Of a stretch of 64,000 nt of DNA, positions 1 to 64,000 are shown one piece after another; positions within the stretch are counted from its first letter, which is position 1; each line of letters opens with the position of its first letter. The notes beneath the pieces are model-generated. The model was not told the DNA's origin. It saw nothing but the letters and a program-made list of their open reading frames with translations, and did no database searches. Source of the stretch: Sulfurovum sp. GTDB lineage: Bacteria; Campylobacterota; Campylobacteria; Campylobacterales; Sulfurovaceae. The stretch lies in contig JAMORY010000027.1 in NCBI GenBank assembly GCA_027063305.1, positions 124,001 through 188,000 of the forward strand. Direction: 5' to 3'. A program made the translations under genes and the position numbers.

Positions 1-1331
1 CGGCTGTCCGCTTGCACTCCGGGTTTATCATCATCAAAATCCTGCACGACAAAACGCATTTTAGCATGCAGGTTCCCCAGTTTCGGCATTCCTTTCCAAT
101 CATGATCATACCGCACCATATAGCTTTTGGTCGCAGCATACCAGTTATGCTGTCCCATTGCACGGGTGAATCCTGCAGTGGGATAGCCTCTCCACGGAGC
201 GACGATATCCCCTTTATCTGCGATCTGCGTATAGCCAAAGCGTACCCGCCATGCATCTTTTCCAACGTCAACTCGTGCACCAAAGAGCCAACTCTCCAAA
301 CTATCAGGGTCAGCATAGCCCGCAGTGATAGTTCTAAGGTTCGCACCTCCGATCTCTCCGGCACCATTGTCGAACTGATACATATAACGTACAGCAGGCG
401 CGATACGTACCCCCTCGTAGTGCATACTGTAGTCCAACTCTACCATCACATCACTTAAAAGCTCCGGAAGTGCCGTATAGTTACTCCATACCTTCAACCC
501 CTCTATCGAGCGGTTCTTCACTTCCGCCACGAACATCCTGTCTTCAATACCGCGTGCTTGCAGTTTCTCAAGTGTCAGACCACGATGCATAGCAGAGTCG
601 TCATTCTCACTATACACACCGTATGGATCGGACTCCGTAGAGACCCCTCTTGCCAAAAGATGATGGAATGTATTGTGGTCACGCAGCTTCTGACGCAACA
701 GGTACGCTACAGCTATATGGGTATTGGCAATATCATCACTGGTGTAGGTATACCCTTCAAAGGTGTTGGGTACCATTTTGCTATCTCCACTTCCTGTAAG
801 AAAGCTCTCGAATATCTGCCGACCTGCACGAAATATCCCCTGCTTATAGCGGTACGCTACATATGCCTGTGCGATATTGAGTAGAGCACCACTGTCACCA
901 TTGAGCATATCGTACCGGCTGATCGTATCTTTCCCTCCTTTATAGAGGTAGGCTTCATCATCGGACAATGAGCCCCATCCGAACGAACCGTAGACCCCCG
1001 CGGTCACACCCAGACCGTGCCAATAAGCACTCTTATAGATAAAACTCCCCCCAAGACCGGCAATGGCATGATCCTTTCGAAGGTAGCGACCGTCATCAGC
1101 CTCTAGCTCCTCACCCCACTTGAAACCAAAGCTGTCCATACGCAAACGCCCATAAAATATCCCCTCTTGCCACATCTGCGAAAAGGTACTCGCTTCGGAA
1201 GGTAAAATGTTATAGTGCAGCCGCATTCCACTATCTAAAGTTTGCTTAGGGGTAGCAAGGGAGCTCTCTTGAGCCCAAAGTCCTCCCAGTACCCCTGCTG
1301 TCATTAATACCGTACGATACCACATACTCAT
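1..1331 (-). CDS. OprD-like outer-membrane porin (3' end lies outside the window)
   Basis: An open frame of 443 codons runs leftward from ATG at 1331 and leaves the window without a stop, so the protein is truncated only by the window edge. A GGGAG sequence about 9-13 nt upstream supports this start. A signal peptide (hydrophobic stretch ending around LWAQE) is followed by alternating aromatic/polar strands typical of a beta barrel. The strand segments GRQIFES, RYDHDW and PTAGFTRAMGQHNWYA resemble the OprD-like porins of Campylobacterota. It would sit in the outer membrane and pass small substrates, but the substrate cannot be read. It diverges from ssrA. Confidence 0.8.
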   Translation of the reverse strand, partial: MSMWYRTVLMTAGVLGGLWAQESSLATPKQTLDSGMRLHYNILPSEASTFSQMWQEGIFYGRLRMDSFGFKWGEELEADDGRYLRKDHAIAGLGGSFIYKSAYWHGLGVTAGVYGSFGWGSLSDDEAYLYKGGKDTISRYDMLNGDSGALLNIAQAYVAYRYKQGIFRAGRQIFESFLTGSGDSKMVPNTFEGYTYTSDDIANTHIAVAYLLRQKLRDHNTFHHLLARGVSTESDPYGVYSENDDSAMHRGLTLEKLQARGIEDRMFVAEVKNRSIEGLKVWSNYTALPELLSDVMVELDYSMHYEGVRIAPAVRYMYQFDNGAGEIGGANLRTITAGYADPDSLESWLFGARVDVGKDAWRVRFGYTQIADKGDIVAPWRGYPTAGFTRAMGQHNWYAATKSYMVRYDHDWKGMPKLGNLHAKMRFVVQDFDDDKPGVQADS

Positions 1332-1401
1332 TTTACCACTACTCCCTAAACGATCTAAGGTCCATATAGTACCACTACCTCCCTTACAACTCATGGGGTG
1401 C

Positions 1402-1430
1402 TTGACAAACTAACACAAAAGTGTTATTAT
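1402..1430 (+). promoter_or_regulatory. Consensus sigma-70 promoter for ssrA
   Basis: TTGACA (1402-1407) and TATTAT (1425-1430) are separated by exactly 17 bp, a near-perfect housekeeping promoter reading toward ssrA. Predicted transcription starts near 1437, so the precursor would carry about 90 nt of leader, including a heptamer array, before the mature tmRNA 5' end at 1529. A recognisable -35 box is uncommon in Campylobacterota and fits a strongly expressed stable RNA. Confidence 0.75.
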
Positions 1431-1479
1431 CCGCCTACTTTAGTCAAGAGTGGCGAATGCAGAAGTCAGGGGCAAACTA

Positions 1480-1527
1480 CTCCTCACTCCTCACTCCTCA
1501 CTCCTCACTAAAATGCTACGCATTTTA
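1480..1527. repeat. One-armed heptamer element with fold-back, upstream of ssrA
   Basis: Four tandem copies of a TCCTCAC-type heptamer (1480-1509) are followed by a perfect 8-bp stem, TAAAATGC (1509-1516) with its complement at 1520-1527. The ssrA side of that stem borders the mature tmRNA. This is the right half of the compound element described in the findings: pyrimidine-rich array, fold-back, then host gene. No left arm is visible. Confidence 0.75.
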
Positions 1528-1528
1528 C

Positions 1529-1894
1529 GGGGGTGACTTGGTTTCGACTGGAGCAGTCGGGGCTATGTGCATGTCGGACTGGGCAATTCCGTTACGCGGC
1601 CCAACGCGAATAAACGCAAACAATACAGATTATCGTCCAGCTTACGCAGTAGCGTAAGTTAAACAAACTTTTGGACTGCCCTGCCGGCGAGTGTCATCTT
1701 AACCGGATCTTTGGGTATCATATCTGATGACTATATCTGTAAGAAGCCATGCTTACAGACGAACCTTCTGGCTGGTCGTACGTAGTTTTGGGTGTTGTAC
1801 GAAGTACGACGAGATCTATCAACACCGACTAAGCATGTAGAGTCATAGTCCTAGCTGTTTCAGGACAGGGGTTCAATTCCCCTCACCTCCACCA
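1529..1894 (+). ncRNA. ssrA: Transfer-messenger RNA (tmRNA)
   Basis: The 5' end GGGGGTGACTTGG and the 3' end with a T-arm (GTTCAATTC) and encoded CCA form the tRNA-like domain; acceptor GGGGGTG pairs with CACCTCC (one G-U). The tag frame starts at the resume codon GCA (1616) and ends at TAA (1655-1657), encoding ANNTDYRPAYAVA. Its beginning matches other Campylobacterota tags, while the last residues are VA instead of the common AA. The RNA rescues stalled ribosomes and marks the products for proteolysis. At about 366 nt it is normal for a one-piece tmRNA. Confidence 0.97.
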
Positions 1895-2086
1895 TTAGCT
1901 ACTTTCAGTAACACTTCATAAAAAATCATTGAAGCACAATTTAAGTGGTATATCGAGTGGTACATCTTCGCTATACTTTTTAATACCATAAGCCCAAAAA
2001 GTCAGGATATTGGTTTTTTTGTGTGGTGGGCAGGTAGGGTTTTTAGAGAGCCCTTTAAAAAAGACGAAAGTGTATATATGGAAGCA

Positions 2087-2113
2087 AACCACACAGGAAA
2101 TACCTGTGTGGTT
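2087..2113 (-). terminator. Perfect hairpin downstream of the peroxiredoxin gene
   Basis: AACCACACAGG pairs over 11 bp with its inverted copy around a 5-nt loop, starting a few bases past the stop of the leftward peroxiredoxin gene at 2118. There is no long T-run after it on the minus strand, so it may be a processing or stability hairpin or a weak terminator. The rest of 1895-2086 is AT-rich and shows no gene I can recognise. Confidence 0.6.
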
Positions 2114-2117
2114 GTTG

Positions 2118-2825
2118 TTAGGAGAGGATCTCTTCGATAGTAATATAGTCTCCGACACGTCCTGTCATCTGCTCTACATCTGTATTGACAGGAAGGGTCT
2201 TTTTGCCCGGTCTCCATCCTGCAGGACACACTTCACCTGTCTCTGTTGCATGTTTCCATGCTTTGACCTGTCTGAGGAACTCGTTGACATTTCTTCCTAC
2301 CATTGGTGCTTGCACTTCTTGCGCAACACAGACACCCTCCGGGTTAATAAGGAATCTTCCTCTTAATGCAATTCCCTCCTCTTCTATCATCACACCGAAT
2401 GCTCTGGTTACTGTACCTGTCGGATCTGCACCGATAGTCAACTTCAAGTCTTTAAGCAGTGGCTCAGTTTCAACAAAACGCTTATGTGAGAACTTCGTAT
2501 CGGTCGATACTGCCAAGATCTCTACACCAAGCTCTTGGAACTCATCGTATTTTGCATTCATTGCCGCGATTTCCGTAGGACAGACAAAAGTAAAGTCTGC
2601 CGGATAGAAGCAGACAACATACCACTTCCCTGCGTAATCCTCACTGCTTACGGTTGTATAGTGCCCTGTTTTTGCGTCATACGCATCCATTTTAAATTCC
2701 GGTGCTTTTTGTAATACCATTGATGAACCCATTGTTCCATTCTCCTTTTCTATTTCATTCTTTGTTTGTTTCGTTTCATTTTCCTGAGGCGCTCTTGCCT
2801 CTACTTGGTTTGAATCACATGCCAT
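2118..2825 (-). CDS. Peroxiredoxin, AhpC/typical 2-Cys type
   Basis: A thiol peroxidase reducing H2O2 and organic peroxides in the cytoplasm. The peroxidatic cysteine lies in FTFVCPTE and the resolving cysteine in GEVCPAGW near the C-terminus, the arrangement of typical 2-Cys enzymes. The chosen ATG (2825) has GGAG 6 nt upstream. A second in-frame ATG at 2732 (MGSSMVLQKAPEF) also has its own GGAG. The roughly 30 residues between the two starts are acidic, low in complexity and not part of the usual fold, so two protein forms are possible. The gene stands alone, with a divergent neighbour and a palindrome in its leader. Confidence 0.9.
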   Translation of the reverse strand: MACDSNQVEARAPQENETKQTKNEIEKENGTMGSSMVLQKAPEFKMDAYDAKTGHYTTVSSEDYAGKWYVVCFYPADFTFVCPTEIAAMNAKYDEFQELGVEILAVSTDTKFSHKRFVETEPLLKDLKLTIGADPTGTVTRAFGVMIEEEGIALRGRFLINPEGVCVAQEVQAPMVGRNVNEFLRQVKAWKHATETGEVCPAGWRPGKKTLPVNTDVEQMTGRVGDYITIEEILS

Positions 2826-2848
2826 ATTGGCTCCTTTATTCGAACTTG

Positions 2849-2866
2849 CCGGTATGATCATACCGG
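2849..2866. promoter_or_regulatory. Perfect 18-bp palindrome in the peroxiredoxin leader
   Basis: CCGGTATGA followed directly by its complement forms an 18-bp palindrome with no loop, 23-40 bp upstream of the ATG at 2825. Its loopless symmetry fits a dimeric repressor site better than a terminator. A redox-responsive regulator is a plausible but unproven binder. Confidence 0.5.
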
Positions 2867-3000
2867 TTCAACCCGTTTTGGTCAATAGAATCATACAGCT
2901 TTAGAGTTTAAAATAAAATTAATCAAATGATAATTTTTATTATTTGATTTCTGTTAGTATGATTGTGCTATGATTCTCAAAACAGCCAAAGGAGCATACC

Positions 3001-3267
3001 ATGCTAAAAGATCTCATCTATATTGGTCTGGGCGGTGCACTGCTTGCCAAAGAGAAAGTGGAGCAGGAACTTAATGAGCTTGTAGAAAAAGGCAGGCTCA
3101 ACAAAGAAGAAGCACAAAAGTTCATCGATAAAGCCAAAAGCAAAGGCGAAGCAGAAGAAGAGGCGGCAAAAGCCAAACTTAAAGAGACGATCAAGGAAGT
3201 CCTCGATGAGATGGGTATTGCGACAAAAGCGGATATTGAAGCACTAAAGAACGAACTAAAGAAGTAA
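3001..3267 (+). CDS. Small phasin-like coiled-coil protein
   Basis: An 88-residue protein: a short hydrophobic N-terminus (MLKDLIYIGLGGALLAKE) followed by a long charged amphipathic helix rich in E, K and A. This architecture is shared with phasin/PhaF-like and polyhydroxyalkanoate granule-associated small proteins, and is common in Campylobacterota next to UbiB-like kinases. AAAGGAG lies 7 nt before the ATG. The following gene starts 3 nt after its stop, so the two are almost certainly co-transcribed. The exact role is unknown. Confidence 0.7.
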   Translation: MLKDLIYIGLGGALLAKEKVEQELNELVEKGRLNKEEAQKFIDKAKSKGEAEEEAAKAKLKETIKEVLDEMGIATKADIEALKNELKK

Positions 3268-3270
3268 TAC

Positions 3271-4815
3271 TTGTACCTAAAGCACTACTCCCCTAAACGC
3301 ATAGGACGGGTATTCGTATTTTTGCTGAGTATCTATCTGCTTATTAAGAAAAAAGAGAGTCTGCTCTTTTTTAGACCCCTCTCTCCCGACGCACTAAGAG
3401 AGAACATCAACACCTTAGGAGCAAGCTTTATCAAACTTGCTCAGGTACTTGCTACACGGGCGGATTTTTTCGACACCCCTTACCTTGATGCACTAAAGTC
3501 ACTGCACGATGAGATACCGCCTATGCCCAAGGCGCATTTTCAAAAGGTCTACCGACAAGCCTTCGGTACACATGACCCATTCGCACGATTTGAGCAAACC
3601 CCTATCGCCAGTGCCTCCATCGGTGAGGTGCATGAGGCATGGCTTCATAGCGGAGAGCATGTAGCGGTCAAGCTCAGACGCTACGCCATTGCCTCGCAGG
3701 TCAAAGCGGATATTCACATTCTCACCCTCTTCAACCGTATCTTCCATCCGCTCTTTTCGCACTACACCAAGAACTCTATTGACTCACTGATCGCCGAGTT
3801 CTCCGACATGATCCTCAAAGAGGTCAGCTTCCGCCAAGAGCTTGCCAACCTCAAAAGCTTCTCCTTAGTCTATAAGAAGAGCGGTGTGGTCTTTCCCAAA
3901 CCTTACGAACGCTACTGTAGTGACGATGCGATCGTTATGAGCTTTGAGGAAGGCATACGCTTTGATGATAAAGAGGCACTAGCGGCAAAACAGATCCCGT
4001 TTGAGTCCGTGATGAACCAGCTTATCGGTTTTTACACCGAACAGATGCTTATCAACGGCTACTTTCATGCAGACCCTCATCCGGGAAACCTGCTCATTCG
4101 TGAAGATGGGAGATTGGTACTGCTCGATTTCGGTATGGTCAAACGCATCAGCAACCCTGCACGCATTGCCATTATTGAAATGGTCAAATCCTCCCATGAA
4201 CAAGACTTCGAACTCTATATCTCAAGCTGTAAACGCCTTGGGATCATTACCTATGAAGCACCTCAAGACCAGATGACCGAACTGGCACAACGGATGTTCG
4301 AGATATTCAACGACGACTCATTAGATGCGACCAGTATGCAGAAGCTTGCCTTCGGGGTCATGGCATCGATGCGTGACTTCCCTTTCAAACTCCCACAAGA
4401 AGCGATCTATATCATGCGGGCAAGTGCTATTATCGAGGGTCTTGGTACGGTCTATGTCCCTAATTTTAACGGGGTGAAAGATATTTTACCGCTACTGCAA
4501 AAGAATATTCCAAGGGCGCTGGGTGCCGATAACGGTGTGCTTGAACTGCTAAAAGATGAGATCCCCTCTCTTCCGCTTACCTACAAGCAGATCAAAACGG
4601 GTATTCAGAAGATCAGTGAAGATGAGTTACGTGTACACTTGAGTGAACGTCAGATCGAGTGGCTTGCAAGCCGTTTTGAAGAGGCATGGAGAGGGATCAG
4701 GCTGAGCATTCTTCTCTTTCTGGGGGCTTTTTTTCTGCTACTGCTTGGTTCCGAATATAAAGAATCGGCTATCGCTCTTTTTACCATCGCTTCACTGCAT
4801 CTGCTCTATCGGTAG
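3271..4815 (+). CDS. ABC1/AarF/UbiB-family atypical kinase, membrane-anchored
   Basis: A 514-residue UbiB-family protein. It shows the family KxGQ-like segment as FIKLAQVLATRADFF, the A-rich loop PIASASIGEVHEA, the lysine in VAVKLRR, the catalytic HADPHPGNLL and the metal-binding LLDFGMV. Two hydrophobic segments close the C-terminus and should anchor it to the inner membrane. Family members support isoprenoid quinone synthesis through ATPase activity. The start is read as TTG at 3271, 3 nt after the preceding stop. No in-frame ATG would preserve the N-terminal helix. Confidence 0.85.
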   Translation: MYLKHYSPKRIGRVFVFLLSIYLLIKKKESLLFFRPLSPDALRENINTLGASFIKLAQVLATRADFFDTPYLDALKSLHDEIPPMPKAHFQKVYRQAFGTHDPFARFEQTPIASASIGEVHEAWLHSGEHVAVKLRRYAIASQVKADIHILTLFNRIFHPLFSHYTKNSIDSLIAEFSDMILKEVSFRQELANLKSFSLVYKKSGVVFPKPYERYCSDDAIVMSFEEGIRFDDKEALAAKQIPFESVMNQLIGFYTEQMLINGYFHADPHPGNLLIREDGRLVLLDFGMVKRISNPARIAIIEMVKSSHEQDFELYISSCKRLGIITYEAPQDQMTELAQRMFEIFNDDSLDATSMQKLAFGVMASMRDFPFKLPQEAIYIMRASAIIEGLGTVYVPNFNGVKDILPLLQKNIPRALGADNGVLELLKDEIPSLPLTYKQIKTGIQKISEDELRVHLSERQIEWLASRFEEAWRGIRLSILLFLGAFFLLLLGSEYKESAIALFTIASLHLLYR

Positions 4816-4834
4816 AAAGAGAGTCGGCATATAC

Positions 4835-5845
4835 CTAAACCTCCACGATAATACGGGGGATGGACGGGGAGAGTGCCGTGGTCACTTCATAAGAGATCGT
4901 CCCTAATTGCCGGGCTGCCGTTTGCGCATCATCGAAAATGCACACCTCATCCGCTTCCGATGCCAAAGAGATAAGATCCATCGATACACGCCCAAGGATC
5001 GGAAGTCCCTCCGGTGTCATATAGGGGTTTGCGCTATCTCCCCTGCACCAACCATCACCATACCCCACATCATAGGTAGAGACGACCATTGATTCAGAAA
5101 CTATAAAATCACCTCCGTATCCGACACGCATCCCCTTTTTCAACCTGCGGGTAGCAACGCGTGATGCCATCAACTTCATGACAGGCTTTAACGCAACACG
5201 ATCAAACGGCACAGGAAGTTCATTGTAGCCGTAAGCAGCTATCCCTATACGTGCCAGATCCTCATCAAACTCTCCCATACGCAGTGTTGCCGCCGAGTTT
5301 CGGGAGTGAAAACGTACATCGCTAAAGCCCGCTTCTTTGACCATACGTTTTACTTTCTCAAACGCTTTTTGCTGCCAAAAGAGTGCCGAACCCATCTCGT
5401 CTGCCGATCGAAAGTGGGTCATCACTCCCACCAGATGCAAACCTCTTTTTTTTATCTGATCCAATGCCAAAAGCAGTTCATCCATACCTATACCGTTACG
5501 GTGCATCCCCGTATCGACTTTAAGCTCTACACGTGCGGAGGGTTGAGCCTTTGCGATCGCATCAAGGCTATTGATCGCATAGATGCAGTGGCTATCGACG
5601 ATCCCATCCGCCCCTAAGACCAAAATATCTGAAAAGTAACTGCGTATCGCATCGGCTTCGGTTTGGTTACGTACGACTGCCTGCATAATACCGAACTCCG
5701 ATGCCAGTTTTGCCATCTGTGTTAACCCATGCCCGTAGGCATTGTCCTTAAGAACGATCGCTACCTTCTCTTTTGAGCCGGTCTTCAGTACGATTTGGTT
5801 AAGATTGTGAAAAAAATTCGCTTTGTTGATGATTATTTTTGCCAT
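4835..5845 (-). CDS. alr: Alanine racemase
   Basis: A PLP enzyme interconverting L- and D-alanine for peptidoglycan. The PLP lysine is in [10 protein letters not shown] near the N-terminus, and the second catalytic region contains [11 protein letters not shown] with the conserved tyrosine. At 336 residues it is compact but complete for the fold (TIM barrel plus beta domain). Only 6 nt separate a TATAAT box on the minus strand from the ATG, so the message may be leaderless. Neighbours are unrelated. Confidence 0.93.
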
Positions 5846-5851
5846 AACGGT

Positions 5852-5857
5852 ATTATA
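5852..5857 (-). promoter_or_regulatory. -10 box immediately in front of alr
   Basis: TATAAT on the minus strand ends 6 nt before the alr ATG at 5845, placing predicted initiation at or within 1-2 nt of the start codon. The upstream side is the T-rich heptamer array 5859-5886. Campylobacterota promoters often use AT-rich periodic upstream DNA instead of a -35 box. Confidence 0.5.
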
Positions 5858-5858
5858 G

Positions 5859-5886
5859 TTAAAAATTAAAAATTAAAAATTAAAAA
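5859..5886. repeat. Solo heptamer array, four perfect TTAAAAA units
   Basis: Four perfect copies of TTAAAAA fill the space between alr and the following small gene. The strand bias (A-rich on plus, host gene on the left) matches a left arm of the compound elements, but no adjoining hairpin or right arm is seen. The same heptamer occurs in the array at 24271-24301. Confidence 0.7.
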
Positions 5887-5897
5887 TGGAGCAGAGC

Positions 5898-6035
5898 ATG
5901 GATTGGTTAACAGTTGTCAAAATCATAGGAATGATCCTTACGGTCCTCTTTTTGGGGTTACTGGTCAAGGAGCTTATCAAGACCGCCAAAGAGAGCAATG
6001 ACGGCAAAGTTAGTGACAGATGCGAACTGGACTAA
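5898..6035 (+). CDS. Small single-pass membrane protein (45 residues)
   Basis: ATG at 5898 is preceded by GGAG 6 nt upstream and opens a 45-codon frame to TAA at 6033. The protein is one hydrophobic helix (VVKIIGMILTVLFLGLLV) followed by a charged tail ending CELD. An in-frame ATG at 5886 would add four residues but lies in the heptamer array and lacks a ribosome-binding site. The family is not recognised. It diverges from alr. Confidence 0.6.
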   Translation: MDWLTVVKIIGMILTVLFLGLLVKELIKTAKESNDGKVSDRCELD

Positions 6036-6036
6036 A

Positions 6037-6226
6037 TCTTTTTATTGAATAATTAATAATGAATAACGAATAGTTTTGGTATGCTTTTCTTACGAAAAGC
6101 TTTTATATTTAGAGGTATACGATGTCACCATCAATCAAAGCATTGCAAAGCAATGCATACTACAACTCCTCACTCCTCACTCCTCACTCCTCACTCTCTT
6201 TTCATGAGGGTTCCCTATGAAAAGAG
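6037..6226. mobile_element. Compound heptamer element without a gene, upstream of aguA
   Basis: Left array of GAATAAT-type heptamers (about 6043-6072), then hairpin GCTTTTC (6083-6089) with its complement at 6094-6100, a 39-bp interior, hairpin GCATTGC (6140-6146) with complement 6150-6156, and a right array of CTCCTCA-type heptamers (6166-6198). The two arms use different heptamers. CTCTTTTCAT (6196-6205) is the exact inverted copy of the aguA start (6217-6226). Together with an inner AGGG/CCCT pairing this gives a stem of 14 bp with one bulge over the ribosome-binding site and ATG. Confidence 0.8.
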
Positions 6227-7230
6227 TCATAGCCGAGTGGGAGAAACAGCGCTGTGTACTGATGGCGTTCCCGCATGAGGGGACGGATTGGTACGATCCG
6301 AACAATCCCAGATCACTCGATGCAGCGCTTTCACCTTTTATCCGTATTGCACAGGCGATCGCCTATAAAGAGCCGGTCTATATCATCTGCAAAGACAAAT
6401 CCCGTATCTCATCCATGTTCTGTTCGACACACAATATGATATTCATCGAACTGCCTACCAACGATACATGGATACGGGACTACGGGTACCTCAGCATCGA
6501 GGAAGAGGGGCAGAAGAAACTGCTTGACTTCACCTTTGACGGCTGGGGTGGTAAATTTGACGCCTCACTTGACAACAGCATCAACCGACTGCTTCATCAA
6601 AAAGGCTATATGGGTACGACACCGCTGGAGACCATAGATTTTGTACTCGAAGGCGGATCCATTGAAAGTGACGGTGACGGAACCATCCTGACCACCTCAC
6701 AATGTCTATGCAACCCCAACCGCAACGGCGGACTGAGCAAAGCAGAAGTTGAAGCGAAACTGCATACATATCTCGGTGCAAAACGGGTACTCTGGCTTGA
6801 CCACGGCTACCTTGCAGGCGATGACACTGACAGTCATATTGACACCCTTGCACGCTTTGTCAACAAAGATACCATTACCTATGTCAAGTGTGATGACCGT
6901 AGTGACGAACACTACGGATCACTCAAGCTGATGGAAGAGCAACTGCAAAGCTTTCGTACCCAAGAGGGAACCCCCTACCGGCTTATCCCTCTGCCGATGT
7001 GTGAAGCCAGATATGATGCAGAGGGCAATAGACTTCCCGCTACCTATGCCAATTTCCTCATTACCAATGATGCAATCATCTACCCCACTTACAAAGACAA
7101 AAACGATGTAAAGGTCGCTGAGATATTCAAGGAGATCTATCCTGAGAAGGAGATGATCCCTATTAACTGTTTGAAGCTCATCGAAGAGGGCGGAAGCCTC
7201 CACTGCTCAACCATGCAGGTCGCATACTAA
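6217..7230 (+). CDS. aguA: Agmatine deiminase
   Basis: Converts agmatine to N-carbamoylputrescine in the cytoplasm. The guanidine-modifying fold is shown by NDTWIRDYG, the paired GGSIESDG and GDDTDSHID motifs (substrate carboxylates and histidine) and the catalytic cysteine in GGSLHCSTMQ near the end. It is 337 residues long. ATG 6217 follows GAGGG by 6 nt, and both are buried in the fold-back hairpin of the upstream element, which may restrain translation. aguB follows 11 nt downstream, giving a two-step putrescine pathway. Confidence 0.92.
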   Translation: MKRVIAEWEKQRCVLMAFPHEGTDWYDPNNPRSLDAALSPFIRIAQAIAYKEPVYIICKDKSRISSMFCSTHNMIFIELPTNDTWIRDYGYLSIEEEGQKKLLDFTFDGWGGKFDASLDNSINRLLHQKGYMGTTPLETIDFVLEGGSIESDGDGTILTTSQCLCNPNRNGGLSKAEVEAKLHTYLGAKRVLWLDHGYLAGDDTDSHIDTLARFVNKDTITYVKCDDRSDEHYGSLKLMEEQLQSFRTQEGTPYRLIPLPMCEARYDAEGNRLPATYANFLITNDAIIYPTYKDKNDVKVAEIFKEIYPEKEMIPINCLKLIEEGGSLHCSTMQVAY

Positions 7231-7241
7231 AAGGAGTATTC

Positions 7242-8144
7242 GTGAAAACCGCACTGATACAACAACGATATTACGGGAGTAAAGAGGCAACGATAGCAAG
7301 AACCCTTGAGATGATCGCACAGACCGATGCAAAGCTGGTCGTCTTGCAAGAGCTTCACCAAAGCGAATACTTCTGCCAGAGTGAAGATACGGCATTTTTC
7401 GATTATGCGGAAGATATTGAGAATGATATCGCTTTCTGGGCGGAGGTAAGCAAAAAAGAGCAGATCGTACTGGTAACTTCTTTGTTTGAAAAACGCACCG
7501 AAGGGCTCTATCACAATACAGCCTATGTATTCGACCACGGAGTGCTTGCCGGGAAATACCGCAAAATGCACATTCCCGATGATCCGGGATACTATGAGAA
7601 GTTCTACTTCACACCGGGCGATCTTGGATTCGAACCCATCGACACCTCCGTAGGACGCTTGGGCGTACTGGTCTGCTGGGACCAATGGTACCCCGAAGCA
7701 GCACGCATTATGGCGCTTAAAGGGGCGCAAATACTCATCTATCCTACTGCCATAGGCTATCTGGAGTGCCCCAAAGACCGTCTCGATGAGCTGTGTGAGA
7801 AAGAGAACACACCCGAAGAGAAACAGAAGATGAGGGAAGCATGGATCAGCGTGCAGCGTGGACATGCTGTTGCCAACGGGCTTCCTGTAGTCACGGTCAA
7901 CCGTATAGGCAGTGAAAAGGATAGCTCAGGCATCCTTGAGGGCATTCACTTCTGGGGGCACAGCTTTGTCTTTGGTCCACAGGGTGAACCTCTCGCCATG
8001 GCAGAAGAAGAGGAGACCGTCATGGAGGTCGACATAGACCTTAAAGCAAGTGGAGAGGTACGTAAAATATGGCCGTTCCTACGTGACAGACGTATCGAGA
8101 GCTATACCTGCTTGCAAAAACGCTTTTGTGATGAAAAACCGTAA
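7242..8144 (+). CDS. aguB: N-carbamoylputrescine amidase (carbon-nitrogen hydrolase)
   Basis: Nitrilase-superfamily enzyme that hydrolyses N-carbamoylputrescine to putrescine, CO2 and ammonia. The Glu-Lys-Cys triad is visible in LQELHQSEYF, YRKMHIPDD and VLVCWDQWYPEAAR. The GTG start at 7242 follows AAGGAG at normal spacing. At 300 residues it has the usual length. Direct linkage to aguA makes the amidase assignment secure over other nitrilases. Confidence 0.92.
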   Translation: MKTALIQQRYYGSKEATIARTLEMIAQTDAKLVVLQELHQSEYFCQSEDTAFFDYAEDIENDIAFWAEVSKKEQIVLVTSLFEKRTEGLYHNTAYVFDHGVLAGKYRKMHIPDDPGYYEKFYFTPGDLGFEPIDTSVGRLGVLVCWDQWYPEAARIMALKGAQILIYPTAIGYLECPKDRLDELCEKENTPEEKQKMREAWISVQRGHAVANGLPVVTVNRIGSEKDSSGILEGIHFWGHSFVFGPQGEPLAMAEEEETVMEVDIDLKASGEVRKIWPFLRDRRIESYTCLQKRFCDEKP

Positions 8145-8216
8145 CCTTTCATCACAATCTCATACACTTCTTCACCTCTCTTCGCTCTCCTCATTTTCCC
8201 TTATTCATAGATTTGC

Positions 8217-8222
8217 TATAAT
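8217..8222 (+). promoter_or_regulatory. -10 box of the globin gene
   Basis: TATAAT lies 31 nt before the ATG at 8253 within an AT-rich stretch, after a pyrimidine-rich spacer following aguB. No -35 consensus is apparent. Confidence 0.5.
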
Positions 8223-8252
8223 CTTGTCATATTAGTATTATCAAGGATCATT

Positions 8253-8774
8253 ATGGCAACAAAAAAAGAGATATATGACCTCCCTTTAACACCCGTAAGC
8301 AAAGGGGAAGAGGTACACTTCAAGAACCCGCCTAAAGCTTTCTATGAAGCGATCGGTGAAGAGGAGGGGATGAAAGAGCTGATGTATGACTTTTATGACA
8401 AGATTTATGAAAGCTCCATCGCACATTACTTCCCGCAAGATGAAGCAGAATTTGATGAAGTGAAGTTCAAGAACTCCAAGTTCTTCATTCAGATCTGTGG
8501 CGGACCAAAGGTCTATGAAGACGAAGCAAAAGGAATGAACCTCAACGAGTTCATGATCCGTGTCCATGATGACTTCTCCATTACGGAAAGCTCCCGTATA
8601 GAGTGGTTGGGAACTATGCGTGACGCATTGGCGGACAAAGCGCAACATGTTGATATTGAGCTTATCAAAGAGTTTTGGGACTACTTGGAGAGATTCTCTA
8701 AACTGACGGTCAATACCTTTGCCGATGGTAGTACCTACTACGCAGCATATACACAGGCAAAAGAGGAGAATTAA
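8253..8774 (+). CDS. Truncated hemoglobin, group II-like, with N-terminal extension
   Basis: A 173-residue protein. After about 30 extra N-terminal residues comes a 2-over-2 globin domain: FYEAIGEEEGM, the segment FFIQICGGPKVYED, the presumed proximal histidine in EFMIRVHDDFSI, and the tryptophan in RIEWLGTMRDAL. These resemble group II truncated hemoglobins, which bind O2 or NO and are often tied to nitrosative or oxidative defence. AAGGATC lies upstream of the ATG. It appears to be monocistronic. Confidence 0.8.
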   Translation: MATKKEIYDLPLTPVSKGEEVHFKNPPKAFYEAIGEEEGMKELMYDFYDKIYESSIAHYFPQDEAEFDEVKFKNSKFFIQICGGPKVYEDEAKGMNLNEFMIRVHDDFSITESSRIEWLGTMRDALADKAQHVDIELIKEFWDYLERFSKLTVNTFADGSTYYAAYTQAKEEN

Positions 8775-8777
8775 TGT

Positions 8778-8857
8778 TGTAGAGGTCGGTCTTGTACCGC
8801 CCCTTTAACTAAGCATAATTTTTCAATCAATGGGCAGGCACAAGACCTGCCCCTATA
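8778..8857. repeat. TGTAGRGG-type paired-hairpin palindromic repeat
   Basis: Begins TGTAGAGG and ends CCCCTATA, with an inner hairpin CGGT/ACCG and a strong second hairpin GGGCAGG/CCTGCCC around CACAAGA. The 24-bp segment beginning GGGCAGGCAC recurs exactly at 63031-63054. The family looks like a REP/REPIN-type dispersed palindrome. The stop codon of the leftward NUDIX gene falls in its right end. Confidence 0.75.
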
Positions 8858-9425
8858 TTGCCAAATATTTTTGCTTCCACCACATGAACGCGAACATCAA
8901 TCCCGGTGTTTTCGCGATCTTCTCATCGAAGATGAATGTTTCCATCTGTGCTACGGGAAGCTCTACCACCTCGATCATCTCACCATCAATACCGCCCCCC
9001 TCGGATATTTTCATCTTATCATTTACCTCAGCATAATAGAGTGTCTGCTTACTCCCGGCAAAACCAACAGAGGTATGGAACGAGGTAACACGTTCAATGT
9101 CTTCAAGCGAGATATGGTAACCACACTCCTCCTCTATCTCCTCAACGGCTATCTGCACGAGCGGTTTTTGCTTATCGACGATCCCCGCACACAGCTCTAC
9201 CGTCTCTCCTTGTCCATCATTCATATAGACAGCAGGACGGAACTGCTTGACCAGTATGAACGCCTCTTTTTGAATATGGTAGATCAAGATCGCTACACTG
9301 TCATGTGCCTCGACCACCTCCCAGCTCTTGCACTCCCCATGCTGCTTGTAGGTTGCCCGTGCCGTATGAATGAACTGCGGGTTCTCCAAAGGCTCAAGTT
9401 TGAAATCCTCGATATCAAGATGCAT
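8853..9425 (-). CDS. NUDIX hydrolase, NUDT14/nucleotide-sugar pyrophosphatase-like
   Basis: A 190-residue protein with VAILIYHIQKEAFILVKQFRPAVY followed by a Nudix box (AGIVDKQ ... EEIEEECGY). Two box positions differ from the G-x5-E-x7-REUxEExGU consensus: K replaces the first E and E replaces the R, while the metal-binding EExxEE core stays. ATG 9425 overlaps the end of the upstream peptidase gene by 11 nt, indicating translational coupling. The likely substrate is an ADP- or UDP-sugar, by similarity only. Confidence 0.75.
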   Translation of the reverse strand: MHLDIEDFKLEPLENPQFIHTARATYKQHGECKSWEVVEAHDSVAILIYHIQKEAFILVKQFRPAVYMNDGQGETVELCAGIVDKQKPLVQIAVEEIEEECGYHISLEDIERVTSFHTSVGFAGSKQTLYYAEVNDKMKISEGGGIDGEMIEVVELPVAQMETFIFDEKIAKTPGLMFAFMWWKQKYLAI

Positions 9426-10698
9426 CGTCAAGTACCTCCTCATCGACCACACGCTTCTCAAACTGCTCTTTTCTCCAAATATATGATGGTGTATCGTTCT
9501 TCAGGTACGCTTCAAGCTTCTCTTTCGCTTTACTTGCACCTTTGATCTCCACACGCTTATACTTGGTCGTCTTCACATCTTCATACTTGGTGAACTTCTT
9601 CACGACAGAACCTTGACCCACCGACTTCTTTCGAAGTACCTTCATCGGGTCTACCCAACGTCCGTTCTTCATCAATCCAAAATGCAAATGCGGTCCCGTA
9701 CTACGCCCCGTACTCCCGACATATCCGATGATCTGTCCACGTTTCACACGCTGTCCGCGCTTCACTCGGATACGGCTTTGGTGTGCATATAACGAGGTAT
9801 ATCCTCCGGCATGACGTATCTTAACCACTTTACCGTAGCCGCCCATCCAGCCTGCATAGATCACTTTTCCGTCATTCACGGCCAGAAGCGGTGTTCCGCG
9901 TTTTGCACCGAAATCGGTCCCGTGGTGCGGACGGTAACGATGTAAAATAGGGTGCCATCTTCGATAAGAGAAACGGGAGGTAATGCGAGGATGACGTAGT
10001 GGCATACCAAAGCATTTCCCCTTACCACTAGGAACCCGACGGGTATAGACCACTTTCTTCTTCCCCGTAACCGTATAGGCGATCTTCTCTCCTAACGCCT
10101 TATAGCCATAGCCGTCCTCATCGACATAAATGAAACCTTCGTCTTTCCCCAACTTGGTGCGGATCACCTTGATCTGAGGCATACCATAAAGCTCACCCAG
10201 ACGTGTCTTCTGTGTATAGAGGAAGTCGATCTCATCCCCTTTATGCAGTTTGTTGGTATTGACCACCCCCTTGAGCGCCGCGCTCAAACGCTCAGCGACC
10301 TTCGGATACTTCAAAGTATTGACCGTATCGGTATAAGGGTTGCTTTCGATAGTGATACGACCGAAATACTCTCGGTCCCTATAGCTTATAGGAATGATAT
10401 CGAACCCATAGCTACCATCTTTTTTGCGAAACAGATGTATCTGCATCTCTTGACTGATAGGGATCAAGGATTGCACCAAACGCCCCTGCTCATCGGTCAA
10501 TTCATAGTAAGTATAGGCACTGTGTATCTCCGAGAGGAACTTCTGATCCTCCTTGGAGATATGTTCGAGCAGTGACGAAGAGATATTCCTCTCATTCAGA
10601 TAATCCGAAAAGGTCGTACCCTTCTCCCAAGAGCGACTCTCGACCTTCATCCCAAAAGCAATGGAAAAACATAATATTCCCAACATGATAATTCTCAT
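9415..10698 (-). CDS. M23 family peptidoglycan peptidase, Csd3/Pgp3-like
   Basis: A 427-residue secreted protein with a signal peptide (MRIIMLGILCFSIAFG), a long N-terminal region of two inhibitory-type domains, and a LytM domain at about 245-345. The zinc ligands are in HHGTDFGAK and PHLHFG. The layout and the segment HPRITSRFSYRRWHPILHRYRPH resemble the Csd3/HdpA/Pgp3 proteins of Helicobacter and Campylobacter, which trim peptide cross-links and set helical cell shape. The last about 80 residues are lysine-rich. It is translationally coupled to the NUDIX gene. Confidence 0.85.
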   Translation of the reverse strand: MRIIMLGILCFSIAFGMKVESRSWEKGTTFSDYLNERNISSSLLEHISKEDQKFLSEIHSAYTYYELTDEQGRLVQSLIPISQEMQIHLFRKKDGSYGFDIIPISYRDREYFGRITIESNPYTDTVNTLKYPKVAERLSAALKGVVNTNKLHKGDEIDFLYTQKTRLGELYGMPQIKVIRTKLGKDEGFIYVDEDGYGYKALGEKIAYTVTGKKKVVYTRRVPSGKGKCFGMPLRHPRITSRFSYRRWHPILHRYRPHHGTDFGAKRGTPLLAVNDGKVIYAGWMGGYGKVVKIRHAGGYTSLYAHQSRIRVKRGQRVKRGQIIGYVGSTGRSTGPHLHFGLMKNGRWVDPMKVLRKKSVGQGSVVKKFTKYEDVKTTKYKRVEIKGASKAKEKLEAYLKNDTPSYIWRKEQFEKRVVDEEVLDDAS

Positions 10699-10788
10699 AA
10701 ACGCACATCTCTCCCTGATTAATGGAGAGTATTATAACGGATTTACATTAATGCCCCTGCGGGTTGCGCTCAATCAAGTTTTAATCTT

Positions 10789-10808
10789 TTGCCTGTATAA
10801 TCAGGCAA
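10789..10808. promoter_or_regulatory. Hairpin with TATAAT loop between divergent genes
   Basis: TTGCCTG and CAGGCAA form a perfect 7-bp stem whose six-base loop reads TATAAT, so a -10 box sits inside a palindrome. It lies about 73 bp before the rightward PgbA-like start. It may be an operator overlapping the promoter. Confidence 0.4.
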
Positions 10809-10850
10809 TTATTACTCACCCAATATGCATCAATGCAATAGATTTACAGG

Positions 10851-10864
10851 GGAGTGATCACTCC
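10851..10864. promoter_or_regulatory. 14-bp palindrome before the PgbA-like gene
   Basis: GGAGTGATCACTCC is a perfect loopless palindrome 17-30 bp before the ATG at 10881, in the expected 5' leader or just past the transcription start. It is a candidate repressor site. The binder is unknown. Confidence 0.4.
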
Positions 10865-10880
10865 GAACCAAAGGATCATC

Positions 10881-11567
10881 ATGCGTATTTTCTACTGGGT
10901 TACGCTTCTCGTACTACCTTTGACAGCAGGGTTCTTCCCGCAAACGGTACACACTTCCGTTACTGCCGTCAGCCCCGATAAGGTCACACTGGCACACCCT
11001 TTCCCCGTAAGTGGGATGAGCGGTGTTGTCATTCATCACTACGGAGAGAGTCTCGATGCGGTCACCGGATATATTATGCAACCTGACAACTCTCCCACTG
11101 CACATATGCTGGGTAAAGGGGTCATTCACCATGAACAGCTCCCGACGATTAAAACCCCTATCACAAAAGGCGACAAGGTCATAGGAGGCTACCTCTATAA
11201 CAACGTACTTCTTCTTGCTCCCGATGCAGAGAGCTACCATACGATCACCACACAATATGCAAGAACATGGTTCCACCCGGATCTCTTCGCTGCATTTCTA
11301 AGCCGCGAGGGGGAAGGAGTCCCGACAAAAGAGAACCTTGAAGCCTTTGCAAAAGAGTATCAGGTAGGCCTTATTTGTATCGTTCAAAAAGACAGAAGCG
11401 TACTTTACGACCCTATCTCACACAAGGTAGTCGCTTCCAAACCGTTTCACTATACGCCACAAAAAGTACATTACCCCTTCTTTATGCGCTTTGATAGCAT
11501 TCAGACCGGTCTCTTCTCTGAAACCGGTGACGGCAACTACTACAAAACCATGGAGCAATTCAAATGA
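10881..11567 (+). CDS. Secreted protein with PgbA N-terminal-like domain
   Basis: A 228-residue protein with a signal peptide (MRIFYWVTLLVLPLTAGFF) and a domain TSVTAVSPDKVTLAHPFPVSGMSGVVIHHYG resembling the N-terminal domain of the Helicobacter plasminogen-binding protein PgbA. In free-living Campylobacterota the family is widespread, so host-protein binding need not be its role. It is probably envelope-associated. ATG 10881 has AAGGA 7 nt upstream. Its TGA overlaps the ATG of the following oxidase gene (ATGA). Confidence 0.75.
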   Translation: MRIFYWVTLLVLPLTAGFFPQTVHTSVTAVSPDKVTLAHPFPVSGMSGVVIHHYGESLDAVTGYIMQPDNSPTAHMLGKGVIHHEQLPTIKTPITKGDKVIGGYLYNNVLLLAPDAESYHTITTQYARTWFHPDLFAAFLSREGEGVPTKENLEAFAKEYQVGLICIVQKDRSVLYDPISHKVVASKPFHYTPQKVHYPFFMRFDSIQTGLFSETGDGNYYKTMEQFK

Positions 11568-12946
11568 TCGATCCTAAACACATCAAAGCCCTTGAGGATA
11601 TGGTAGGCAAAGAGAATGTCTACTCCGACAAAGCCCACATGATCGCATACTCTTACGATGCGACGCGTACGCGCTATGAGCCAGATGCGGTCGTCTTTCC
11701 ACGTAACGAGGAGGATATCAGCCGTATCCTTGTCTACTGTAACGCACACAATATCGTCATCACCCCACGCGGTGCGGGTTCAGGCTTTACCGGCGGTGCC
11801 CTGCCTACAAGCGGCGGGATCACCCTTGCAATGGAAAAGCACATGAACAAGATCCTTGAGATCGACATGGAGAACATGGTCGCCGTGGTACAGCCGGGCG
11901 TGGTCAACATGGACTTACAAAAGGCCGTAGAGGAGGTAGGGCTCTTCTATCCGCCCGATCCTGCCAGCGAAGAATATTCCACTATCGGCGGGAATGTCAG
12001 CGAAAATGCCGGCGGTATGCGTGCGGCAAAATACGGGATCACTAAAGATTACGTCATGGCACTGCGTGCCGTGCGTCCCAATGGCGATATCATCCGAGCG
12101 GGTAAACGTACCATCAAAGATGTGGCGGGTTATAACATTGCCGGTATTCTCATTGCCTCGGAAGGCACCCTTGCCGTCATTACCGAAATTACACTCAAGC
12201 TGATCCCAAAACCGAAGTTCCGCAAAGCCTACATGGGGATCTTCCCTTCGGTCGATGACGCTATGAACGCCGTATTCAAATCCCTTGCAGGTGGAGCGAA
12301 CCCCGTTGCGATGGAGTTCATGGATGCACTCGTTGTTCAAGCGCTCAAAGAGAAACTGGGTGTCGAACTTCCCGAAAATGCAGGTGCTCTGCTTATCGGT
12401 GATGTAGATGGGAATGTCTCCGAAGAGGTGGCGTTCCAGCTGGAAATTCTGGAAAAATCGTTCAAAGAAAACGGTGCGCAGGATTTTGTCATCGCCCACA
12501 CCGACGAAGAACGTGACAAACTCTGGTACGCCAGACGTAATGCATCACCATCCATTACCATCTTCGGAAGCAAGAAGCTCAACGAAGATATCTCCGTACC
12601 CCGAAGTATGCTCCCCAAAGCACTACGCAACATCTACGAGATAGGTGACAGATACGGCTTTAAAGTTCCATGTTTCGGACATGCGGGAGATGGGAACATC
12701 CACGTCAATGTCATGGTTGACGGCTCTGATGCAAAACAGCTTGAAGAGGGACATAAAGCCATTGAAGAGATCTTCGAGATGGTCGTCGAGATGGGAGGTA
12801 CCCTTAGCGGCGAGCACGGTATCGGCACGGCAAAAGCACCGTTTATGCATATCGCCTTCAACGAAGCGGAGCTACAGCTTTTTAGAGATATCAAACAGGC
12901 GTTCGACCCCAACAACATCCTCAATCCGGGGAAGATGGGTCTGTAA
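11564..12946 (+). CDS. FAD-linked oxidase, GlcD type (glycolate/D-lactate dehydrogenase)
   Basis: A 460-residue flavoprotein. The FAD-binding type 4 domain carries VITPRGAGSGFTGGALP and the C-terminal oxidase domain carries CFGHAGDGNIHVN and LSGEHGIGTAK, both diagnostic of GlcD/DLD enzymes oxidising 2-hydroxy acids. Without glcE or glcF next to it, D-lactate and glycolate cannot be told apart. It overlaps the preceding gene by 4 nt and is followed without a gap by the BrkB gene. Confidence 0.85.
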   Translation: MIDPKHIKALEDMVGKENVYSDKAHMIAYSYDATRTRYEPDAVVFPRNEEDISRILVYCNAHNIVITPRGAGSGFTGGALPTSGGITLAMEKHMNKILEIDMENMVAVVQPGVVNMDLQKAVEEVGLFYPPDPASEEYSTIGGNVSENAGGMRAAKYGITKDYVMALRAVRPNGDIIRAGKRTIKDVAGYNIAGILIASEGTLAVITEITLKLIPKPKFRKAYMGIFPSVDDAMNAVFKSLAGGANPVAMEFMDALVVQALKEKLGVELPENAGALLIGDVDGNVSEEVAFQLEILEKSFKENGAQDFVIAHTDEERDKLWYARRNASPSITIFGSKKLNEDISVPRSMLPKALRNIYEIGDRYGFKVPCFGHAGDGNIHVNVMVDGSDAKQLEEGHKAIEEIFEMVVEMGGTLSGEHGIGTAKAPFMHIAFNEAELQLFRDIKQAFDPNNILNPGKMGL

Positions 12947-13783
12947 ATGTCCGATGCACCAAGGAGCAAACGCTCCCTGCTCTACAAGTACTACCTCTTC
13001 TTACGCGATTTCTTTCGCGATCTCTTTGAAGACAAGGTAGGCTACTACGCTTCCAGCCTCAGCTGGAGTACCCTCTTCTCCATCATCCCTTTATTGGTAT
13101 TGGTACTCTATATCTTCACGACCCTTCCGATTTTCGACACGGTCTATGAGAATGTACGACAGCTCATCTTTGCCAACCTCATGCCTACACAATCTGCAGA
13201 GATCATGGCAAAGCTCAATGAGTTCATCACAAACTCCAACAAACTCGGATGGATCGGCTTTTTCTATGTCACCTTTGCCGTAGTGGTCTTTTTAAAGAAC
13301 TATGACTATGTGGTCAATGATATCTTCGAACTTCCCCCACGCAATCTGCTTGAGAGCATTAAGACCTACCTGCTACTTATGCTGCTGCTCCCAAGCATGA
13401 TGGGCGGAGCGTTCTGGCTCTCTTCGTTCATCCAGTCCTATCTTGACAGAACGGAGTTCACTCAGTTTATCCACCTCTACTACTTTCTTCCTTACCTCAT
13501 CATCTGGGGAGTCTTTTATATCGCCTATCAAATATCGGCACAAACCCCCATTCAGCCCAAAGCTGCCATAGCAAGCTCCTTTATCGCCTCTTTGATCTGG
13601 TACGGCTCGAAGAGTGCTTTTGTCTTCTATGTCGTACATAACAAGACCTATTTGACCATCTACGGCTCCATCAGTACCATTCTCTTCTTCTTTTTATGGA
13701 TCTACATCTCATGGGCGATCTTCCTGCACGGTTTACGCTTCTGTTATCTGCTTGACAAAGAGGTTGACTTCGATCAGATATAA
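12947..13783 (+). CDS. YihY/BrkB family inner-membrane protein
   Basis: A 278-residue protein with about six membrane helices and the family signature YYASSLSWSTLFSIIPLLVL near the N-terminus. The family was once misnamed ribonuclease BN and its transport role is unsettled. The ATG directly follows the stop of the oxidase gene. The 3' end overlaps the convergent comEC gene by 10 bp. Confidence 0.85.
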   Translation: MSDAPRSKRSLLYKYYLFLRDFFRDLFEDKVGYYASSLSWSTLFSIIPLLVLVLYIFTTLPIFDTVYENVRQLIFANLMPTQSAEIMAKLNEFITNSNKLGWIGFFYVTFAVVVFLKNYDYVVNDIFELPPRNLLESIKTYLLLMLLLPSMMGGAFWLSSFIQSYLDRTEFTQFIHLYYFLPYLIIWGVFYIAYQISAQTPIQPKAAIASSFIASLIWYGSKSAFVFYVVHNKTYLTIYGSISTILFFFLWIYISWAIFLHGLRFCYLLDKEVDFDQI

Positions 13784-15030
13784 AGCGCTATACCAACCCC
13801 CAAAGCGATCAGCAAAAGCAAAACAAATGCCATACGGTAACGTATGGCTGCCAACGAAACAACCCCATAAAGTATCGCCAGCCAAAGCGGTGTTTGCCAC
13901 GCTATCTCCTTGCATGGCATGGCAAAAAGTGCTTCAAGCCATCCATCGAACACACCACCCTTACCCAATAGATGCAAACCAAGCAAAAGCGGATAAAAGG
14001 GTGTAAAGAGGAGTGACAACAGTGGAGAGAATAGTTGACACTTTGTCGTTGTTACAAAGACAATATGCACAAGCGGAAGCATCAGCAAAAAAATACCCAG
14101 CGGGATTACAGCAAATATCACCAACCACTTGTTCCATGTTTGGGTGTAGTGTAGCAACAAGAAGATATAGAACACCCCCGCTACGGAGAACCAAAAGCCC
14201 AAAGAGACAAGCAAAGAGGGAAAAAGCACCAAGAGCCCTGCCAATACAACAGTTAAAAAACCAAAGCTTATCAGCTCGACCGCCATCACAAGCATCAACC
14301 AGCCAAAAACCACCATCGCATAGGCACGAACCAACGAGGGAGGCATCCCCACAAACCATACATACAGACCCAACAAAGCAATGGCGACCACACCCATATC
14401 GATCAAGGCATAACGGTAGGGGAACCAGCGCTGCTGCAACGGCCGGTAGAGTAACCACAACACCCCATAGAGCACACCCCACAAGATACCCAGATGAAAT
14501 CCGCTCAATGCGACCAGATGGCTTATGCCCAGAGCGCTCATGATCTCTCTATCCTCTTTACTTAGCGGTGTTGCAAGAAAGATCGCACTATAGAAGCGTT
14601 GGAGCATCGGTGTTTCATGTTGCGAGGCTATTTTGGCTGCCACTTTATCTTTCATACTGCTGGGTAAAGCATCTATCTCTTTAATACGGCTTTTAACATA
14701 AAAACGTCCCAAATAATCCCAAAATGAAATACGCTCATCAGGAAATATCTGTAAGCGTAAACGGGTATGAGAGAGCTCTTGCTTGCGGTGTGTTGTCGTA
14801 TAGAACTGCAACCCCTCGTCACTTTGAAGTTTCAAGACCTGATAGCTGGAATGGTGTTTATGTTTCGTATAGGCAGACAGCACATTGGCATAGGTAAAAT
14901 AGAAGGGCTTACTGACAAACGCTTTGTAGGCATCATAGCGAAAGAGCAGATGCACCAAAAGAAGTGTCAGCAGTATCCCAAGGGTAAGAAGAAAATCCCT
15001 TTTATCCTCGAAGAGCTTGGGCTTTTGCAT
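13774..15030 (-). CDS. comEC: ComEC/Rec2-type DNA uptake channel, short form
   Basis: A 418-residue polytopic protein whose core carries the competence motif ALGISHLVALSGFHLGILWG followed by eight or more hydrophobic segments. It lacks the C-terminal metallo-beta-lactamase domain found in long ComEC proteins, as in ComE3/ComEC of Helicobacter and Campylobacter. It should pass single-stranded DNA across the inner membrane. It lies 5 nt downstream of dnaB, so the two are probably co-transcribed. Confidence 0.85.
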   Translation of the reverse strand: MQKPKLFEDKRDFLLTLGILLTLLLVHLLFRYDAYKAFVSKPFYFTYANVLSAYTKHKHHSSYQVLKLQSDEGLQFYTTTHRKQELSHTRLRLQIFPDERISFWDYLGRFYVKSRIKEIDALPSSMKDKVAAKIASQHETPMLQRFYSAIFLATPLSKEDREIMSALGISHLVALSGFHLGILWGVLYGVLWLLYRPLQQRWFPYRYALIDMGVVAIALLGLYVWFVGMPPSLVRAYAMVVFGWLMLVMAVELISFGFLTVVLAGLLVLFPSLLVSLGFWFSVAGVFYIFLLLHYTQTWNKWLVIFAVIPLGIFLLMLPLVHIVFVTTTKCQLFSPLLSLLFTPFYPLLLGLHLLGKGGVFDGWLEALFAMPCKEIAWQTPLWLAILYGVVSLAAIRYRMAFVLLLLIALGVGIALYI

Positions 15031-15035
15031 CTTTT

Positions 15036-16490
15036 TTAAATAGGCGGCAACTCGATATTACCGGTATTGGCAGGAATGTCGGACTCTTCATAGACCACCT
15101 CGAACGCCGGAGAATGTACCGCATCGACAAAGCGTGTGAACCTCTTCTGGAAGATCAGATCGACCGTTCCCGTAGGTCCGTTACGCTGTTTTCCGATGAT
15201 CAGCTCGGTATCCTCTTCGTTACCGCGAAGCAGTTCGTCATACTTCTTCTGGTACTCGGCGATCTTATCGGCATTGCCTTCGGTCTTCGCTTTTTCAAGC
15301 TTCTCTTTCATCTCATTGATCTTATAGACCACCCCACGGTAGACAAAGAGGATAATATCGGCATCCTGCTCGATCGCTCCCGATTCCCGCAGATCTGAGA
15401 GCATCGGACGTTTGTTGTCACGGCTCTCCAAGCTACGATTGAGCTGTGAAAGCGCCAAGATCGGTATCTGAAGCTCTCTGGCAAGCTGTTTGAGCCCACG
15501 TGAGATCTCCGATATCTCCTGCTGTCTCCCTTCTCGCCCTTCACCGCTCATCAGCTGTAGATAGTCGATGATCGCCATAGAGACTTCCGGATGCTGGGTT
15601 TTGAGCTTACGCAGTTTACTTCGTACATGGTGAATGGTTGCATATCCACCGTCATCGACAAAAAGCTTCTTACGCGAAAGCTCCTCTGTCGCAGCAGAAA
15701 GCTGACTCCACTGCTCATCTCTCAGGTCCCCGACTCTTAGCTGTTGAAGCGGTATGGATGTCTTTGCCGCAAGCAACCTCAACATCAACTGCTCAGCCGG
15801 CATCTCCAGCGAGAAGAACGCCACCCCTTCATCACGTTCAATGGCTTTAAGCGCCATATTCAGCACCAGTGCCGTTTTTCCCATTGCCGGCCTTGCCGCA
15901 ATAATCACCAGATCCCCTTTACCGAAACCCGATGTTTTTTCGTTCAGGTTCTTAAAGCCCGTATCGGTTCCGATGAGCTTGGAGTTCCCTAACGCTTTAA
16001 GACGGTTGATCTCATCCATCATCGCCAAGGTGATCTCTTTGGACTCCCTAAAGTCCTCGTTGCTGTTATTTTGCGTGATCTCATAGAGCTTCTTCTCCAC
16101 AAGGTTCATCACCTCTTCAGCAGGTAGATCATCTTCAATGGTAACCTTCTTGATCTCCGTTGCCAACGTTGCCAATGCACGCTTGGCAGACTTGGCTTTG
16201 ATCTCGGCTAAGTAGGCGGCGGTGTTGGAAATGGGGTTTGCAGAGAGCAGGTCGAGCATCGCCACCTCATCGAACTTCCCCATACTTTGAAGCTTACTTT
16301 TGAGAAACTCCTCATCAATGGGTTTCTCCTCACGCGAAAGCTCCTCCATCGCCATAAAGACATGCTGATGAAACGGCAGATAGAAATCCTGAGGTATCAG
16401 TTTTGAAGCGATCTCCTCATAGATCTCAGGATCAAAAATGATCGCAGAGAGTACGGCACGCTCGATATTGAGGTTATACATATTTTCCAT
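15036..16490 (-). CDS. dnaB: Replicative DNA helicase
   Basis: A 484-residue hexameric helicase: an N-terminal DnaG-interaction domain (NIERAVLSAIIFDPE), a linker helix, then a RecA-like domain with Walker A ARPAMGKTALVLNMA, Walker B SMAIIDYLQLM and an R-finger region. No intein interrupts it. ATG 16490 follows GGAG on the minus strand, but that GGAG is paired in a 10-bp fold-back stem (16493-16515) formed at the edge of an adjacent heptamer element. comEC follows. Confidence 0.95.
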   Translation of the reverse strand: MENMYNLNIERAVLSAIIFDPEIYEEIASKLIPQDFYLPFHQHVFMAMEELSREEKPIDEEFLKSKLQSMGKFDEVAMLDLLSANPISNTAAYLAEIKAKSAKRALATLATEIKKVTIEDDLPAEEVMNLVEKKLYEITQNNSNEDFRESKEITLAMMDEINRLKALGNSKLIGTDTGFKNLNEKTSGFGKGDLVIIAARPAMGKTALVLNMALKAIERDEGVAFFSLEMPAEQLMLRLLAAKTSIPLQQLRVGDLRDEQWSQLSAATEELSRKKLFVDDGGYATIHHVRSKLRKLKTQHPEVSMAIIDYLQLMSGEGREGRQQEISEISRGLKQLARELQIPILALSQLNRSLESRDNKRPMLSDLRESGAIEQDADIILFVYRGVVYKINEMKEKLEKAKTEGNADKIAEYQKKYDELLRGNEEDTELIIGKQRNGPTGTVDLIFQKRFTRFVDAVHSPAFEVVYEESDIPANTGNIELPPI

Positions 16491-16492
16491 CG

Positions 16493-16676
16493 TTAAAACT
16501 CCTTTGGAGTTTTAAGTGAGGAGTGAGGAGTGAGAAGTGAGGAGTTTTGGTTTGCATTGCTCTGCAATGCTTCTATTTTACAGAAATTCATTAAAGTCCA
16601 CCTCATATTATTATAAAAGCTTTCTGGAAGAAAGCATACCAAAATTATTCATCATTCATTATTAATTATTCACTCT
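16493..16676. mobile_element. Compound heptamer element without a gene, between dnaB and ispG
   Basis: Starts with a perfect 10-bp fold-back (TTAAAACTCC at 16493-16502 and complement 16506-16515) carrying the dnaB ribosome-binding site. The left array is GTGAGGA-type (about 16515-16544), then hairpin GCATTGC/GCAATGC preceded by GGTTT, an interior of about 60 bp, hairpin GCTTTC/GAAAGC ending GCATACC, and a right array of TATTCAT-type heptamers (about 16645-16674). The arms use different heptamers. The last codons of ispG (Gln-Ser-Glu-stop) lie in the right array. Confidence 0.8.
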
Positions 16677-17733
16677 GAAGCTTAGAAGCCATCTTCTCAA
16701 CTTCAGCCACGAACCTATCTACCAACTCCTCTTCCGGCAACTTGGCAACCACTTCACCTTTGACCATCACCAACCCGCTTCCTTTACCGTAAGCAATGGC
16801 GACATCGGCATGTTTTGCTTCACCGATAGCGTTAACCACGCAACCCATCACCGAAACATCCATCGGGGTAGTAATGTGTGCTGTACGGCGTTCCACTTCG
16901 GCAACGGCACTTACCAGATCGGCTTCGATACGTCCGCAAGTCGGACAAGAGATAATGTTGAGTCCCTCTTGTACCCGTCCGCTGTCTTTGAGGATCGCTT
17001 TGCCGACCTTGATCTCCTCTTCAAGCTCACCTGTAATGGATACACGCAGCGTATCGCCAATGCCATCAAGCAGCAGTGTGCCCAGACCGATGGCGGACTT
17101 GACCGTTGCATGGAAGATCGTTCCTGCTTCCGTTACCCCCAGATGGAAAGGGTAATTGTTCTTCGGACGCAACATACGATACGCCTCTACCGTTCGGTCA
17201 ACATCCGAAGCCTTGAGAGAAACCTTGATGTCTGTAAACCCAAGATCTTCAAGGAATTTGATATTGTACTCCGCACTTGCAACCATCCCTTCGGCAGTCG
17301 CACCATACTTTTGATCGAATTCTTTTTCTAAAGAACCGGCATTGACCCCGACACGAATCGGCAAATTACGTTCCTGACACGCCTTGACGATCTCTTTGAT
17401 ACGCCCCTTTTCCCCGATATTCCCCGGATTAAAGCGAATACAATCCACCCATTTTGCCGCCTCAAGTGCCAAACGGTAATTAAAGTGAATATCGGCAATA
17501 AGCGGCAAAGATATCTGCTCTTTGATCGCTTTGAGCGCCAACGCATCTTCCATCTCAGGCACGGCTACACGCACCATATCCGCCCCTGCAAAATGCAGAC
17601 GGTTGATCTGCTCGACTGTTGCAGCTACATCACGCGTATCCGAGTAGGTCATCGACTGCACACTAATAGGGGCATCACCACCAACGGCGACATTGCCGAC
17701 ATATATCTTCTTTGTAGGTATTCTCTCTTTCAT
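16666..17733 (-). CDS. ispG: 4-hydroxy-3-methylbut-2-en-1-yl diphosphate synthase
   Basis: A 355-residue 4Fe-4S enzyme (GcpE) of the MEP isoprenoid pathway, making HMBDP from MEcPP. The N-terminal TIM barrel has [13 protein letters not shown]. The cluster cysteines are in [13 protein letters not shown] and [13 protein letters not shown]. The final residues QSE come from a heptamer array. The start codon region pairs with TCTTCAT at about 17750 (fold-back with one bulge) next to another element. Confidence 0.95.
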
Positions 17734-17739
17734 CGAGAT

Positions 17740-18277
17740 ACCTCCAATGAAGATAGTGAGGAGTGAGGAGTAAGGAGTGAGGAGTGTCGGAAGACAAACT
17801 TTGTTTGTTTTCTATTGTTCATATTTTATATTCTCTTTTGCTGTTTTTGTACTTGAAGATAGCATTTTTATCAAATCCTCTACATCACTTAGTAAACTAT
17901 CAGCCATATGTACTGATAAATAATCACAATCCTTTAAAAGTCTGATCCAATATCTTGTTTCATTGGCTTCTTTTAGTGATATATAGAGCTTATTTGTAAA
18001 ATCTGCTTTTGATTGTGCATACTTTCCTTCTGCAATCAAGGCACCTATGGATGTTCCCGATCTTAAAAGCTGTTTACTTAAAACAAACTCTCTTTTTTGA
18101 TCTTGAAGGTATTGACTGCATTTTACAATGCGAATTGAAAAGTCATAACTTTTATTTTCTAAAATACCCATAGCGTATTTTAACCTAAAAATGTAATAAA
18201 GGCATTGCAGAGCAATGCAAACCAAAACTCCTCACTCCTCGCTCCTCGCTCCTCACTAAAAAAGTAACACTTTTTTA
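17740..18277. mobile_element. Full compound element carrying a four-helix-bundle gene
   Basis: Left: a bulged fold-back against the ispG start and a GTGAGGA array (17756-17786), then ACAAAC/GTTTGT hairpin. Middle: the four-helix-bundle gene on the minus strand. Right: hairpin GCATTGC/GCAATGC (18202-18218) followed by CAAACC, a CTCCTCRC array (about 18228-18256) and a perfect 9-bp fold-back TAAAAAAGT (18257-18265) pairing with 18269-18277, which contains the priA stop codon. The outer architecture is the same as in the gene-less copies. Confidence 0.8.
17812..18171 (-). CDS. Four-helix-bundle protein (23S rRNA IVP / Avd-like family)
   Basis: A 119-residue protein starting MGILENKSYDFSIRIVK. 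The core EFVLSKQLLRSGTSIGALIAE, then KYAQSKADFTNKLYISLKEANETRYWIRLL, is the family hallmark. The family was first seen in 23S rRNA intervening sequences and is related in fold to Avd of diversity-generating retroelements. Here there is no rRNA: the gene lies inside a heptamer-flanked element. The earlier in-frame ATG at 18225 would run into the element hairpin, so ATG 18171 is preferred. Similar proteins lie at 56116 and 61657. Confidence 0.88.
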   Translation of the reverse strand: MGILENKSYDFSIRIVKCSQYLQDQKREFVLSKQLLRSGTSIGALIAEGKYAQSKADFTNKLYISLKEANETRYWIRLLKDCDYLSVHMADSLLSDVEDLIKMLSSSTKTAKENIKYEQ

Positions 18278-20146
18278 CGAAAATTCAACCGGATCCATAT
18301 CCACCTCTATCTGTCGACAATCCACACTGTGGAGTACTTTAAGCAGTGGTACTCGGCTCTTTGCCTTTAGCAAAATATGAAAGCGGTACTTGTTGGCTAC
18401 TCTCTCTACGGGTGCTTTACCGTGACCGACGATCTCTACCGTATCGAAGGCTTTGAGCTTTGTGACCGTATCAAGGGTGATCTTACTTGCTTTTGCTTCA
18501 TCCTTATGCGCAATCAGAATGCGTGCCAATGAGACGAACGGCGGGTAGTCGGCGATCTCCAAAAAGAGCAGTTCATCTTTAAGGAACTGCTCGTAATCAC
18601 CCAAATACGCCTCATACTGTCCCGGATCAGCTGTTTGAATAAGCACTTCAGCCTCTTTGGCACGTCCACTTCTTCCGGCTATTTGAAAGAGCAGACTGAT
18701 CGCACGCTCTCTGGCACGGTAGTCCGCCATCCCCATAATATGGTCAAGCCCCATAATAACACTCAGCGTGATCCCCGGATAGTCATGTCCTTTGCTCAGC
18801 ATCTGTGTTCCCAGCAACACATGACTCTCTCCGCTCTCAAAACGCTTCAATGCTTTTACCAGCTTATTGGCCGTCGTAATACTGTCACGGTCGAACTGCT
18901 CTACCTTGATCCCCTCTATCGCTTCGGTAATGATCTCGATGGCTTCTTGCGTACCGATACGCTCACTTAGAAGCGGAGTGTGCGAACAGTGCACACACTG
19001 CTCGCGTATCGCTTCGGTATAGTTACAATAGTGGCACTTTAAGTGACGCCGTTTTCGATGCAGCGCCATACCCACCGAACAAAAAGGACAAGTATGGGTC
19101 TTTCCGCAAGCACTACAGTAGAGATACTTAAAATTCCCACGTGTCGGAAGAAAGACCAACGACTGTCCCCCCTCCTCATAGTGACTTCGCAACGCATAGA
19201 TGATCGGTGCGTTTATCGTATCTCCGGAGACAAAACGGTAACGTTTCTTCGTTTGAACAAAAGGCTTGTCAAGTTTGACCACATCATACTTATAATAGGA
19301 TGTCGTACTGGGCGTAGCCGAAGCAAGCACCACCTTCGCACCCAACTTCTGCCCCATCAACACTGCCACATCCCTCGCATGGTAACGCGGTCTTGTCATC
19401 GCTTTGTAAGAATCGTCATGCTCTTCATCCACAATAATAAGTCCTAGATCCGGCATAGGGGTAAAGAGTGCCGAACGTGCACCTGCAATAACACGGATAC
19501 GCCCCTCCTCTATGCCCTCAAGTATCTGTGCTTTCTTCTTTTTAGTGATCTTCGAGTGCCACATCGCTACCGCATCACCAAAATAGACCTTCAACCGCTT
19601 CTCCATCTGTGGAGAGAGCGATATCTCCGGCATGAGAAAGATAGAAGTTTTTCCCTCTTCGAGCATCTTCGCCATAAGCGCGATAAATATCTCCGTCTTA
19701 CCCGCTCCGGTCACACCAAATAACAGGGCACGCTCTTTTTCCAAAAGCTCCTCATAGGCTTGTTGTTGGATAGAGGATAGCGTAGGTCGGGGTATCCCAA
19801 CCCCAACATTTACTGTTTTTCGTTCGTTTATACGATTATCCTCGTGGGTACACTCCGACCTGCGGTACGGCAAAAACAACGAGATCGCTTCGGAAAAAGA
19901 GGAGAAGTAGTATTCACTGATGAATTTGGCTATAGCCATTTGTTGAGGAGAGAAATAAGAAGATGATACAGCATAGACAGTCGATGTGCTAAAAGAAGGT
20001 TTTTCAACCTTCTTTAAAACAAGGGCTTCTTTTAATGTATCTTTTAAGGGAACCTGAACGATATCCCCTCTTCCAATAGATACTTCAGAAGCATAGGTCA
20101 ACACAGGCGCACTAGAACGTAAAAGTGCAACTTGATAATAATACAC
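18275..20146 (-). CDS. priA: Primosomal replication restart helicase
   Basis: A 623-residue 3'-5' helicase that reloads the replisome. Walker A is GVTGAGKTEIF and Walker B is IIVDEEHDDSYK. The zinc-binding cysteines are in YCSACGKTHTCPFC and HCHYC/CVHC-type pairs. The GTG start at 20146 directly follows the upstream pseudopilin stop. About residues 105-120 (NERKTVNVGVGIPRPT) are encoded by a short dispersed palindrome (19782-19808), suggesting an in-frame repeat insertion in the linker between the DNA-binding and helicase domains. Confidence 0.93.
   Translation of the reverse strand: MYYYQVALLRSSAPVLTYASEVSIGRGDIVQVPLKDTLKEALVLKKVEKPSFSTSTVYAVSSSYFSPQQMAIAKFISEYYFSSFSEAISLFLPYRRSECTHEDNRINERKTVNVGVGIPRPTLSSIQQQAYEELLEKERALLFGVTGAGKTEIFIALMAKMLEEGKTSIFLMPEISLSPQMEKRLKVYFGDAVAMWHSKITKKKKAQILEGIEEGRIRVIAGARSALFTPMPDLGLIIVDEEHDDSYKAMTRPRYHARDVAVLMGQKLGAKVVLASATPSTTSYYKYDVVKLDKPFVQTKKRYRFVSGDTINAPIIYALRSHYEEGGQSLVFLPTRGNFKYLYCSACGKTHTCPFCSVGMALHRKRRHLKCHYCNYTEAIREQCVHCSHTPLLSERIGTQEAIEIITEAIEGIKVEQFDRDSITTANKLVKALKRFESGESHVLLGTQMLSKGHDYPGITLSVIMGLDHIMGMADYRARERAISLLFQIAGRSGRAKEAEVLIQTADPGQYEAYLGDYEQFLKDELLFLEIADYPPFVSLARILIAHKDEAKASKITLDTVTKLKAFDTVEIVGHGKAPVERVANKYRFHILLKAKSRVPLLKVLHSVDCRQIEVDMDPVEFS
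19782..19808. repeat. GTAGGTCG-type dispersed palindrome inside priA
   Basis: A 27-bp segment starting GTAGGTCGGGG and ending CCCCAACA matches 21 of 27 positions of the reverse complement of 63938-63964 upstream of xer. Both have imperfect dyad symmetry. In priA it is translated in frame within a poorly conserved linker. Confidence 0.55.
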
Positions 20147-20647
20147 TTACTGGGTCAACTCTTTACAATATTGATCATCAGGATCTTCACATTCAAAACG
20201 ATTGTTCTGTAATAAGAAAACCACACTTCCTGACGTAGGAAGATTAAATGTATATTTCGTCGGATCATCACTGGTTCCACTACCGGATGTTGATCTATAC
20301 CAACATGATGTTGACGATGTAGTCTCACATGAACTGGGAGGGTAAGATAGCACAGGTTTACTGGTATTCCCATCAAATCCATTAAAGACCGGGTCACCGG
20401 ACGCTTCCGAGTCTTCACCAAGTTTTGTGATCGTATCAAAATCACCTTGCAGAATTCTTTTTTGTCTCTCCATAGAGATAGAATTGCGGATAGATGCCAC
20501 TGTTGTTTTTGCTTTTGTCATAATGGCATCACCCCTTGTCATTGCGAACTTAGGCACCGCAATCGCTGCAAGGATACCTATGATAACGATGACAAAGACC
20601 AATTCTATCATAGAGAAGGCTCTTCTCTGTCGCTTTATTAAAACCAT
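20147..20647 (-). CDS. Type IV pilin-like / type II secretion pseudopilin
   Basis: A 166-residue protein with a short leader (MVLIKRQRRA), then FSMIELVFVIVIIGILAAIAVPKF: the class III signal, Glu5 and the hydrophobic helix of type IV filament subunits, with Ala at -1. The globular part contains CETTSSTSCW and FECEDPDDQYC, so disulfides are likely. It is the last of four tandem pilin genes and runs directly into priA. Confidence 0.85.
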   Translation of the reverse strand: MVLIKRQRRAFSMIELVFVIVIIGILAAIAVPKFAMTRGDAIMTKAKTTVASIRNSISMERQKRILQGDFDTITKLGEDSEASGDPVFNGFDGNTSKPVLSYPPSSCETTSSTSCWYRSTSGSGTSDDPTKYTFNLPTSGSVVFLLQNNRFECEDPDDQYCKELTQ

Positions 20648-20670
20648 TTTATCTCCTGATACTATTTCTT

Positions 20671-21153
20671 TTATTGTAAGATATATATTCTTGATCCTCC
20701 TGAAGATTGAATACTATTCAATTTTCGGATCAATTCCGATGCTGTCGCGGCAGCAGGTGTTGCGGGAGCTAAATCCGTTACTGTTAAATTATACTCCGTT
20801 CCTGATACACTTCCTTGTACCTTAACCGTATCTTCACTATCACACATATACACAATCCCTTCTGATACTAAAGTACCTTCCGGGCTTGATATCCCTTCTC
20901 CTTCACTTCTTCCTACAGGTAGATTTGTGATATCTTCAATAGGAAGGGTAGAGAAGTTACTATACCCTTCAATGGTATAACGCTGACTGATCTCTGCGAT
21001 CAATTGCTGCGCCTCTTGTGTACATTTTGCTGCGGTAGCATCATCCCTACTCGCCGTTAGTCGAGGGATCGCTACTACCGCGAGTAATCCTACAACCAAC
21101 ATTACAAATATCAACTCTATCTGTGTGAATGCCTTTTGCCATCTTAGCTCCAT
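20671..21153 (-). CDS. Type IV pilin-like / pseudopilin
   Basis: A 160-residue protein, leader MELRWQKA then FTQIELIFVMLVVGLLAVVAIPRL, with Glu5 retained and Gln in place of the usual Met3. It shares TASRDDATAAKC and the spaced second cysteine (VYMCDSED) with its neighbours, pointing to tandem duplication. ATG 21153 follows GGGAGCG; an earlier in-frame ATG would place 13 extra residues before the leader. Confidence 0.82.
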   Translation of the reverse strand: MELRWQKAFTQIELIFVMLVVGLLAVVAIPRLTASRDDATAAKCTQEAQQLIAEISQRYTIEGYSNFSTLPIEDITNLPVGRSEGEGISSPEGTLVSEGIVYMCDSEDTVKVQGSVSGTEYNLTVTDLAPATPAAATASELIRKLNSIQSSGGSRIYILQ

Positions 21154-21205
21154 AGAACGCTCCCTCTTACTGATATGGTATAAGTAAATCATACCATGTT
21201 CTTAA

Positions 21206-21679
21206 TTAAAAACTATACGCTCGATATCCTCCGGTATCATAGCTGTAAATCTTTCTTAGTGCAATTGCTGCCTTTTGTGCAATGATCGACTGTGTAGGGT
21301 CTTGATCGTATATAACAATATTATATACTGTTTCATTACTCTCTCCGACAACCTTGGCAATTGCTTCACCATCACAACTGTAGGTTACGCCTGTTGTATC
21401 TACTTGTGTCGTGCCTGGTTCTATAATACCATCTTCTCCGCTTCCTACTTCTGTTTGTACATTTGTCATCTCATCTATTGACATGGTTTTAAACTTCAGA
21501 TAACCATTCTTTCGGTAGCTATTACCAACTTCATGTAATATCTGCCCTACTTCATTAATACAGATGGATGCTGATGCATCATCTCTACTTGCTGCAAGTT
21601 TTAAAATAGAGACACTCGCTAGTACTCCAATAATAACGATCGTAAAGATCAATTCGATCATTGTGAACGCTTTTTGCAT
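21206..21679 (-). CDS. Type IV pilin-like / pseudopilin
   Basis: A 157-residue protein, leader MQKA then FTMIELIFTIVIIGVLASVSILKL. The motif AASRDDASASIC and a second cysteine in VTYSCDGEAIAKV match the paralogues. ATG 21679 has AAGGAG 10 nt upstream. An ATG two codons earlier is too close to the ribosome-binding site. It is separated from the upstream pilin gene by a strong terminator. Confidence 0.82.
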   Translation of the reverse strand: MQKAFTMIELIFTIVIIGVLASVSILKLAASRDDASASICINEVGQILHEVGNSYRKNGYLKFKTMSIDEMTNVQTEVGSGEDGIIEPGTTQVDTTGVTYSCDGEAIAKVVGESNETVYNIVIYDQDPTQSIIAQKAAIALRKIYSYDTGGYRAYSF

Positions 21680-21751
21680 TAACATACTCCTTATAAACCT
21701 TAAATTAAATGAGAGAGGAGTTAATGTTATGTTACATAGAAGAAAAAAGGC

Positions 21752-21791
21752 AAAAAAAAAGGTTCCCACTCAATTAAGAGTGGGAACCTTT
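21752..21791 (-). terminator. Strong intrinsic terminator of the major pilin-like gene
   Basis: On the minus strand a 14-bp perfect stem (AAAGGTTCCCACTC and complement, 6-nt loop) is followed by an uninterrupted run of T. It begins 26 bp after the stop at 21817 and separates this gene from the three downstream pilin-like genes, allowing different expression levels. Confidence 0.9.
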
Positions 21792-21816
21792 GAGAAAGTC
21801 ATATCAACTCAAACAA

Positions 21817-22302
21817 TTAGAGTTTGTAGATACGCTCTCCACTTGAGTCAGCATTGATGTTTTTCTTAATTGCATCAGAAGCTGTTTTAGAAGCTGGTGT
21901 AGTACCATCAGTTACTGTTACTGTCAAGTTATAGTCTGTACCTGCATCAGCACCACTAAATTTAACAATATTTTCACCGTCACATTTGTAGTTTACACCT
22001 GTACCATCTACAACTGTTGTTCCTGCTTCTGCAATACCTCTTGTCAAACCGTCTGCATCAGCGTTAACAGGAACGTTTGTCATCTCTTCAATACCTGTAG
22101 TTTTAAATGTTGCATTCCCGACTTTTGTATATTTAGAAGAGATCTCTTGTACTAGCTGACCTACTTCATGGATACAAGTTGCTGCTTCTGCATCATCTCT
22201 TGTTGCTGCCAATTTTGGAATGGCAACCGCTGCCAAAATACCGATAATAACGATAACGAAGATCAATTCGATCATTGTAAAACCGCGTCTCATGTTACTC
22301 AT
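21817..22302 (-). CDS. Probable major type IV pilin-like subunit
   Basis: A 161-residue protein with leader MSNMRRG and FTMIELIFVIVIIGILAAVAIPKL, a textbook class III signal with Gly at -1 and Glu5. Cysteines in EAATCIHEVG and VNYKCDGENI are spaced as in the paralogues. GGAG precedes ATG 22302, and a dedicated strong terminator follows, so it may be the abundant subunit of the set. No assembly ATPase or peptidase is in the window. Confidence 0.85.
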   Translation of the reverse strand: MSNMRRGFTMIELIFVIVIIGILAAVAIPKLAATRDDAEAATCIHEVGQLVQEISSKYTKVGNATFKTTGIEEMTNVPVNADADGLTRGIAEAGTTVVDGTGVNYKCDGENIVKFSGADAGTDYNLTVTVTDGTTPASKTASDAIKKNINADSSGERIYKL

Positions 22303-22564
22303 GATTAACTCCTTAGAAAATTATGTTTTGAATACGCTAGGCTCAATAGCCCTTTGTACTTTTTGATTGTAACGCTTTCAAACTTATATTTTCATAAAAA
22401 GAGAGGACTTTATTCGCAAAATCATTAACTTCTACTTTAAATACCATATCAAATCAAAAACAGTAAATCTTAATATTAGGCAAGCTTTTATATATAAGTA
22501 AGTATAATTTTCATTATGTTCGGTATTTTTACTGAAACCACTTTACTTTTTGAAAGGAACATAT

Positions 22565-23566
22565 ATGATGAAAAAGGTTCTTACCAATAAATATGAATGG
22601 TCAGCATTCCGAATTACTGCATTACTGTACGCTGTCGTTCTTATTATTCCTTTGATCTTCTATTTTGTACACTCATCATTTGAAAATATCCAAGAAGACA
22701 GTAAGATCACAAGAGATGTTGCTTGGGCAAATGGCGTAATGGATGCCTATACTTCTATGGATACCAAGCAGCCTACCCCACAAGCCCTAAAAAAGCTTGA
22801 CCGAACGTTTCAAAGTGTCCGGAAATGGGTGGAGACAAATAAGAACTCTAAATTCTATCTTGGAAGCGATACACTCGAAAAAGACTTCATGAATGCAAAA
22901 ATATGTTGGGATCAATACAAGCAATCCCTTCAAGGAAAAGCATCATATGATAAAAAAAGGTGTCGTCGTATCTTTAAAAACCTTTCGTTGATCATCACCA
23001 ATATGATAGAACTGAAGCAACGGGATCTTATCAATATGTTTTATTGGAATCTTACCGCAGCTATGCTTCTTTCTATCCTAATGATCTATTTTATCCGAGT
23101 ATATATACAAATGCAATTGAACAGACACTCAGTCTACGATCTTGAGACAAATCTATACAACCATAACTACTTCAACGAACATATGAAGACCACCTGTGCA
23201 AGAGCGGCACGTTATAAATATCCGCTCTCACTACTCTCTATCTCTATTAACGGGATCGATAAGAAAAGTCTAGATGAAAAAGAGTATGCGAAGTTCATGG
23301 AGACGGTGGGTGATATTCTTTTGACCATGACACGTACGAGTGATGTTGCCTGTCGTTATGATGAGGATCACATTGCGATCATTCTTCCGTTTACAGAAGA
23401 TAAGAATGCGGAGATCCTAAAGGGGCGTATTCAAGAGACGTTCGAAAAACACAACTTTAACATCTCTGAGACACCGACATTCGTATTTTCGATCGTTCAG
23501 TATGAGCCGCAAGAGACGGCAAAAGAGTATATTGAACGTGCGGAAAAGGTACTTCGCGAGCATTGA
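22565..23566 (+). CDS. Membrane protein with degenerate GGDEF domain
   Basis: A 333-residue protein: TM helix (about 15-35), extracytoplasmic helical sensor region with many lysines, second TM (about 160-180), then a GGDEF-like domain (about 190-330, LETNLYNHNYFNEHM). The active-site motif reads RYDEDH in place of RxGGDEF, so diguanylate cyclase activity is unlikely; signalling by binding is more probable. ATG 22565 is preceded by AAAGGA. It diverges from the pilin cluster, which suggests but does not prove a link to surface behaviour. Confidence 0.75.
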   Translation: MMKKVLTNKYEWSAFRITALLYAVVLIIPLIFYFVHSSFENIQEDSKITRDVAWANGVMDAYTSMDTKQPTPQALKKLDRTFQSVRKWVETNKNSKFYLGSDTLEKDFMNAKICWDQYKQSLQGKASYDKKRCRRIFKNLSLIITNMIELKQRDLINMFYWNLTAAMLLSILMIYFIRVYIQMQLNRHSVYDLETNLYNHNYFNEHMKTTCARAARYKYPLSLLSISINGIDKKSLDEKEYAKFMETVGDILLTMTRTSDVACRYDEDHIAIILPFTEDKNAEILKGRIQETFEKHNFNISETPTFVFSIVQYEPQETAKEYIERAEKVLREH

Positions 23567-23573
23567 TATGCTC

Positions 23574-23598
23574 CATACCCTCCTTCGTGGAGGATATG
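23574..23598. terminator. Hairpin between the GGDEF-like and zapA-like genes
   Basis: CATACCCTCC pairs with GGAGGATATG (one mismatch) around TTCGT, 8 bp past the stop at 23566. The two genes converge here and no T-run follows, so the site could serve both directions weakly. Confidence 0.4.
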
Positions 23599-23635
23599 CG
23601 ATCTTTTTAATTGCAGAAGCGCTCTCTGCGCTCTA

Positions 23636-23857
23636 CTATAGTCCATCCAATGTTTCGATCAGTAGTTCTATCTCTTTTTCGTAGTTGTTTGCCTGTTTTG
23701 CAAGACGAAGGTAGGCTTTTAGCAGCTTATCAGGCTTGTTATCCGTATGGAGATTTATTCCTGCTTCTTGAAGATCCTTGTTCACAAAATCAGCAAAATC
23801 CTCATCCAACTTGATCTCGTAACGATTCCCACATACGGTCAATCCGACATTTTTCAT
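23636..23857 (-). CDS. ZapA-like cell division protein
   Basis: A 73-residue protein, MKNVGLTVCGNRYEIKLDEDF ... KLLKAYLRLAKQANNYEKEIELLIETLDGL: a short beta N-terminus and a long amphipathic helix as in ZapA proteins, which bundle FtsZ filaments. The match is by architecture and Campylobacterota style, not by a hard motif. It sits downstream of a coiled-coil gene that could be its partner. Confidence 0.6.
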   Translation of the reverse strand: MKNVGLTVCGNRYEIKLDEDFADFVNKDLQEAGINLHTDNKPDKLLKAYLRLAKQANNYEKEIELLIETLDGL

Positions 23858-23880
23858 ACTCTCTCCCCTTTAGGTAAACC

Positions 23881-23909
23881 GTATCGGTATCATCTGAGTA
23901 TACCGATAC
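23881..23909. promoter_or_regulatory. Hairpin between the coiled-coil gene and the zapA-like gene
   Basis: GTATCGGTAT and ATACCGATAC form a perfect 10-bp stem with a 9-nt loop in the 74-bp gap between the two leftward genes. It may tune the relative expression of the pair. Confidence 0.5.
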
Positions 23910-23931
23910 CTCTTCCTCATTATGATGAAGT

Positions 23932-24201
23932 TTAAGCCAGAAGGCTCTCCACTTGCGCAATGATCTTCTCGATCTCCGCATCTTTCTCTTCAAGCTCACG
24001 CTTCAATTCTGCAACCGTCGACTCAAGCGTTTGCGCACGCTGTGCCTCTTCTCTTAATGAGTTAATGAGCATCTCCTGCTCGGATTGAGAACTTGACAGT
24101 CCCGTAACCTGCTCTTTTAGCTCGGCATTTTCCGCACGGAGCATCTCATAGCCCGCTTTTAACTGTGTGATCTTTTCTTGTAGTCTAACTAGTGCTGACA
24201 T
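23932..24201 (-). CDS. Small coiled-coil protein, possibly ZapB-like
   Basis: An 89-residue, almost entirely alpha-helical protein with heptad leucines from LQEKITQLKAGYEMLRAENAELKE to the end and a break at TGLSSSQSEQ. The size and coiled coil resemble ZapB or FtsB-type division proteins. Proximity to the zapA-like gene supports, but does not prove, a role in the division ring. ATG 24201 follows AAGGAAAT. Confidence 0.6.
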   Translation of the reverse strand: MSALVRLQEKITQLKAGYEMLRAENAELKEQVTGLSSSQSEQEMLINSLREEAQRAQTLESTVAELKRELEEKDAEIEKIIAQVESLLA

Positions 24202-24267
24202 TATATTTCCTTTTATGTTTTAAACTGCTCTTATTATTCGAGAATTTTTGATTGTGATATAATAGCG

Positions 24268-24715
24268 AAGAAATTAAAAATTAAAAATTAAAAATTAAAA
24301 ACTTATAGGCAGTATACATGCAAAAAGAGAATGTCTTACATACAAAGAGCTATGCATTTTCCATCAGAATCGTTAATTTTGCTCGATATTTAAATGGCGA
24401 AAAAAAGAGTATATTTTAAGCAAACAAGTATTACGCTCCGGCACGGCAATATGTGCACTTGTGAGCGAAGCAGAATTTGCACAGTCACATGCTGACTTTA
24501 TCAATAAACTGACCGTTGGGCTCAAAGAAGCCAACGAAACAAAATACTGGATCAACCTACTTCATGATACACAATACATTTCACAGAAAATGTACAAAAG
24601 TCTCATTAAAGGATATTAAAGAGATAATAAGCTTATTAGTCTCTATCATCAAAAAGCTCAAAAACAGAAGCATTTCGTAAAGAAATGCATATCAACATTT
24701 TTAATTTTTAATTGA
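24268..24715. mobile_element. Decayed compound element with a four-helix-bundle pseudogene
   Basis: Left array of AAATTAA heptamers (24271-24301), a frameshifted four-helix-bundle gene on the plus strand, hairpin GCATTTC/GAAATGC (24670-24688, followed by ATATC in place of ATACC), and a right array ATTTTTA (24697-24714). The arms are inverted copies of one another in heptamer identity. No clear host fold-back is visible at either edge, which fits an old insertion. Confidence 0.7.
24318..24680 (+). pseudogene. Frameshifted four-helix-bundle protein gene
   Basis: ATG 24318 opens MQKENVLHTKSYAFSIRIVNFARYLNGEKK, which stops early at a run of seven A (24399-24406). Adding one base restores EYILSKQVLRSGTAICALVSE and FAQSHADFINKLTVGLKEANETKYWINLL. 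A second shift near 24610 is needed to recover the final helix (KDIKEIISLLVSIIKKL). Two independent shifts make decay more likely than programmed frameshifting or one sequencing error. The order of conserved segments matches the intact copies. Confidence 0.8.
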
Positions 24716-24730
24716 AAAAGAAGGAGCCAA

Positions 24731-26704
24731 ATGGCGACATTTACAGTCAACAGTCCCTATCAGCCTTCAGGTGATCAGCCAACGGCTATTGCACAACTTT
24801 CAGATTCTATTTTGCAGGGTAATCGTTATCAGACACTTTTGGGAGTGACCGGTTCGGGGAAGACCTATACGATGGCAAAAGTTATTGAAAAGACCAAAAA
24901 ACCCACCCTCATCATGACACACAACAAAACCCTTGCCGCACAGCTCTACTCGGAGTTCAAGAGTTTTTTCCCAAACAACCATGTCGAGTACTTTATCAGC
25001 TACTACGACTACTATCAGCCCGAAGCCTACCTGCCAAGACAAGACCTCTTTATTGAAAAGGATTCCTCTATCAATGAAGAGTTGGAGCGTTTACGTCTGA
25101 GTGCTACGGCATCACTTTTAAGCCATGACGATGTCATCGTTATCGCATCGGTCTCCGCCAACTACGGACTGGGAAGCCCTGAAGATTACCGCTCTATCGT
25201 GCAGAAGCTCTGTGTTGGGGAGGAGTATGACCAAAAAGCACTCCTGCTAAGACTGGTAGATATGGGCTACAAGCGTAACGATGAGTTCTTTGACATCGGA
25301 AATTTCCGTGTTAACGGTGAAGTGATCGACATCTACCCCGCCTACTCCGATGAGTTCGCTATCCGCATCGAGTTCTTCGGGGATGAGATAGAGGATATCT
25401 ATATGTTCAACTCCCTAACCGGAGAGAAGGACGAACATCTTAATGAAGTCACCATCTACGCGGCAAACCAGTTCATTGTCGGAAAGGAGAAGCTCGCACG
25501 GGCTATTAAAAGCATTGAAGAGGAGCTGGATGAAAGGCTTGCCTACTTCCAAAGAGAAGGACGCATGGTAGAGTACAACCGTCTTAAGCAGCGTACGGAG
25601 TTCGACCTTGAGATGCTGGAGGCCACAGGTATCTGCAAAGAGATCGAGAACTACTCACGCCATCTCACAGGCAAAAAACCCGGAGAGACACCCTACTCGA
25701 TGATGGACTACTTTGAAGTGATGCATGATGATTATCTTGTCATTGTCGATGAGTCACACGTTTCACTGCCGCAGTTCCGTGGTATGTATGCAGGAGACAG
25801 AAGCCGTAAAGAGGTACTTGTCGATCACGGTTTCCGTCTGCCTTCCGCACTTGACAACCGTCCGCTGAAATTTGATGAGTACATCAACAAGGCACCCCAC
25901 TATCTCTTTGTCTCCGCTACACCTGCTCAACTGGAGATAGAGCTATCATCGACCGTTGCCCAGCAGGTTGTCAGACCAACAGGACTGCTTGACCCTGAAA
26001 TCGAGGTCATCGACAGCACCTATCAGGTAGAGAACCTGCATGACCGCATGAAACCGGTCATTGAGAGAGGAGAACGCGTACTTGTCACCGTATTGACAAA
26101 AAAGATGGCAGAGGAGTTGACAACCTACTACAACGATATGGGACTGCGCTGTAAATATATGCACTCCGATCTTGACGCGATCGAACGCAACCAGATCATC
26201 CGCTCTTTGCGTTTGGGAGAGTTTGACATCTTGGTAGGGATCAACCTTCTTAGAGAGGGGCTTGACCTGCCCGAAGTGAGCCTTGTCGCCATTCTCGATG
26301 CGGATAAAGAGGGCTTCTTGCGTTCACAGACAGCACTCATCCAGACTGCAGGACGAGCCGCACGTAATGCCAACGGAAAAGTGCTGATGTATGCCAAAAA
26401 GATCACCGACTCGATGAAAGCGACCATCGAGATCACTCAGGCAAGAAGGCAAAAACAGATCGCCTACAACAAGACTCACGGTATCACCCCAAAAACGACC
26501 ATCCGTGAGCTTGATACCAACCTCAAGGTCGAAGATGCCGGAGAGCTTTACAACAAACGCAGTAAACTTGACAAAATGCCAAAAGCCGAACGTCAACAGC
26601 TCATTAAAGAGCTCAAAGCCAAAATGCTGGCAGCCGCAAAGAACCTAGAGTTCGAAGAAGCGGCAAGATTGAGGGATGAGATCGCAAAGATAAAGAAGCT
26701 GTAG
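24731..26704 (+). CDS. uvrB: Excinuclease ABC subunit B
   Basis: A 657-residue DNA damage-verification helicase. Walker A is [11 protein letters not shown], the beta-hairpin region contains [12 protein letters not shown], helicase motif VI is QTAGRAARN and the C-terminal UVR motif is [17 protein letters not shown] precedes ATG 24731. The stop codon lies in a perfect stem, AAAGAAGCT (26692-26700) paired with 26703-26711, at the edge of the next heptamer element. Confidence 0.97.
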
Positions 26705-26903
26705 CTTCTTTTTAGTGAATAATTAATAGTGAATAGTGAATAGTTATGGTATGCTTTTCTATTCGAAAAGCTTTTATTACTATGGAGTAGTACCATGCAT
26801 GATACCTATCTAATAAAAGCACTGCCATGCAGTGCTTACAACCATTATTCACTATTCACTATTCACTATTCACTTCGATCATCGGGAGAAGCCCGATGAT
26901 CGA
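26692..26903. mobile_element. Complete gene-less compound element between uvrB and ppk
   Basis: The best-preserved short copy. Fold-back AAAGAAGCT over the uvrB stop; left array ATAGTGA (26714-26743); GGTATGC and hairpin GCTTTTC/GAAAAGC (26753-26771); interior of about 47 bp; hairpin GCACTGC/GCAGTGC (26819-26835); right array TATTCAC (26844-26874); and a perfect 12-bp fold-back TCGATCATCGGG (26875-26886) pairing with 26892-26903, covering the ppk ribosome-binding site and ATG. The arms are inverted repeats of each other. Confidence 0.85.
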
Positions 26904-28980
26904 CCTCAACTCCTCCCAGCTCTACTTCAACCGTGAACTTAGTTGGCTACAGTTCAACTCACGGGTACTCGCACAGGCACTTGACGAAAAACTGCCGCCG
27001 CTGGAGCGTTTGAAGTTCCTTGCGATCTATGGTACCAACCTCGATGAGTTCTACATGATCCGTGTTGCAGGGTTAAAATCGCTCTATAAGGCACGTATTC
27101 AAGAGACAGGTGCGGACAAGTTAACACCTGCGGAACAGCTCAAACAGATACGCGCATACCTGCACAAAGAACACCACATCCTTGAGTCATGCTACACCTC
27201 TATTATTTCCGAGCTTCATAGACACGGCGTGCACATTAAGAACTTTGACGTATTGACCAAAGAGGAGAAGGCAGCGGTCAAAGAGATATTCTTCGAAGAG
27301 ATCTATCCGGTCATCATCCCTATCGCCATCGATGCCACACACCCTTTCCCTCATCTGAACAACCTCAGTTTCGGACTGGCGATCACTCTACAGGATGAAT
27401 CGAAACATATCAAGCACGGACTGATCCGTATTCCGCGTATTTTGCCGCGTTTTGTTCATATTGACCATACTTTCATTCCTATCGAAAGTGTCGTAGAGCA
27501 CTTTACCACCGAACTCTTCCCCGGCTTTACACCGCTCGCCTCTACCCCGTTTCGCGTTACCCGTAATGCCGATATCGAAATAGAAGAAGAGGAGGCGGAT
27601 GATTTTCTTGAAATTCTTCAGGAGGGGTTGCGTTCTCGGAACAAAGGCTCGCTCATTAGGCTTGAACTCCTTAAAGAGGTCGATGAGGACCTGCTTCAGT
27701 TCTTGCTTAACCATCTTAACCTCGATGAGAATGACATCTATCCCTACAAGAGCCTGCCGCTGAACCTTGGTGCGCTCTGGCAGATCGTCGGAGACAAGAG
27801 CCTTTCACATCTGGTACTGCCGACCTTCACACCCAAGATCCTTCCACCGCTCGATACTGAAAATGTCTTTGAAGCGATCGAGAAGCAAGATGTACTTCTC
27901 TACCACCCTTTCGACAGCTTTGAGCCGGTTGTACAGTTCATTAAACAGGCGGCTGCCGACCCTGAGACCATCGCTATTCGCATGACACTCTACCGTGCAG
28001 GGCAGAAATCACCTATTGTCAAAGCGCTCATCGATGCGGTGCGTGACGGAAAACAGGTAACCGTACTTGTAGAGCTCAAAGCACGATTTGATGAAGAGAA
28101 CAACCTAAGATGGGCCAAAGCGCTCGAAGATGCCGGTGCGCACGTGGTCTACGGTATTCCCGGGCTGAAGGTGCATGCCAAGATCGCACAGGTCATTAAA
28201 CGTAAGGGTAAAAAACTTCAAAGCTATGTGCATCTGGCAACGGGGAACTACAACCCGAGTACGGCAAAGATATATACCGATATCTCCTACTTTACGGCAA
28301 AAGAGGTCTTCTCTACCGATGCAACACACTTCTTCCACTTCCTTACGGGCTTCTCGACCTATACCAAGCTCGATACGCTCTTCATGTCACCGGTGCAGAT
28401 CAAACCTAAACTGATGAAGCTTATCGAAAAAGAGAGTCAACATGGTAAAAAAGGACACATCATCCTAAAAGCCAACTCTCTAGTCGATACCGATATCATC
28501 AAAGCACTCTACAAAGCCTCTAGACAAGGGTGCAAAATCGATCTTATCATCCGTGGTATCTGCTGTCTGAAACCGGGAGTAAAAGGGGTAAGCGAAAATA
28601 TCAATGTCTACTCCATCATCGGGAAATATCTGGAACATCCACGTATCTACTACTTTAAACACCATAAGATCAAGTGTTACATCTCCAGTGCCGACTTGAT
28701 GCCGAGAAACCTGGTGAGACGTGTGGAGCTGATGACCCCGATCGTTGAAGAGAACCTCTCTCAAAAGATAGAGCAGATACTCATGCTTCAGCTCGCGGAC
28801 AATCAGCTGCGATGGAAACTGCAAGAGAGCGGAGAGTACATCAAGGTTCCAGCCCTTGGAAAGAAGATAAACAACCACCTTATTTTGGAACAGTATGTCA
28901 ATAAGATACACGACAAGACCAAAAAAGAGACACCAGATTATGTCAGCAGGTTAGCAAACAGGATACTGAAAGAGGGGTAA
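26896..28980 (+). CDS. ppk1: Polyphosphate kinase 1
   Basis: A 694-residue enzyme that reversibly polymerises the ATP gamma-phosphate into polyphosphate. The N-terminal FNRELSWLQFNSRVL, the autophosphorylated histidine in KVHAKIAQV and the second histidine in YYFKHHKIKCYISSAD are all present. ATG 26896 has GGGAG 8 nt upstream, but both lie in a perfect 12-bp hairpin, so initiation may depend on melting or helicase action. Upstream in-frame codons belong to the heptamer array and are not counted. Confidence 0.95.
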   Translation: MIDLNSSQLYFNRELSWLQFNSRVLAQALDEKLPPLERLKFLAIYGTNLDEFYMIRVAGLKSLYKARIQETGADKLTPAEQLKQIRAYLHKEHHILESCYTSIISELHRHGVHIKNFDVLTKEEKAAVKEIFFEEIYPVIIPIAIDATHPFPHLNNLSFGLAITLQDESKHIKHGLIRIPRILPRFVHIDHTFIPIESVVEHFTTELFPGFTPLASTPFRVTRNADIEIEEEEADDFLEILQEGLRSRNKGSLIRLELLKEVDEDLLQFLLNHLNLDENDIYPYKSLPLNLGALWQIVGDKSLSHLVLPTFTPKILPPLDTENVFEAIEKQDVLLYHPFDSFEPVVQFIKQAAADPETIAIRMTLYRAGQKSPIVKALIDAVRDGKQVTVLVELKARFDEENNLRWAKALEDAGAHVVYGIPGLKVHAKIAQVIKRKGKKLQSYVHLATGNYNPSTAKIYTDISYFTAKEVFSTDATHFFHFLTGFSTYTKLDTLFMSPVQIKPKLMKLIEKESQHGKKGHIILKANSLVDTDIIKALYKASRQGCKIDLIIRGICCLKPGVKGVSENINVYSIIGKYLEHPRIYYFKHHKIKCYISSADLMPRNLVRRVELMTPIVEENLSQKIEQILMLQLADNQLRWKLQESGEYIKVPALGKKINNHLILEQYVNKIHDKTKKETPDYVSRLANRILKEG

Positions 28981-29033
28981 GGCCTCTTTGGAATGAATAA
29001 TGAATAGTGAAGCCTTTTCAATAGAAAAGGCTT
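28969..29033. repeat. One-armed heptamer element after ppk1
   Basis: Fold-back AAAGAGG (28969-28975) pairs with CCTCTTT (28983-28989) around the ppk1 stop codon. A short GAATAAT-type array (about 28991-29009) follows, then a perfect 10-bp hairpin, AAGCCTTTTC with complement at 29024-29033. No right arm is seen; a different palindromic repeat begins at 29042. Confidence 0.65.
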
Positions 29034-29041
29034 TGATTGAT

Positions 29042-29139
29042 TGTAGGGTATGCGCCTAAAGGAAGTACCCTTTGGGTGCAATTGCCCACCTTCTTAAATC
29101 AAAATATTTATAAAATGGTAGGCAATTGCCTACCCTACA
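29042..29139. repeat. TGTAGGG-type palindromic repeat
   Basis: A 98-bp unit with 9-bp perfect terminal inverted repeats TGTAGGGTA/TACCCTACA, an inner perfect 18-bp palindrome (29117-29134, GGTAGGCAA and complement) and a related imperfect palindrome near 29064-29080. It shares terminal sequence and two-hairpin design with repeats at 8778 and 62996, and has the size of a small non-autonomous element. Confidence 0.65.
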
Positions 29140-29148
29140 GGAGAGAAC

Positions 29149-29673
29149 ATGCTCATTAAATTTAAAGAATGGACACCAAAACTAGGCAAGAATGCTTGGA
29201 TAGCCGAAGGTGCTTCGGTTATCGGACGTACCGAAATGGGAGAAGACAGTGCCGTATGGTTCGGTTGTGTGGTACGCGGTGACGTACACTACATCAAGAT
29301 CGGTGACAGAACCAACATTCAAGACCTTAGCATGATCCACGTTACACACCATAAAAAAGCCGATATGAGTGATGGAAACCCAACCATCATCGGGAATGAT
29401 GTGACCGTCGGACACCGTGTGATGCTGCATGGATGCACCATTGAAGACGCCTGTCTTATCGGAATGAGTGCGACCATTCTTGATGGTGCGGTCATCGGAA
29501 AAGAGTCTATCGTAGGAGCGGGCAGTCTGGTTACGAAAAATAAGAAATTTCCGCCAAGAAGTCTTATTATGGGAAGTCCGGCAAAAGTGGTCAGAGAACT
29601 CACCGATGAAGAAGTGGCAGAGCTGTATGCATCTGCTGAACGTTATGTCAAATTCAAGAATGAGTACCTATAG
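29149..29673 (+). CDS. Gamma-carbonic anhydrase family protein (YrdA-like)
   Basis: A 174-residue left-handed beta-helix protein with hexapeptide repeats. The metal-binding histidines are in MIHVTHH and VGHRVMLHG, as in gamma-class carbonic anhydrases. Many family members bind zinc but are not proven enzymes. CAGGAGAG precedes ATG 29149. The downstream membrane-protein gene starts at or within its end. Confidence 0.85.
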   Translation: MLIKFKEWTPKLGKNAWIAEGASVIGRTEMGEDSAVWFGCVVRGDVHYIKIGDRTNIQDLSMIHVTHHKKADMSDGNPTIIGNDVTVGHRVMLHGCTIEDACLIGMSATILDGAVIGKESIVGAGSLVTKNKKFPPRSLIMGSPAKVVRELTDEEVAELYASAERYVKFKNEYL

Positions 29674-29674
29674 C

Positions 29675-30343
29675 ATGACACATATCATCAGTAAAAGTTT
29701 TAAAGACCTTTTTTCGGGTACAGTTCTTGCCTTTATGGCAAAGAGTACCGTTATCTCACTTGCGATCACGACTATTGTCGTATGGCTTGTAAACGATATG
29801 CTTGCCGGGTTTGTCAAAGGGTATCTCTCGTGGATACCTTGGGAGTGGGCACAAACAAGCGGTGCAGCCGTTGCCACCGTTGCGATCGCATATACGATCT
29901 TTATTTTGATCCACGCGATCGTTACATCACTAATGATCGAACCGTTGTTGATCGAACTTGCCAAAAAGTCATACCCCGATGTACCCGTTGTCGGTACGGC
30001 AAATATCACAACATCTATCCTTCTTAGCCTCAAAGCGGGTGCGGTATTCTTACTACTGTTCCTCTTTACATTCCCACTTATGTTCATCCCGCTCTTTGGG
30101 GCGGTATGGATGCTCTGGCTCTGGTCTATTCTTCTTAAAGAGCCGACACTCTATGATGTCACATCACTTTTTTTTAAAGACAGAGATATACTGAAAGAGA
30201 AGAAGAAAGGAACAACAGTACTGGCGATGATCGCTTCAGGGTTAAACTACATTCCTATACTAAATATCTTTTCGCCTGTTTTTGCGCAGATCTTGTTTTT
30301 GCATCATGTTTTATACAGTGAACAATTAACAATTAACAATTAA
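29675..30343 (+). CDS. EI24/CysZ-like membrane protein
   Basis: A 222-residue protein with about five membrane helices; FLFTFPLMFIPLFGAVWMLWLWSILL and GLNYIPILNIFSPVFAQILFLHHVL fit the EI24 domain family (CysZ-like sulfate uptake, Etoposide-induced 2.4). The start is uncertain: ATG 29675 is used, but ATG 29660, overlapping the preceding gene, is possible. The last residues SEQLTINN are encoded by a heptamer array, so the ancestral C-terminus was probably overwritten. Confidence 0.65.
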   Translation: MTHIISKSFKDLFSGTVLAFMAKSTVISLAITTIVVWLVNDMLAGFVKGYLSWIPWEWAQTSGAAVATVAIAYTIFILIHAIVTSLMIEPLLIELAKKSYPDVPVVGTANITTSILLSLKAGAVFLLLFLFTFPLMFIPLFGAVWMLWLWSILLKEPTLYDVTSLFFKDRDILKEKKKGTTVLAMIASGLNYIPILNIFSPVFAQILFLHHVLYSEQLTINN

Positions 30344-30434
30344 CAATTTTTTATGTATTGCTTCGCAATACTTTAAGCATCGACCTTGTCGATGCATACC
30401 TTCATTATTCACTATTCACTATTCACTATTAATT
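30319..30434. mobile_element. Compound heptamer element without a gene
   Basis: Left array AATTAAC (30319-30347), hairpin GTATTGC/GCAATAC (30355-30371), hairpin GCATCGAC/GTCGATGC (30377-30395) ending GCATACC, and right array TATTCAC (about 30404-30434). The interior between hairpins is only 5 bp, making this the shortest two-armed copy. Both flanking genes read into the arrays and no strong host fold-back is seen. Confidence 0.75.
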
Positions 30435-31215
30435 TTTCATTCTTCATACGTCTTGTCTTCTTGCTCGACTTCGCAAACTGTAGCAGCTCATCGGTCGTTC
30501 TTACGTACTCAGGCAGGGTCTCAAAGCTTTTCATCATCACTTTAGAAGCACAAAGGGCATCGGAGTAAGCACGGTGGTGAGAGGTCTCTTCCATACCTAA
30601 CGATTCAATAAGGTATGCCAATCCGTAACGTTCGCTCTCAAAGGTACGCTTGGCAAGATCGATGGTACAGAGTACAGGATTTCCAATACCGCCCAACCCG
30701 AAACGCTCGAATGAAGCACTCAAGAAGCCATAATCGAAATTTGCATTGTGTGCGACAAAGATCGCATCTTCCATGAAGTGACGCAACCCTGTCAATGCCT
30801 CTCTGCGGCTAGGCGCTCCTTTGAGGTCTTCAGGCTCGATACCGGTGATCTTAGTGATATACTCGGGCAAGAAGGCACACTCGACGAATGTTTCGTAACG
30901 GCCGATGATCTTCTCACCCTGTACCATCACCGCACCGATCTCGATCACTTGAGAAGTACCCGGTTTGCTGCCGTTCGTCTCGATATCGACCACACAATAC
31001 TTCTGCTCGTTGTAGGGGGTAAAACAGGTACGTAAACGGTAACCCTCTTCACTCTCCTCTATAGGGTAGCCCGAGGCTTGGAGCAGTAAAAAGATCGTAT
31101 CGCTATCTTCAAGCAGTGTGGTATGCTCCATCACTACCGCTTCATACTGCTCAGGGCTCAATCTACCTTCATGCTTTCGAAAAGCAAGGGTCAATGCATC
31201 AAATACTTTTTGCAT
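30412..31215 (-). CDS. DEDDh 3'-5' exonuclease, DnaQ/epsilon type
   Basis: A 267-residue protein. About 70 N-terminal residues form a small helical domain, then an exonuclease domain with motif I VVDIETNGS, motif II FVAHNANFDYGF and motif III HHRAYSDAL, the DEDDh set. It could be the proofreading subunit or a stand-alone repair nuclease; the N-terminal extension is typical of Campylobacterota forms. The C-terminal MKNEKLIVNSE comes from heptamer sequence. Its start overlaps trpF by 17 nt. Confidence 0.82.
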   Translation of the reverse strand: MQKVFDALTLAFRKHEGRLSPEQYEAVVMEHTTLLEDSDTIFLLLQASGYPIEESEEGYRLRTCFTPYNEQKYCVVDIETNGSKPGTSQVIEIGAVMVQGEKIIGRYETFVECAFLPEYITKITGIEPEDLKGAPSRREALTGLRHFMEDAIFVAHNANFDYGFLSASFERFGLGGIGNPVLCTIDLAKRTFESERYGLAYLIESLGMEETSHHRAYSDALCASKVMMKSFETLPEYVRTTDELLQFAKSSKKTRRMKNEKLIVNSE

Positions 31216-31789
31216 AACGAATGAACCGTTCTACTTTATCGGGGTCTTTTTTCCCCTTTTGCGCTTCGGTACCGGAACTGACATCCACTCCGTAAAACCC
31301 GTACGGTTTCACCTCACCTATATTTTCAGGGTTCAACCCTCCTGCAAGAATGATCTTCGAACACTCAACCCCTTCGAACCATTCAAGGTTCAAGCGCTTA
31401 CCACTGCCGCCATACGCTTCACAAAAGGTATCGATCAGCCGGTAACGGTCGGAGAAGGTCTCTATATCCTCTGCCGATCTGGCACGCACCACAGGAATAC
31501 TTTTGATCCTTAATGCACCCAGATAGGCTTCATCCACTTCAAAATGGATCTGTGCCAAAGAGATACCGCTTTGCAAAGCGATACGGTTGACATCCTCTGC
31601 TGTTTCGTTCACAAACAAACCCACCCGCTCCACGAACGGCGGCAACTGCACAATAATATCGGCTGCATCCTCAGGTGAGATATAGCGCGGAGACTTCTTA
31701 TAAAAAACAAAACCCAGTGCATCAGCTCCACACTCTACAGCATGTAACGCATCTTCGAGGTTGGTGATACCACATATTTTCACACGCAT
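31199..31789 (-). CDS. trpF: Phosphoribosylanthranilate isomerase
   Basis: A 196-residue TIM-barrel enzyme of tryptophan synthesis. Catalytic Cys is in MRVKICGIT, with GADALGFVFYKKSPRYI and the C-terminal ILAGGLNPENI and GVDVSSGTE. ATG 31789 is chosen because the family begins here; the start codons are paired with an inverted copy at 31801-31810. It is separated from other trp genes and coupled to the exonuclease gene. Confidence 0.93.
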   Translation of the reverse strand: MRVKICGITNLEDALHAVECGADALGFVFYKKSPRYISPEDAADIIVQLPPFVERVGLFVNETAEDVNRIALQSGISLAQIHFEVDEAYLGALRIKSIPVVRARSAEDIETFSDRYRLIDTFCEAYGGSGKRLNLEWFEGVECSKIILAGGLNPENIGEVKPYGFYGVDVSSGTEAQKGKKDPDKVERFIRYAKSI

Positions 31790-31962
31790 ACGACACCGCC
31801 TGCGTGTGAAGTGAATAATGAATGGTAAATGGTGAATAGTATCGGTTTGCATTGCTGCGCAATGCCTTCATTTAATAAAAGCATTGACTGTATCAATGCA
31901 TACTTGCACTCCTCACTGCGCACTACCCACTCCTTACTTAAGTGCTGCGATCGCAGTACTTA
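31779..31962. mobile_element. Compound heptamer element without a gene, between trpF and rpe
   Basis: A 10-bp perfect fold-back (TTCACACGCA at 31779-31788 and complement 31801-31810) covers the trpF start. A degenerate GTGAATA array (about 31811-31839), hairpin GCATTGC/GCAATGC (31849-31865), hairpin GCATTGA/TCAATGC (31881-31899) and a degenerate pyrimidine array (about 31907-31937) follow. The right fold-back is 12+12 bp (31939-31950 with 31951-31962, one G-T) over the last codons of rpe. Confidence 0.78.
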
Positions 31963-32578
31963 TCCCCTTCGGATGCTTGTAGACGAACGATCCGGCTACG
32001 ACCACATCGACACCTGCATAGGCAAGGGCTTTGACATTCTCATCGTTCACACCGCCGTCCACTTCGATCAGACAGTCAGGGTTACGTTTTTCGATCAGTG
32101 CTTTAAGTCGTTTTGCTTTTTCAATGACCGAAGGGATGAACTTTTGCCCGCCGAATCCGGGATTGACGCTCATTAGCAGTACCATATCGACATCCTCAAG
32201 CAAGAACTCCACCGCTTCGGGCGGTGTATGCGGGTTGAGTACGATAGCGGGCTTGATACCCAAAGCACGTATCTTCTGGATCAGACGGTGCGGATGCTTC
32301 TCTTCTTCAATATGAAAAGAGATATAACCCGGTTTCAATGGTGCGAAGAGATCGACAAAGAAGCTGTTGTTCTCGACCATAAGGTGAATATCGAGTGGTT
32401 TTGTCGCCGCTTTGGCAACCGCCTCGACCACTACAGGCCCGATGGTCAGATTCGGAACGAAGTGTCCGTCCATCACATCCACATGCACCAGATCACATCC
32501 GCCCTCGCAAATGGCTTTAACATCATCACTTAAGTGTCCGAAATCCGCAGAGAGTATACTAGGGGCTACAAGCATCAT
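31934..32578 (-). CDS. rpe: Ribulose-phosphate 3-epimerase
   Basis: A 214-residue TIM-barrel enzyme interconverting ribulose-5-P and xylulose-5-P. APSILSADFGHL, VHVDVMDGHFVPN and the metal/catalytic segments DIHLMVEN, LMSVNPGFGGQKFI and IEVDGGVND are all present. Two adjacent ATGs follow GAGGAT; the second (32575) has the better spacing. The last codons are inside an almost perfect palindrome at an element edge. Confidence 0.95.
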   Translation of the reverse strand: MMLVAPSILSADFGHLSDDVKAICEGGCDLVHVDVMDGHFVPNLTIGPVVVEAVAKAATKPLDIHLMVENNSFFVDLFAPLKPGYISFHIEEEKHPHRLIQKIRALGIKPAIVLNPHTPPEAVEFLLEDVDMVLLMSVNPGFGGQKFIPSVIEKAKRLKALIEKRNPDCLIEVDGGVNDENVKALAYAGVDVVVAGSFVYKHPKGISTAIAALK

Positions 32579-32675
32579 CTATCCTCATATTAATATTGTT
32601 TTGACGATTATAGCAAAAACCTACTTTGCCTCTCTCTTTCTTCTGGCATTAAGCAAAATTTATGGTTTAGTTTTA

Positions 32676-32681
32676 TATAAT
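32676..32681 (+). promoter_or_regulatory. -10 box of rpmB
   Basis: TATAAT preceded by a T-rich tract, 67 nt upstream of the rpmB ATG. No -35 match is visible. The leader contains a partly symmetrical AGCCAACTTTTATGTAAGCT segment. Confidence 0.5.
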
Positions 32682-32748
32682 TCGCCACAAAATATTCGGG
32701 GCAGCCAACTTTTATGTAAGCTGTCTACATTCATTAAAGGTTACGATC

Positions 32749-32958
32749 ATGGCAAGAAAATGTTCAGTAAGCGGTAAAGGTCCGCTAGTAGGAAACAACG
32801 TTTCTCACGCACACAACAAGACAAAAAGAAGACAGCTTCCAAACCTAAGATCTGTAAAGATCACACTTGAGGATGGAACTACAAAGAGAATCAAAGTCGC
32901 TGCTTCTACACTTAGAACAATGAAGAAAAAAGCGGCACAAGCTGCAACAGCTAACTAA
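32749..32958 (+). CDS. rpmB: 50S ribosomal protein L28
   Basis: A 69-residue basic protein, [27 protein letters not shown], typical L28 with the conserved N-terminal zinc-type Cys and SHAxNKTKR box. It is monocistronic with its own promoter, and the potassium channel gene follows 33 nt later. Confidence 0.97.
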
Positions 32959-32991
32959 TTCTTCAGATAAGGGAGGGTATACTCTCTTATC

Positions 32992-34122
32992 ATGACTTCC
33001 ATAGAAAAATTCAAGAAGTTTCTCGGTTGGAGAAGCGCACCCAAACCACACATTACTCTAAATGACGAATACTATAGTCATCTAGCCCCTTTTAGACTCC
33101 CGCTTATTCTTACCGTTCTCATTATGCTCTTGGGTACGATCGGTTATATGCTCATTGATGACTTTACACTGATGAACGCTATTTATCAGACAGGTATCAC
33201 ATTCACCACCGTCGGATACGGAGAGATACAGCCCATATCCGATATGGGGCGCATCTTCACCATCACGCTGATCATCTTCGGCTTCGTTGTCTTCTCCATT
33301 GCTGTGGGGATCATTGCCGAAGTGGTCAAAAAAGGGGAATTCCAAAAAACCGCCAAGGAGCGAAAAATGCTTTATGAGATCGCCAGGCTCAAACACCATT
33401 TTGTAGTCTGTTACCATAACGAATTTACCATCCAAGTGACCAAACAGCTACGTGCGAACCATATTCCGTTCGTCGTGGTCGATCCGCGAGAGGACCTTGA
33501 AGAGATCGCAAAGAAGTACCACTACCCCTATTATGTGACAGCAGAGGCCCATACCGAAGAGGGTATCTTAAAGTCTCATCTCTCATCGGCAAAAGGGATG
33601 ATCACCCTTGCGGACAATGTTGCCGACAATATTGCCACTATCGCTTCAGCTCGTCTGTACGAACGGGAGATCGGACGTAAACGTAAGTACCTCATTATCG
33701 CCAATGCCCAAAGCTATGAAGATGAAACAAAGCTCTTGAAACTAGGTGCCGACAAGGTGGTTACGGCAACCAAACTCATGGCACAGCGGATCAACGCAAT
33801 GGCGGCACGTCCGGATATGGAAAATCTTCTACAGGAGTTCCTCTATAAAAAGGATACCCCGCTCGATATGGAAGAGGCGAAGGTATCTAAAACCTCTTGG
33901 TTGACACTTAAAAAGATCAAGACCGCCCGCTTCAGGGATATTGCGAACGTGACCATTATCGGTATCCGTCAAAAGGACGGCAAGTTCATTCCGATGCCTA
34001 AAGGCGATACCATCATCATGCCTGAATCCAAGCTTTTGCTCATTGGAACGGGTGACGGTATACGTAAAGCAAAAAAGATCATCCGTAAAAAAGAGAAACC
34101 TGAAGAACTTAAATACATTTGA
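32992..34122 (+). CDS. Two-TM potassium channel with RCK domain
   Basis: A 376-residue MthK-like channel: TM1 (about 34-56), pore helix and selectivity filter TTVGYGE, TM2 (about 84-108), then an RCK/TrkA-N domain and TrkA-C-like domain. The Rossmann segment reads VVCYHNEFTIQV and lacks the usual GxGxxG, so nucleotide binding is doubtful. It would gate K+ flow. Its stop codon is inside an 11-bp fold-back (34104-34127). Confidence 0.87.
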   Translation: MTSIEKFKKFLGWRSAPKPHITLNDEYYSHLAPFRLPLILTVLIMLLGTIGYMLIDDFTLMNAIYQTGITFTTVGYGEIQPISDMGRIFTITLIIFGFVVFSIAVGIIAEVVKKGEFQKTAKERKMLYEIARLKHHFVVCYHNEFTIQVTKQLRANHIPFVVVDPREDLEEIAKKYHYPYYVTAEAHTEEGILKSHLSSAKGMITLADNVADNIATIASARLYEREIGRKRKYLIIANAQSYEDETKLLKLGADKVVTATKLMAQRINAMAARPDMENLLQEFLYKKDTPLDMEEAKVSKTSWLTLKKIKTARFRDIANVTIIGIRQKDGKFIPMPKGDTIIMPESKLLLIGTGDGIRKAKKIIRKKEKPEELKYI

Positions 34123-34196
34123 GTTCTAGTGAATAATTAATAGTGAATAGTGAATAGTTTTGGTATGCTTTTCTTTCGAAAAGCTTTTGTATTTAG
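34104..34196. repeat. One-armed compound element upstream of argJ
   Basis: Fold-back AGAACTTAAAT (34104-34114) pairs with 34117-34127 (one G-T) over the channel stop codon. An ATAGTGA array (about 34128-34157) follows, then GGTATGC with hairpin GCTTTTC/GAAAAGC (34167-34184). The right half is missing; the segment after the hairpin (TTTTGTATTTAGAGG) resembles the interior of the copy at 6037, so argJ sits where the right half would be. Confidence 0.75.
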
Positions 34197-34207
34197 AGGT
34201 TAACTAT

Positions 34208-35404
34208 ATGTCAAATTTTACAATTATACCGCTTGAGGGCGGACTTGCCAATGTTGAGGGCTTTTACTGTGATGCGGTCAATGTAGGGATGCGTCCAAAC
34301 AGTGATCAAGGTGATGTAGCGTTCATCCGTTCCAAAGACCCATGTGACATTGCCGCCGTCTTTACCACCAACAGATTCCAAGCTGCACCGATCCAACACT
34401 TTCAACGCTATGGTGAGGATTTTCAGACCGATTTCGTTCTTATCAATGCAAAGAACGCCAATGCGATGACCGGAGAAAAAGGGATTGAGGATATTGACAC
34501 GATCATGTCGACACTCTCCCATAAACTCACTGTCACAAACCCTGTGATGAGCTCAACTGGTGTCATTGGATACCGTTTGCCTATCGACAAGATCACAAGT
34601 GCCTTTGACAACTTTGACTTCAATGCCAAGAACTCGCACAAAGCCGCACGTGCCATTATGACAACCGATAGCTTCGAGAAAGAGCTGGCATACCGTATCA
34701 AACTTGAAGACGGTTCACACTTCCATCTTGCAGCCATCTGTAAAGGTGCGGGCATGATCAACCCTGCCATGGCGACCATGCTCTGCTTTATCATTACCGA
34801 TGCGAACATTCCCAAAGCCGATATGGATGCACTACTTCATGAGGGTACGGAGCACTCCTTTAACCGTATCTCCGTAGACGGCGATACTTCTACGAATGAT
34901 ACGGTCATGCTCTTGGCGAACAAAGAGAGCGGTATCTACCACAAAGAGGCGTTTGCAAAGGCACTTAAAGATATGATGTTCGATCTTGCGATGATGATCC
35001 TCAAAGACGGAGAAGGGGCGAACAAACTGGTCGCGTTCGAGGTCAAAGGAGCCAAGAGCGATAAAGAGGCGAAAATAGCCGCAACCGCACTAAGCAACTC
35101 GCTACTGGTCAAGACCGCTCTCTTTGGCGAAGACCCAAACTGGGGGCGTATCGCTTCTACGATCGGAGCAAGCGGTGTTACCTGTAACGATAAAACACTG
35201 ACCATTCACTATGATGATCTGCTGATCTACTCCGATACTTTCAGAGAGCTCGATAAGGAGCGTGAAGATCAAGCCTACAAGATCATGAAACAAGAGCAGT
35301 TCACTGTAACGTGTGACCTTGGCATAGGAGAAGGTAGCTATACTGCTTACGGATGTGACCTAAGCTATGAATACGTCAAGATCAATGCGGAATACAGAAC
35401 ATAG
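34208..35404 (+). CDS. argJ: Glutamate N-acetyltransferase / amino-acid acetyltransferase
   Basis: A 398-residue self-cleaving ornithine acetyltransferase in the cyclic arginine pathway. The cleavage site is in KGAGMINPAMATMLCF, where the Thr of the ATML motif becomes the nucleophile, and GEDPNWGRIAS is the other signature. ATG 34208 follows GAGG by 8 nt. The upstream in-frame codons belong to the repeat. Confidence 0.94.
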   Translation: MSNFTIIPLEGGLANVEGFYCDAVNVGMRPNSDQGDVAFIRSKDPCDIAAVFTTNRFQAAPIQHFQRYGEDFQTDFVLINAKNANAMTGEKGIEDIDTIMSTLSHKLTVTNPVMSSTGVIGYRLPIDKITSAFDNFDFNAKNSHKAARAIMTTDSFEKELAYRIKLEDGSHFHLAAICKGAGMINPAMATMLCFIITDANIPKADMDALLHEGTEHSFNRISVDGDTSTNDTVMLLANKESGIYHKEAFAKALKDMMFDLAMMILKDGEGANKLVAFEVKGAKSDKEAKIAATALSNSLLVKTALFGEDPNWGRIASTIGASGVTCNDKTLTIHYDDLLIYSDTFRELDKEREDQAYKIMKQEQFTVTCDLGIGEGSYTAYGCDLSYEYVKINAEYRT

Positions 35405-35462
35405 CAAACAGCATCTAACGCCAAAAAAGCTATAATACAGAAAACCAACACAGGAGTAAGCG

Positions 35463-35690
35463 ATGCTACACGAATACAGAGATGAGATCCACGAACTAAA
35501 ACAAGAGAATGCACACTTTGCCAAGATCTTTGAAAAGCACAACGAGCTTGATGACAAGATCACAAAAGCGGAGAACGGTGACATTCCAATGACAGACCTT
35601 GAGATCGAGACACTCAAAAAAGAGAAACTCCTTCTTAAAGATGAAGCGTACAAGATGATCATCGATTATAAAAAGAGCAAAGAGGCATAA
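35463..35690 (+). CDS. YdcH-family (DUF465) small helical protein
   Basis: A 75-residue two-helix protein, LHEYRDEIHELKQENAHFAKIFEKHNELDDKI ... LKKEKLLLKDEAYKMI, matching the YdcH/DUF465 family. Its function is unknown. AGGAG precedes ATG 35463. It is probably co-transcribed with argJ (58-nt gap). Confidence 0.85.
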   Translation: MLHEYRDEIHELKQENAHFAKIFEKHNELDDKITKAENGDIPMTDLEIETLKKEKLLLKDEAYKMIIDYKKSKEA

Positions 35691-35804
35691 TGCCTTCTCT
35701 GTGGGCTTTCCCACACGGATCGTGCAACACAAAGCATGGTCTTCCTTTCAAACACTCACTTCACACCAACTTAAACCGACCATTACATAAAGCGAGCATT
35801 CCAT

Positions 35805-37163
35805 ATGGCAACATTTTCATCTCTTCAAGAGATCCCACAAACACTCCAGAAAGCACTTCAGAAATTGGGCTTTGAGACCATGACCCCCATACAAGAACGT
35901 GCCATTCCAGCCGTTTTGTCAAACAAAGACCTCTTGGCACAATCGAAGACAGGATCGGGAAAGACCTTGGCATTTGCACTGCCACTTCTGACAAGACTCG
36001 ACCTTTCTTCAAGCAAACCGCAACACCTCGTCATTACCCCTACCCGTGAGCTTGCAGAGCAGGTTACAAAGGTCTTTAGGGCATTGGCTACCCATACCCC
36101 CAACCTCAAGGTACAAACACTCTACGGGGGAGTACCACTTCGTGCACAAGCCGATGCACTTGAAAAAGGAGCACATATTCTTATAGGAACACCCGGACGT
36201 ATTGAGGATCATTTAGGAAAGAGCACGCTACTGCTCGATAACATCAAAACACTGGTACTCGATGAAGCGGACAGAATGCTTGATATGGGATTTTATGATG
36301 CAATCGTCAAGATAGCATCCAAGATGCCTAAAGATAAACAGATCCTCCTCTTTTCGGCAACCTTTCCGGCCAAAATAGAGCAACTCTCCTCCTCCCTGCT
36401 ACACGATCCGGTCGTCATCAAAGTCGATACCATACAAACACCTCAAAAGATAGAAGAGGTCGTACATACCGTCAAAAGTAAAAATGCTGCACTGCAACAA
36501 CTCATCAAGGCACACCAGCCGGACTCTCTTTTGGTCTTTGCCAATACCAAAGCCGATGTCATTACACTTACACAGATGTTAGAAGAACAAGGACACGACG
36601 TTATCACACTACATGGAGATCTTGAGCAACAAGAGCGAAATGAGGCGGTCATTCTCTTTGCAAACGGTAGCCGTCGTATCATGGTTGCCACAGATGTCGC
36701 ATCAAGAGGGCTTGATATTCAAGGGATCGATATGGTCATCAATTACGACCTTCCTTTTGATGAAGAGATCTATACCCACCGCATCGGACGTACCGGTCGC
36801 GCTGATGCACGAGGAAAGGCGATCTCACTCTACCTTTCAGGAAGCGACAAAACAGCCTACGTCCTTGAACGGGCACAGCATCTGCCTCTTCCTGATCCCA
36901 AAGCACATACACCAAAACAAGCGCTCTGTTCATCATGGGAGACCCTTTGTATTCTCGGCGGGAAAAAGACCAAACTACGTGCCGGTGATATTCTGGGTAC
37001 CTTCTGTAAAGAGATCGGTATCAAGAACAGTATGATAGGCAAGATCACCATTACGGAAAATAGAAGTTATGTCGCACTTTCACAAGACGTTGTAAAAGAG
37101 GTATGCAAAGCGCTGGAGCATACCAAGATCAAAAAGCGGAAATACAAAGCTTGGATCCTGTAG
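35805..37163 (+). CDS. dbpA: DEAD-box RNA helicase with DbpA RNA-binding domain
   Basis: A 452-residue helicase with Q motif FETMTPIQERAIP, motif I SKTGSGKT, DEAD box LDEADRML, SAT and HRIGRTGRA. The C-terminal about 70 residues (KLRAGDILGTFCKEIGIKNSMIGKI) match the DbpA RRM-like domain, which directs the enzyme to 23S rRNA helix 92 during 50S assembly. It ends near a nested palindrome. Confidence 0.9.
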   Translation: MATFSSLQEIPQTLQKALQKLGFETMTPIQERAIPAVLSNKDLLAQSKTGSGKTLAFALPLLTRLDLSSSKPQHLVITPTRELAEQVTKVFRALATHTPNLKVQTLYGGVPLRAQADALEKGAHILIGTPGRIEDHLGKSTLLLDNIKTLVLDEADRMLDMGFYDAIVKIASKMPKDKQILLFSATFPAKIEQLSSSLLHDPVVIKVDTIQTPQKIEEVVHTVKSKNAALQQLIKAHQPDSLLVFANTKADVITLTQMLEEQGHDVITLHGDLEQQERNEAVILFANGSRRIMVATDVASRGLDIQGIDMVINYDLPFDEEIYTHRIGRTGRADARGKAISLYLSGSDKTAYVLERAQHLPLPDPKAHTPKQALCSSWETLCILGGKKTKLRAGDILGTFCKEIGIKNSMIGKITITENRSYVALSQDVVKEVCKALEHTKIKKRKYKAWIL

Positions 37164-37196
37164 ATCGGGGCTCTTAGCCCGAAACCAAGTCGATCT
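37162..37196. terminator. Nested palindrome between convergent dbpA and dedA genes
   Basis: Outer arms AGATCG (37162-37167) and CGATCT (37191-37196) enclose an inner hairpin GGGCT/AGCCC. TTTC follows on the plus strand. It lies immediately after the dbpA stop and is a plausible bidirectional terminator. Confidence 0.45.
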
Positions 37197-37227
37197 TTCA
37201 ATGCGATCAGCTTTAGAAGAACCCAAC

Positions 37228-37836
37228 CTACAGTATCTCTTCCCTTCGCTTATGACGAATAATGTAGAAGATGGTAATAAAAACAACGGATACCAGAGCA
37301 ATAAGCATTGCCATATGCAGATATTCTGAAATAAGTGCTTCATTTGAGCCCAAAAGATACCCCAAGGCAACAAGTACGACCACCCATATTCCCGCGCCTA
37401 GTGCCGTATAAAGAGAAAAACGGAGAAGATTCATCCGTGAAAGTCCTGCCGGCAAAGAGATAAGTTGACGAATACCCGGGATCAGCCTGCCGTTAAAGGT
37501 GGAGAGTTCTCCGTGCTTTTGGAAAAAGGCTTCCAACCTATCCAACGTTTCATGCTTGATCAAAAAGTATTTCCCATATTTGAGTAAAAATGCACGTCCA
37601 AAATGCATCGCCAGATAGTAGTTAAAAAGTGCCCCTGCAACAGAGCCGAGGATCCCGGTAAGCACTACAAGATAGAGGTTCATCTCACCTTGGTAAGCAA
37701 GATATCCTGCCGGTATCATGATCACTTCACTAGGAAAAGGAAAAAAGGTGCTCTCAAGGAACATAAGAAGAAAAATACCGATATAGCCCATCTCTCCGAT
37801 GGAGTTTACAAGAAATGCGGCTATATCGTGAAGCAT
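37228..37836 (-). CDS. DedA-family membrane protein
   Basis: A 202-residue protein with a VTT/DedA domain: [36 protein letters not shown] and the conserved [22 protein letters not shown]. Family members help recycle undecaprenyl phosphate or flip phospholipids. It is the last gene of the acpP-fabF-accA run, 6 nt after accA. Confidence 0.88.
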
Positions 37837-37842
37837 TGTAGA

Positions 37843-38778
37843 TTATTCGCTAAATGCACCGACAGATGTCAAACGCTTATAGCGTGTATCAAGAAGCTCA
37901 TCGATAGAGAGCTTCTGAAGCTCTTTGACATTCTCTAAGAAATACGTCTTCAGTGCTTCTGCTGCGGTTTTCTTATCGCGGTGTGCCCCGATAAGCGGCT
38001 CATCGAGGATATCATCGATCAAGCCATGTTCTTTAAGGTCATTCGGTGTGATCTTGAGCGCTTTGGTCGCAGTCTCGACTTTACTCGGATCGTTCCAGAG
38101 AATAGCGGAACACCCTTCAGGAGAGATCACGGCAAAGACGGAGTAACGCATCATTGCCAACTTGTCGGCAACACCGATCGCAAGTGCACCACCCGAACCA
38201 CCTTCTCCAATGACCACGGAGATCATCGGTACTTTTGTTGCAGCGAATTCAAAGAGGTTACGGGCGATCGCTTCGCTCTGTCCGCGCTCTTCGGCACCAA
38301 GTCCGGGATAGGCACCCGGAGTGTCTATAAGCATCAGTACGGGAATGTTGAACTTCTCCGCCAAACGTACGGCACGAAGTGCTTTTCTGTACCCCTCAGG
38401 GTTGGGCATACCGAAGTTACGCTTGATCTTGTTCTTGACCCCCCGCCCCTTCTGCTCACCGATGACCATGGTCTTCTGCCCGTCGATATAACCGAGATAA
38501 CAGAGGATCGCAGGATCGTCACGGAACGCACGGTCACCATGGATCTCATAGGCATCATCCATGATCATCTTAATATAGTCGAGTGCATACGGTCTGTCGG
38601 GATGACGTGCCAATTGGAGTTTCTGATAGTCACTCAATGAACCGAATGTCTTCTCAACCTCTTTTTGCAACTCTTTTTGCAGTTTTTCAACAAGTTCTAG
38701 GTTGGCAACAGCATGAGCGGATACGATCTCTTCTTGTATCTTCTCAATTTTGCTTTCGAAATCTAAATAGGTTGCCAT
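37843..38778 (-). CDS. accA: Acetyl-CoA carboxylase carboxyltransferase subunit alpha
   Basis: A 311-residue subunit transferring CO2 from biotin to acetyl-CoA. The signature segments [39 protein letters not shown] and [15 protein letters not shown] are intact. It is co-directional with fabF (13-nt gap) and acpP, a standard Campylobacterota fatty-acid operon. Confidence 0.96.
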
Positions 38779-38791
38779 GGGAACTCCTCAC

Positions 38792-40009
38792 TTATACTTT
38801 TCTAAAGATAACTACGCCGTTTGTCCCGCCAAAGCCGAAAGAGTTGCTCATTACAACATCAATATCCGCTTTTCTCGCTTCGTTCGGTACATAGTCGAGA
38901 TCACAGTTCTCATCAGGGTTGGTGTAGTTGATCGTCGGAGGGATGATACCGTCACGCATTGCCATCAAGGAGATAACCGCTTCGATACTTCCCGCAGCTC
39001 CAAGACAGTGTCCGATCTGACCTTTTGTGGAACTGACAGGAGGACAGCTCTCTTTACCGCCGAAGAGCTCTTTAAGCGCTGCCGTTTCGTTCTTGTCATT
39101 GATCGGTGTAGAGGTTCCGTGTGCATTGACATAGTCGACTTTCGGCTCACCTGCCATCTTGTATGCCATCTTCATTGCACGAAGCGGTCCATCCATTGTC
39201 GGTGTCGTAATATGGTTGGCATCACCGCTCTCTCCGAACCCGATAAGCTCCGCATAGATATGCGCACCACGTGCAACTGCATCTTCATAACTTTCAAGTA
39301 CCAATGCACCTGCACCCTCACCCATAACAAATCCATCACGCTCCGCATCGAACGGTCTTGACGCGGTTTTTGGGTCGTCATTTCTTGTCGAAAGTGCTTT
39401 CATCGCGGCAAATCCGCCTACACCCGCACCACAGATCGCAGACTCGGCACCGATAACGAGCATCTTCTCTGCAGTTCCGACCATAATGGACTTCGCCGCT
39501 TCGCCAATGGCATGTGTTCCTGCCGCACACGCAGTGACGGAAGAGAGGTTCGGCCCTCTAAGCCCTTGATAGATAGAAACGAATCCACCGAGCATATTGA
39601 CCAATGAGGACGGGATGAAGAAAGGAGAGATTCTTCTTGGACCTCTGGTAGCACAGACAACGGAGTTCTTTTCAATATTGGGAAGACCGCCGATACCGGA
39701 AGCGGAAGCTACACCGAAGCTGTCTCTGTCAAAGTCCTCAGGGAGCTTTGCATCCGCCATCGCTTCAGCTGCCGCTTTAAGTCCAAGCTGGATGAAACGG
39801 TCGGCTTTCTTTGCCTCCTTTGCATCCATGACACTTGAGGGATCGAACCCAACGATCTCACCCGCGATCTGTGCGGAAAATGCCTCTACATCGAAAAGCT
39901 CGATCTTCTTAATACCACACTCTCCGTTGACGATCGCTTTGAATGCGCTCTCTTTATCCTGCCCTAAAGCGTTGATCATTCCCAAACCTGTTACCACTAC
40001 TCTTTTCAC
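38792..40009 (-). CDS. fabF: Beta-ketoacyl-ACP synthase II
   Basis: A 405-residue condensing enzyme. The nucleophilic cysteine is in SVTACAAGTHAIG and the catalytic histidines in NAHGTSTPIND and GQIGHCLGAAG. It elongates acyl-ACP with malonyl-ACP. GGAGAAG precedes the start. It follows acpP across a UUCG-capped hairpin. Confidence 0.96.
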   Translation of the reverse strand: MKRVVVTGLGMINALGQDKESAFKAIVNGECGIKKIELFDVEAFSAQIAGEIVGFDPSSVMDAKEAKKADRFIQLGLKAAAEAMADAKLPEDFDRDSFGVASASGIGGLPNIEKNSVVCATRGPRRISPFFIPSSLVNMLGGFVSIYQGLRGPNLSSVTACAAGTHAIGEAAKSIMVGTAEKMLVIGAESAICGAGVGGFAAMKALSTRNDDPKTASRPFDAERDGFVMGEGAGALVLESYEDAVARGAHIYAELIGFGESGDANHITTPTMDGPLRAMKMAYKMAGEPKVDYVNAHGTSTPINDKNETAALKELFGGKESCPPVSSTKGQIGHCLGAAGSIEAVISLMAMRDGIIPPTINYTNPDENCDLDYVPNEARKADIDVVMSNSFGFGGTNGVVIFRKV

Positions 40010-40085
40010 TGCTTCTCCTGTTTGTCTGCTTTCAATAAGATATAGGTGAATATTTCCAAAGCGTAAACACTCATCTATCTCTTAA

Positions 40086-40103
40086 CTCTCCCCGAAGGGA
40101 GAG
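40086..40103 (-). terminator. UUCG-capped attenuator hairpin between acpP and fabF
   Basis: On the minus strand CTCTCCC-TTCG-GGGAGAG forms a 7-bp stem with a very stable cUUCGg tetraloop, 7 nt past the acpP stop. There is no T-run. It probably lowers readthrough or protects the acpP end, keeping acpP above fabF. Confidence 0.6.
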
Positions 40104-40109
40104 AAGGGC

Positions 40110-40343
40110 TTATGCCTGTGCGTTCTCAATAAACTTGATAGCGTCCGCTACTGTTGCGATCGCTTCAGCTTGATCGTCCGGGATCTCAATATCGAACTTC
40201 TCTTCAAGTGCCATGACAAGCTCAACGACATCAAGACTGTCAGCCCCAAGGTCCTCTACGAATTTAGAATCTTCTTTTACCTCATCCGGGCTCACGTTTA
40301 GTTGCTCAACAACTACTTCTTTTACATCATCAAATAATGCCAT
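40110..40343 (-). CDS. acpP: Acyl carrier protein
   Basis: A 77-residue acidic helical protein. The phosphopantetheine serine is S36 in [14 protein letters not shown]. It is the carrier for fatty-acid synthesis. AAGGAG lies upstream of the ATG. fabG, commonly just upstream of acpP in this phylum, is instead about 11.6 kb away. Confidence 0.97.
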
Positions 40344-40409
40344 TGATTACTCCTTAAGTTTGTTAAAATACGCACAAGTATAGCAAAAAAATGATAAAAA
40401 CTTATACGT

Positions 40410-40913
40410 CTATTCTGAAAGGAGCTGTTTTTTCACGAAGGGGTCATGTAGATTCTTCCCTTGAAGCATCAGCCTTCGCATCTCATCATAGGGGATCATC
40501 CTCAGCTTTTTCTCCTTATATGCGGCAAAACCATACCCCATCGGCGTATTATCCGTACGGCTGTACCACGCCTTTTTCGCATCTATCCACTGGTGCGTAT
40601 CACGCGTACGGGTCACAAGCTTCTCTATTTGCGGTGTATGCGATTGCAGCCAAAGCACCACGCATCCGATATCGTCGAAGAAGTACGTGTTCCCGTTACG
40701 GGCGATCAACTCCGCACTATAGTCGAGATCCTCGACATCCATACTACACTCGGAGCATTGATACTCTTTGGGTTTGATAGGCACGATCTTATAGTCGGTA
40801 TTACCTTTGTAGACAAAACGCGCTCCCTCATCGGTACCGAATGAGAGGAGAAGGATCACGATCACCCCGATGACCATTGCAAACACGGCAATATTGACAA
40901 GGATCTTTTTCAT
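40410..40913 (-). CDS. NosL-like copper-binding protein (third NosL of the cluster)
   Basis: A 167-residue protein with a single N-terminal membrane anchor and a periplasmic NosL domain. Candidate Cu(I) ligands are C53 and C56 in QCSECSMD, followed by TYFFDDIGCVVLWL and the family ending MGYGFAAYKEK. NosL proteins pass copper to N2O reductase and probably other cuproenzymes. It overlaps the upstream membrane-protein gene by 4 nt and ends the cluster. Confidence 0.82.
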   Translation of the reverse strand: MKKILVNIAVFAMVIGVIVILLLSFGTDEGARFVYKGNTDYKIVPIKPKEYQCSECSMDVEDLDYSAELIARNGNTYFFDDIGCVVLWLQSHTPQIEKLVTRTRDTHQWIDAKKAWYSRTDNTPMGYGFAAYKEKKLRMIPYDEMRRLMLQGKNLHDPFVKKQLLSE

Positions 40914-41878
40914 AATAGAACTCCGTTCTTAAGATAGTATATGAGCACATAACTGCTGCATACGGTAACAAAAAGTATCAAGAATAGTAACGAAACTCTC
41001 TTTAGTTTTTCACTCCCCTGCCGAAAGAGAAGATGTAAAAGCGTATGATCGAGCGCAAGAAAAAGTCCTATCAGTAAACTCCCCCAGATAAGGTAACCGA
41101 CATAATGGTAGTGTGATTGAAGCATACAGAAGGGGCACTGGTGGGTAGGAAGCTCATAGACATATGTACCAAAGAAGTACACTACCGCATAGTAGGCGAT
41201 CACCCCGAAAAAGGGAATGACAAAGAGTGCCAGCCGATAGATGTTCGCCCACAGTGTCATAATACTCAACCCAAATAGCAGATAGAAGAGCATAAGCAGT
41301 TTAGGGATATCGAGCCCAAGAGGCAACCCGTTCCTCCCGCCAAGCTGTCCAAAGATAACCGAACAGCAACTGACCGGTCTATCTGTGCGTATATGGCTGA
41401 AGTAGAACCAATCGAGTATGAACTCTGCCGTTAAAAGAAGGAATATCCCCAAAAAGAACCATGACTTCAGCTTTAGATAAGGGTATGTTTTTGCCTCAAG
41501 GTCCAAACGGTTCACGCTTAACCATATACCGCTTAAAAAGAGAATGACGATCTTGAACACCAAAAGCGGGTCACCATAGTTATTTGCCTTGATCACCCCT
41601 GCCGCACACATCGCCCCGGGAACCAGATCGGCAAGTGCATCGATGGTATAGACAAAATAGGGAAGAAGCACTACTTTAAGCAAGATCACAAAAGCGATCA
41701 CGCTCATTACAAGGTAGGAACGGTTCTCCAAACGAAACTGTAAGGCATCGAAGTGTGAGAAATCCCATCTTCGCACAATACTTACCGTTGCCAAAGCAGC
41801 AAGCAGTAACAATATATAGAGCAGAGTTTCCGAAAGCAGATAGATGATCACCTCTTGGCTAAGAAGGATCTCATTCAT
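40910..41878 (-). CDS. Polytopic membrane protein with cysteine pairs, unknown
   Basis: A 322-residue protein with about eight hydrophobic segments. Cysteines appear as GAMCAAGV, PVSCCSVIFG and HQCPFCMLQSHYHYVG. The last combines CxxC with several histidines and may bind metal or exchange thiols. I do not recognise the family. Start ATG 41878 overlaps the ABC ATPase stop by 8 nt; an earlier in-frame ATG would lie within that gene. Position between the ABC transporter and nosL suggests a copper or redox role. Confidence 0.6.
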   Translation of the reverse strand: MNEILLSQEVIIYLLSETLLYILLLLAALATVSIVRRWDFSHFDALQFRLENRSYLVMSVIAFVILLKVVLLPYFVYTIDALADLVPGAMCAAGVIKANNYGDPLLVFKIVILFLSGIWLSVNRLDLEAKTYPYLKLKSWFFLGIFLLLTAEFILDWFYFSHIRTDRPVSCCSVIFGQLGGRNGLPLGLDIPKLLMLFYLLFGLSIMTLWANIYRLALFVIPFFGVIAYYAVVYFFGTYVYELPTHQCPFCMLQSHYHYVGYLIWGSLLIGLFLALDHTLLHLLFRQGSEKLKRVSLLFLILFVTVCSSYVLIYYLKNGVLL

Positions 41879-42575
41879 CGGTACACCCCTGTGATACATA
41901 GCGGTCGGATATGATACACCCATCTTCCATATCGATAATGCGATCAACGAACGGCAGACTCAGAAACAGTGGGTCGTGAGTTGCCACGACCACCGTTTTC
42001 CCCTCATGATGCAAACGTTTCAATATCTCTATGAACTGAAGACTGTTCTGATGGTCGAGATTGGCGGTAGGTTCATCACACAGGATCAATACCGGTTCAT
42101 GTACCAGTGCACGGGCAATGGCACAACGCTGTTTCTCTCCTCCGGAGAGAGCTCTGACAGGCTGTGCCGCCTTATGGAGGATCGATGCCTCCTTCATACT
42201 GCGTATTACGCATTGTCGCAGTATCGACATCGGTAACTTTTGAGGGATGAGCGGTACCATCACGTTCTCTTCAACACTGAGCGTCTCGATCAGATTGAAA
42301 TGTTGAAAGACCATCCCCACCGTACGGGCTCGGTATGCAGAGGCATGAAGGTCGGGCAGTTTGGATACCAGCTCTTCGTTCACCACGATCTTACCTTCGG
42401 TCGGTCTGTCCAATGCACCTATGAGTGAAAGCAGTGTGGATTTACCACTACCGCTCACACCATTAAGAACGACCATCTCCCCCTCTTGAATGTGCAAGCT
42501 GAGCGACTTGAGTGCTTCAAAGGCTTGTGCGCTTCCCGCATTATAGATCTTGGTGACATTTTCAAGGATTACCAT
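41871..42575 (-). CDS. ABC transporter ATP-binding protein, MacB/LolD type
   Basis: A 234-residue ATPase: Walker [13 protein letters not shown], signature [15 protein letters not shown], Walker [13 protein letters not shown] and H-loop VVVATHD. MacB/LolD-type ATPases pair with FtsX-like permeases for mechanotransmission, not classical transport. The partner permease lies 24 nt upstream. Confidence 0.9.
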
Positions 42576-42599
42576 ATGTAGCCCCTCCTCTTAACTTTT

Positions 42600-43784
42600 T
42601 CAAAGCATCGCCTCTTTGGCCGGAGTGACCGCTACACGCCATGCCGGTACCAGAACAGCCGCAAAAAACGGTACGGCATAAAGAAGAAACAAGGAGACCA
42701 GTAATCCAAAAGGGAGTGTTGGTACAAAGCTCACATCATTAGGAAGATCGGCACTTCCTAGGAAAATATTTCGCAATAGCGGAGCATCTCCGACAAACAC
42801 GAAGATATAGGCACCAACCGTACCAAGAATAAAGCTGACAAGTACGACACTCATATTCTCATAGAACTTCAATATCAATACATCCTTGATACTCCACCCT
42901 ACTGCACGTAAGATACCGATCTCCTTCCGTTCGGTCGCATAGACCATAGTATAGCGCTGATAAAGGATCAACATGAACGTTACGATCGCTACAAGGTAGA
43001 GTGAGAGGAAGAGCCCTCCTTTGTAGTTATACAAAGACTCATACCCTCGCTTGACCTCCCTTTTATCGACAATACGAATATCATAGAACATCCACTGAAG
43101 CTTACTAATAATATTATCCCACTCCGCATCATTGGGAACATTGAAGGTGATGTCCGTCACCATTGTCTCATCCATCCCGAATATCTCCCGAGCCAGATCG
43201 ATCGGCATCAATATCACATCATTTGCCATCAAGTTCAGCGATGCGGGGATTGTTGCATAGATACCCACCTCTTTAAAGACCCCTTTGGGGGTTTTGAAGG
43301 TAAAACGCTCATGAAAGAAGTGCTCTTTCATAAAACGCGAGACCCCCTCCCCTACGATCATCTGAGGGGAAGAGAGGAACTTTTCAAGATTCAGACCATC
43401 TATAAGCTTCTGTAGGGCACGGTGACTCTGTTCATCAAAAAGATCCACACCGATGATCAAGAAAGACTTTCCCTTAGGTGTAAAGAAATATCGTCCATAG
43501 ACACGGGGGGAGAGTGCTTCTATTCCCTCTATCTCCATGATCCTATCCGCCCATGAAAGAGGAGTATCGACTGCTCGTCCGGCCTGTACCCTCGTTACCG
43601 TAAGATCAGGTTGTGCATCAAGGCTTTGAAGCAGTGTCCGCTCCAACGATGTAGAGATAAAAAGCGTTGCACTCAATAAAAAGATCATCGCAACAGAGAT
43701 CAATACCGCACCGATATGCTTACGCTGCTGTCTGAAGAGTAATAAAGAGAGAAAATGAAAAAAACTATTGTGGTGCATAGACAA
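42600..43784 (-). CDS. FtsX-like ABC permease
   Basis: A 394-residue protein: one N-terminal TM (about 28-48), a large periplasmic domain, and three C-terminal TMs (about 258-385), the MacB/LolC topology. EKHIF-like features are absent, but TERKEIGILRAVGWS is the conserved coupling segment facing the ATPase. It likely works on periplasmic copper proteins or lipoproteins of this cluster. It overlaps the small upstream gene by 20 nt. Confidence 0.87.
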   Translation of the reverse strand: MSMHHNSFFHFLSLLLFRQQRKHIGAVLISVAMIFLLSATLFISTSLERTLLQSLDAQPDLTVTRVQAGRAVDTPLSWADRIMEIEGIEALSPRVYGRYFFTPKGKSFLIIGVDLFDEQSHRALQKLIDGLNLEKFLSSPQMIVGEGVSRFMKEHFFHERFTFKTPKGVFKEVGIYATIPASLNLMANDVILMPIDLAREIFGMDETMVTDITFNVPNDAEWDNIISKLQWMFYDIRIVDKREVKRGYESLYNYKGGLFLSLYLVAIVTFMLILYQRYTMVYATERKEIGILRAVGWSIKDVLILKFYENMSVVLVSFILGTVGAYIFVFVGDAPLLRNIFLGSADLPNDVSFVPTLPFGLLVSLFLLYAVPFFAAVLVPAWRVAVTPAKEAML

Positions 43785-44016
43785 ATCCCATACGGTTAAT
43801 AGGCGGCATTTCGGGGTAAGCTACATTCACTTGCTTCTCTTGCATGGTCCGAGGTTCATAGTAGGCAACACTAAAAGAGAGCATATCCATCGTACTTACC
43901 TTTACCCATGCACGATATTGTGACTCCTGTTCGCTAGAAGAGGCATGAAGATAATGAAAAGATACAAAAAGAAGCATAACTCCAAGCAATACACCCAAGC
44001 CTACAACTATCCGCAT
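43765..44016 (-). CDS. Small secreted or anchored protein, unknown
   Basis: An 83-residue protein with an N-terminal hydrophobic helix (VVGLGVLLGVMLLFVSF) and a short periplasmic part ending NRMGFVYAPQ with several methionines. It is not recognised. It is tightly overlapped with the permease gene and 11 nt from the NosL gene, so it belongs to the operon. Confidence 0.6.
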   Translation of the reverse strand: MRIVVGLGVLLGVMLLFVSFHYLHASSSEQESQYRAWVKVSTMDMLSFSVAYYEPRTMQEKQVNVAYPEMPPINRMGFVYAPQ

Positions 44017-44027
44017 CCAATGACTCT

Positions 44028-44699
44028 TTACTGTGTAATGCCGTCAAGCGCCATTAACATACGGTCTGTGATCTCATCAAAGCGTACGATACGCTTACCG
44101 TGATGTTCCCGCATAAAGCGCTCTGCACTTCTTTTATACTTAAAAGGGACCAGTTCATGCCCCATGGGACCATAGACATTGGGATCGAGCACATAATAGG
44201 CCTCTTTTGCCGGGATCTCTTCTAGTGTATAGTAGTCGCTTACACCGATCGATGTGATCTCTTTTCTATCAAAAGGGAAATTCCCGTCGAAGATATAGTA
44301 CTTCATCATATCTTTAACCCCGTCAAAGTAGTAGCGCTCTTGCCCCACTTGCATCACTGCCGCCCACTTGGGATATTTGGAGACGAACATTCCGCAAACG
44401 GGACACTTCGCATCACTTGGCACATGAATATGCTCTGTGGGAGTATGCGTACTGCCATACTGAATAAAGTAAGCTACCGCCCGGCGCTTTGCATGACTAA
44501 GCGGTCGACACGCTTTGGCACCATCGATCGCCTGCATCGTCTCTTCGAGGGTTGCCTTTTTTGAAGGGAGCTTCTCTTTTTGACACATTACATGAACAAT
44601 ACGCTCTCCCTTACGGGCAAGCTTAGCAGCCTTGGGATCCACTTGTGTAGCACCCCACAGCCATCCGGCTATTGTCACTATCATTATCAACGTTCTCAA
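44028..44699 (-). CDS. NosL-like protein with N-terminal cysteine module (second NosL)
   Basis: A 223-residue secreted protein. Signal peptide, then a helical module RKGERIVHVMCQKEKL ... ACRPLSHAKRRAVAYFIQ, then a NosL domain with C99 and C102 in KCPVCGMFVSKYPKWAA. The module matches the C-terminal module of the neighbouring NosL at 44754 and resembles a cytochrome-c fold that lacks CxxCH. It is likely a copper shuttle or sensor in the periplasm. Confidence 0.78.
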   Translation of the reverse strand: MRTLIMIVTIAGWLWGATQVDPKAAKLARKGERIVHVMCQKEKLPSKKATLEETMQAIDGAKACRPLSHAKRRAVAYFIQYGSTHTPTEHIHVPSDAKCPVCGMFVSKYPKWAAVMQVGQERYYFDGVKDMMKYYIFDGNFPFDRKEITSIGVSDYYTLEEIPAKEAYYVLDPNVYGPMGHELVPFKYKRSAERFMREHHGKRIVRFDEITDRMLMALDGITQ

Positions 44700-44753
44700 A
44701 GCATCCCTCTCTATGGGTATCGTTCATCTACCCTTGTGAAATTTTCGTTCGAC

Positions 44754-45491
44754 CTACTGTCTGCTCTTTAGATAGAGCCCGACTGCTTGTAGTTGCTTCC
44801 CGTTCAACCCCTTACAGAGCTGTTCCGAGACAATAAAGGCTTTCGCTTCGGCAGTCGTTGCAAATCTTTTATCTGTCTTTTGACACATTTTACCATAAAT
44901 TATCTCACCTTTCTTAGCCATCATCGCCTGTTTCTTTGCGATCATCATACTATCTTTGGCAAAATCCGCCTCCGCCACCTTAAGTGCGCCTTTGAAATCG
45001 GTCACTTTTCCACCGTTTGCTTTTGCAAACGCTTCGGCATCGGCTTTGGTCGAGAACGCATACTTACTGACCATGGTCATCGTCCCTTTTTTATTGCTCC
45101 CTACCACATAGAATGCTTTGGTCGCATCAATGAACTTCAAGCTGTTGGTATCAACCACTTTCACATCTTTGATCTCGTTCCCTTTTTTCATATCTTCAAC
45201 AAGACAGTGGATAGAACAGTACTGCTTGGTCTTACCGTCTACATGTGCCGCATGGTTGGTCCTATAGAACATCGGCAGTCTCATACCGCACTCAGGGCAG
45301 AACATTTTTGCTTTTCCCTCTTGGAGAATTGTTGCTTTCTCTTTGGGAGCCGACTGGAACATCTTCATCATCTTCTTCGGTTGTGCCCCCTTCATCGCAC
45401 CTCCGCACTTTCCTGCCTGACATTTCATCTCAGCATGAGACAATGTTACCATCGCACCTACAAGCAATAGTATGAACCATCTTTTATTCAT
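44754..45491 (-). CDS. NosL-like protein, Met/Cys-rich, with C-terminal cysteine module (first NosL)
   Basis: A 245-residue secreted protein. After the signal peptide comes a metal-binding tract KCQAGKCGGAMKG and PKKMMKMF, then the NosL core with C65 and C68 (MFCPECGMRL) and YCSIHCLVEDM. The C-terminus carries KKGEIIYGKMCQKTDKRF ... EQLCKGLNGKQLQAVGLYLKSR, the same module that is N-terminal in the next gene. The upstream gap holds a phased direct repeat (45531-45550). Confidence 0.8.
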   Translation of the reverse strand: MNKRWFILLLVGAMVTLSHAEMKCQAGKCGGAMKGAQPKKMMKMFQSAPKEKATILQEGKAKMFCPECGMRLPMFYRTNHAAHVDGKTKQYCSIHCLVEDMKKGNEIKDVKVVDTNSLKFIDATKAFYVVGSNKKGTMTMVSKYAFSTKADAEAFAKANGGKVTDFKGALKVAEADFAKDSMMIAKKQAMMAKKGEIIYGKMCQKTDKRFATTAEAKAFIVSEQLCKGLNGKQLQAVGLYLKSRQ

Positions 45492-45530
45492 TATGTATCC
45501 TTTTGATTTCGATAAGGTATCTTAATAGAG

Positions 45531-45550
45531 TAGTGTTAAATTAGTGTTAA
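45531..45550. promoter_or_regulatory. Phased direct repeat upstream of the first nosL gene
   Basis: TAGTGTTAA occurs at 45531-45539 and 45542-45550, an exact 11-bp phase, about 40 bp before the nosL ATG. OmpR/PhoB-type regulators bind such head-to-tail half-sites. The same TGTTAA pair at 11-bp phase occurs before the TonB receptor gene (47711-47727), and an OmpR-type regulator is encoded in the cluster. Confidence 0.55.
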
Positions 45551-45577
45551 TTTTGCAGAGGTTTCCATAAGTAGGGA

Positions 45578-45598
45578 GAGAGAGGATAGCCCTCTCTC
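45578..45598 (-). terminator. Hairpin after the TonB receptor gene
   Basis: GAGAGAGG pairs with CCTCTCTC around a 5-nt loop, 14 bp past the receptor stop at 45612. No T-run follows on the minus strand. It may limit readthrough into the nosL genes, which have their own putative operator. Confidence 0.45.
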
Positions 45599-45611
45599 AA
45601 AGTCATGTTGC

Positions 45612-47651
45612 TTAGAATTTGTAACGTAAGTTCGTATAGAAGTAGCGTCCCGGTTCGTTCATAAGCATGATCGTATCATCCTCCGTGTTTGTCGGAAGCA
45701 AGATCAAATCCTTGTAGGTATTGGATACGGCATAGGTCTTGTCAAAGATGTTATCTACACCGATGGTCACTTCAAAGTGATCTGCGAATGTCTTGGTCGC
45801 TTTAAGATTAAATACCGCATATCCTGCGAGTGCCTGCTCTCCGTTCTCCTCATCATAGTCGCTCCACTTATCCGATGCGATCATCTCTGCACGAAGGTTC
45901 AAGCTCTCATCCCAGTCATAGTTTGCTGCGAGGTTCAACTTCAATGGTAGGATCTCCGGCATATCCGTACCTGTTTCGCCTTCTAACGGATCATCTTTCT
46001 TCCCTCTCTGATAAGCGATACCGTAATCAAAGTAGAGAGCATCCGTCGCAAAATAGCTTCCGCTCAGTTCGAATCCGTAGATCTTTGCATCAACATTCTC
46101 ATAATTGTTAGCCGTTTTGGTCGCATTGTAGGCGATGAAGTTATCCAGCATCGAATAGAACGCTTTAAACTTCACCGTTGCGCTATCGAACTGCTTTTGA
46201 ACTCCCATATCGAATTCATAGTTGATGGTATTGTCAAGGTCGGGTGTTCCGATCTCATTCCCTTTACTACCGATCCAATAGAGCTCTTTTGCATCAGGTA
46301 CACGAGAAGAGCGACCAAAACCACCATAGACCTTTAACGTAGGATCAAGGTGATAGGTTGCCAAAAGGTATCCTGTCACCTCATCATAATCATTATCCTG
46401 CTGTGTTGCATACGCCGACTCAATATCCGTCGTATCATAACGAAGCCCCATATCCAAAGAGAGCGCACCCATTGAAACCTGATCTCTCATATAAAAACCG
46501 ATGTTCTTCGTATCGACATCATAGATACTGTGGTAAGGTCTAGTTCCGCCACTGGCTTCATCCAACGGTACACCGTTAAGATAATAGACACCATCCCAAT
46601 TTCGAAGCGTATAGTCCGCACCTACCGTTACCGTATGGGCATCAAGGTCAAAACTGTTCTTGATGCGCGCACCGTCAACCTGTGTTGTCAGCTTATGTGT
46701 GGAGTCCCCCATCATCAAAGCCATATTACGATAAACCGTTGACATAGGGTGTTCCACTTCCGAACGGTACAGCTGTACATAAAGCTCTTTGGAGTAACGC
46801 CCAAGCTCTTTTGCCGTATACTCCATATTGTATAGGTCCGAATCATCATAGATCGCATCCATTTTCGAGCTAGGATAGAGCACATCGTCACTTTGGTTGG
46901 CAGTATAGCTAAGTCTCAACTCCTGATTATCGGTAATATTCCAAAAGAGCTTTGCCATGAAAGTCTTCTTGTCATAGGCATCAAGGTCTTTATATTTATC
47001 TTGATACTGAACACTAGAAGAGACCTTACCCGCATCGATCTCTCGCTGGATCTGCTCATAGAAATCATTGCCGTCACCATCTTCATACTGGTCACTGGTC
47101 TCGGTCGAAGCACTGACCAGAACCTTGACCGTATCGGTACCACCGCTCAGTGTAAACGCACCCTTTTGGTAACCCCAGCTTCCAAGCCCTACATTGACAT
47201 CTCCGTGCCACTGGGCTGTAGGCTGGATCGTATGGATCTTCACGTCTGCGCTCAATGCGCCTGAATCCTCAACGGTAAACGGCCCTTCATCGATCTCGAT
47301 ATAGTCGATATTGTTGGTCAATACATGGGAGACAGGCGGATCCATACGGTTCGGACATGCACCGTAAAGCTTCATCCCGTCAATAGTGATATTGATGTTA
47401 TCCTTCTTCATCCCTCGAAGGATGATATCGTTGGCGATCCCTGAACGACGTACCAAGGAGATGGTCGGTGTCGCTTTAAAAAGTGCCTCTGCGAGGTCTG
47501 CCGATTTCACATCCTCCCCATGAATATCTTTAATGACCTCCGTATCGACCGATGCATTGACATCGATTGCTTGCATGGTAACCTCTTGTGCCGCCATCAG
47601 TGAACTCGCACACGCCAATGAGAGTGCCGCTACACGCTTTTTCATTGCCAT
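45612..47651 (-). CDS. TonB-dependent outer-membrane receptor, OprC/NosA-like (copper)
   Basis: A 679-residue protein: signal peptide, plug domain (about 30-150) and a 22-strand barrel ending in YTNLRYKF. The plug contains GACPNRMDPPVSHV with C99-x3-M103, the CxxxM copper ligand pair known from Pseudomonas OprC and its NosA relatives. With three NosL genes and its own TonB-ExbBD, copper import is the best assignment. A TGTTAA phased repeat precedes it. Confidence 0.85.
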   Translation of the reverse strand: MAMKKRVAALSLACASSLMAAQEVTMQAIDVNASVDTEVIKDIHGEDVKSADLAEALFKATPTISLVRRSGIANDIILRGMKKDNINITIDGMKLYGACPNRMDPPVSHVLTNNIDYIEIDEGPFTVEDSGALSADVKIHTIQPTAQWHGDVNVGLGSWGYQKGAFTLSGGTDTVKVLVSASTETSDQYEDGDGNDFYEQIQREIDAGKVSSSVQYQDKYKDLDAYDKKTFMAKLFWNITDNQELRLSYTANQSDDVLYPSSKMDAIYDDSDLYNMEYTAKELGRYSKELYVQLYRSEVEHPMSTVYRNMALMMGDSTHKLTTQVDGARIKNSFDLDAHTVTVGADYTLRNWDGVYYLNGVPLDEASGGTRPYHSIYDVDTKNIGFYMRDQVSMGALSLDMGLRYDTTDIESAYATQQDNDYDEVTGYLLATYHLDPTLKVYGGFGRSSRVPDAKELYWIGSKGNEIGTPDLDNTINYEFDMGVQKQFDSATVKFKAFYSMLDNFIAYNATKTANNYENVDAKIYGFELSGSYFATDALYFDYGIAYQRGKKDDPLEGETGTDMPEILPLKLNLAANYDWDESLNLRAEMIASDKWSDYDEENGEQALAGYAVFNLKATKTFADHFEVTIGVDNIFDKTYAVSNTYKDLILLPTNTEDDTIMLMNEPGRYFYTNLRYKF

Positions 47652-47709
47652 AGTAATCCCTTTCCTTTTTCATTTTGATCCTATATAGAAAAAGCAGTAT
47701 GCCAAGAGA

Positions 47710-47728
47710 GTGTTAAGTTTCTGTTAAA
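47710..47728. promoter_or_regulatory. Phased direct repeat upstream of the TonB receptor gene
   Basis: TGTTAA at 47711-47716 and again at 47722-47727 is an exact 11-bp phase, flanked by an imperfect GAGAG/CTCTC dyad. It lies 60-76 bp before the receptor ATG and just after tonB. It pairs with the similar site at 45531 and is a candidate binding site for the cluster response regulator. Confidence 0.5.
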
Positions 47729-47738
47729 CGTTCTCTCC

Positions 47739-48536
47739 TTATCGTATTTGGTAACGAAGTGAGAGATTTACGACCATCGGAAAGTGCAGATGGGTATGGC
47801 TCGTATCGACCGGGAACGCCTTTTCTATCGCATGCCGTGCCGAGCGATAGAAGAGAGAGGGGCCTTTGAGGGTGATATCGCTTACCTTCCCGCTCTTTAA
47901 GATGGTAAAACGTACTCTGACCACCCCTTGTATCCGTCTGCGTTTTGCAGCATGGGGGTAGGATTTCGCCCGATCGATCTTCGCCCGTAAGCGAGAGAGA
48001 AAATGCTGCTTTGCCGCTGCACGCTGCTTAGGCGAACCGCCTCCGCTGATCCTACGCTCACGCATCCGCTTCTTTGCGACCGGTTTTTTGGTACGCTTAT
48101 GTGCTTTTGCATGTTTTCGTTTCTTTTTTCTCTCTACTTTCTTCTTTGGACTATCCGTATGCTTCGCGGCCAAAGGGGCAGGTTTTAGCTTGGGTTTCTC
48201 CTCTATGGGAATGATCGGTTTGAGAGGTAGAGGTTTAAGCGCAGGTTGGCTTAGATCTGCCTCTTCCACCTCCTCTTCCTCTTTGGGGGTGTCTTGCTTG
48301 GCCTCTATCTCTTTACTCATCGTATCTTCACTTAACTGCTCTTGCTGTATCGGTTCGGGAGATGGCGTTTGTTTAAGCGTAGGTGAGAACTGTGAAAGCT
48401 GTAGGGTCACGCTCTTTTCCGCTTCTACGGCGGAGGTGGAACGGGTATGATCCCAAAAGAGCAAAACTGCAGCGACAACACCTCCGTAAAGGACGGAGGT
48501 CAGTAAGAAAGAGACCTTATATCGGTGTCGCTGCAT
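47739..48536 (-). CDS. tonB: TonB energy transducer
   Basis: A 265-residue protein with an N-terminal TM (about 9-28), a long Pro/Lys/Glu-rich periplasmic spacer, and a C-terminal TonB domain ending VVNLSLRYQIR. SYPHAAKRRRIQGVVRVRFTI is the conserved start of that domain. It links the proton-driven ExbBD complex to the outer-membrane receptor just downstream. Confidence 0.9.
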   Translation of the reverse strand: MQRHRYKVSFLLTSVLYGGVVAAVLLFWDHTRSTSAVEAEKSVTLQLSQFSPTLKQTPSPEPIQQEQLSEDTMSKEIEAKQDTPKEEEEVEEADLSQPALKPLPLKPIIPIEEKPKLKPAPLAAKHTDSPKKKVERKKKRKHAKAHKRTKKPVAKKRMRERRISGGGSPKQRAAAKQHFLSRLRAKIDRAKSYPHAAKRRRIQGVVRVRFTILKSGKVSDITLKGPSLFYRSARHAIEKAFPVDTSHTHLHFPMVVNLSLRYQIR

Positions 48537-48544
48537 CCGGTCTC

Positions 48545-48922
48545 CTACTGTTTGGTAACGATAGAGATGTTCTCGATCCCTTTGGATTTCATTACATCGA
48601 TCACTTTGACAAAGTAGTCGAAGGGAGTCAGTTTATCCGTATGTAATGAGACGATATCTTTTTTAGGGTCGAGCTTTGAAAGACGTGCCTCGATCTGTGC
48701 CAAAGAAAGCGGCTCTTTATCATAGAAGTACTTTCCCTCCTTATCGATCGATATCACAATACTCTTCTTCTCTTCGGATTTCTTACTGCTTGCTGCAGGA
48801 AGATCGATCTTGATGCTTTTGTTCTGTACGAAACTAGCCGTTGCCAAGACGATGACAAGCAGTACCAGTACGATATCGATGAACGGTACGACGTTCATCT
48901 TGTCCAAACGTTCGCGTCTCAT
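48545..48922 (-). CDS. exbD: Biopolymer transport protein ExbD
   Basis: A 125-residue protein with one TM near the N-terminus (NVVPFIDIVLVLLVIVLATA), including the conserved Asp used for proton coupling, and a periplasmic domain. It overlaps exbB by 4 nt and lies 8 nt before tonB. Confidence 0.92.
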   Translation of the reverse strand: MRRERLDKMNVVPFIDIVLVLLVIVLATASFVQNKSIKIDLPAASSKKSEEKKSIVISIDKEGKYFYDKEPLSLAQIEARLSKLDPKKDIVSLHTDKLTPFDYFVKVIDVMKSKGIENISIVTKQ

Positions 48923-49368
48923 GGATCGAGTCTACCCTCATCCCTTAATATCTCCCAACGAGAGATCAGGGTATCGACCTTGGTCAAAAGTGCATTATAG
49001 ATCGCCGTTGCGGGGATCGCGACCACAAGCCCCGCCGCCGTTGCCTTCAATGCCAACGCCAAGTGCTTCATGATCTCACCGGGGTTGATATCGTTCTGCT
49101 TATCCCCAATGATGTAGAAGGTCAAGATGATCGCCAAGACCGTTCCAAGCAATCCGATATAGGGTGCGTTGACACCGATCGATGCAATAGTGGAGAGGTG
49201 TTTTCCCAGATCGAGCTCCAGCGATTTGATATGGCGGTACTTCTCCAACCTGACACTTCGGTAGAAGAGTATACGCTCGATAGCGAACGCAAAAGTAAGA
49301 AAGCTCAAAAATACAAGAAACCCTATGATCCCATAATCTACAATATGTTTTATCTGTTCAATCGGCAT
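48919..49368 (-). CDS. exbB: MotA/TolQ/ExbB proton channel protein
   Basis: A 149-residue protein with three TMs and the signature GVNAPYIGLLGTVLAIILTF and LALALKATAAGLVVAIPATAIYNAL. With ExbD it energises TonB. At about 150 residues it is the short form common in Campylobacterota. Confidence 0.92.
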   Translation of the reverse strand: MPIEQIKHIVDYGIIGFLVFLSFLTFAFAIERILFYRSVRLEKYRHIKSLELDLGKHLSTIASIGVNAPYIGLLGTVLAIILTFYIIGDKQNDINPGEIMKHLALALKATAAGLVVAIPATAIYNALLTKVDTLISRWEILRDEGRLDP

Positions 49369-49437
49369 ATCTCTTCTTTCAAAAATGATTCTTCAGGGGA
49401 TTATATTGGAAATTTGATTATAAACCCGAATCGTTGC

Positions 49438-50340
49438 TTACTTCTCTTTGGGCTTTAGGGTCGGACACCCTTTGGGAAGGATCAACGATATCTCATGCTC
49501 AAGGATCTCAAAGCGTATCCTCTCCGCTTCATACGGCTCTCCATCCAAGTTGACAAAACGCTTCTGATCGGGGATCGATTCTACCCACCGCTCCTGAAAA
49601 CGCTTCACGTAGATACCGGAGTGTTCATAGTCGAGGATCTCTGCGATCACCTGTCCCAGATCGGCAATAGGGAACTCCAAGATCACAACAATATCAAGCA
49701 ATCCGTCGTCAATATAGGCATTCGGGGCCAATATCTGCCCGCCACCCGCTTGCCTTCCGTTACAGACCACGCCTGCAATGCTCTTTCCCTCTATCTCCAT
49801 CTTCTCCATGATCAGCTTTCCGTTATGGCTTGTGAAGTTAAGCGCTTTAACAACAGCAGAAAGCGTGTATGCACCACCTCCTAGAAAGTTCTTCAATGAA
49901 GTCGGCGTATCGGCTACGATCTGCGCACCGAAACCACTAGAGGCGACATTGATGAAGTAGCGTTCGTTCGCCTTGACCACATCGACAGGGTAACACTCTC
50001 CTTCCAACGCCAAACGCAATGCTTCCAAAGGTAGCACAGGAAGCTCACATGCTGTTGCAAAATCGTTTGCCGTACCCATTGGCAGTATCGCCAAAACCGG
50101 ACGCTCTTTTTGAGGCAGTGCCATTAAACCGTTAACCACCTCATTGATCGAACCGTCCCCTCCGGCGACAACGATCCTCTCCACTCCCTCACGGGAAGCT
50201 TCATGTACCATCCGCTCCGCATCGCCCGCTTCCCATGTGACACGCACCTCCACACGGTATCCCTCTTCTCGTAGTACCGATACGGCATATCTCACATCTT
50301 CATCATCCGCTTTCTTTCCATTGAGTATGATCCGTATCAT
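49438..50340 (-). CDS. YegS/DagK-type lipid kinase
   Basis: A 300-residue diacylglycerol kinase-family protein: VVAGGDGSINEVVNGL (nucleotide loop), LPMGTANDFA and the C-terminal beta sandwich with FVNLDGEPYEA. It phosphorylates a lipid at the inner membrane face. It overlaps the histidine kinase gene by 4 nt, so it is in the regulatory operon although the functional link to copper is unclear. Confidence 0.87.
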   Translation of the reverse strand: MIRIILNGKKADDEDVRYAVSVLREEGYRVEVRVTWEAGDAERMVHEASREGVERIVVAGGDGSINEVVNGLMALPQKERPVLAILPMGTANDFATACELPVLPLEALRLALEGECYPVDVVKANERYFINVASSGFGAQIVADTPTSLKNFLGGGAYTLSAVVKALNFTSHNGKLIMEKMEIEGKSIAGVVCNGRQAGGGQILAPNAYIDDGLLDIVVILEFPIADLGQVIAEILDYEHSGIYVKRFQERWVESIPDQKRFVNLDGEPYEAERIRFEILEHEISLILPKGCPTLKPKEK

Positions 50341-51197
50341 CCCTGCTCCTTTTCATCTTGTTTCACAACGATCTTTTGAAGGTCCAGTATCACTTTCGTT
50401 CCTACACCTTTCTTCGACTCTATCTGTATGGTAATATCCTCTTCATCACAAAAGGCCTTGACCAAGGCAAGTCCTATTCCCTCTCCCTCTTTTTGACGGT
50501 TTCCCTGATAGTAATGCTCATATACCTGTACCAATTCCGTCTCGTCCATACCGATCCCCTCATCGATGATCTGAAGACGTTCCTGAGAGAGTACGATCCT
50601 CACCTCTTTCTCTTTAGGGGAGTATTTAAGCGCATTGTTGACCAGGTTATCAAAGACCTGCTCAAAGCCGATACGATCGGTCAGCACCTCACACGGCTCT
50701 AAATGCATACGAATAGGGTTCCTGTTCTGCTCGACAAATACTTCGATACGAGACTGCACCAACGCTTGCAGATCGACCCGTTCACGCTCGATACGGTGCA
50801 CCTCTTTACGGATCGTATAGACAAGCTCATCATAAAGACGCTCAAGACGGGACGCAGCATCATCGATACGCCCCAAACGCTTCAAAGCATGCGCATCGTC
50901 CATACGCTTGCGAAGCATGGCACTATTGGCATGGATCGTAGCAAGCGGGATATTCAGCTCATGGATAATATCTTTGGTCAGATGAAGGAGGTGCTCTTGG
51001 GTCTTCTGTCGGGGAAAGATCAGATGCGATGTAATGATATACCCCCATCCGATACTCAAGAGTAGAATAAAGAACGCCCCTAGTATAAAGTTCGTTTCAC
51101 TAAAGCCCTCGTTCTTCAAGAACCAGTAGTGAAAGCTTAACAAGATCAGTACACTGACGACATACCCGAACGTTGCGAACCATATCTGCCGCTTCAT
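50337..51197 (-). CDS. Sensor histidine kinase
   Basis: A 286-residue kinase with two TMs (about 7-25 and 37-60) joined by a very short loop, so there is almost no periplasmic sensor domain. The phosphoacceptor is H79 in KDIIHELNIPLATIH, and the ATPase domain has N-box VFDNLVNNALKYS and GIGLALVKAF. It may sense membrane or metal state through its TMs, or a partner. It overlaps the response regulator gene by 4 nt. Confidence 0.9.
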   Translation of the reverse strand: MKRQIWFATFGYVVSVLILLSFHYWFLKNEGFSETNFILGAFFILLLSIGWGYIITSHLIFPRQKTQEHLLHLTKDIIHELNIPLATIHANSAMLRKRMDDAHALKRLGRIDDAASRLERLYDELVYTIRKEVHRIERERVDLQALVQSRIEVFVEQNRNPIRMHLEPCEVLTDRIGFEQVFDNLVNNALKYSPKEKEVRIVLSQERLQIIDEGIGMDETELVQVYEHYYQGNRQKEGEGIGLALVKAFCDEEDITIQIESKKGVGTKVILDLQKIVVKQDEKEQG

Positions 51198-51862
51198 ACT
51201 TCAGAAGCTTCCCATTTATAGCCTACCCCTCGCAGATTGACGATCACTTCGGGGAAATACTTCTTCAACTGCGTAATGTAGACCCTTACCGAGCCGTCAC
51301 TGGCACTCTGCCCCGCAGCCCATAAACGACTCTTGATCATATCATTGGTAACGACCTCTCCCCTGAACTCGACAAGAAGCATCAACAGATCGACCGCTTT
51401 TTTACTCAGGTCAAGCGCTTTGCTTCCACAATAGAGTGTCTTGGCGGTACTGTCAAGCTCATACTCACCAATACGCATACGCTCTTTACGGATCTGTCTG
51501 CGAAGAATGGCATAGATACGGAACAACAACTCCTCAAGATCGATCGGTTTACGCATATAGTCATCCGCTCCGGCACCAAAACCTTGCATCATCGAAGCCT
51601 TGTCTTCTCTGGAGGTTAGAAATATCGTAGGTGTGGTATCTCCGCTTTGGCGCAACTTCTCCAGTAGGTCGAAACCACTCTCATAAGGAAGGTTTACATC
51701 GAACAGATAGAGGTCGTACTTCTGCTTATAGGTCAACTCCAGTGCCGTATAGGGATCAAGCGCCACATCGATGTCGAACCCCTCTTCATCCAAGAAGTCC
51801 TCCAGTGTTTCGTTAAGAAGCTTGTCATCCTCAAGAAGGAGTATTTTAGTGGACACGGACAT
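51194..51862 (-). CDS. OmpR/PhoB-family response regulator
   Basis: A 222-residue regulator: receiver domain with LLLEDDKLLNETL and phosphoacceptor Asp in YDLYLFDVNLPYESG, then a winged-helix C-terminal domain ending VNLRGVGYKWEA. ATG 51862 (MSVSTKILLLEDD) follows AAGGAT. Upstream in-frame codons are heptamer sequence. It probably binds the TGTTAA phased repeats within the cluster, by inference from family and location. Confidence 0.92.
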   Translation of the reverse strand: MSVSTKILLLEDDKLLNETLEDFLDEEGFDIDVALDPYTALELTYKQKYDLYLFDVNLPYESGFDLLEKLRQSGDTTPTIFLTSREDKASMMQGFGAGADDYMRKPIDLEELLFRIYAILRRQIRKERMRIGEYELDSTAKTLYCGSKALDLSKKAVDLLMLLVEFRGEVVTNDMIKSRLWAAGQSASDGSVRVYITQLKKYFPEVIVNLRGVGYKWEASEV

Positions 51863-51870
51863 ATCCTTTG

Positions 51871-51994
51871 AATGAGTAATGAGTAATGAGTAATGCGTAA
51901 TGAGTAACCGAAAAGGTTGCCTAATAGAAGCATTGTACAACAATGCATACCAACATTACTCATTTGTATATGTAGCGCATGCGCTACATATACA
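51871..51994. mobile_element. Compound heptamer element with a 30-bp palindrome at the fabG end
   Basis: Left array TAATGAG (51871-51906), small hairpin AACC/GGTT, hairpin GCATTGT/ACAATGC (51930-51946) ending GCATACC, short right array ATTACTC (51954-51964), then a perfect loopless 15+15-bp palindrome (51965-51994, half-site TGTATATGTAGCGCA) that includes the last codons and stop of fabG. The interior is very short. Confidence 0.8.
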
Positions 51995-52727
51995 TTCCAC
52001 CGTTGACTTTCAGCGTCTCACCCGTAATGTAAGAAGCATGGTCGGAGAGAAGGAACGCTGTGGCCTCGGCAACCTCTTTAGGGTCTCCGAAACGCCCCAT
52101 CGGGATTTTTGCTGTAAAGGCATCTTTGACCTCATCTTTAAGTACATCTGTCATCTCTGTTGCGATGAAGCCCGGTGTAACGGTATTGTAGCGGATGCTT
52201 CTAGGCGCAGCTTCTTGTGCAAAGCTCTTTGTCATTGCAATGGTTCCGCCTTTGGATGCGGCATAGTTCGTCTGACCCGCATTCCCTGTCTCACCTACAA
52301 TAGAAGCGATGTTCACGACCGCACCAAAACGCTTCTTCCCCATCACCTTCAAGGCTTCACGACACCCGATGAAGGTCGATTTGAGGTTTGCTTCGATCAC
52401 TGCCATGAACTGCTCACTCTTCATACGCATAGCCAGTCCGTCTTTGGTGATCCCCGCATTGTTGACAAGATAACTTAGCTCACCGTCAGCCTCGACGATC
52501 TGCTTGATCGCAGCCACGAACGCCGCTTCATCACTCACATCGAACCCGATCGTCTCCGCTTTTCCTCCTGCCGCCTCAATATCAGCTTTTACCGCTTCTG
52601 CTTCTGCTTCACCGCTTCGGTAGTTCACCCATACCTTCAATCCCATGCCTGCCAATGTCTTTGCGATCTGCGCCCCGATACCGCGGCTTGCACCTGTTAC
52701 CAATACGTTATTACCTGTAAATTTCAT
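51984..52727 (-). CDS. fabG: 3-oxoacyl-ACP reductase
   Basis: A 247-residue short-chain dehydrogenase: nucleotide motif TGASRGIGAQIAKTL, NNAG, catalytic Ser in NIASIVGETG and Tyr-Lys in YAASKGG. It reduces beta-ketoacyl-ACP with NADPH. AAGGAAAAG precedes the ATG. Its last codons lie in a long palindrome. Here it is separated from acpP-fabF-accA by the copper block. Confidence 0.95.
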   Translation of the reverse strand: MKFTGNNVLVTGASRGIGAQIAKTLAGMGLKVWVNYRSGEAEAEAVKADIEAAGGKAETIGFDVSDEAAFVAAIKQIVEADGELSYLVNNAGITKDGLAMRMKSEQFMAVIEANLKSTFIGCREALKVMGKKRFGAVVNIASIVGETGNAGQTNYAASKGGTIAMTKSFAQEAAPRSIRYNTVTPGFIATEMTDVLKDEVKDAFTAKIPMGRFGDPKEVAEATAFLLSDHASYITGETLKVNGGMYM

Positions 52728-52758
52728 TCTTTTCCTTCATGTCTTTTAGATTTTAATC

Positions 52759-52938
52759 AAGAGGAGAGTAAAGTACAATGCGACAAACGATGTACCCAAT
52801 CCGAAGGGCGGCAGCCTACACGGCTATGCCTTACTCCGACCGCTCCGGTTTCGAAACTACGAATGACAAGCAGTTGTCATTCGCTTGACGCTTCTCATGT
52901 TTGTATCGTGCAGGAGTGTTGTGCTTTACTCTCCTCTT
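52759..52938. repeat. 180-bp unit with terminal inverted repeats, non-coding
   Basis: The first 20 bp, AAGAGGAGAGTAAAG plus TACAA, recur inverted at 52919-52938 with one mismatch (15 bp perfect). Inside is a perfect 10-bp hairpin, CGAATGACAA (52860-52869) with complement at 52874-52883. It fills the fabG-terB gap. No protein of substance is encoded. It has the form of a small non-autonomous element or a structured RNA. Confidence 0.55.
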
Positions 52939-52952
52939 CTATTCTCATATAA

Positions 52953-53291
52953 TCAACACTGAAACAACCGCTCTTTGATATCTTCAAAGATCTTATAATC
53001 CTCTTCACTGATCTTATCCGAGTAGATAATATGATTAAGCTGTTCAAGCAGATGGTACTTCGAGATCCTGTCATCACACAGCGCCTGATTGATAATATCG
53101 ATATGCGCATCCAGATCGTAATCTTTCTCGATGATCTGCCTTAGGAATGCTTCCGCTTCTTCATCGGAACAGTCAAAGTTCTGCCCCATGATCTCACAAA
53201 AGAGCGGTGCTTCCTTCTCTATGTCCCGATTATCTACCTTAATGATGTGTGCCAGCAAGGTACCCACCGACTCCTTGATTTTTTGTTCCAT
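52953..53291 (-). CDS. TerB-like helical protein
   Basis: A 112-residue acidic all-helical protein, MEQKIKESVGTLLAHIIKVDNRDIEKEAPLFCEIMG ... CSDEEAEAFLRQIIEKDYDL, matching the tellurite-resistance TerB-like fold (often metal-binding or co-chaperone-like). ATG 53291 follows AGGAG. The actual role is unknown; no ter cluster is present. Confidence 0.65.
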   Translation of the reverse strand: MEQKIKESVGTLLAHIIKVDNRDIEKEAPLFCEIMGQNFDCSDEEAEAFLRQIIEKDYDLDAHIDIINQALCDDRISKYHLLEQLNHIIYSDKISEEDYKIFEDIKERLFQC

Positions 53292-53335
53292 TATATGGTC
53301 TCCTTCTTGCAAAGCAAAGCTCCGCAAGAATTCCT

Positions 53336-53422
53336 CTCACTAAAGCTTCGCCCTTGGCTCAGGGAGCTTCGCTTCTTTTTCATGCGCAAACGAAATCTCA
53401 CTAAAGCTTCGCCTTTGGCTCA
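53336..53422. repeat. Two direct copies of a 26-bp repeat between terB-like gene and gpmI
   Basis: The 26-bp copies begin CTCACTAAAGCTTCGCC and end TTGGCTCA. They lie at 53336-53361 and 53397-53422 and differ at one base. Read on the minus strand the block could encode a 31-residue peptide (start near 53382) but has no ribosome-binding site and looks like repeat-derived sequence. Confidence 0.6.
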
Positions 53423-53448
53423 AAAAGCCCTGCTCCATAGTAAATAAC

Positions 53449-53495
53449 ACCTATCATTATTCACTATTCATTATTAATTATTCATTAAATTAATG
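53449..53495. repeat. Right arm of a heptamer element at the gpmI end
   Basis: A TATTCAT-type array (about 53456-53482) followed by fold-back CATTAA (53483-53488) and TTAATG (53490-53495), which contains the gpmI stop. No hairpin pair or left arm is identifiable. Confidence 0.6.
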
Positions 53496-54963
53496 CTTCA
53501 TCCATCTCTTCAGGTATCTCAAGTCCCATCAGTTTCAGTACCGTCGGTGCGACATTGTTCAGTCCGCCTCCCTCTTTTACCTTCTTTACACCATCGGCAA
53601 GGATATAACACCAGACATCCCCTACCGTATGGTTGGTCAGCACATGCCCCTGCCCGTCACACATCTCTTCACAGTTGCCGTGATCCGAGGTCAGCACGAT
53701 GGCATAACCATCCTCTTTGGCCTTGGCAACGATCTTTCCAAGCTCCGCATCGACCGCTTCAACCGCCTTTTTTGCCGCTTCATAGTTCCCCGTATGCCCG
53801 ACCATATCACCATTGGCAAAGTTGACCACGATGAAATCGTACGCTTCATCCATCGCCGTACGTACCGCCTCACCCACTTCAGGCGCACTCATCTCCGGCT
53901 TCATATCGTAGGTCTTCACATCAGGACTGGGGATGAGTACACGGCTCTCTCCGACCATCGGCTCTTCCACACCACCGTTAAAGAAGAATGTCACATGCGC
54001 ATACTTCTCCGTCTCTGCCGTATGCAACTGTTTCAACCCCGCATCAGCGATCACTTCCGCAAGTGTATGCTCCGGCGCTTTTTTAGGAAAGAGTACCGGA
54101 TAAGGGAACGAAGCATCATACTGTGTCATGGTCGCGATATGCAACGGGATGAACTTTCGCTCGAACGCATCGAACTGCGGATCACCCAGTGCCGTAGTGA
54201 TCTCTCGCACCCTGTCCGCACGGAAGTTCGTTACGATCACCGCATCGCCCTCTTTCATCCCGTCATATCCGGCAAATGCGACAGGCTCGATGAATTCGTC
54301 GGTCTCACCCTTCTCATAACTTGCCGCCACGTACTCCGCAGGGCTCAGCTCCGTTTTCGGGGTCGCTTCGGCAATGGCACGGTAACCCTTCTCCACACGC
54401 TCCCAGCGGTTGTCCCTGTCCATCGTATAGAAACGTCCACCCAGTGTCGCAATGGAGATATCTTCATCACAGATCGCTTCGATCTGCTCGATGTAGCTTT
54501 TTGCAGAGGTCGGGCTCACATCTCGCCCATCGGTAATAAGGTGCAAAAAGACCCTCTTCCCACGGTGCTTGGCAAGCTTTGCAAAGCCAATGGTATGGTC
54601 AATATGCGAATGCACCCCGCCATCACTGAGAAGACCGATCAGATGCACACGGTCACTCTTTTCAAGCGTCTCTTTCAACGCTTCGTTCTCTTCAATACTC
54701 CCGTCCTTCAGTGCCAATGTGATCTTCACGAGATCTTGGTAGAGTACACGCCCCGCACCGATGGTCATGTGTCCCACTTCGGAGTTCCCCATCTGCCCTT
54801 CGGGAAGCCCGACGCTCAATCCGTAGGTGGAGATCAGCGCTTTTGGTACGCTCTCCAACGCATCGTAAGTCGGTTTTGTCGCATCTGCGAACGCATTACA
54901 GGCACTTTGCGGTTTGTACCCTATCCCATCCGTAATGATCAGTATTGTCTTTTGAATATCCAT
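53485..54963 (-). CDS. gpmI: 2,3-bisphosphoglycerate-independent phosphoglycerate mutase
   Basis: A 492-residue Mn-dependent enzyme interconverting 3- and 2-phosphoglycerate. Metal-site [10 protein letters not shown], catalytic Ser in [18 protein letters not shown] and the C-terminal [11 protein letters not shown] are present. ATG 54963 ([10 protein letters not shown]) is chosen over one three codons earlier because of spacing to GAAGAG. Confidence 0.95.
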
Positions 54964-55038
54964 ACGTAACATCTCTTCTTATATTTTATTGAAATCATAG
55001 TAAAATAAGCTTTTGTAAACCTAAATTGAAAGTTCACT

Positions 55039-56097
55039 ATGCTTTATACATTTTCACAATTTTTCGATATCAACCTGTTTAGTTACATCTCCGTACGTGC
55101 CGGATTCGCTTTTTTGATCGCATTTGCCCTGACACTCTTCATCATGCCCCGTTATATCTTGTGGGCAAAGGCGAAAAACGCCAATCAACCCATCAGCAAG
55201 TTCGTCGAAGCGCACGCAGCGAAAGGGAAAACCCCTACTATGGGCGGAGCGGTCTTTCTCTTTGCCACCCTTATTGCGGCACTGCTAAGCGTCGACCTTG
55301 GCAATCTCTATATCTGGGGAGGTATCATCACTCTGCTAGGTTTCGGTCTGGTAGGCTTCAAGGATGATCTGGGCAAAGTCCTCTCCGGAGACAACCTTGA
55401 GGGCTTAAGCCCCCGCGGGAAGATGGGGCTGCTCGCACTCATCGCACTCATTGCCAGTACACTCCTGATTCTGAATGGTTTCCCTACGGAGTTCTACATC
55501 CCCTTCTATAAAAAACCGCTCTTTGACATGGGTTATGCCGCACCGCTCTTCTGGATCTTGGTCTTTCTTGCCACCACCAATGCTGTCAACCTCACAGACG
55601 GACTTGATGGCTTGGCGACCGTACCCTCCATTATTGCACTCTTTAGCCTCGGTACCATCACCTATGCCACAGGTCATGCTATATTTAGCCACTACCTGCT
55701 CATCCCCAATATCCATGGAGTAGGAGAGGTGACCATCCTCGCCGCAGCGCTTGCAGGCGGGTTGATGGGATTTTTATGGTACAACGCCTACCCGGCCGAA
55801 GTGTTCATGGGAGATACCGGTTCGCTCGCCATCGGAGGCTTCATTGCCTATCTTGCGGTTCTGGCAAAGAGTGAAGTGCTCCTTATCCTCATCGGGCTTA
55901 TTTTCGTCATCGAGACCGTCTCGGTCATCTTACAGGTCGGAAGCTTCAAACTGCGTCAAAAACGCATCTTCCGCATGGCACCCATCCACCACCACTTCGA
56001 ACTCAAAGGATGGTCGGAGAACAAGATCATCGTCCGCTTCTGGATGATCTCGTTCATCGCGAATATTCTGGCGCTTATCTCGTTTAAGTTCAGATAA
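55039..56097 (+). CDS. mraY: Phospho-N-acetylmuramoyl-pentapeptide transferase
   Basis: A 352-residue ten-TM enzyme that makes lipid I. Diagnostic segments are [52 protein letters not shown] and the C-terminal [12 protein letters not shown]. murD follows, but a four-helix-bundle element now separates the two cell-wall genes. Confidence 0.96.
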
Positions 56098-56100
56098 ATT

Positions 56101-56565
56101 AATGAGGAATGAGGAATGAGGAATGAGGAACCGAAAGTAAATGACCCTTTAAGCCAAAAAAGTTTCTTTTTTGCTTTACGTATTGTTAAACTCTGCAAAT
56201 ATCTTCAGTCTGAACATAAAGAGTATATTCTCTCAAAACAGATATTACGAAGTGGTACAGCCATAGGTGCCCTAATCGCAGAGGCTAAATATACACAATC
56301 AAAAGCAGACTTTCTCAACAAACTTATGATAGCACTAAAAGAAACGAATGAAACCAAATATTGGATCAACCTTCTCTATCATTCAGAATACCTGTCTGAT
56401 AAAATGTATCAGAGTCTATTACCTGAAATTGAAACTCTTTTAAAACTTCTTATTGCCAGCACAAAAACTACTAAAAAGGTCAACCCATAATGTTATCTAC
56501 TTTCTCCTCTATCGGTTACTCATTACTCATTACTCATTACTCATTTAAAGATCCAAAGGATTTTT
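56101..56565. mobile_element. Full compound element with four-helix-bundle gene, between mraY and murD
   Basis: Left array TGAGGAA (56101-56130), the four-helix-bundle gene reading right, right array TACTCAT (about 56513-56546), and an 8-bp fold-back AAAGATCC (56547-56554) pairing with 56558-56565 (one G-T) over the murD ribosome-binding site. The left junction shows only a weak pairing with the mraY end. The paired GGTATGC-type hairpins are not evident here. Confidence 0.75.
56116..56490 (+). CDS. Four-helix-bundle protein (IVP/Avd-like family)
   Basis: A 124-residue protein with SFFFALRIVKLCKYLQ, EYILSKQILRSGTAIGALIAE, KYTQSKADFLNKLMIALKETNETKYWINLL and a C-terminal ASTKTTKK. The ATG at 56116 lies in the heptamer array. 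Repeats of TGAGGAATG provide both an AGGA and an ATG at suitable spacing, so the array seems to act as the translation start. Its first five residues (MRNEE) are array-encoded. Closest in the window to the copy at 61657. Confidence 0.88.
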   Translation: MRNEEPKVNDPLSQKSFFFALRIVKLCKYLQSEHKEYILSKQILRSGTAIGALIAEAKYTQSKADFLNKLMIALKETNETKYWINLLYHSEYLSDKMYQSLLPEIETLLKLLIASTKTTKKVNP

Positions 56566-56566
56566 C

Positions 56567-57850
56567 ATGAAGCCCACATTATTCGGCTACGGTCTGACAA
56601 CCAAAGCGATCGCCAAAAAGCTCGGCGGTGGCTGTACCTTCTTTGACGACAACTGTAAAGAACCCTACACCGATGCGATGGGAAACCGCATACTCCCCTC
56701 ACACCTCTTCGATCCCAATACCAGCCAACTAGAGATCACCACACCAAGCCTACCACCCAAACACCCGCTTATTCAAAGTGCCAAACACCTGCTGAGCGAG
56801 TATGATTATTTTCTTAGCGACCCATCTCAAATAGAAGCATTGCAGAGCAATGCAAACCAACACTCCTCACTCCTCACTCCTCACTCCTCACTATCCAAAC
56901 CGTTCACAGTTTGGATCTCAGGTACCAACGGAAAGACCACCACTACCCAAATGCTCACATACCTGCTGGAAAAACGTGGAGCCGTTAGCGGCGGGAATAT
57001 CGGCACACCGCTGGCGGACCTGAGAGAAGATGCTCCTATCTGGGTGTTGGAGACAAGCTCTTTTACCCTGCATCATACCAAGTTCGCTTCGCCCGATATC
57101 TACCTGCTGCTGCCCATTACCCCCGACCACCTTGACTGGCACGGTACGCCTGAAGCGTACGAAGCGGACAAGCTCAGACCGCTTCGTACCATGAAAGAGG
57201 GAGAGCTGGCACTGGTCCCCAAAGGCTTGAACCTGCCAAAAACCGATGCGTATATCGTAGAGTATGACACTAACGACTTCCTCTGCGACTATTTTAACCT
57301 CGATGCATCAAAACTCAACTATAAGGGGGCTTTTCTACAAGATGCTCTGCTCTCCATTGCCATCACCAAAGTGCTTTTCGATGAGACCGACTACGACCTG
57401 CTTAACACCTTCAAGCGTGATGCCCACCGTCAAGAGGAGTTCACCGATGCACAGGGCAGGCTTTGGGTCAACGACTCAAAAGCCACGAATCTCGATGCAA
57501 CGGTACAAGCGGTATTGACCTATCAGGACCGCCCGATACATTTGATCATCGGCGGGGATGACAAAGGTGTCGACCTCACACCGCTCTTTGAGACCGTCAA
57601 ACCGCTTTCACTTACATTATATAGTATCGGTGCCAATATGGAAAAGGTTCAAAGACTCGCAACGCACTATGACATCCCTCTAGTCTCCTGCAAGACACTG
57701 GAAAATGCTATCAAGCAGATCGATACGGTGCACACCAGTGAAAGTGTCGCGCTCCTCTCACCTGCGGCGGCGAGTTTCGACCAGTTCGACTCATATAAAC
57801 ACAGAGGCGAATGTTTTAAAGCACTGCTTCAGAAACTTTCCGACTCATAG
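56567..57850 (+). CDS. murD: UDP-N-acetylmuramoylalanine-D-glutamate ligase
   Basis: A 427-residue Mur ligase adding D-Glu. ATP loop ISGTNGKTTTTQM (about 118-130), ETSSFTLH and NDSKATNLDAT are present. About residues 91-117 ([21 protein letters not shown] and following) are encoded by half of a heptamer element inserted in frame between the N-terminal UDP-binding domain and the ATP loop. The enzyme otherwise appears complete. Confidence 0.93.
   Translation: MKPTLFGYGLTTKAIAKKLGGGCTFFDDNCKEPYTDAMGNRILPSHLFDPNTSQLEITTPSLPPKHPLIQSAKHLLSEYDYFLSDPSQIEALQSNANQHSSLLTPHSSLSKPFTVWISGTNGKTTTTQMLTYLLEKRGAVSGGNIGTPLADLREDAPIWVLETSSFTLHHTKFASPDIYLLLPITPDHLDWHGTPEAYEADKLRPLRTMKEGELALVPKGLNLPKTDAYIVEYDTNDFLCDYFNLDASKLNYKGAFLQDALLSIAITKVLFDETDYDLLNTFKRDAHRQEEFTDAQGRLWVNDSKATNLDATVQAVLTYQDRPIHLIIGGDDKGVDLTPLFETVKPLSLTLYSIGANMEKVQRLATHYDIPLVSCKTLENAIKQIDTVHTSESVALLSPAAASFDQFDSYKHRGECFKALLQKLSDS
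56837..56916. repeat. Right half of a heptamer element inside murD
   Basis: Hairpin GCATTGC/GCAATGC (56837-56853) followed by AAACC, CTCCTCA array (about 56861-56892) and fold-back ATCCAAAC (56893-56900) pairing with GTTTGGAT (56909-56916). This is identical in plan to the right halves upstream of priA and ssrA. It is translated through in frame. Confidence 0.85.
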
Positions 57851-57906
57851 GAATACAAGTGCTATTTGACTATGATAGTAGCACTATTACACAATAAAGG
57901 TGAATA

Positions 57907-58488
57907 ATGAATCCTCAGAAAAAACGGATACTTACAATTAAATTTTTAAGTATTCTTCTCTTGATCTTAATGCTAACGACCCAAGGGCACCCCAATATAT
58001 ATATGGATATTCTAGGTTTTCTGCTTATTGTAGCAACCGGACTTGGTCGTGTCTGGGCGGCATCTTACATTGCAGGTTTCAAAAAAGGGAAAGTGGTACA
58101 AGACGGACCTTACTCGATCATGCGTAATCCACTCTACTTCTTCTCGTTTCTAGGGTTTGCCGGTATTGGGCTTGTTTTTGGCTCCGTTGTACTTGCTGTG
58201 CTCTTTGTAGGTGTATTCCTTGTGACACATCTTCCTATTATCCGCTATGAAGAGGGGCAACTTCTTGAACTTTTTGGTGAGGAGTATGCAGTCTACAAGG
58301 CAAAAACACCTCGCTTCTTTCCAAAGCCGGCCCTCTTTCATAGTCCGACCATGATCGATTTCTACCCTAAAAAGTTTGCAAAGACACTTAGAGAATCGGC
58401 ACTTCTTATTGCAAGTTACGGTCTTATCAAATTCATCGTTTGGCTACATGAGAACAATATCCTGCCAAATCTTGTAACACTTCCCTAA
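57907..58488 (+). CDS. Isoprenylcysteine carboxyl methyltransferase-like membrane protein
   Basis: A 193-residue protein with about four TMs and the ICMT/PEMT-type core KKGKVVQDGPYSIMRNPLYFFSFL and RYEEGQLLELFGEEYAVYKAKTPRFFP. Bacterial members methylate unknown small molecules or lipids using SAM. Monocistronic. A hairpin covers its stop codon. Confidence 0.8.
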   Translation: MNPQKKRILTIKFLSILLLILMLTTQGHPNIYMDILGFLLIVATGLGRVWAASYIAGFKKGKVVQDGPYSIMRNPLYFFSFLGFAGIGLVFGSVVLAVLFVGVFLVTHLPIIRYEEGQLLELFGEEYAVYKAKTPRFFPKPALFHSPTMIDFYPKKFAKTLRESALLIASYGLIKFIVWLHENNILPNLVTLP

Positions 58489-58500
58489 AAAGGAAGTGTT
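58476..58500. terminator. Hairpin over the methyltransferase stop codon
   Basis: AACACTTCC (58476-58484) pairs perfectly with 58492-58500. The 7-nt loop contains the TAA stop. It resembles the fold-backs at heptamer-element edges, but no array follows, and A-rich DNA comes next. It is a useful control: stop-codon hairpins occur here without an element. Confidence 0.55.
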
Positions 58501-58573
58501 CAAAAAAATGGTTATTTTTAACGATTTACACCTAAATACCTGAATGTTTAAAGTTATTTTAAGTTTTTGCAGC

Positions 58574-58579
58574 TATAAT
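58574..58579 (+). promoter_or_regulatory. -10 box of tRNA-Phe
   Basis: TATAAT lies 23 bp before the tRNA 5' end, after a T-rich tract. No -35 consensus is seen. Confidence 0.6.
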
Positions 58580-58602
58580 TCCAATCACTTCAGCACAACA
58601 GT

Positions 58603-58678
58603 GGCTCCGTAGCTCAGTTGGTAGAGCAAAGGATTGAAAATCCTTGTGTCGGCGGTTCGATTCCGTCCGGCGCCACCA
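58603..58678 (+). tRNA. tRNA-Phe (GAA)
   Basis: A 76-nt cloverleaf with D-arm GCTC-AGTTGGTA-GAGC, anticodon stem AGGAT/ATCCT with loop TGAAAAT (anticodon GAA), T-arm GGCGG-TTCGATT-CCGTC and encoded CCA. The acceptor GGCTCCG pairs with CGGCGCC except for a T-C mismatch at position 4-69. Confidence 0.95.
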
Positions 58679-58761
58679 CTTCTTTTAAACTGATCAAAAA
58701 ATAAGAAACATTTTACTAAATATATTCTTACCTACAAAATATTACAAATACGATACATCCC

Positions 58762-58797
58762 AAACACTTCGTTAACACTTTCTAAACACTTCGTTAA
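58762..58797. promoter_or_regulatory. 14-bp direct repeats upstream of the major porin
   Basis: AAACACTTCGTTAA occurs perfectly at 58762-58775 and 58784-58797, a 22-bp phase (two helical turns). Another GTTAATAA follows at 58805. They lie 30-65 bp before the TTGACA box. They are candidate sites for an activator or repressor of the porin. Confidence 0.55.
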
Positions 58798-58825
58798 TAA
58801 ATTTGTTAATAATTCATTAATTAAC

Positions 58826-58855
58826 TTGACATTTATAAATATAATGTGTTATACT
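58826..58855 (+). promoter_or_regulatory. Strong promoter of the major porin
   Basis: TTGACA (58826-58831) and TATACT (58850-58855) with an 18-bp spacer (or TTATAC with 17). The start codon follows at 58889. The strength fits the abundance expected of the protein. Confidence 0.6.
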
Positions 58856-58888
58856 ACACCGTATTTCAAAAAATTCAAGGAGATTACA

Positions 58889-60130
58889 ATGAAAAAGACA
58901 CTCTTACTCTCAGCAGTAGCGTCAACAATGATTATGGCGGGTGGTGATATTGCACCAGTTGAGCCAGTAGTAGAAACACCAGCGGTAGCAGCTGCACCAT
59001 CTGGTTGGGATTTTAGCGGACAAGCGGTAGTTTACTATCAAACATCTGATCTACAAGGAACTGGAGATCTTTTCGACCAAGACTCTTCAATCGCTGATTT
59101 TGGTCTTCAACTCAGAGCAGTTAATAAAGATGTATTTGCCGGTATCGGTATCGGTGGTGAGGTAAGTGCACTTTCTACACTTAACCTTGAGAACTACCTT
59201 GTAAGTGGTGTTCCTCAAACAGTAGCATACGGAAATGACCTTGATGATGTAACTGACGGTGGTTGGATGTCACAATTGTACATGACTTATGCAGTGGGTA
59301 ACACAAGCTTTAAACTCGGTCGTCAAGAGCTTCCAAAAGCATTGTCTCCATTTGCATTCTCTGAAAGCTGGAACGTGTTCAAAAACACATTCGATGCAGT
59401 ATTGGTTGTAAACACAGACATTCAAGACACTACAATTGTTGGTGCATGGGTTGCTGGAAACAACGTAAATGGACCAGCTGCAAATATGTCTGACTTTAAC
59501 TCTCTTAACGACAGTGACGGTGTTTATATGTTGACTGTTCAAAACAAATCAGTTGCAGGTCTTACATTGACAGGTAGCTACTACTATGCTCCTTCTTTCG
59601 TAGCTGATATCTATGCTGACGATGCTAACCTTTTCTGGGCAGATGCTACATATGCATTTAACAACTACACAGTTGCTGGTCAATATGGATATATGGATCT
59701 TAACCTTGTAGCTGGAGACAATGATGTTCAAGCATTCGGTCTTAAAGCAGCAGGAAACTTCGATATGTTCAATGCAGAGGTTGCTTACTCTAACGTTAAC
59801 GATGCTGGTTTCGGTCTATTGAATGTAGGTGGTGTAAAAACTGCACTTTACACACAAATGATCCTTAACCAAAACTTCATCAGAAACGACAACGATACTT
59901 TCGTAGTAAGAGCTGGCATGAAGGCACTTGGTGGTAAATTCGGTTTGGCGTATGACTATACTACAGACAACTCTGCAGCTGAAAATGATTATCAAGAGCT
60001 TGACCTTACTTATAAAACAAAAGTGTTCAATGACTCTACAACAGTATTCGCTGGATACGTTTACCAAGATGCTGATAACTGGGCAGATTCAAACAACGTT
60101 ATCCGTGTATGGGGAAGATACAACTTCTAA
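58889..60130 (+). CDS. Major outer-membrane porin
   Basis: A 413-residue protein: signal peptide MKKTLLLSAVASTMIMAGG, a short Pro/Val/Ala-rich linker, and a beta barrel of alternating aromatic strands ending IRVWGRYNF. Codon use is noticeably biased (many GTA, GCA, ACA, AAC) compared with neighbours, as expected for a very highly expressed gene. AAGGAG precedes ATG 58889. It probably serves general uptake of small solutes. No specific substrate can be assigned. Confidence 0.83.
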   Translation: MKKTLLLSAVASTMIMAGGDIAPVEPVVETPAVAAAPSGWDFSGQAVVYYQTSDLQGTGDLFDQDSSIADFGLQLRAVNKDVFAGIGIGGEVSALSTLNLENYLVSGVPQTVAYGNDLDDVTDGGWMSQLYMTYAVGNTSFKLGRQELPKALSPFAFSESWNVFKNTFDAVLVVNTDIQDTTIVGAWVAGNNVNGPAANMSDFNSLNDSDGVYMLTVQNKSVAGLTLTGSYYYAPSFVADIYADDANLFWADATYAFNNYTVAGQYGYMDLNLVAGDNDVQAFGLKAAGNFDMFNAEVAYSNVNDAGFGLLNVGGVKTALYTQMILNQNFIRNDNDTFVVRAGMKALGGKFGLAYDYTTDNSAAENDYQELDLTYKTKVFNDSTTVFAGYVYQDADNWADSNNVIRVWGRYNF

Positions 60131-60159
60131 GAATCACTTCTTAACGTTATATACCCTTG

Positions 60160-60200
60160 ACATTCAGGCTTTTGCCTGAGTGTTCTTCTTTTTTTCTTTT
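60160..60200 (+). terminator. Intrinsic terminator of the porin gene
   Basis: ACATTCAGGC pairs with GCCTGAGTGT (one T-G) around TTTT, followed by a T-rich run (60183-60200). It lies 29 bp after the porin stop. Confidence 0.85.
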
Positions 60201-60325
60201 CTCTAGTACTTATATTTTATCGTATTGCACCCATTCAAACCGCAAGAATATTCCTTTATCAAAAATAGATCACTCCTATCTCTCTAACATATGGTATAAT
60301 TCTTCAAAAAAACAAAAGAACAACC

Positions 60326-61654
60326 ATGCCAAAAAAACTCCACCTCGTCAGCCTCGGCTGTACCAAGAACCTAGTAGACTCCGAAGTGATGCTCGGAAGG
60401 CTAAAAAGCTATGAGATCACCGATGACAATACCGATGCCGATGTGATCATCGTCAATACCTGCGGATTTATCGATGCGGCTAAAGAGGAGAGCATCAACA
60501 CCATCCTCAACCTGCATGACGAACGCAAAAAAGACTCCGTACTGGTCATGGCAGGGTGTCTGAGCGAACGCTACAAAGAAGAGCTGATGCAAGAGCTTCC
60601 CGAGATCGACATCTTCACCGGTGTGGGTGACTATGAGAAGATCGATGCGCTCATTGCACAAAAACAGAGCAGTTTTTCACCTGAGGTCTATCTGGCTACG
60701 GAGAACAGCGGCAGGGTCATTACCGGCTCTAGCTACCATGCCTACATCAAGATCGCCGAAGGGTGTAACCAGCAGTGCAGCTTCTGTGCCATCCCAAGCT
60801 TTAAAGGCAAACTCCACTCCAGAAGCCTCGGGTCGATCGTCAAAGAGGTCAGCAACCTTGCCAAAGAGGGCTTTTACGACTTCTCGTTCATCTCTCAGGA
60901 CTCCTCCAGCTACGGAAGGGACATGGGCATGAAAGATGGACTTAGAGAGCTTATCAAAGCAGTAGAAGCGATTAAAGGTGTTAGAAGTGCCCGCATCCTC
61001 TACCTCTACCCAAGTACCACCACATTCGAGCTTATCGATGATATTGCTAACTCACATATCTTCCAAACCTACTACGATATACCTATCCAGCACATCGATG
61101 ACCGCGTATTAAAGACCATGAAGCGTGGTTTTGGAGAGAAACAGACCATCGCCTTGCTTGAACATATGAAAAGCAAGAACAATGCCTTCATCCGCACCTC
61201 TGTCATTGCAGGACACCCAGGAGAGACGCAGGAGAGCTTTGAAAAGCTCTGCCGTTTCATGGAAGATTTCGGTTTTGACCGTTTCAACACCTTCCACTAC
61301 TCCAACGAAGAGTCCACCACCGCCTATGAAATGGAACAGATCCCCAAAGAGATCATCGAAGAGAGAGCCGCTATTTTAGGCGAGATCGCCGAGGAGACCA
61401 CCAAACGCTCTTTAGAGAAGATGGTAGGCAAAACCGTAGAACTCGTCATCGACGGCGAAAGCGACGAACACGAATTCCTGCTTAGTTCCAGACCGCTACA
61501 GTGGGCTGTAGATATTGACGGAGAGATCCTCGTCAATGACACGAATGATCTTTCTGTAACATACGGAAAAGTCTATGAAGCCAAAGTGACGGAACTTGCG
61601 GGAATGCAGCTTTTGGCAACACTATTTAGTGAGGAAGCAGGAAGCAGGAAGTAG
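60326..61654 (+). CDS. rimO: Ribosomal protein S12 methylthiotransferase
   Basis: A 442-residue radical-SAM enzyme thiomethylating Asp of S12. The N-terminal cluster cysteine is in SLGCTKNLVDSEVM, the radical-SAM triad in EGCNQQCSFCAIPSFKG, and a C-terminal TRAM-like domain follows. The last residues SEEAGSRK are encoded by the heptamer array of the adjoining element; its TAG stop lies in the array, 2 nt before the next gene. Confidence 0.95.
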   Translation: MPKKLHLVSLGCTKNLVDSEVMLGRLKSYEITDDNTDADVIIVNTCGFIDAAKEESINTILNLHDERKKDSVLVMAGCLSERYKEELMQELPEIDIFTGVGDYEKIDALIAQKQSSFSPEVYLATENSGRVITGSSYHAYIKIAEGCNQQCSFCAIPSFKGKLHSRSLGSIVKEVSNLAKEGFYDFSFISQDSSSYGRDMGMKDGLRELIKAVEAIKGVRSARILYLYPSTTTFELIDDIANSHIFQTYYDIPIQHIDDRVLKTMKRGFGEKQTIALLEHMKSKNNAFIRTSVIAGHPGETQESFEKLCRFMEDFGFDRFNTFHYSNEESTTAYEMEQIPKEIIEERAAILGEIAEETTKRSLEKMVGKTVELVIDGESDEHEFLLSSRPLQWAVDIDGEILVNDTNDLSVTYGKVYEAKVTELAGMQLLATLFSEEAGSRK

Positions 61655-62071
61655 GAGTGAAAGAGAGTGTTTTATTGGAAAAAAGTTTAGATTTTGCTTT
61701 ACGCATTATCAAACTTTCCCGCTATCTACAACAAGAACATAAAGAATACATTCTTTCAAAACAGATCGTACGCAGTGGAACAGCCATTGGTGCATTAATA
61801 CGAGAAGCCCAATATGCACAATCGAAAGCTGACTTTTTACATAAACTCACAATTGCACTAAAAGAGACGAATGAAACCAAATACTGGCTTCAATTATTAG
61901 TTAGGTCAGATTATATTAACCAAAACATGTTTCAAAGTATCGAACCGGATGCAGAAGAGCTTTTAAAGCTTCTTATTGCCAGCACAAAAACAATTAAAAA
62001 CACTATCTAAATATGCAGATCTCACTCCTACCTCCTACCTCCTACCTCCTACCTAATAAAAAGAATCTTTT
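61620..62071. mobile_element. Full compound element with four-helix-bundle gene, between rimO and tilS
   Basis: Fold-back CACTA/TAGTG (61620-61631), left array AGGAAGC (61631-61655), the four-helix-bundle gene, right array CTCCTAC (about 62023-62054) and fold-back AAAAGA/TCTTTT (62059-62071). rimO terminates inside the left array and tilS begins just before the right array, so the element forms one continuous translated operon with its hosts. No GGTATGC hairpins are seen. Confidence 0.78.
61657..62010 (+). CDS. Four-helix-bundle protein (IVP/Avd-like family)
   Basis: A 117-residue protein starting at GTG 61657 with array-derived GGAAG and GGAG as ribosome-binding sequence. Core: SLDFALRIIKLSRYLQ, EYILSKQIVRSGTAIGALIRE, QYAQSKADFLHKLTIALKETNETKYW and ASTKTIKNTI. 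The start is 2 nt after the rimO stop and the stop is 2 nt before tilS, so it is translated as part of this operon. Confidence 0.88.
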   Translation: MKESVLLEKSLDFALRIIKLSRYLQQEHKEYILSKQIVRSGTAIGALIREAQYAQSKADFLHKLTIALKETNETKYWLQLLVRSDYINQNMFQSIEPDAEELLKLLIASTKTIKNTI

Positions 62072-62999
62072 GGCTTTCTCCGCCGGTATCGACTCCTCCG
62101 CCCTCTTTTTTCTTCTCATTGAGAACCATATCCCCTTTGATATCGCCATTGTCGATTACGGTATGAGAGAACAGAGCAAAGAGGAGGTAGCGCATGCCGT
62201 AGCATTGGCACAGAAGTACGGACTGCAATGCTTTATGGCTACAGCACCGACATTTAAGAACCACTTCGAAACCAATGCCCGTAAATTCCGCTATGACTTT
62301 TTTGAAACACTCATAAGAAAACATAGATATGACAATCTTCTGACTGCCCATCAGCTCAACGATCAGTTGGAGTGGTTCCTAATGCGCCTCACCAAGGGTG
62401 CAGGACTTTCAGAACTTATTGGACTAGAACCCGTCAGTCAAAAAGACGGATACAGACTCATCCGACCACTGCTTGAGTATAGCAAAGAGGAACTACTTGC
62501 CTATCTTCAAATAAACAACTATCCCTACTTCATCGATGAAAGCAACAAAGATAAAAAATATGAACGCAACCGTTTTAGAGCGCACTTCTCCGATCCGCTT
62601 TTTGCCCTGTATAAAGAGGGTATCAAACGCAGCTTTTCGTATTTGAGAGAAGATAAAGAGATGATCGAGAGTACCTATGAAGTTGTTTTTAGAGAAAAAA
62701 AACTCATTATTGTGAAACTCCATAATACTGCCATGAAAGCCAAAGCCGCCGATATAGCGCTCAAGAAGCTGGGCTACCTGCTCTCGGCAGCCCAACGGCA
62801 GGAGATCAAAAAAGAGCAAAGTCTCGTCATTGGCGGAGAGTGGGCCATAGAACAACAAGGGGACATGCTCTATATCGCTCCTTATCTAACCATGAATATG
62901 CCAAAAGATTTTAAAGAGAGATGCCGAACCCAAAACATACCTGCAAAGATACGCCCCTACCTTTACCAAGAAGAGATCGGTCTCCCCAAATTATCGTAG
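62013..62999 (+). CDS. tilS: tRNA(Ile)-lysidine synthase
   Basis: A 328-residue N-type ATP pyrophosphatase making lysidine at C34 of tRNA-Ile2. The PP-loop reads LAFSAGIDSSALFF (Ala in place of the usual first Gly of SGGxDS). The N-terminal LLPPTSYLLPN is translated heptamer array, so the native start probably lay near KKNLLAFS. Without the array the protein has normal length. TAG overlaps a palindromic repeat. Confidence 0.88.
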   Translation: MQISLLPPTSYLLPNKKNLLAFSAGIDSSALFFLLIENHIPFDIAIVDYGMREQSKEEVAHAVALAQKYGLQCFMATAPTFKNHFETNARKFRYDFFETLIRKHRYDNLLTAHQLNDQLEWFLMRLTKGAGLSELIGLEPVSQKDGYRLIRPLLEYSKEELLAYLQINNYPYFIDESNKDKKYERNRFRAHFSDPLFALYKEGIKRSFSYLREDKEMIESTYEVVFREKKLIIVKLHNTAMKAKAADIALKKLGYLLSAAQRQEIKKEQSLVIGGEWAIEQQGDMLYIAPYLTMNMPKDFKERCRTQNIPAKIRPYLYQEEIGLPKLS

Positions 63000-63056
63000 G
63001 GGTCACCCTTGAGCTGATCCATATTGTAAAGGGCAGGCACAAGACCTGCCCCTACA
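62996..63056. repeat. GTAGGGG-type palindromic repeat after tilS
   Basis: Starts GTAGGGG, ends CCCCTACA, and contains GGGCAGG/CCTGCCC with the same 24-bp core as at 8778-8857. The tilS stop codon is its second to fourth base. It forms a paired-hairpin REP-like unit. Confidence 0.7.
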
Positions 63057-63064
63057 TTATCTCT

Positions 63065-63118
63065 TGGTTCCTCATTCCTCATTATTCCGTTTCTCATTTG
63101 CGAGCGGGTGCGCTCGCA
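63065..63118. repeat. Right arm and fold-back at the xer 3' end
   Basis: A short TTCCTCA array (63067-63088) followed by TGCGAGCG (63099-63106), which pairs perfectly with 63111-63118 in the xer coding sequence. The last residues of Xer (NNEE) are array-encoded. The preceding GTAGGGG repeat occupies the place of an element interior. Confidence 0.65.
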
Positions 63119-63923
63119 TATACTCCTGCTTCTTCTTCACACTGCCAAGCTTCGTATAGACCTGTGTCGTTGCCATGGTTTGGTGTCCTAAGAGTTCGCT
63201 CACATCGGCAATACGCGCACCATGGTTAAGCAGATGAGTGGCAAAGGAGTGGCGCAGTTGATGGGGCGTTGCCTTCAGTCCTGATGTTTTAAAGAGTTTG
63301 GTCAGCTTGTAGCGCAGCTGTGCGCTGTTCATCGGGGCGTTCCCCTTTTCAAAGAGGTATCGTTTGGGGTTGGCATTTGCAAGATAGGTATCGAGCAGTT
63401 GACGCAAAGCAGGCAAAAGCGGAAGCTGTCGCACTTTATTGCCTTTCCCGTGCACCTTCACCCATTCGGATTGAATATCTTCCAATCTCATACTGCTAAG
63501 TTCAGAGATACGAAGCCCCAGACCGTAAAGCATGGAAACAAGCACTCTCTCCTCGATCGTCGCCTTTTCCAGTATCTCATCGATATACTTCTCTTCAATA
63601 GGCTTAGGGAGGCTCTGAGGCACTTTAATGGATTCATCGGAGAGTAGTTGCACAGGCAGATGGCATTGATCTTCAAGATATTTGACAAACGAACGTACCG
63701 CAGAGAGCTTCTTGACAATGGTCTTCTTGCTGTTCTTGACGATCTTGAATCGAAACGGAGTAATATCCAGCACCCACAGCCCCTCTTCCTCATAGAAGTG
63801 ACTCACCTTTGCCATTTGACGCAGTGCTATCTCATATGTTTCCACCGTCGTATCGGAATAACCACGAATATTGAGGAGGTAGTCAAGGAAATCTTCGATA
63901 AATGCTTCGATCTTTTTTGGCAT
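63072..63923 (-). CDS. Tyrosine recombinase, Xer type
   Basis: A 283-residue integrase-family recombinase: N-terminal SAM-like core-binding domain and a catalytic domain with Arg in GLGLRISELSSM, Lys in VHGKGNKVRQLPL, HxxR in HQLRHSFATHLLNHG, LGHQTMATTQ and Tyr in VYTKLG. ATG 63923 follows AAGGATC. It is shorter than the single XerH of Campylobacter and Helicobacter and could be XerD-like or a paralogue. No dif site is visible. The C-terminus is extended by heptamer codons. Confidence 0.85.
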   Translation of the reverse strand: MPKKIEAFIEDFLDYLLNIRGYSDTTVETYEIALRQMAKVSHFYEEEGLWVLDITPFRFKIVKNSKKTIVKKLSAVRSFVKYLEDQCHLPVQLLSDESIKVPQSLPKPIEEKYIDEILEKATIEERVLVSMLYGLGLRISELSSMRLEDIQSEWVKVHGKGNKVRQLPLLPALRQLLDTYLANANPKRYLFEKGNAPMNSAQLRYKLTKLFKTSGLKATPHQLRHSFATHLLNHGARIADVSELLGHQTMATTQVYTKLGSVKKKQEYMRAHPLANEKRNNEE

Positions 63924-63937
63924 ATCAGATCCTTTAT

Positions 63938-63964
63938 TGTCGGGGTGAGGACATCTCGACCTAC
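63938..63964. repeat. GTAGGTCG-type palindrome upstream of xer
   Basis: On the minus strand this 27-bp unit starts GTAGGTCGAGATG and ends CCCCGACA. It matches the copy in priA at 21 of 27 bases. It lies in the xer 5' leader, 15 bp before the ATG. Confidence 0.55.
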
Positions 63965-63970
63965 CTATAA

Positions 63971-64000
63971 AAGCATCGTGATGCAATGCATACCGACATT
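63971..64000. repeat. Right hairpin of a compound element, cut by the window edge
   Basis: AAGCATC-GT-GATGC (63972-63984) followed by AATGCATACCGACATT matches the inner-to-outer order of right hairpins elsewhere (hairpin, GCATACC, then array). The array would begin beyond the window. Confidence 0.6.

What the first reader, a model, noticed from the sequence alone, without database searches (positions are those of the whole stretch)
56837..56916. Half an element inserted in frame inside murD
Seen: hairpin GCATTGC/GCAATGC, CTCCTCA array and fold-back ATCCAAAC/GTTTGGAT lie in the murD reading frame and add about 20-27 residues ([10 protein letters not shown] and neighbours) just before the ATP loop. 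The rest of MurD is intact, and the gene is essential for peptidoglycan. Because 7 is not a multiple of 3, the translated array gives a 7-residue repeat. It is one-ended: only the right half is present.
Basis: partly seen in the sequence, partly recalled or inferred. Interest (0 to 1): 0.8.

Follow-up and report, generated by a model that had tools for sequence, protein, structure and literature searches.

The report
Mobile-repeat remnant inside essential MurD linker
A Sulfurovum-type bacterium carries, in frame inside an essential cell-wall gene, one end of a small mobile DNA element whose full form has 7-base repeat arrays at both ends around a four-helix-bundle protein gene, and the same repeat-bounded gene occurs in several other bacterial phyla.

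Summary
MurD (427 aa, single copy) has 37 residues between SEYD and SGTNGKT; ten same-genus relatives have 12, so about 25 residues are inserted. AlphaFold2 models them as the only disordered segment, just before the ATP loop. The DNA is a hairpin, a (CTCCTCA)n array and a fold-back onto murD's own codons.

It is not unique. Relatives carry the complete form at this spot (left purine array, hairpin, right pyrimidine array); some carry unrelated palindromic repeats. The window copy is best read as a full element that lost its left array.

The element belongs to a family centred on 23S-rRNA-IVP (PF05635, "four helix bundle") genes. IVP genes are bounded by inverted heptamer arrays: both sides in 15 of 54 Campylobacterota loci versus 0 of 3000 random positions, and by inspection in about 10 of 12 plasmid loci from other phyla. 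The two arrays of one element share one heptamer, which differs between elements. Array number tracks IVP number (rho 0.87), not reverse transcriptase or Y1 transposase.

In two Nostoc filled/empty pairs 188-328 bp of target were replaced, without duplication. My mechanism, IVP-aided annealing/template switching, is inference. I found no paper linking heptamer repeats to IVP genes.

The parts
56567..57850 (+). murD, 427 aa, full length, single full-length copy in the genome
   Evidence: TIGR01087 match over residues 4-422; genome search gives one full-length match
56810..56836 (+). eroded left part of the inserted element; the purine heptamer array (GGAGCAG or GGGAAAA in relatives) is missing
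   Evidence: comparison with L010, L011, L012, L025-L027 inserts
56837..56853 (+). terminal hairpin GCATTGC-AGA-GCAATGC
   Evidence: 20 pattern matches in genome, control 0; 16 different stems in 26 copies with constant flanks
56854..56860 (+). element motif AAACCAA (GCATACCAAC/GCAAACCAAA) between hairpin and array
   Evidence: constant in copies listed
56861..56892 (+). right heptamer array, 32 bp, (ACTCCTC)4-ACT, translated [11 protein letters not shown]
   Evidence: 24 of 47 arrays are 30-33 bp
56893..56916 (+). fold-back: new arm ATCCAAAC, native arm GTTTGGAT coding for conserved VWI
   Evidence: native arm conserved in empty-site relatives, new arm absent there
56101..56545 (+). complete IVP element between mraY and murD: array (AATGAGG)n 56101-56130, IVP gene, array (TTACTCA)n 56516-56545
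   Evidence: junction is 16-27 bp in most relatives without it
56116..56490 (+). IVP (23S rRNA-intervening sequence protein, four-helix bundle) gene, 124 aa
   Evidence: PF05635 94.3 bits, TIGR02436 101.1 bits; PDB relative 2rld, E 1.7e-33
51871..51995 (+). miniature form: (AATGAGT)n array, 26-bp core, hairpin, short right array, perfect fold-back; no gene
   Evidence: sequence
61632..62054 (+). second complete IVP element: (AGGAAGC)n array, IVP gene, (CTCCTAC)n array
1479..1525 (+). array plus fold-back AAAATGC-TAC-GCATTTT just upstream of tmRNA gene 1529-1894

Best explanation
The murD insert is the hairpin end of a non-autonomous (MITE-like) copy of an IVP element. A complete IVP element is about 430 bp: an inverted pair of roughly 30-33 bp heptamer arrays enclosing a gene for an IVP four-helix-bundle protein, with a hairpin inside one or both arrays in Sulfurovum. 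Shown: the anatomy, the association of IVP genes with inverted arrays in several phyla, repeated occupation of the same MurD linker, and fold-backs onto the flank. Inferred: spread needs no encoded nuclease. The repeated heptamers let a single-stranded end anneal in many registers to short homologies at a broken or stalled target; IVP, a relative of the retroelement accessory protein Avd, helps the annealing; DNA synthesis then completes the junction, losing some target DNA and sometimes snapping back to give the fold-back arm. In murD only in-frame, stop-free copies in a flexible linker survive. I rate the identity about 0.9 and the annealing/template-switching mechanism about 0.35.
For: Empty 12-residue linkers against filled linkers with full elements. 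IVP genes flanked on both sides by arrays in 15 of 54 loci, null 0 of 3000; left unit against reverse complement of right unit differs by 0.44 bases on average, 3.38 between elements. Plasmid IVPs of Cyanobacteriota, Bacteroidota, Spirochaetota, Chloroflexota. Array count follows IVP count (rho 0.87, 18 good genomes) but not RT or Y1; complete G016, G020 and G024 have IVPs and arrays and no RT match. Fold-backs of 7 bp or more at 12 of 25 motif-bearing ends, null 1.3%. Nostoc pairs: L197/L206 and L205/L210 with 188 and 328 bp of target replaced and the array unit CAATTCG at one empty junction. L016/L020: empty mraY-murD junction against a 315-bp element remnant.
Against: No transposition was observed. 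The annealing step rests on two Nostoc pairs that are plasmid paralogues rather than strict orthologues, and on one clear microhomology. The IVP-array correlation is not corrected for phylogeny, and arrays that flank IVPs contribute to the array count. Some genomes have arrays without a detected IVP (G007, G025, G033; all under 90% complete) and some IVPs lack detectable arrays. G034/G035 share only GAT at the junction, which could be a 3-bp duplication. Linker types were assigned by eye.
Confidence: 0.62

Rival explanations
1. The segment is an ordinary fast-evolving low-complexity linker of MurD that expanded by replication slippage, with no mobile element.
For: The linker is variable in length and sequence across the genus and predicted disordered; heptamer arrays can grow by slippage.
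Against: The same hairpin, AAACC motif and array occur at many non-coding sites in the genome; full array-hairpin-array forms occupy the linker in other species; the array ends in a fold-back as at non-coding sites.
Confidence: 0.06
2. The repeats are moved by a Y1/RAYT (REP-type) transposase acting in trans, as for bacterial REP elements.
For: Hairpins in small repeats resemble REP sequences; Y1 proteins occur in the genus, and GTAGGGTG-type palindromes lie in the same MurD linker in four species.
Against: Y1 count does not track arrays (rho 0.16); G020 (35 array matches) and G034 have no Y1 match; the arrays do not resemble GTAG-footed REPs.
Confidence: 0.1
3. Retrohoming like a diversity-generating retroelement: IVP acts as an Avd with a reverse transcriptase in trans and the fold-back is the target stem-loop.
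For: Avd and PF05635 are reported homologous (PMC10053308); low-scoring PF05635 matches lie beside RT genes in G028, G038, G046.
Against: Complete genomes G016, G020, G024 have many arrays and IVPs and no RT match; RT count does not track arrays.
Confidence: 0.08
4. Arrays and fold-backs are host regulatory sites, for example translational control upstream of genes, as proposed for TAACTGA repeats, and the murD copy is incidental.
For: Many arrays lie at gene starts and many fold-backs hold the Shine-Dalgarno sequence or start codon; precedent in PMC4679880.
Against: Positions differ between relatives; arrays pair with IVP genes as inverted copies; copies occur in coding sequence and at gene ends.
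Confidence: 0.12
5. The fold-back pre-existed: elements insert next to hairpin-forming target sequences rather than creating them (a rival to one step only, compatible with the main identity).
For: The G035 mraY-murD junction has a short native AAAC-GGA-GTTT; 23S IVS elements sit in rRNA helices.
Against: Empty MurD linkers lack the new arm; new arms match the start of the downstream gene or other flank, different at each site.
Confidence: 0.25

Closest known systems
23S rRNA intervening sequences (IVS) with S23p/IVP ORF, e.g. Coxiella burnetii (PMC4990558)
   Same: Same protein family, about 430 nt, terminal inverted repeats of similar length (28-bp stem), regarded as possible mobile elements
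   Different: Here outside rRNA, at gene junctions and inside genes; termini are heptamer arrays; miniature copies without the gene; fold-backs at the target
Rickettsia palindromic elements (RPE), in-frame in protein genes (PMC10969869 citing Ogata et al. 2000)
   Same: Small repeat inserted in frame in protein genes at tolerated positions
   Different: Different sequence and structure; here a gene-bearing partner element (IVP) is identifiable in the same genome
TAACTGA heptamer repeats of Beggiatoaceae, cyanobacteria and Bacteroidetes (PMC4679880)
   Same: Heptamer direct repeats, mostly at gene starts, some in frame giving heptapeptide repeats, one in MurG
   Different: That paper's main text has no mention of an intervening-sequence or four-helix protein and proposes regulation; here arrays come as inverted pairs around IVP genes with many different heptamers
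Cyanobacterial STRR heptamer repeats (from memory; named in papers)
   Same: Heptanucleotide tandem repeats common in Nostoc and relatives
   Different: Link to IVP elements is proposed here from Nostoc plasmid loci
DGR accessory protein Avd
   Same: Reported homologue of PF05635 (PMC10053308)
   Different: Array-rich complete genomes lack RT, so no RT, template or variable repeat appears to be needed

Membership tests
IVS / S23p (IVP) element | ORF of family PF05635 in the complete form | tested here: met
   window 56116-56490, 94.3 bits; the murD copy itself has none
IVS / S23p (IVP) element | terminal inverted repeats enclosing the ORF | tested here: met
   inverted heptamer arrays, unit mismatch 0.44 within and 3.38 between elements
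IVS / S23p (IVP) element | location in a 23S rRNA helix | tested here: not met
   between mraY and murD, in murD, and at other protein genes
MITE | short, no gene, shares ends with a coding element in the same genome | tested here: met
   miniature copies share hairpin, AAACC motif and arrays with element L039
MITE | target-site duplication and a cognate transposase | tested here: inconclusive
   no duplication in two Nostoc pairs, only GAT in one pair; neither Y1 nor RT tracks the arrays; other transposases not tested
REP/RAYT element | Y1 transposase in the genome and GTAG-footed palindromes | tested here: not met
   Y1 does not track arrays; G020 and G034 lack Y1; no GTAG foot in the murD copy
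Diversity-generating retroelement | reverse transcriptase present | tested here: not met
   no RT match in complete G016, G020, G024
Rickettsia palindromic element | in-frame insertion in a protein gene at a tolerated position | tested here: met
   murD linker and CobD/CbiB-like ORF L133 12418-13383
Rickettsia palindromic element | RPE family sequence | not tested
   no RPE sequence was compared

The most novel reading that the evidence does not exclude
IVP (four-helix-bundle) genes across at least five phyla are the coding part of one class of mobile element with inverted heptamer-array ends that spreads without transposase or reverse transcriptase, by IVP-assisted annealing and template switching; the heptamer repeats known for decades in cyanobacteria and other bacteria are its ends or remnants.
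Probability: 0.35. Interest if true: 0.9.

Novelty: new variant of a known kind. Interest (0 to 1): 0.68.

Why it matters
It offers a concrete origin for two poorly explained things at once: the abundant heptamer repeats of many bacterial genomes and the widespread four-helix-bundle (IVP) proteins of unknown function. It also gives a rare case where a mobile element's end has become part of an essential enzyme in several lineages, at one flexible linker, which makes tolerance of new peptide segments testable. If the mechanism holds, it would be a mobile element that needs no recombinase of its own.

Tried and rejected
The whole-collection search with the IVP protein gave only five close relatives. 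Tested and set aside: Y1 transposase and reverse transcriptase as drivers. Paper searches for a link between heptamers and four-helix-bundle proteins found none; this covers open-licence PMC papers only. Several sister-pair breaks were too rearranged to read as empty sites. Bernardetia, Planktothrix, Nostoc HK-01 and Nostoc ATCC 53789 flanks gave no usable empty site. A simple low-complexity linker was rejected because the same module occurs at many non-coding sites.

Full report
Observation. The protein matches TIGR01087 over its whole length, and the genome holds one full-length copy. The window is G000:C27:124001-188000, a 2.03 Mb genome whose closest named relatives are Sulfurovum.

Is it an insertion? 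I compared the stretch between the conserved SEYD and SGTNGKT motifs in 29 relatives. Ten same-genus relatives have 12 residues (such as YFDKEMPFSIWI), one has 14, and eighteen have 26 to 52. The window has 37. The rest of MurD aligns without such gaps. AlphaFold2 on the alignment gives mean pLDDT 80.7, and the only segment under 50 is residues 92-110. So the insert is a loop just before the P-loop strand.

What sits in the linker elsewhere? G002, G009, G030, G032 and G034 have a purine heptamer array (GGGAAAA, GGAGCAG or GAGCAGC type, partly decayed), the hairpin GCATCGC-AAA-GCGATGC or a variant, and a pyrimidine array. G013, G015, G021 and G024 hold different, palindromic repeats (GTAGGGTG type). 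On a tree of MurD without the linker, filled and empty states are scattered, needing 11 changes over six groups. The species that group with the window are all filled. The window copy therefore probably lost its left array. The left arrays seen in MurD are free of stop codons, whereas the reverse complements of all 19 pyrimidine-type units listed contain one. That is what survival in an essential frame would select.

The element. The same hairpin occurs about 20 times in the genome. Its stem sequence varies (16 different stems in 26 copies) between constant flanks AATAAAAG and CATACCAACACT (copies were selected for having a stem, but 22 of 25 motif-bearing ends had one without that condition). 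Arrays cluster at 30-33 bp (24 of 47). Locus L039 joins hairpin, IVP gene and both arrays in one element, and L014 does so between mraY and murD. The window itself has a complete IVP element at 56101-56545, right before murD.

Association with IVP. Of 54 Campylobacterota IVP loci read, 15 have period-7 arrays on both sides and 29 on at least one; random positions give 0% and 4.5%. The left unit equals the reverse complement of the right unit almost exactly (0.44 mismatches on average; 3.38 across elements), though units differ between elements of one genome. In 37 genus genomes, array counts follow IVP counts; in the 18 best genomes rho is 0.87, against 0.16 for Y1 and 0.006 for RT. This is not phylogenetically corrected. 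On plasmids, IVP genes of Nostoc, Dolichospermum, Anabaena, Euhalothece, Planktothrix, Bernardetia, Treponema and Chlorohelix have heptamer arrays beside them; by inspection about 10 of 12 have inverted pairs. They sit in tight junctions, such as between cas2 and cas1, where two other Nostoc plasmids have no insert.

Junctions. Fold-back stems of at least 8 bp follow 12 of 46 arrays (0.5% expected). The outer arm is usually coding or ribosome-binding sequence of the neighbour, different at each site, and in MurD the new arm is absent from empty relatives. In Nostoc sp. C052, the pC052_A element replaces 188 bp found in pC052_D; in Nostoc N6 the element replaces 328 bp of a cytosine methyltransferase that is intact on pC052_C, whose left junction holds one CAATTCG, the array unit. 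These pairs are plasmid paralogues, so the direction of change is inferred. G034 has a 315-bp element remnant where sister G035 has none.

Mechanism. Shown: anatomy, association, repeated occupation of the linker, fold-backs, target loss in two pairs. Inferred: IVP-assisted annealing of array single strands at short homologies, with template switching. No movement has been observed, and I could not test DNA binding.

Comparison. 23S IVS elements share the protein family, size and inverted ends and were long suspected to be mobile (PMC4990558), but are in rRNA. TAACTGA repeats share the heptamer form and even in-frame copies, including one in MurG (PMC4679880), without an IVP link. Rickettsia palindromic elements are the best parallel for in-frame insertion (PMC10969869). 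I found no paper joining these, within the open-licence library searched.

Noticed in passing
L012 (G009) upstream of murD: A second element lies at the 5' end of murD: the native start is missing and an in-frame N-terminal extension (MNTPSKKASQSDAYQNSS...) is encoded by the element, besides the one in the linker.
   Followed up: partly
L133 12418-13383: Second in-frame array in this genome: a CobD/CbiB-like protein (321 aa, named from its sequence by eye) carries HSHLTPHSSLLT with its own fold-back.
   Followed up: partly
L018, L019, L021, L024 murD linkers: Unrelated palindromic GTAGGGTG-type repeats occupy the same MurD linker, so the site is a tolerated landing place for several repeat families.
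   Followed up: partly
L203 and L213 (Anabaena cylindrica and Nostoc plasmids): An IVP gene with heptamer arrays sits between cas2 and cas1, which are adjacent on two other Nostoc plasmids (L214, L215).
   Followed up: partly
L205 and L212 against L210: An IVP element replaces part of a DNA cytosine methyltransferase gene; other IVP genes lie beside restriction, BREX or DISARM genes (L194, L201, L204).
   Followed up: partly
window 1479-1525: Heptamer array and fold-back end a few bases before the tmRNA gene (1529-1894).
   Followed up: no
window 5859-5887, 24271-24301; L139 13579-13691, L143 7095-7170: A+T-rich (TTAAAAA) and AGCGTTT-type heptamer arrays, some over 75 bp, belong to other unit types; AGCGTTT-type arrays flank the IVP locus L040.
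   Followed up: no
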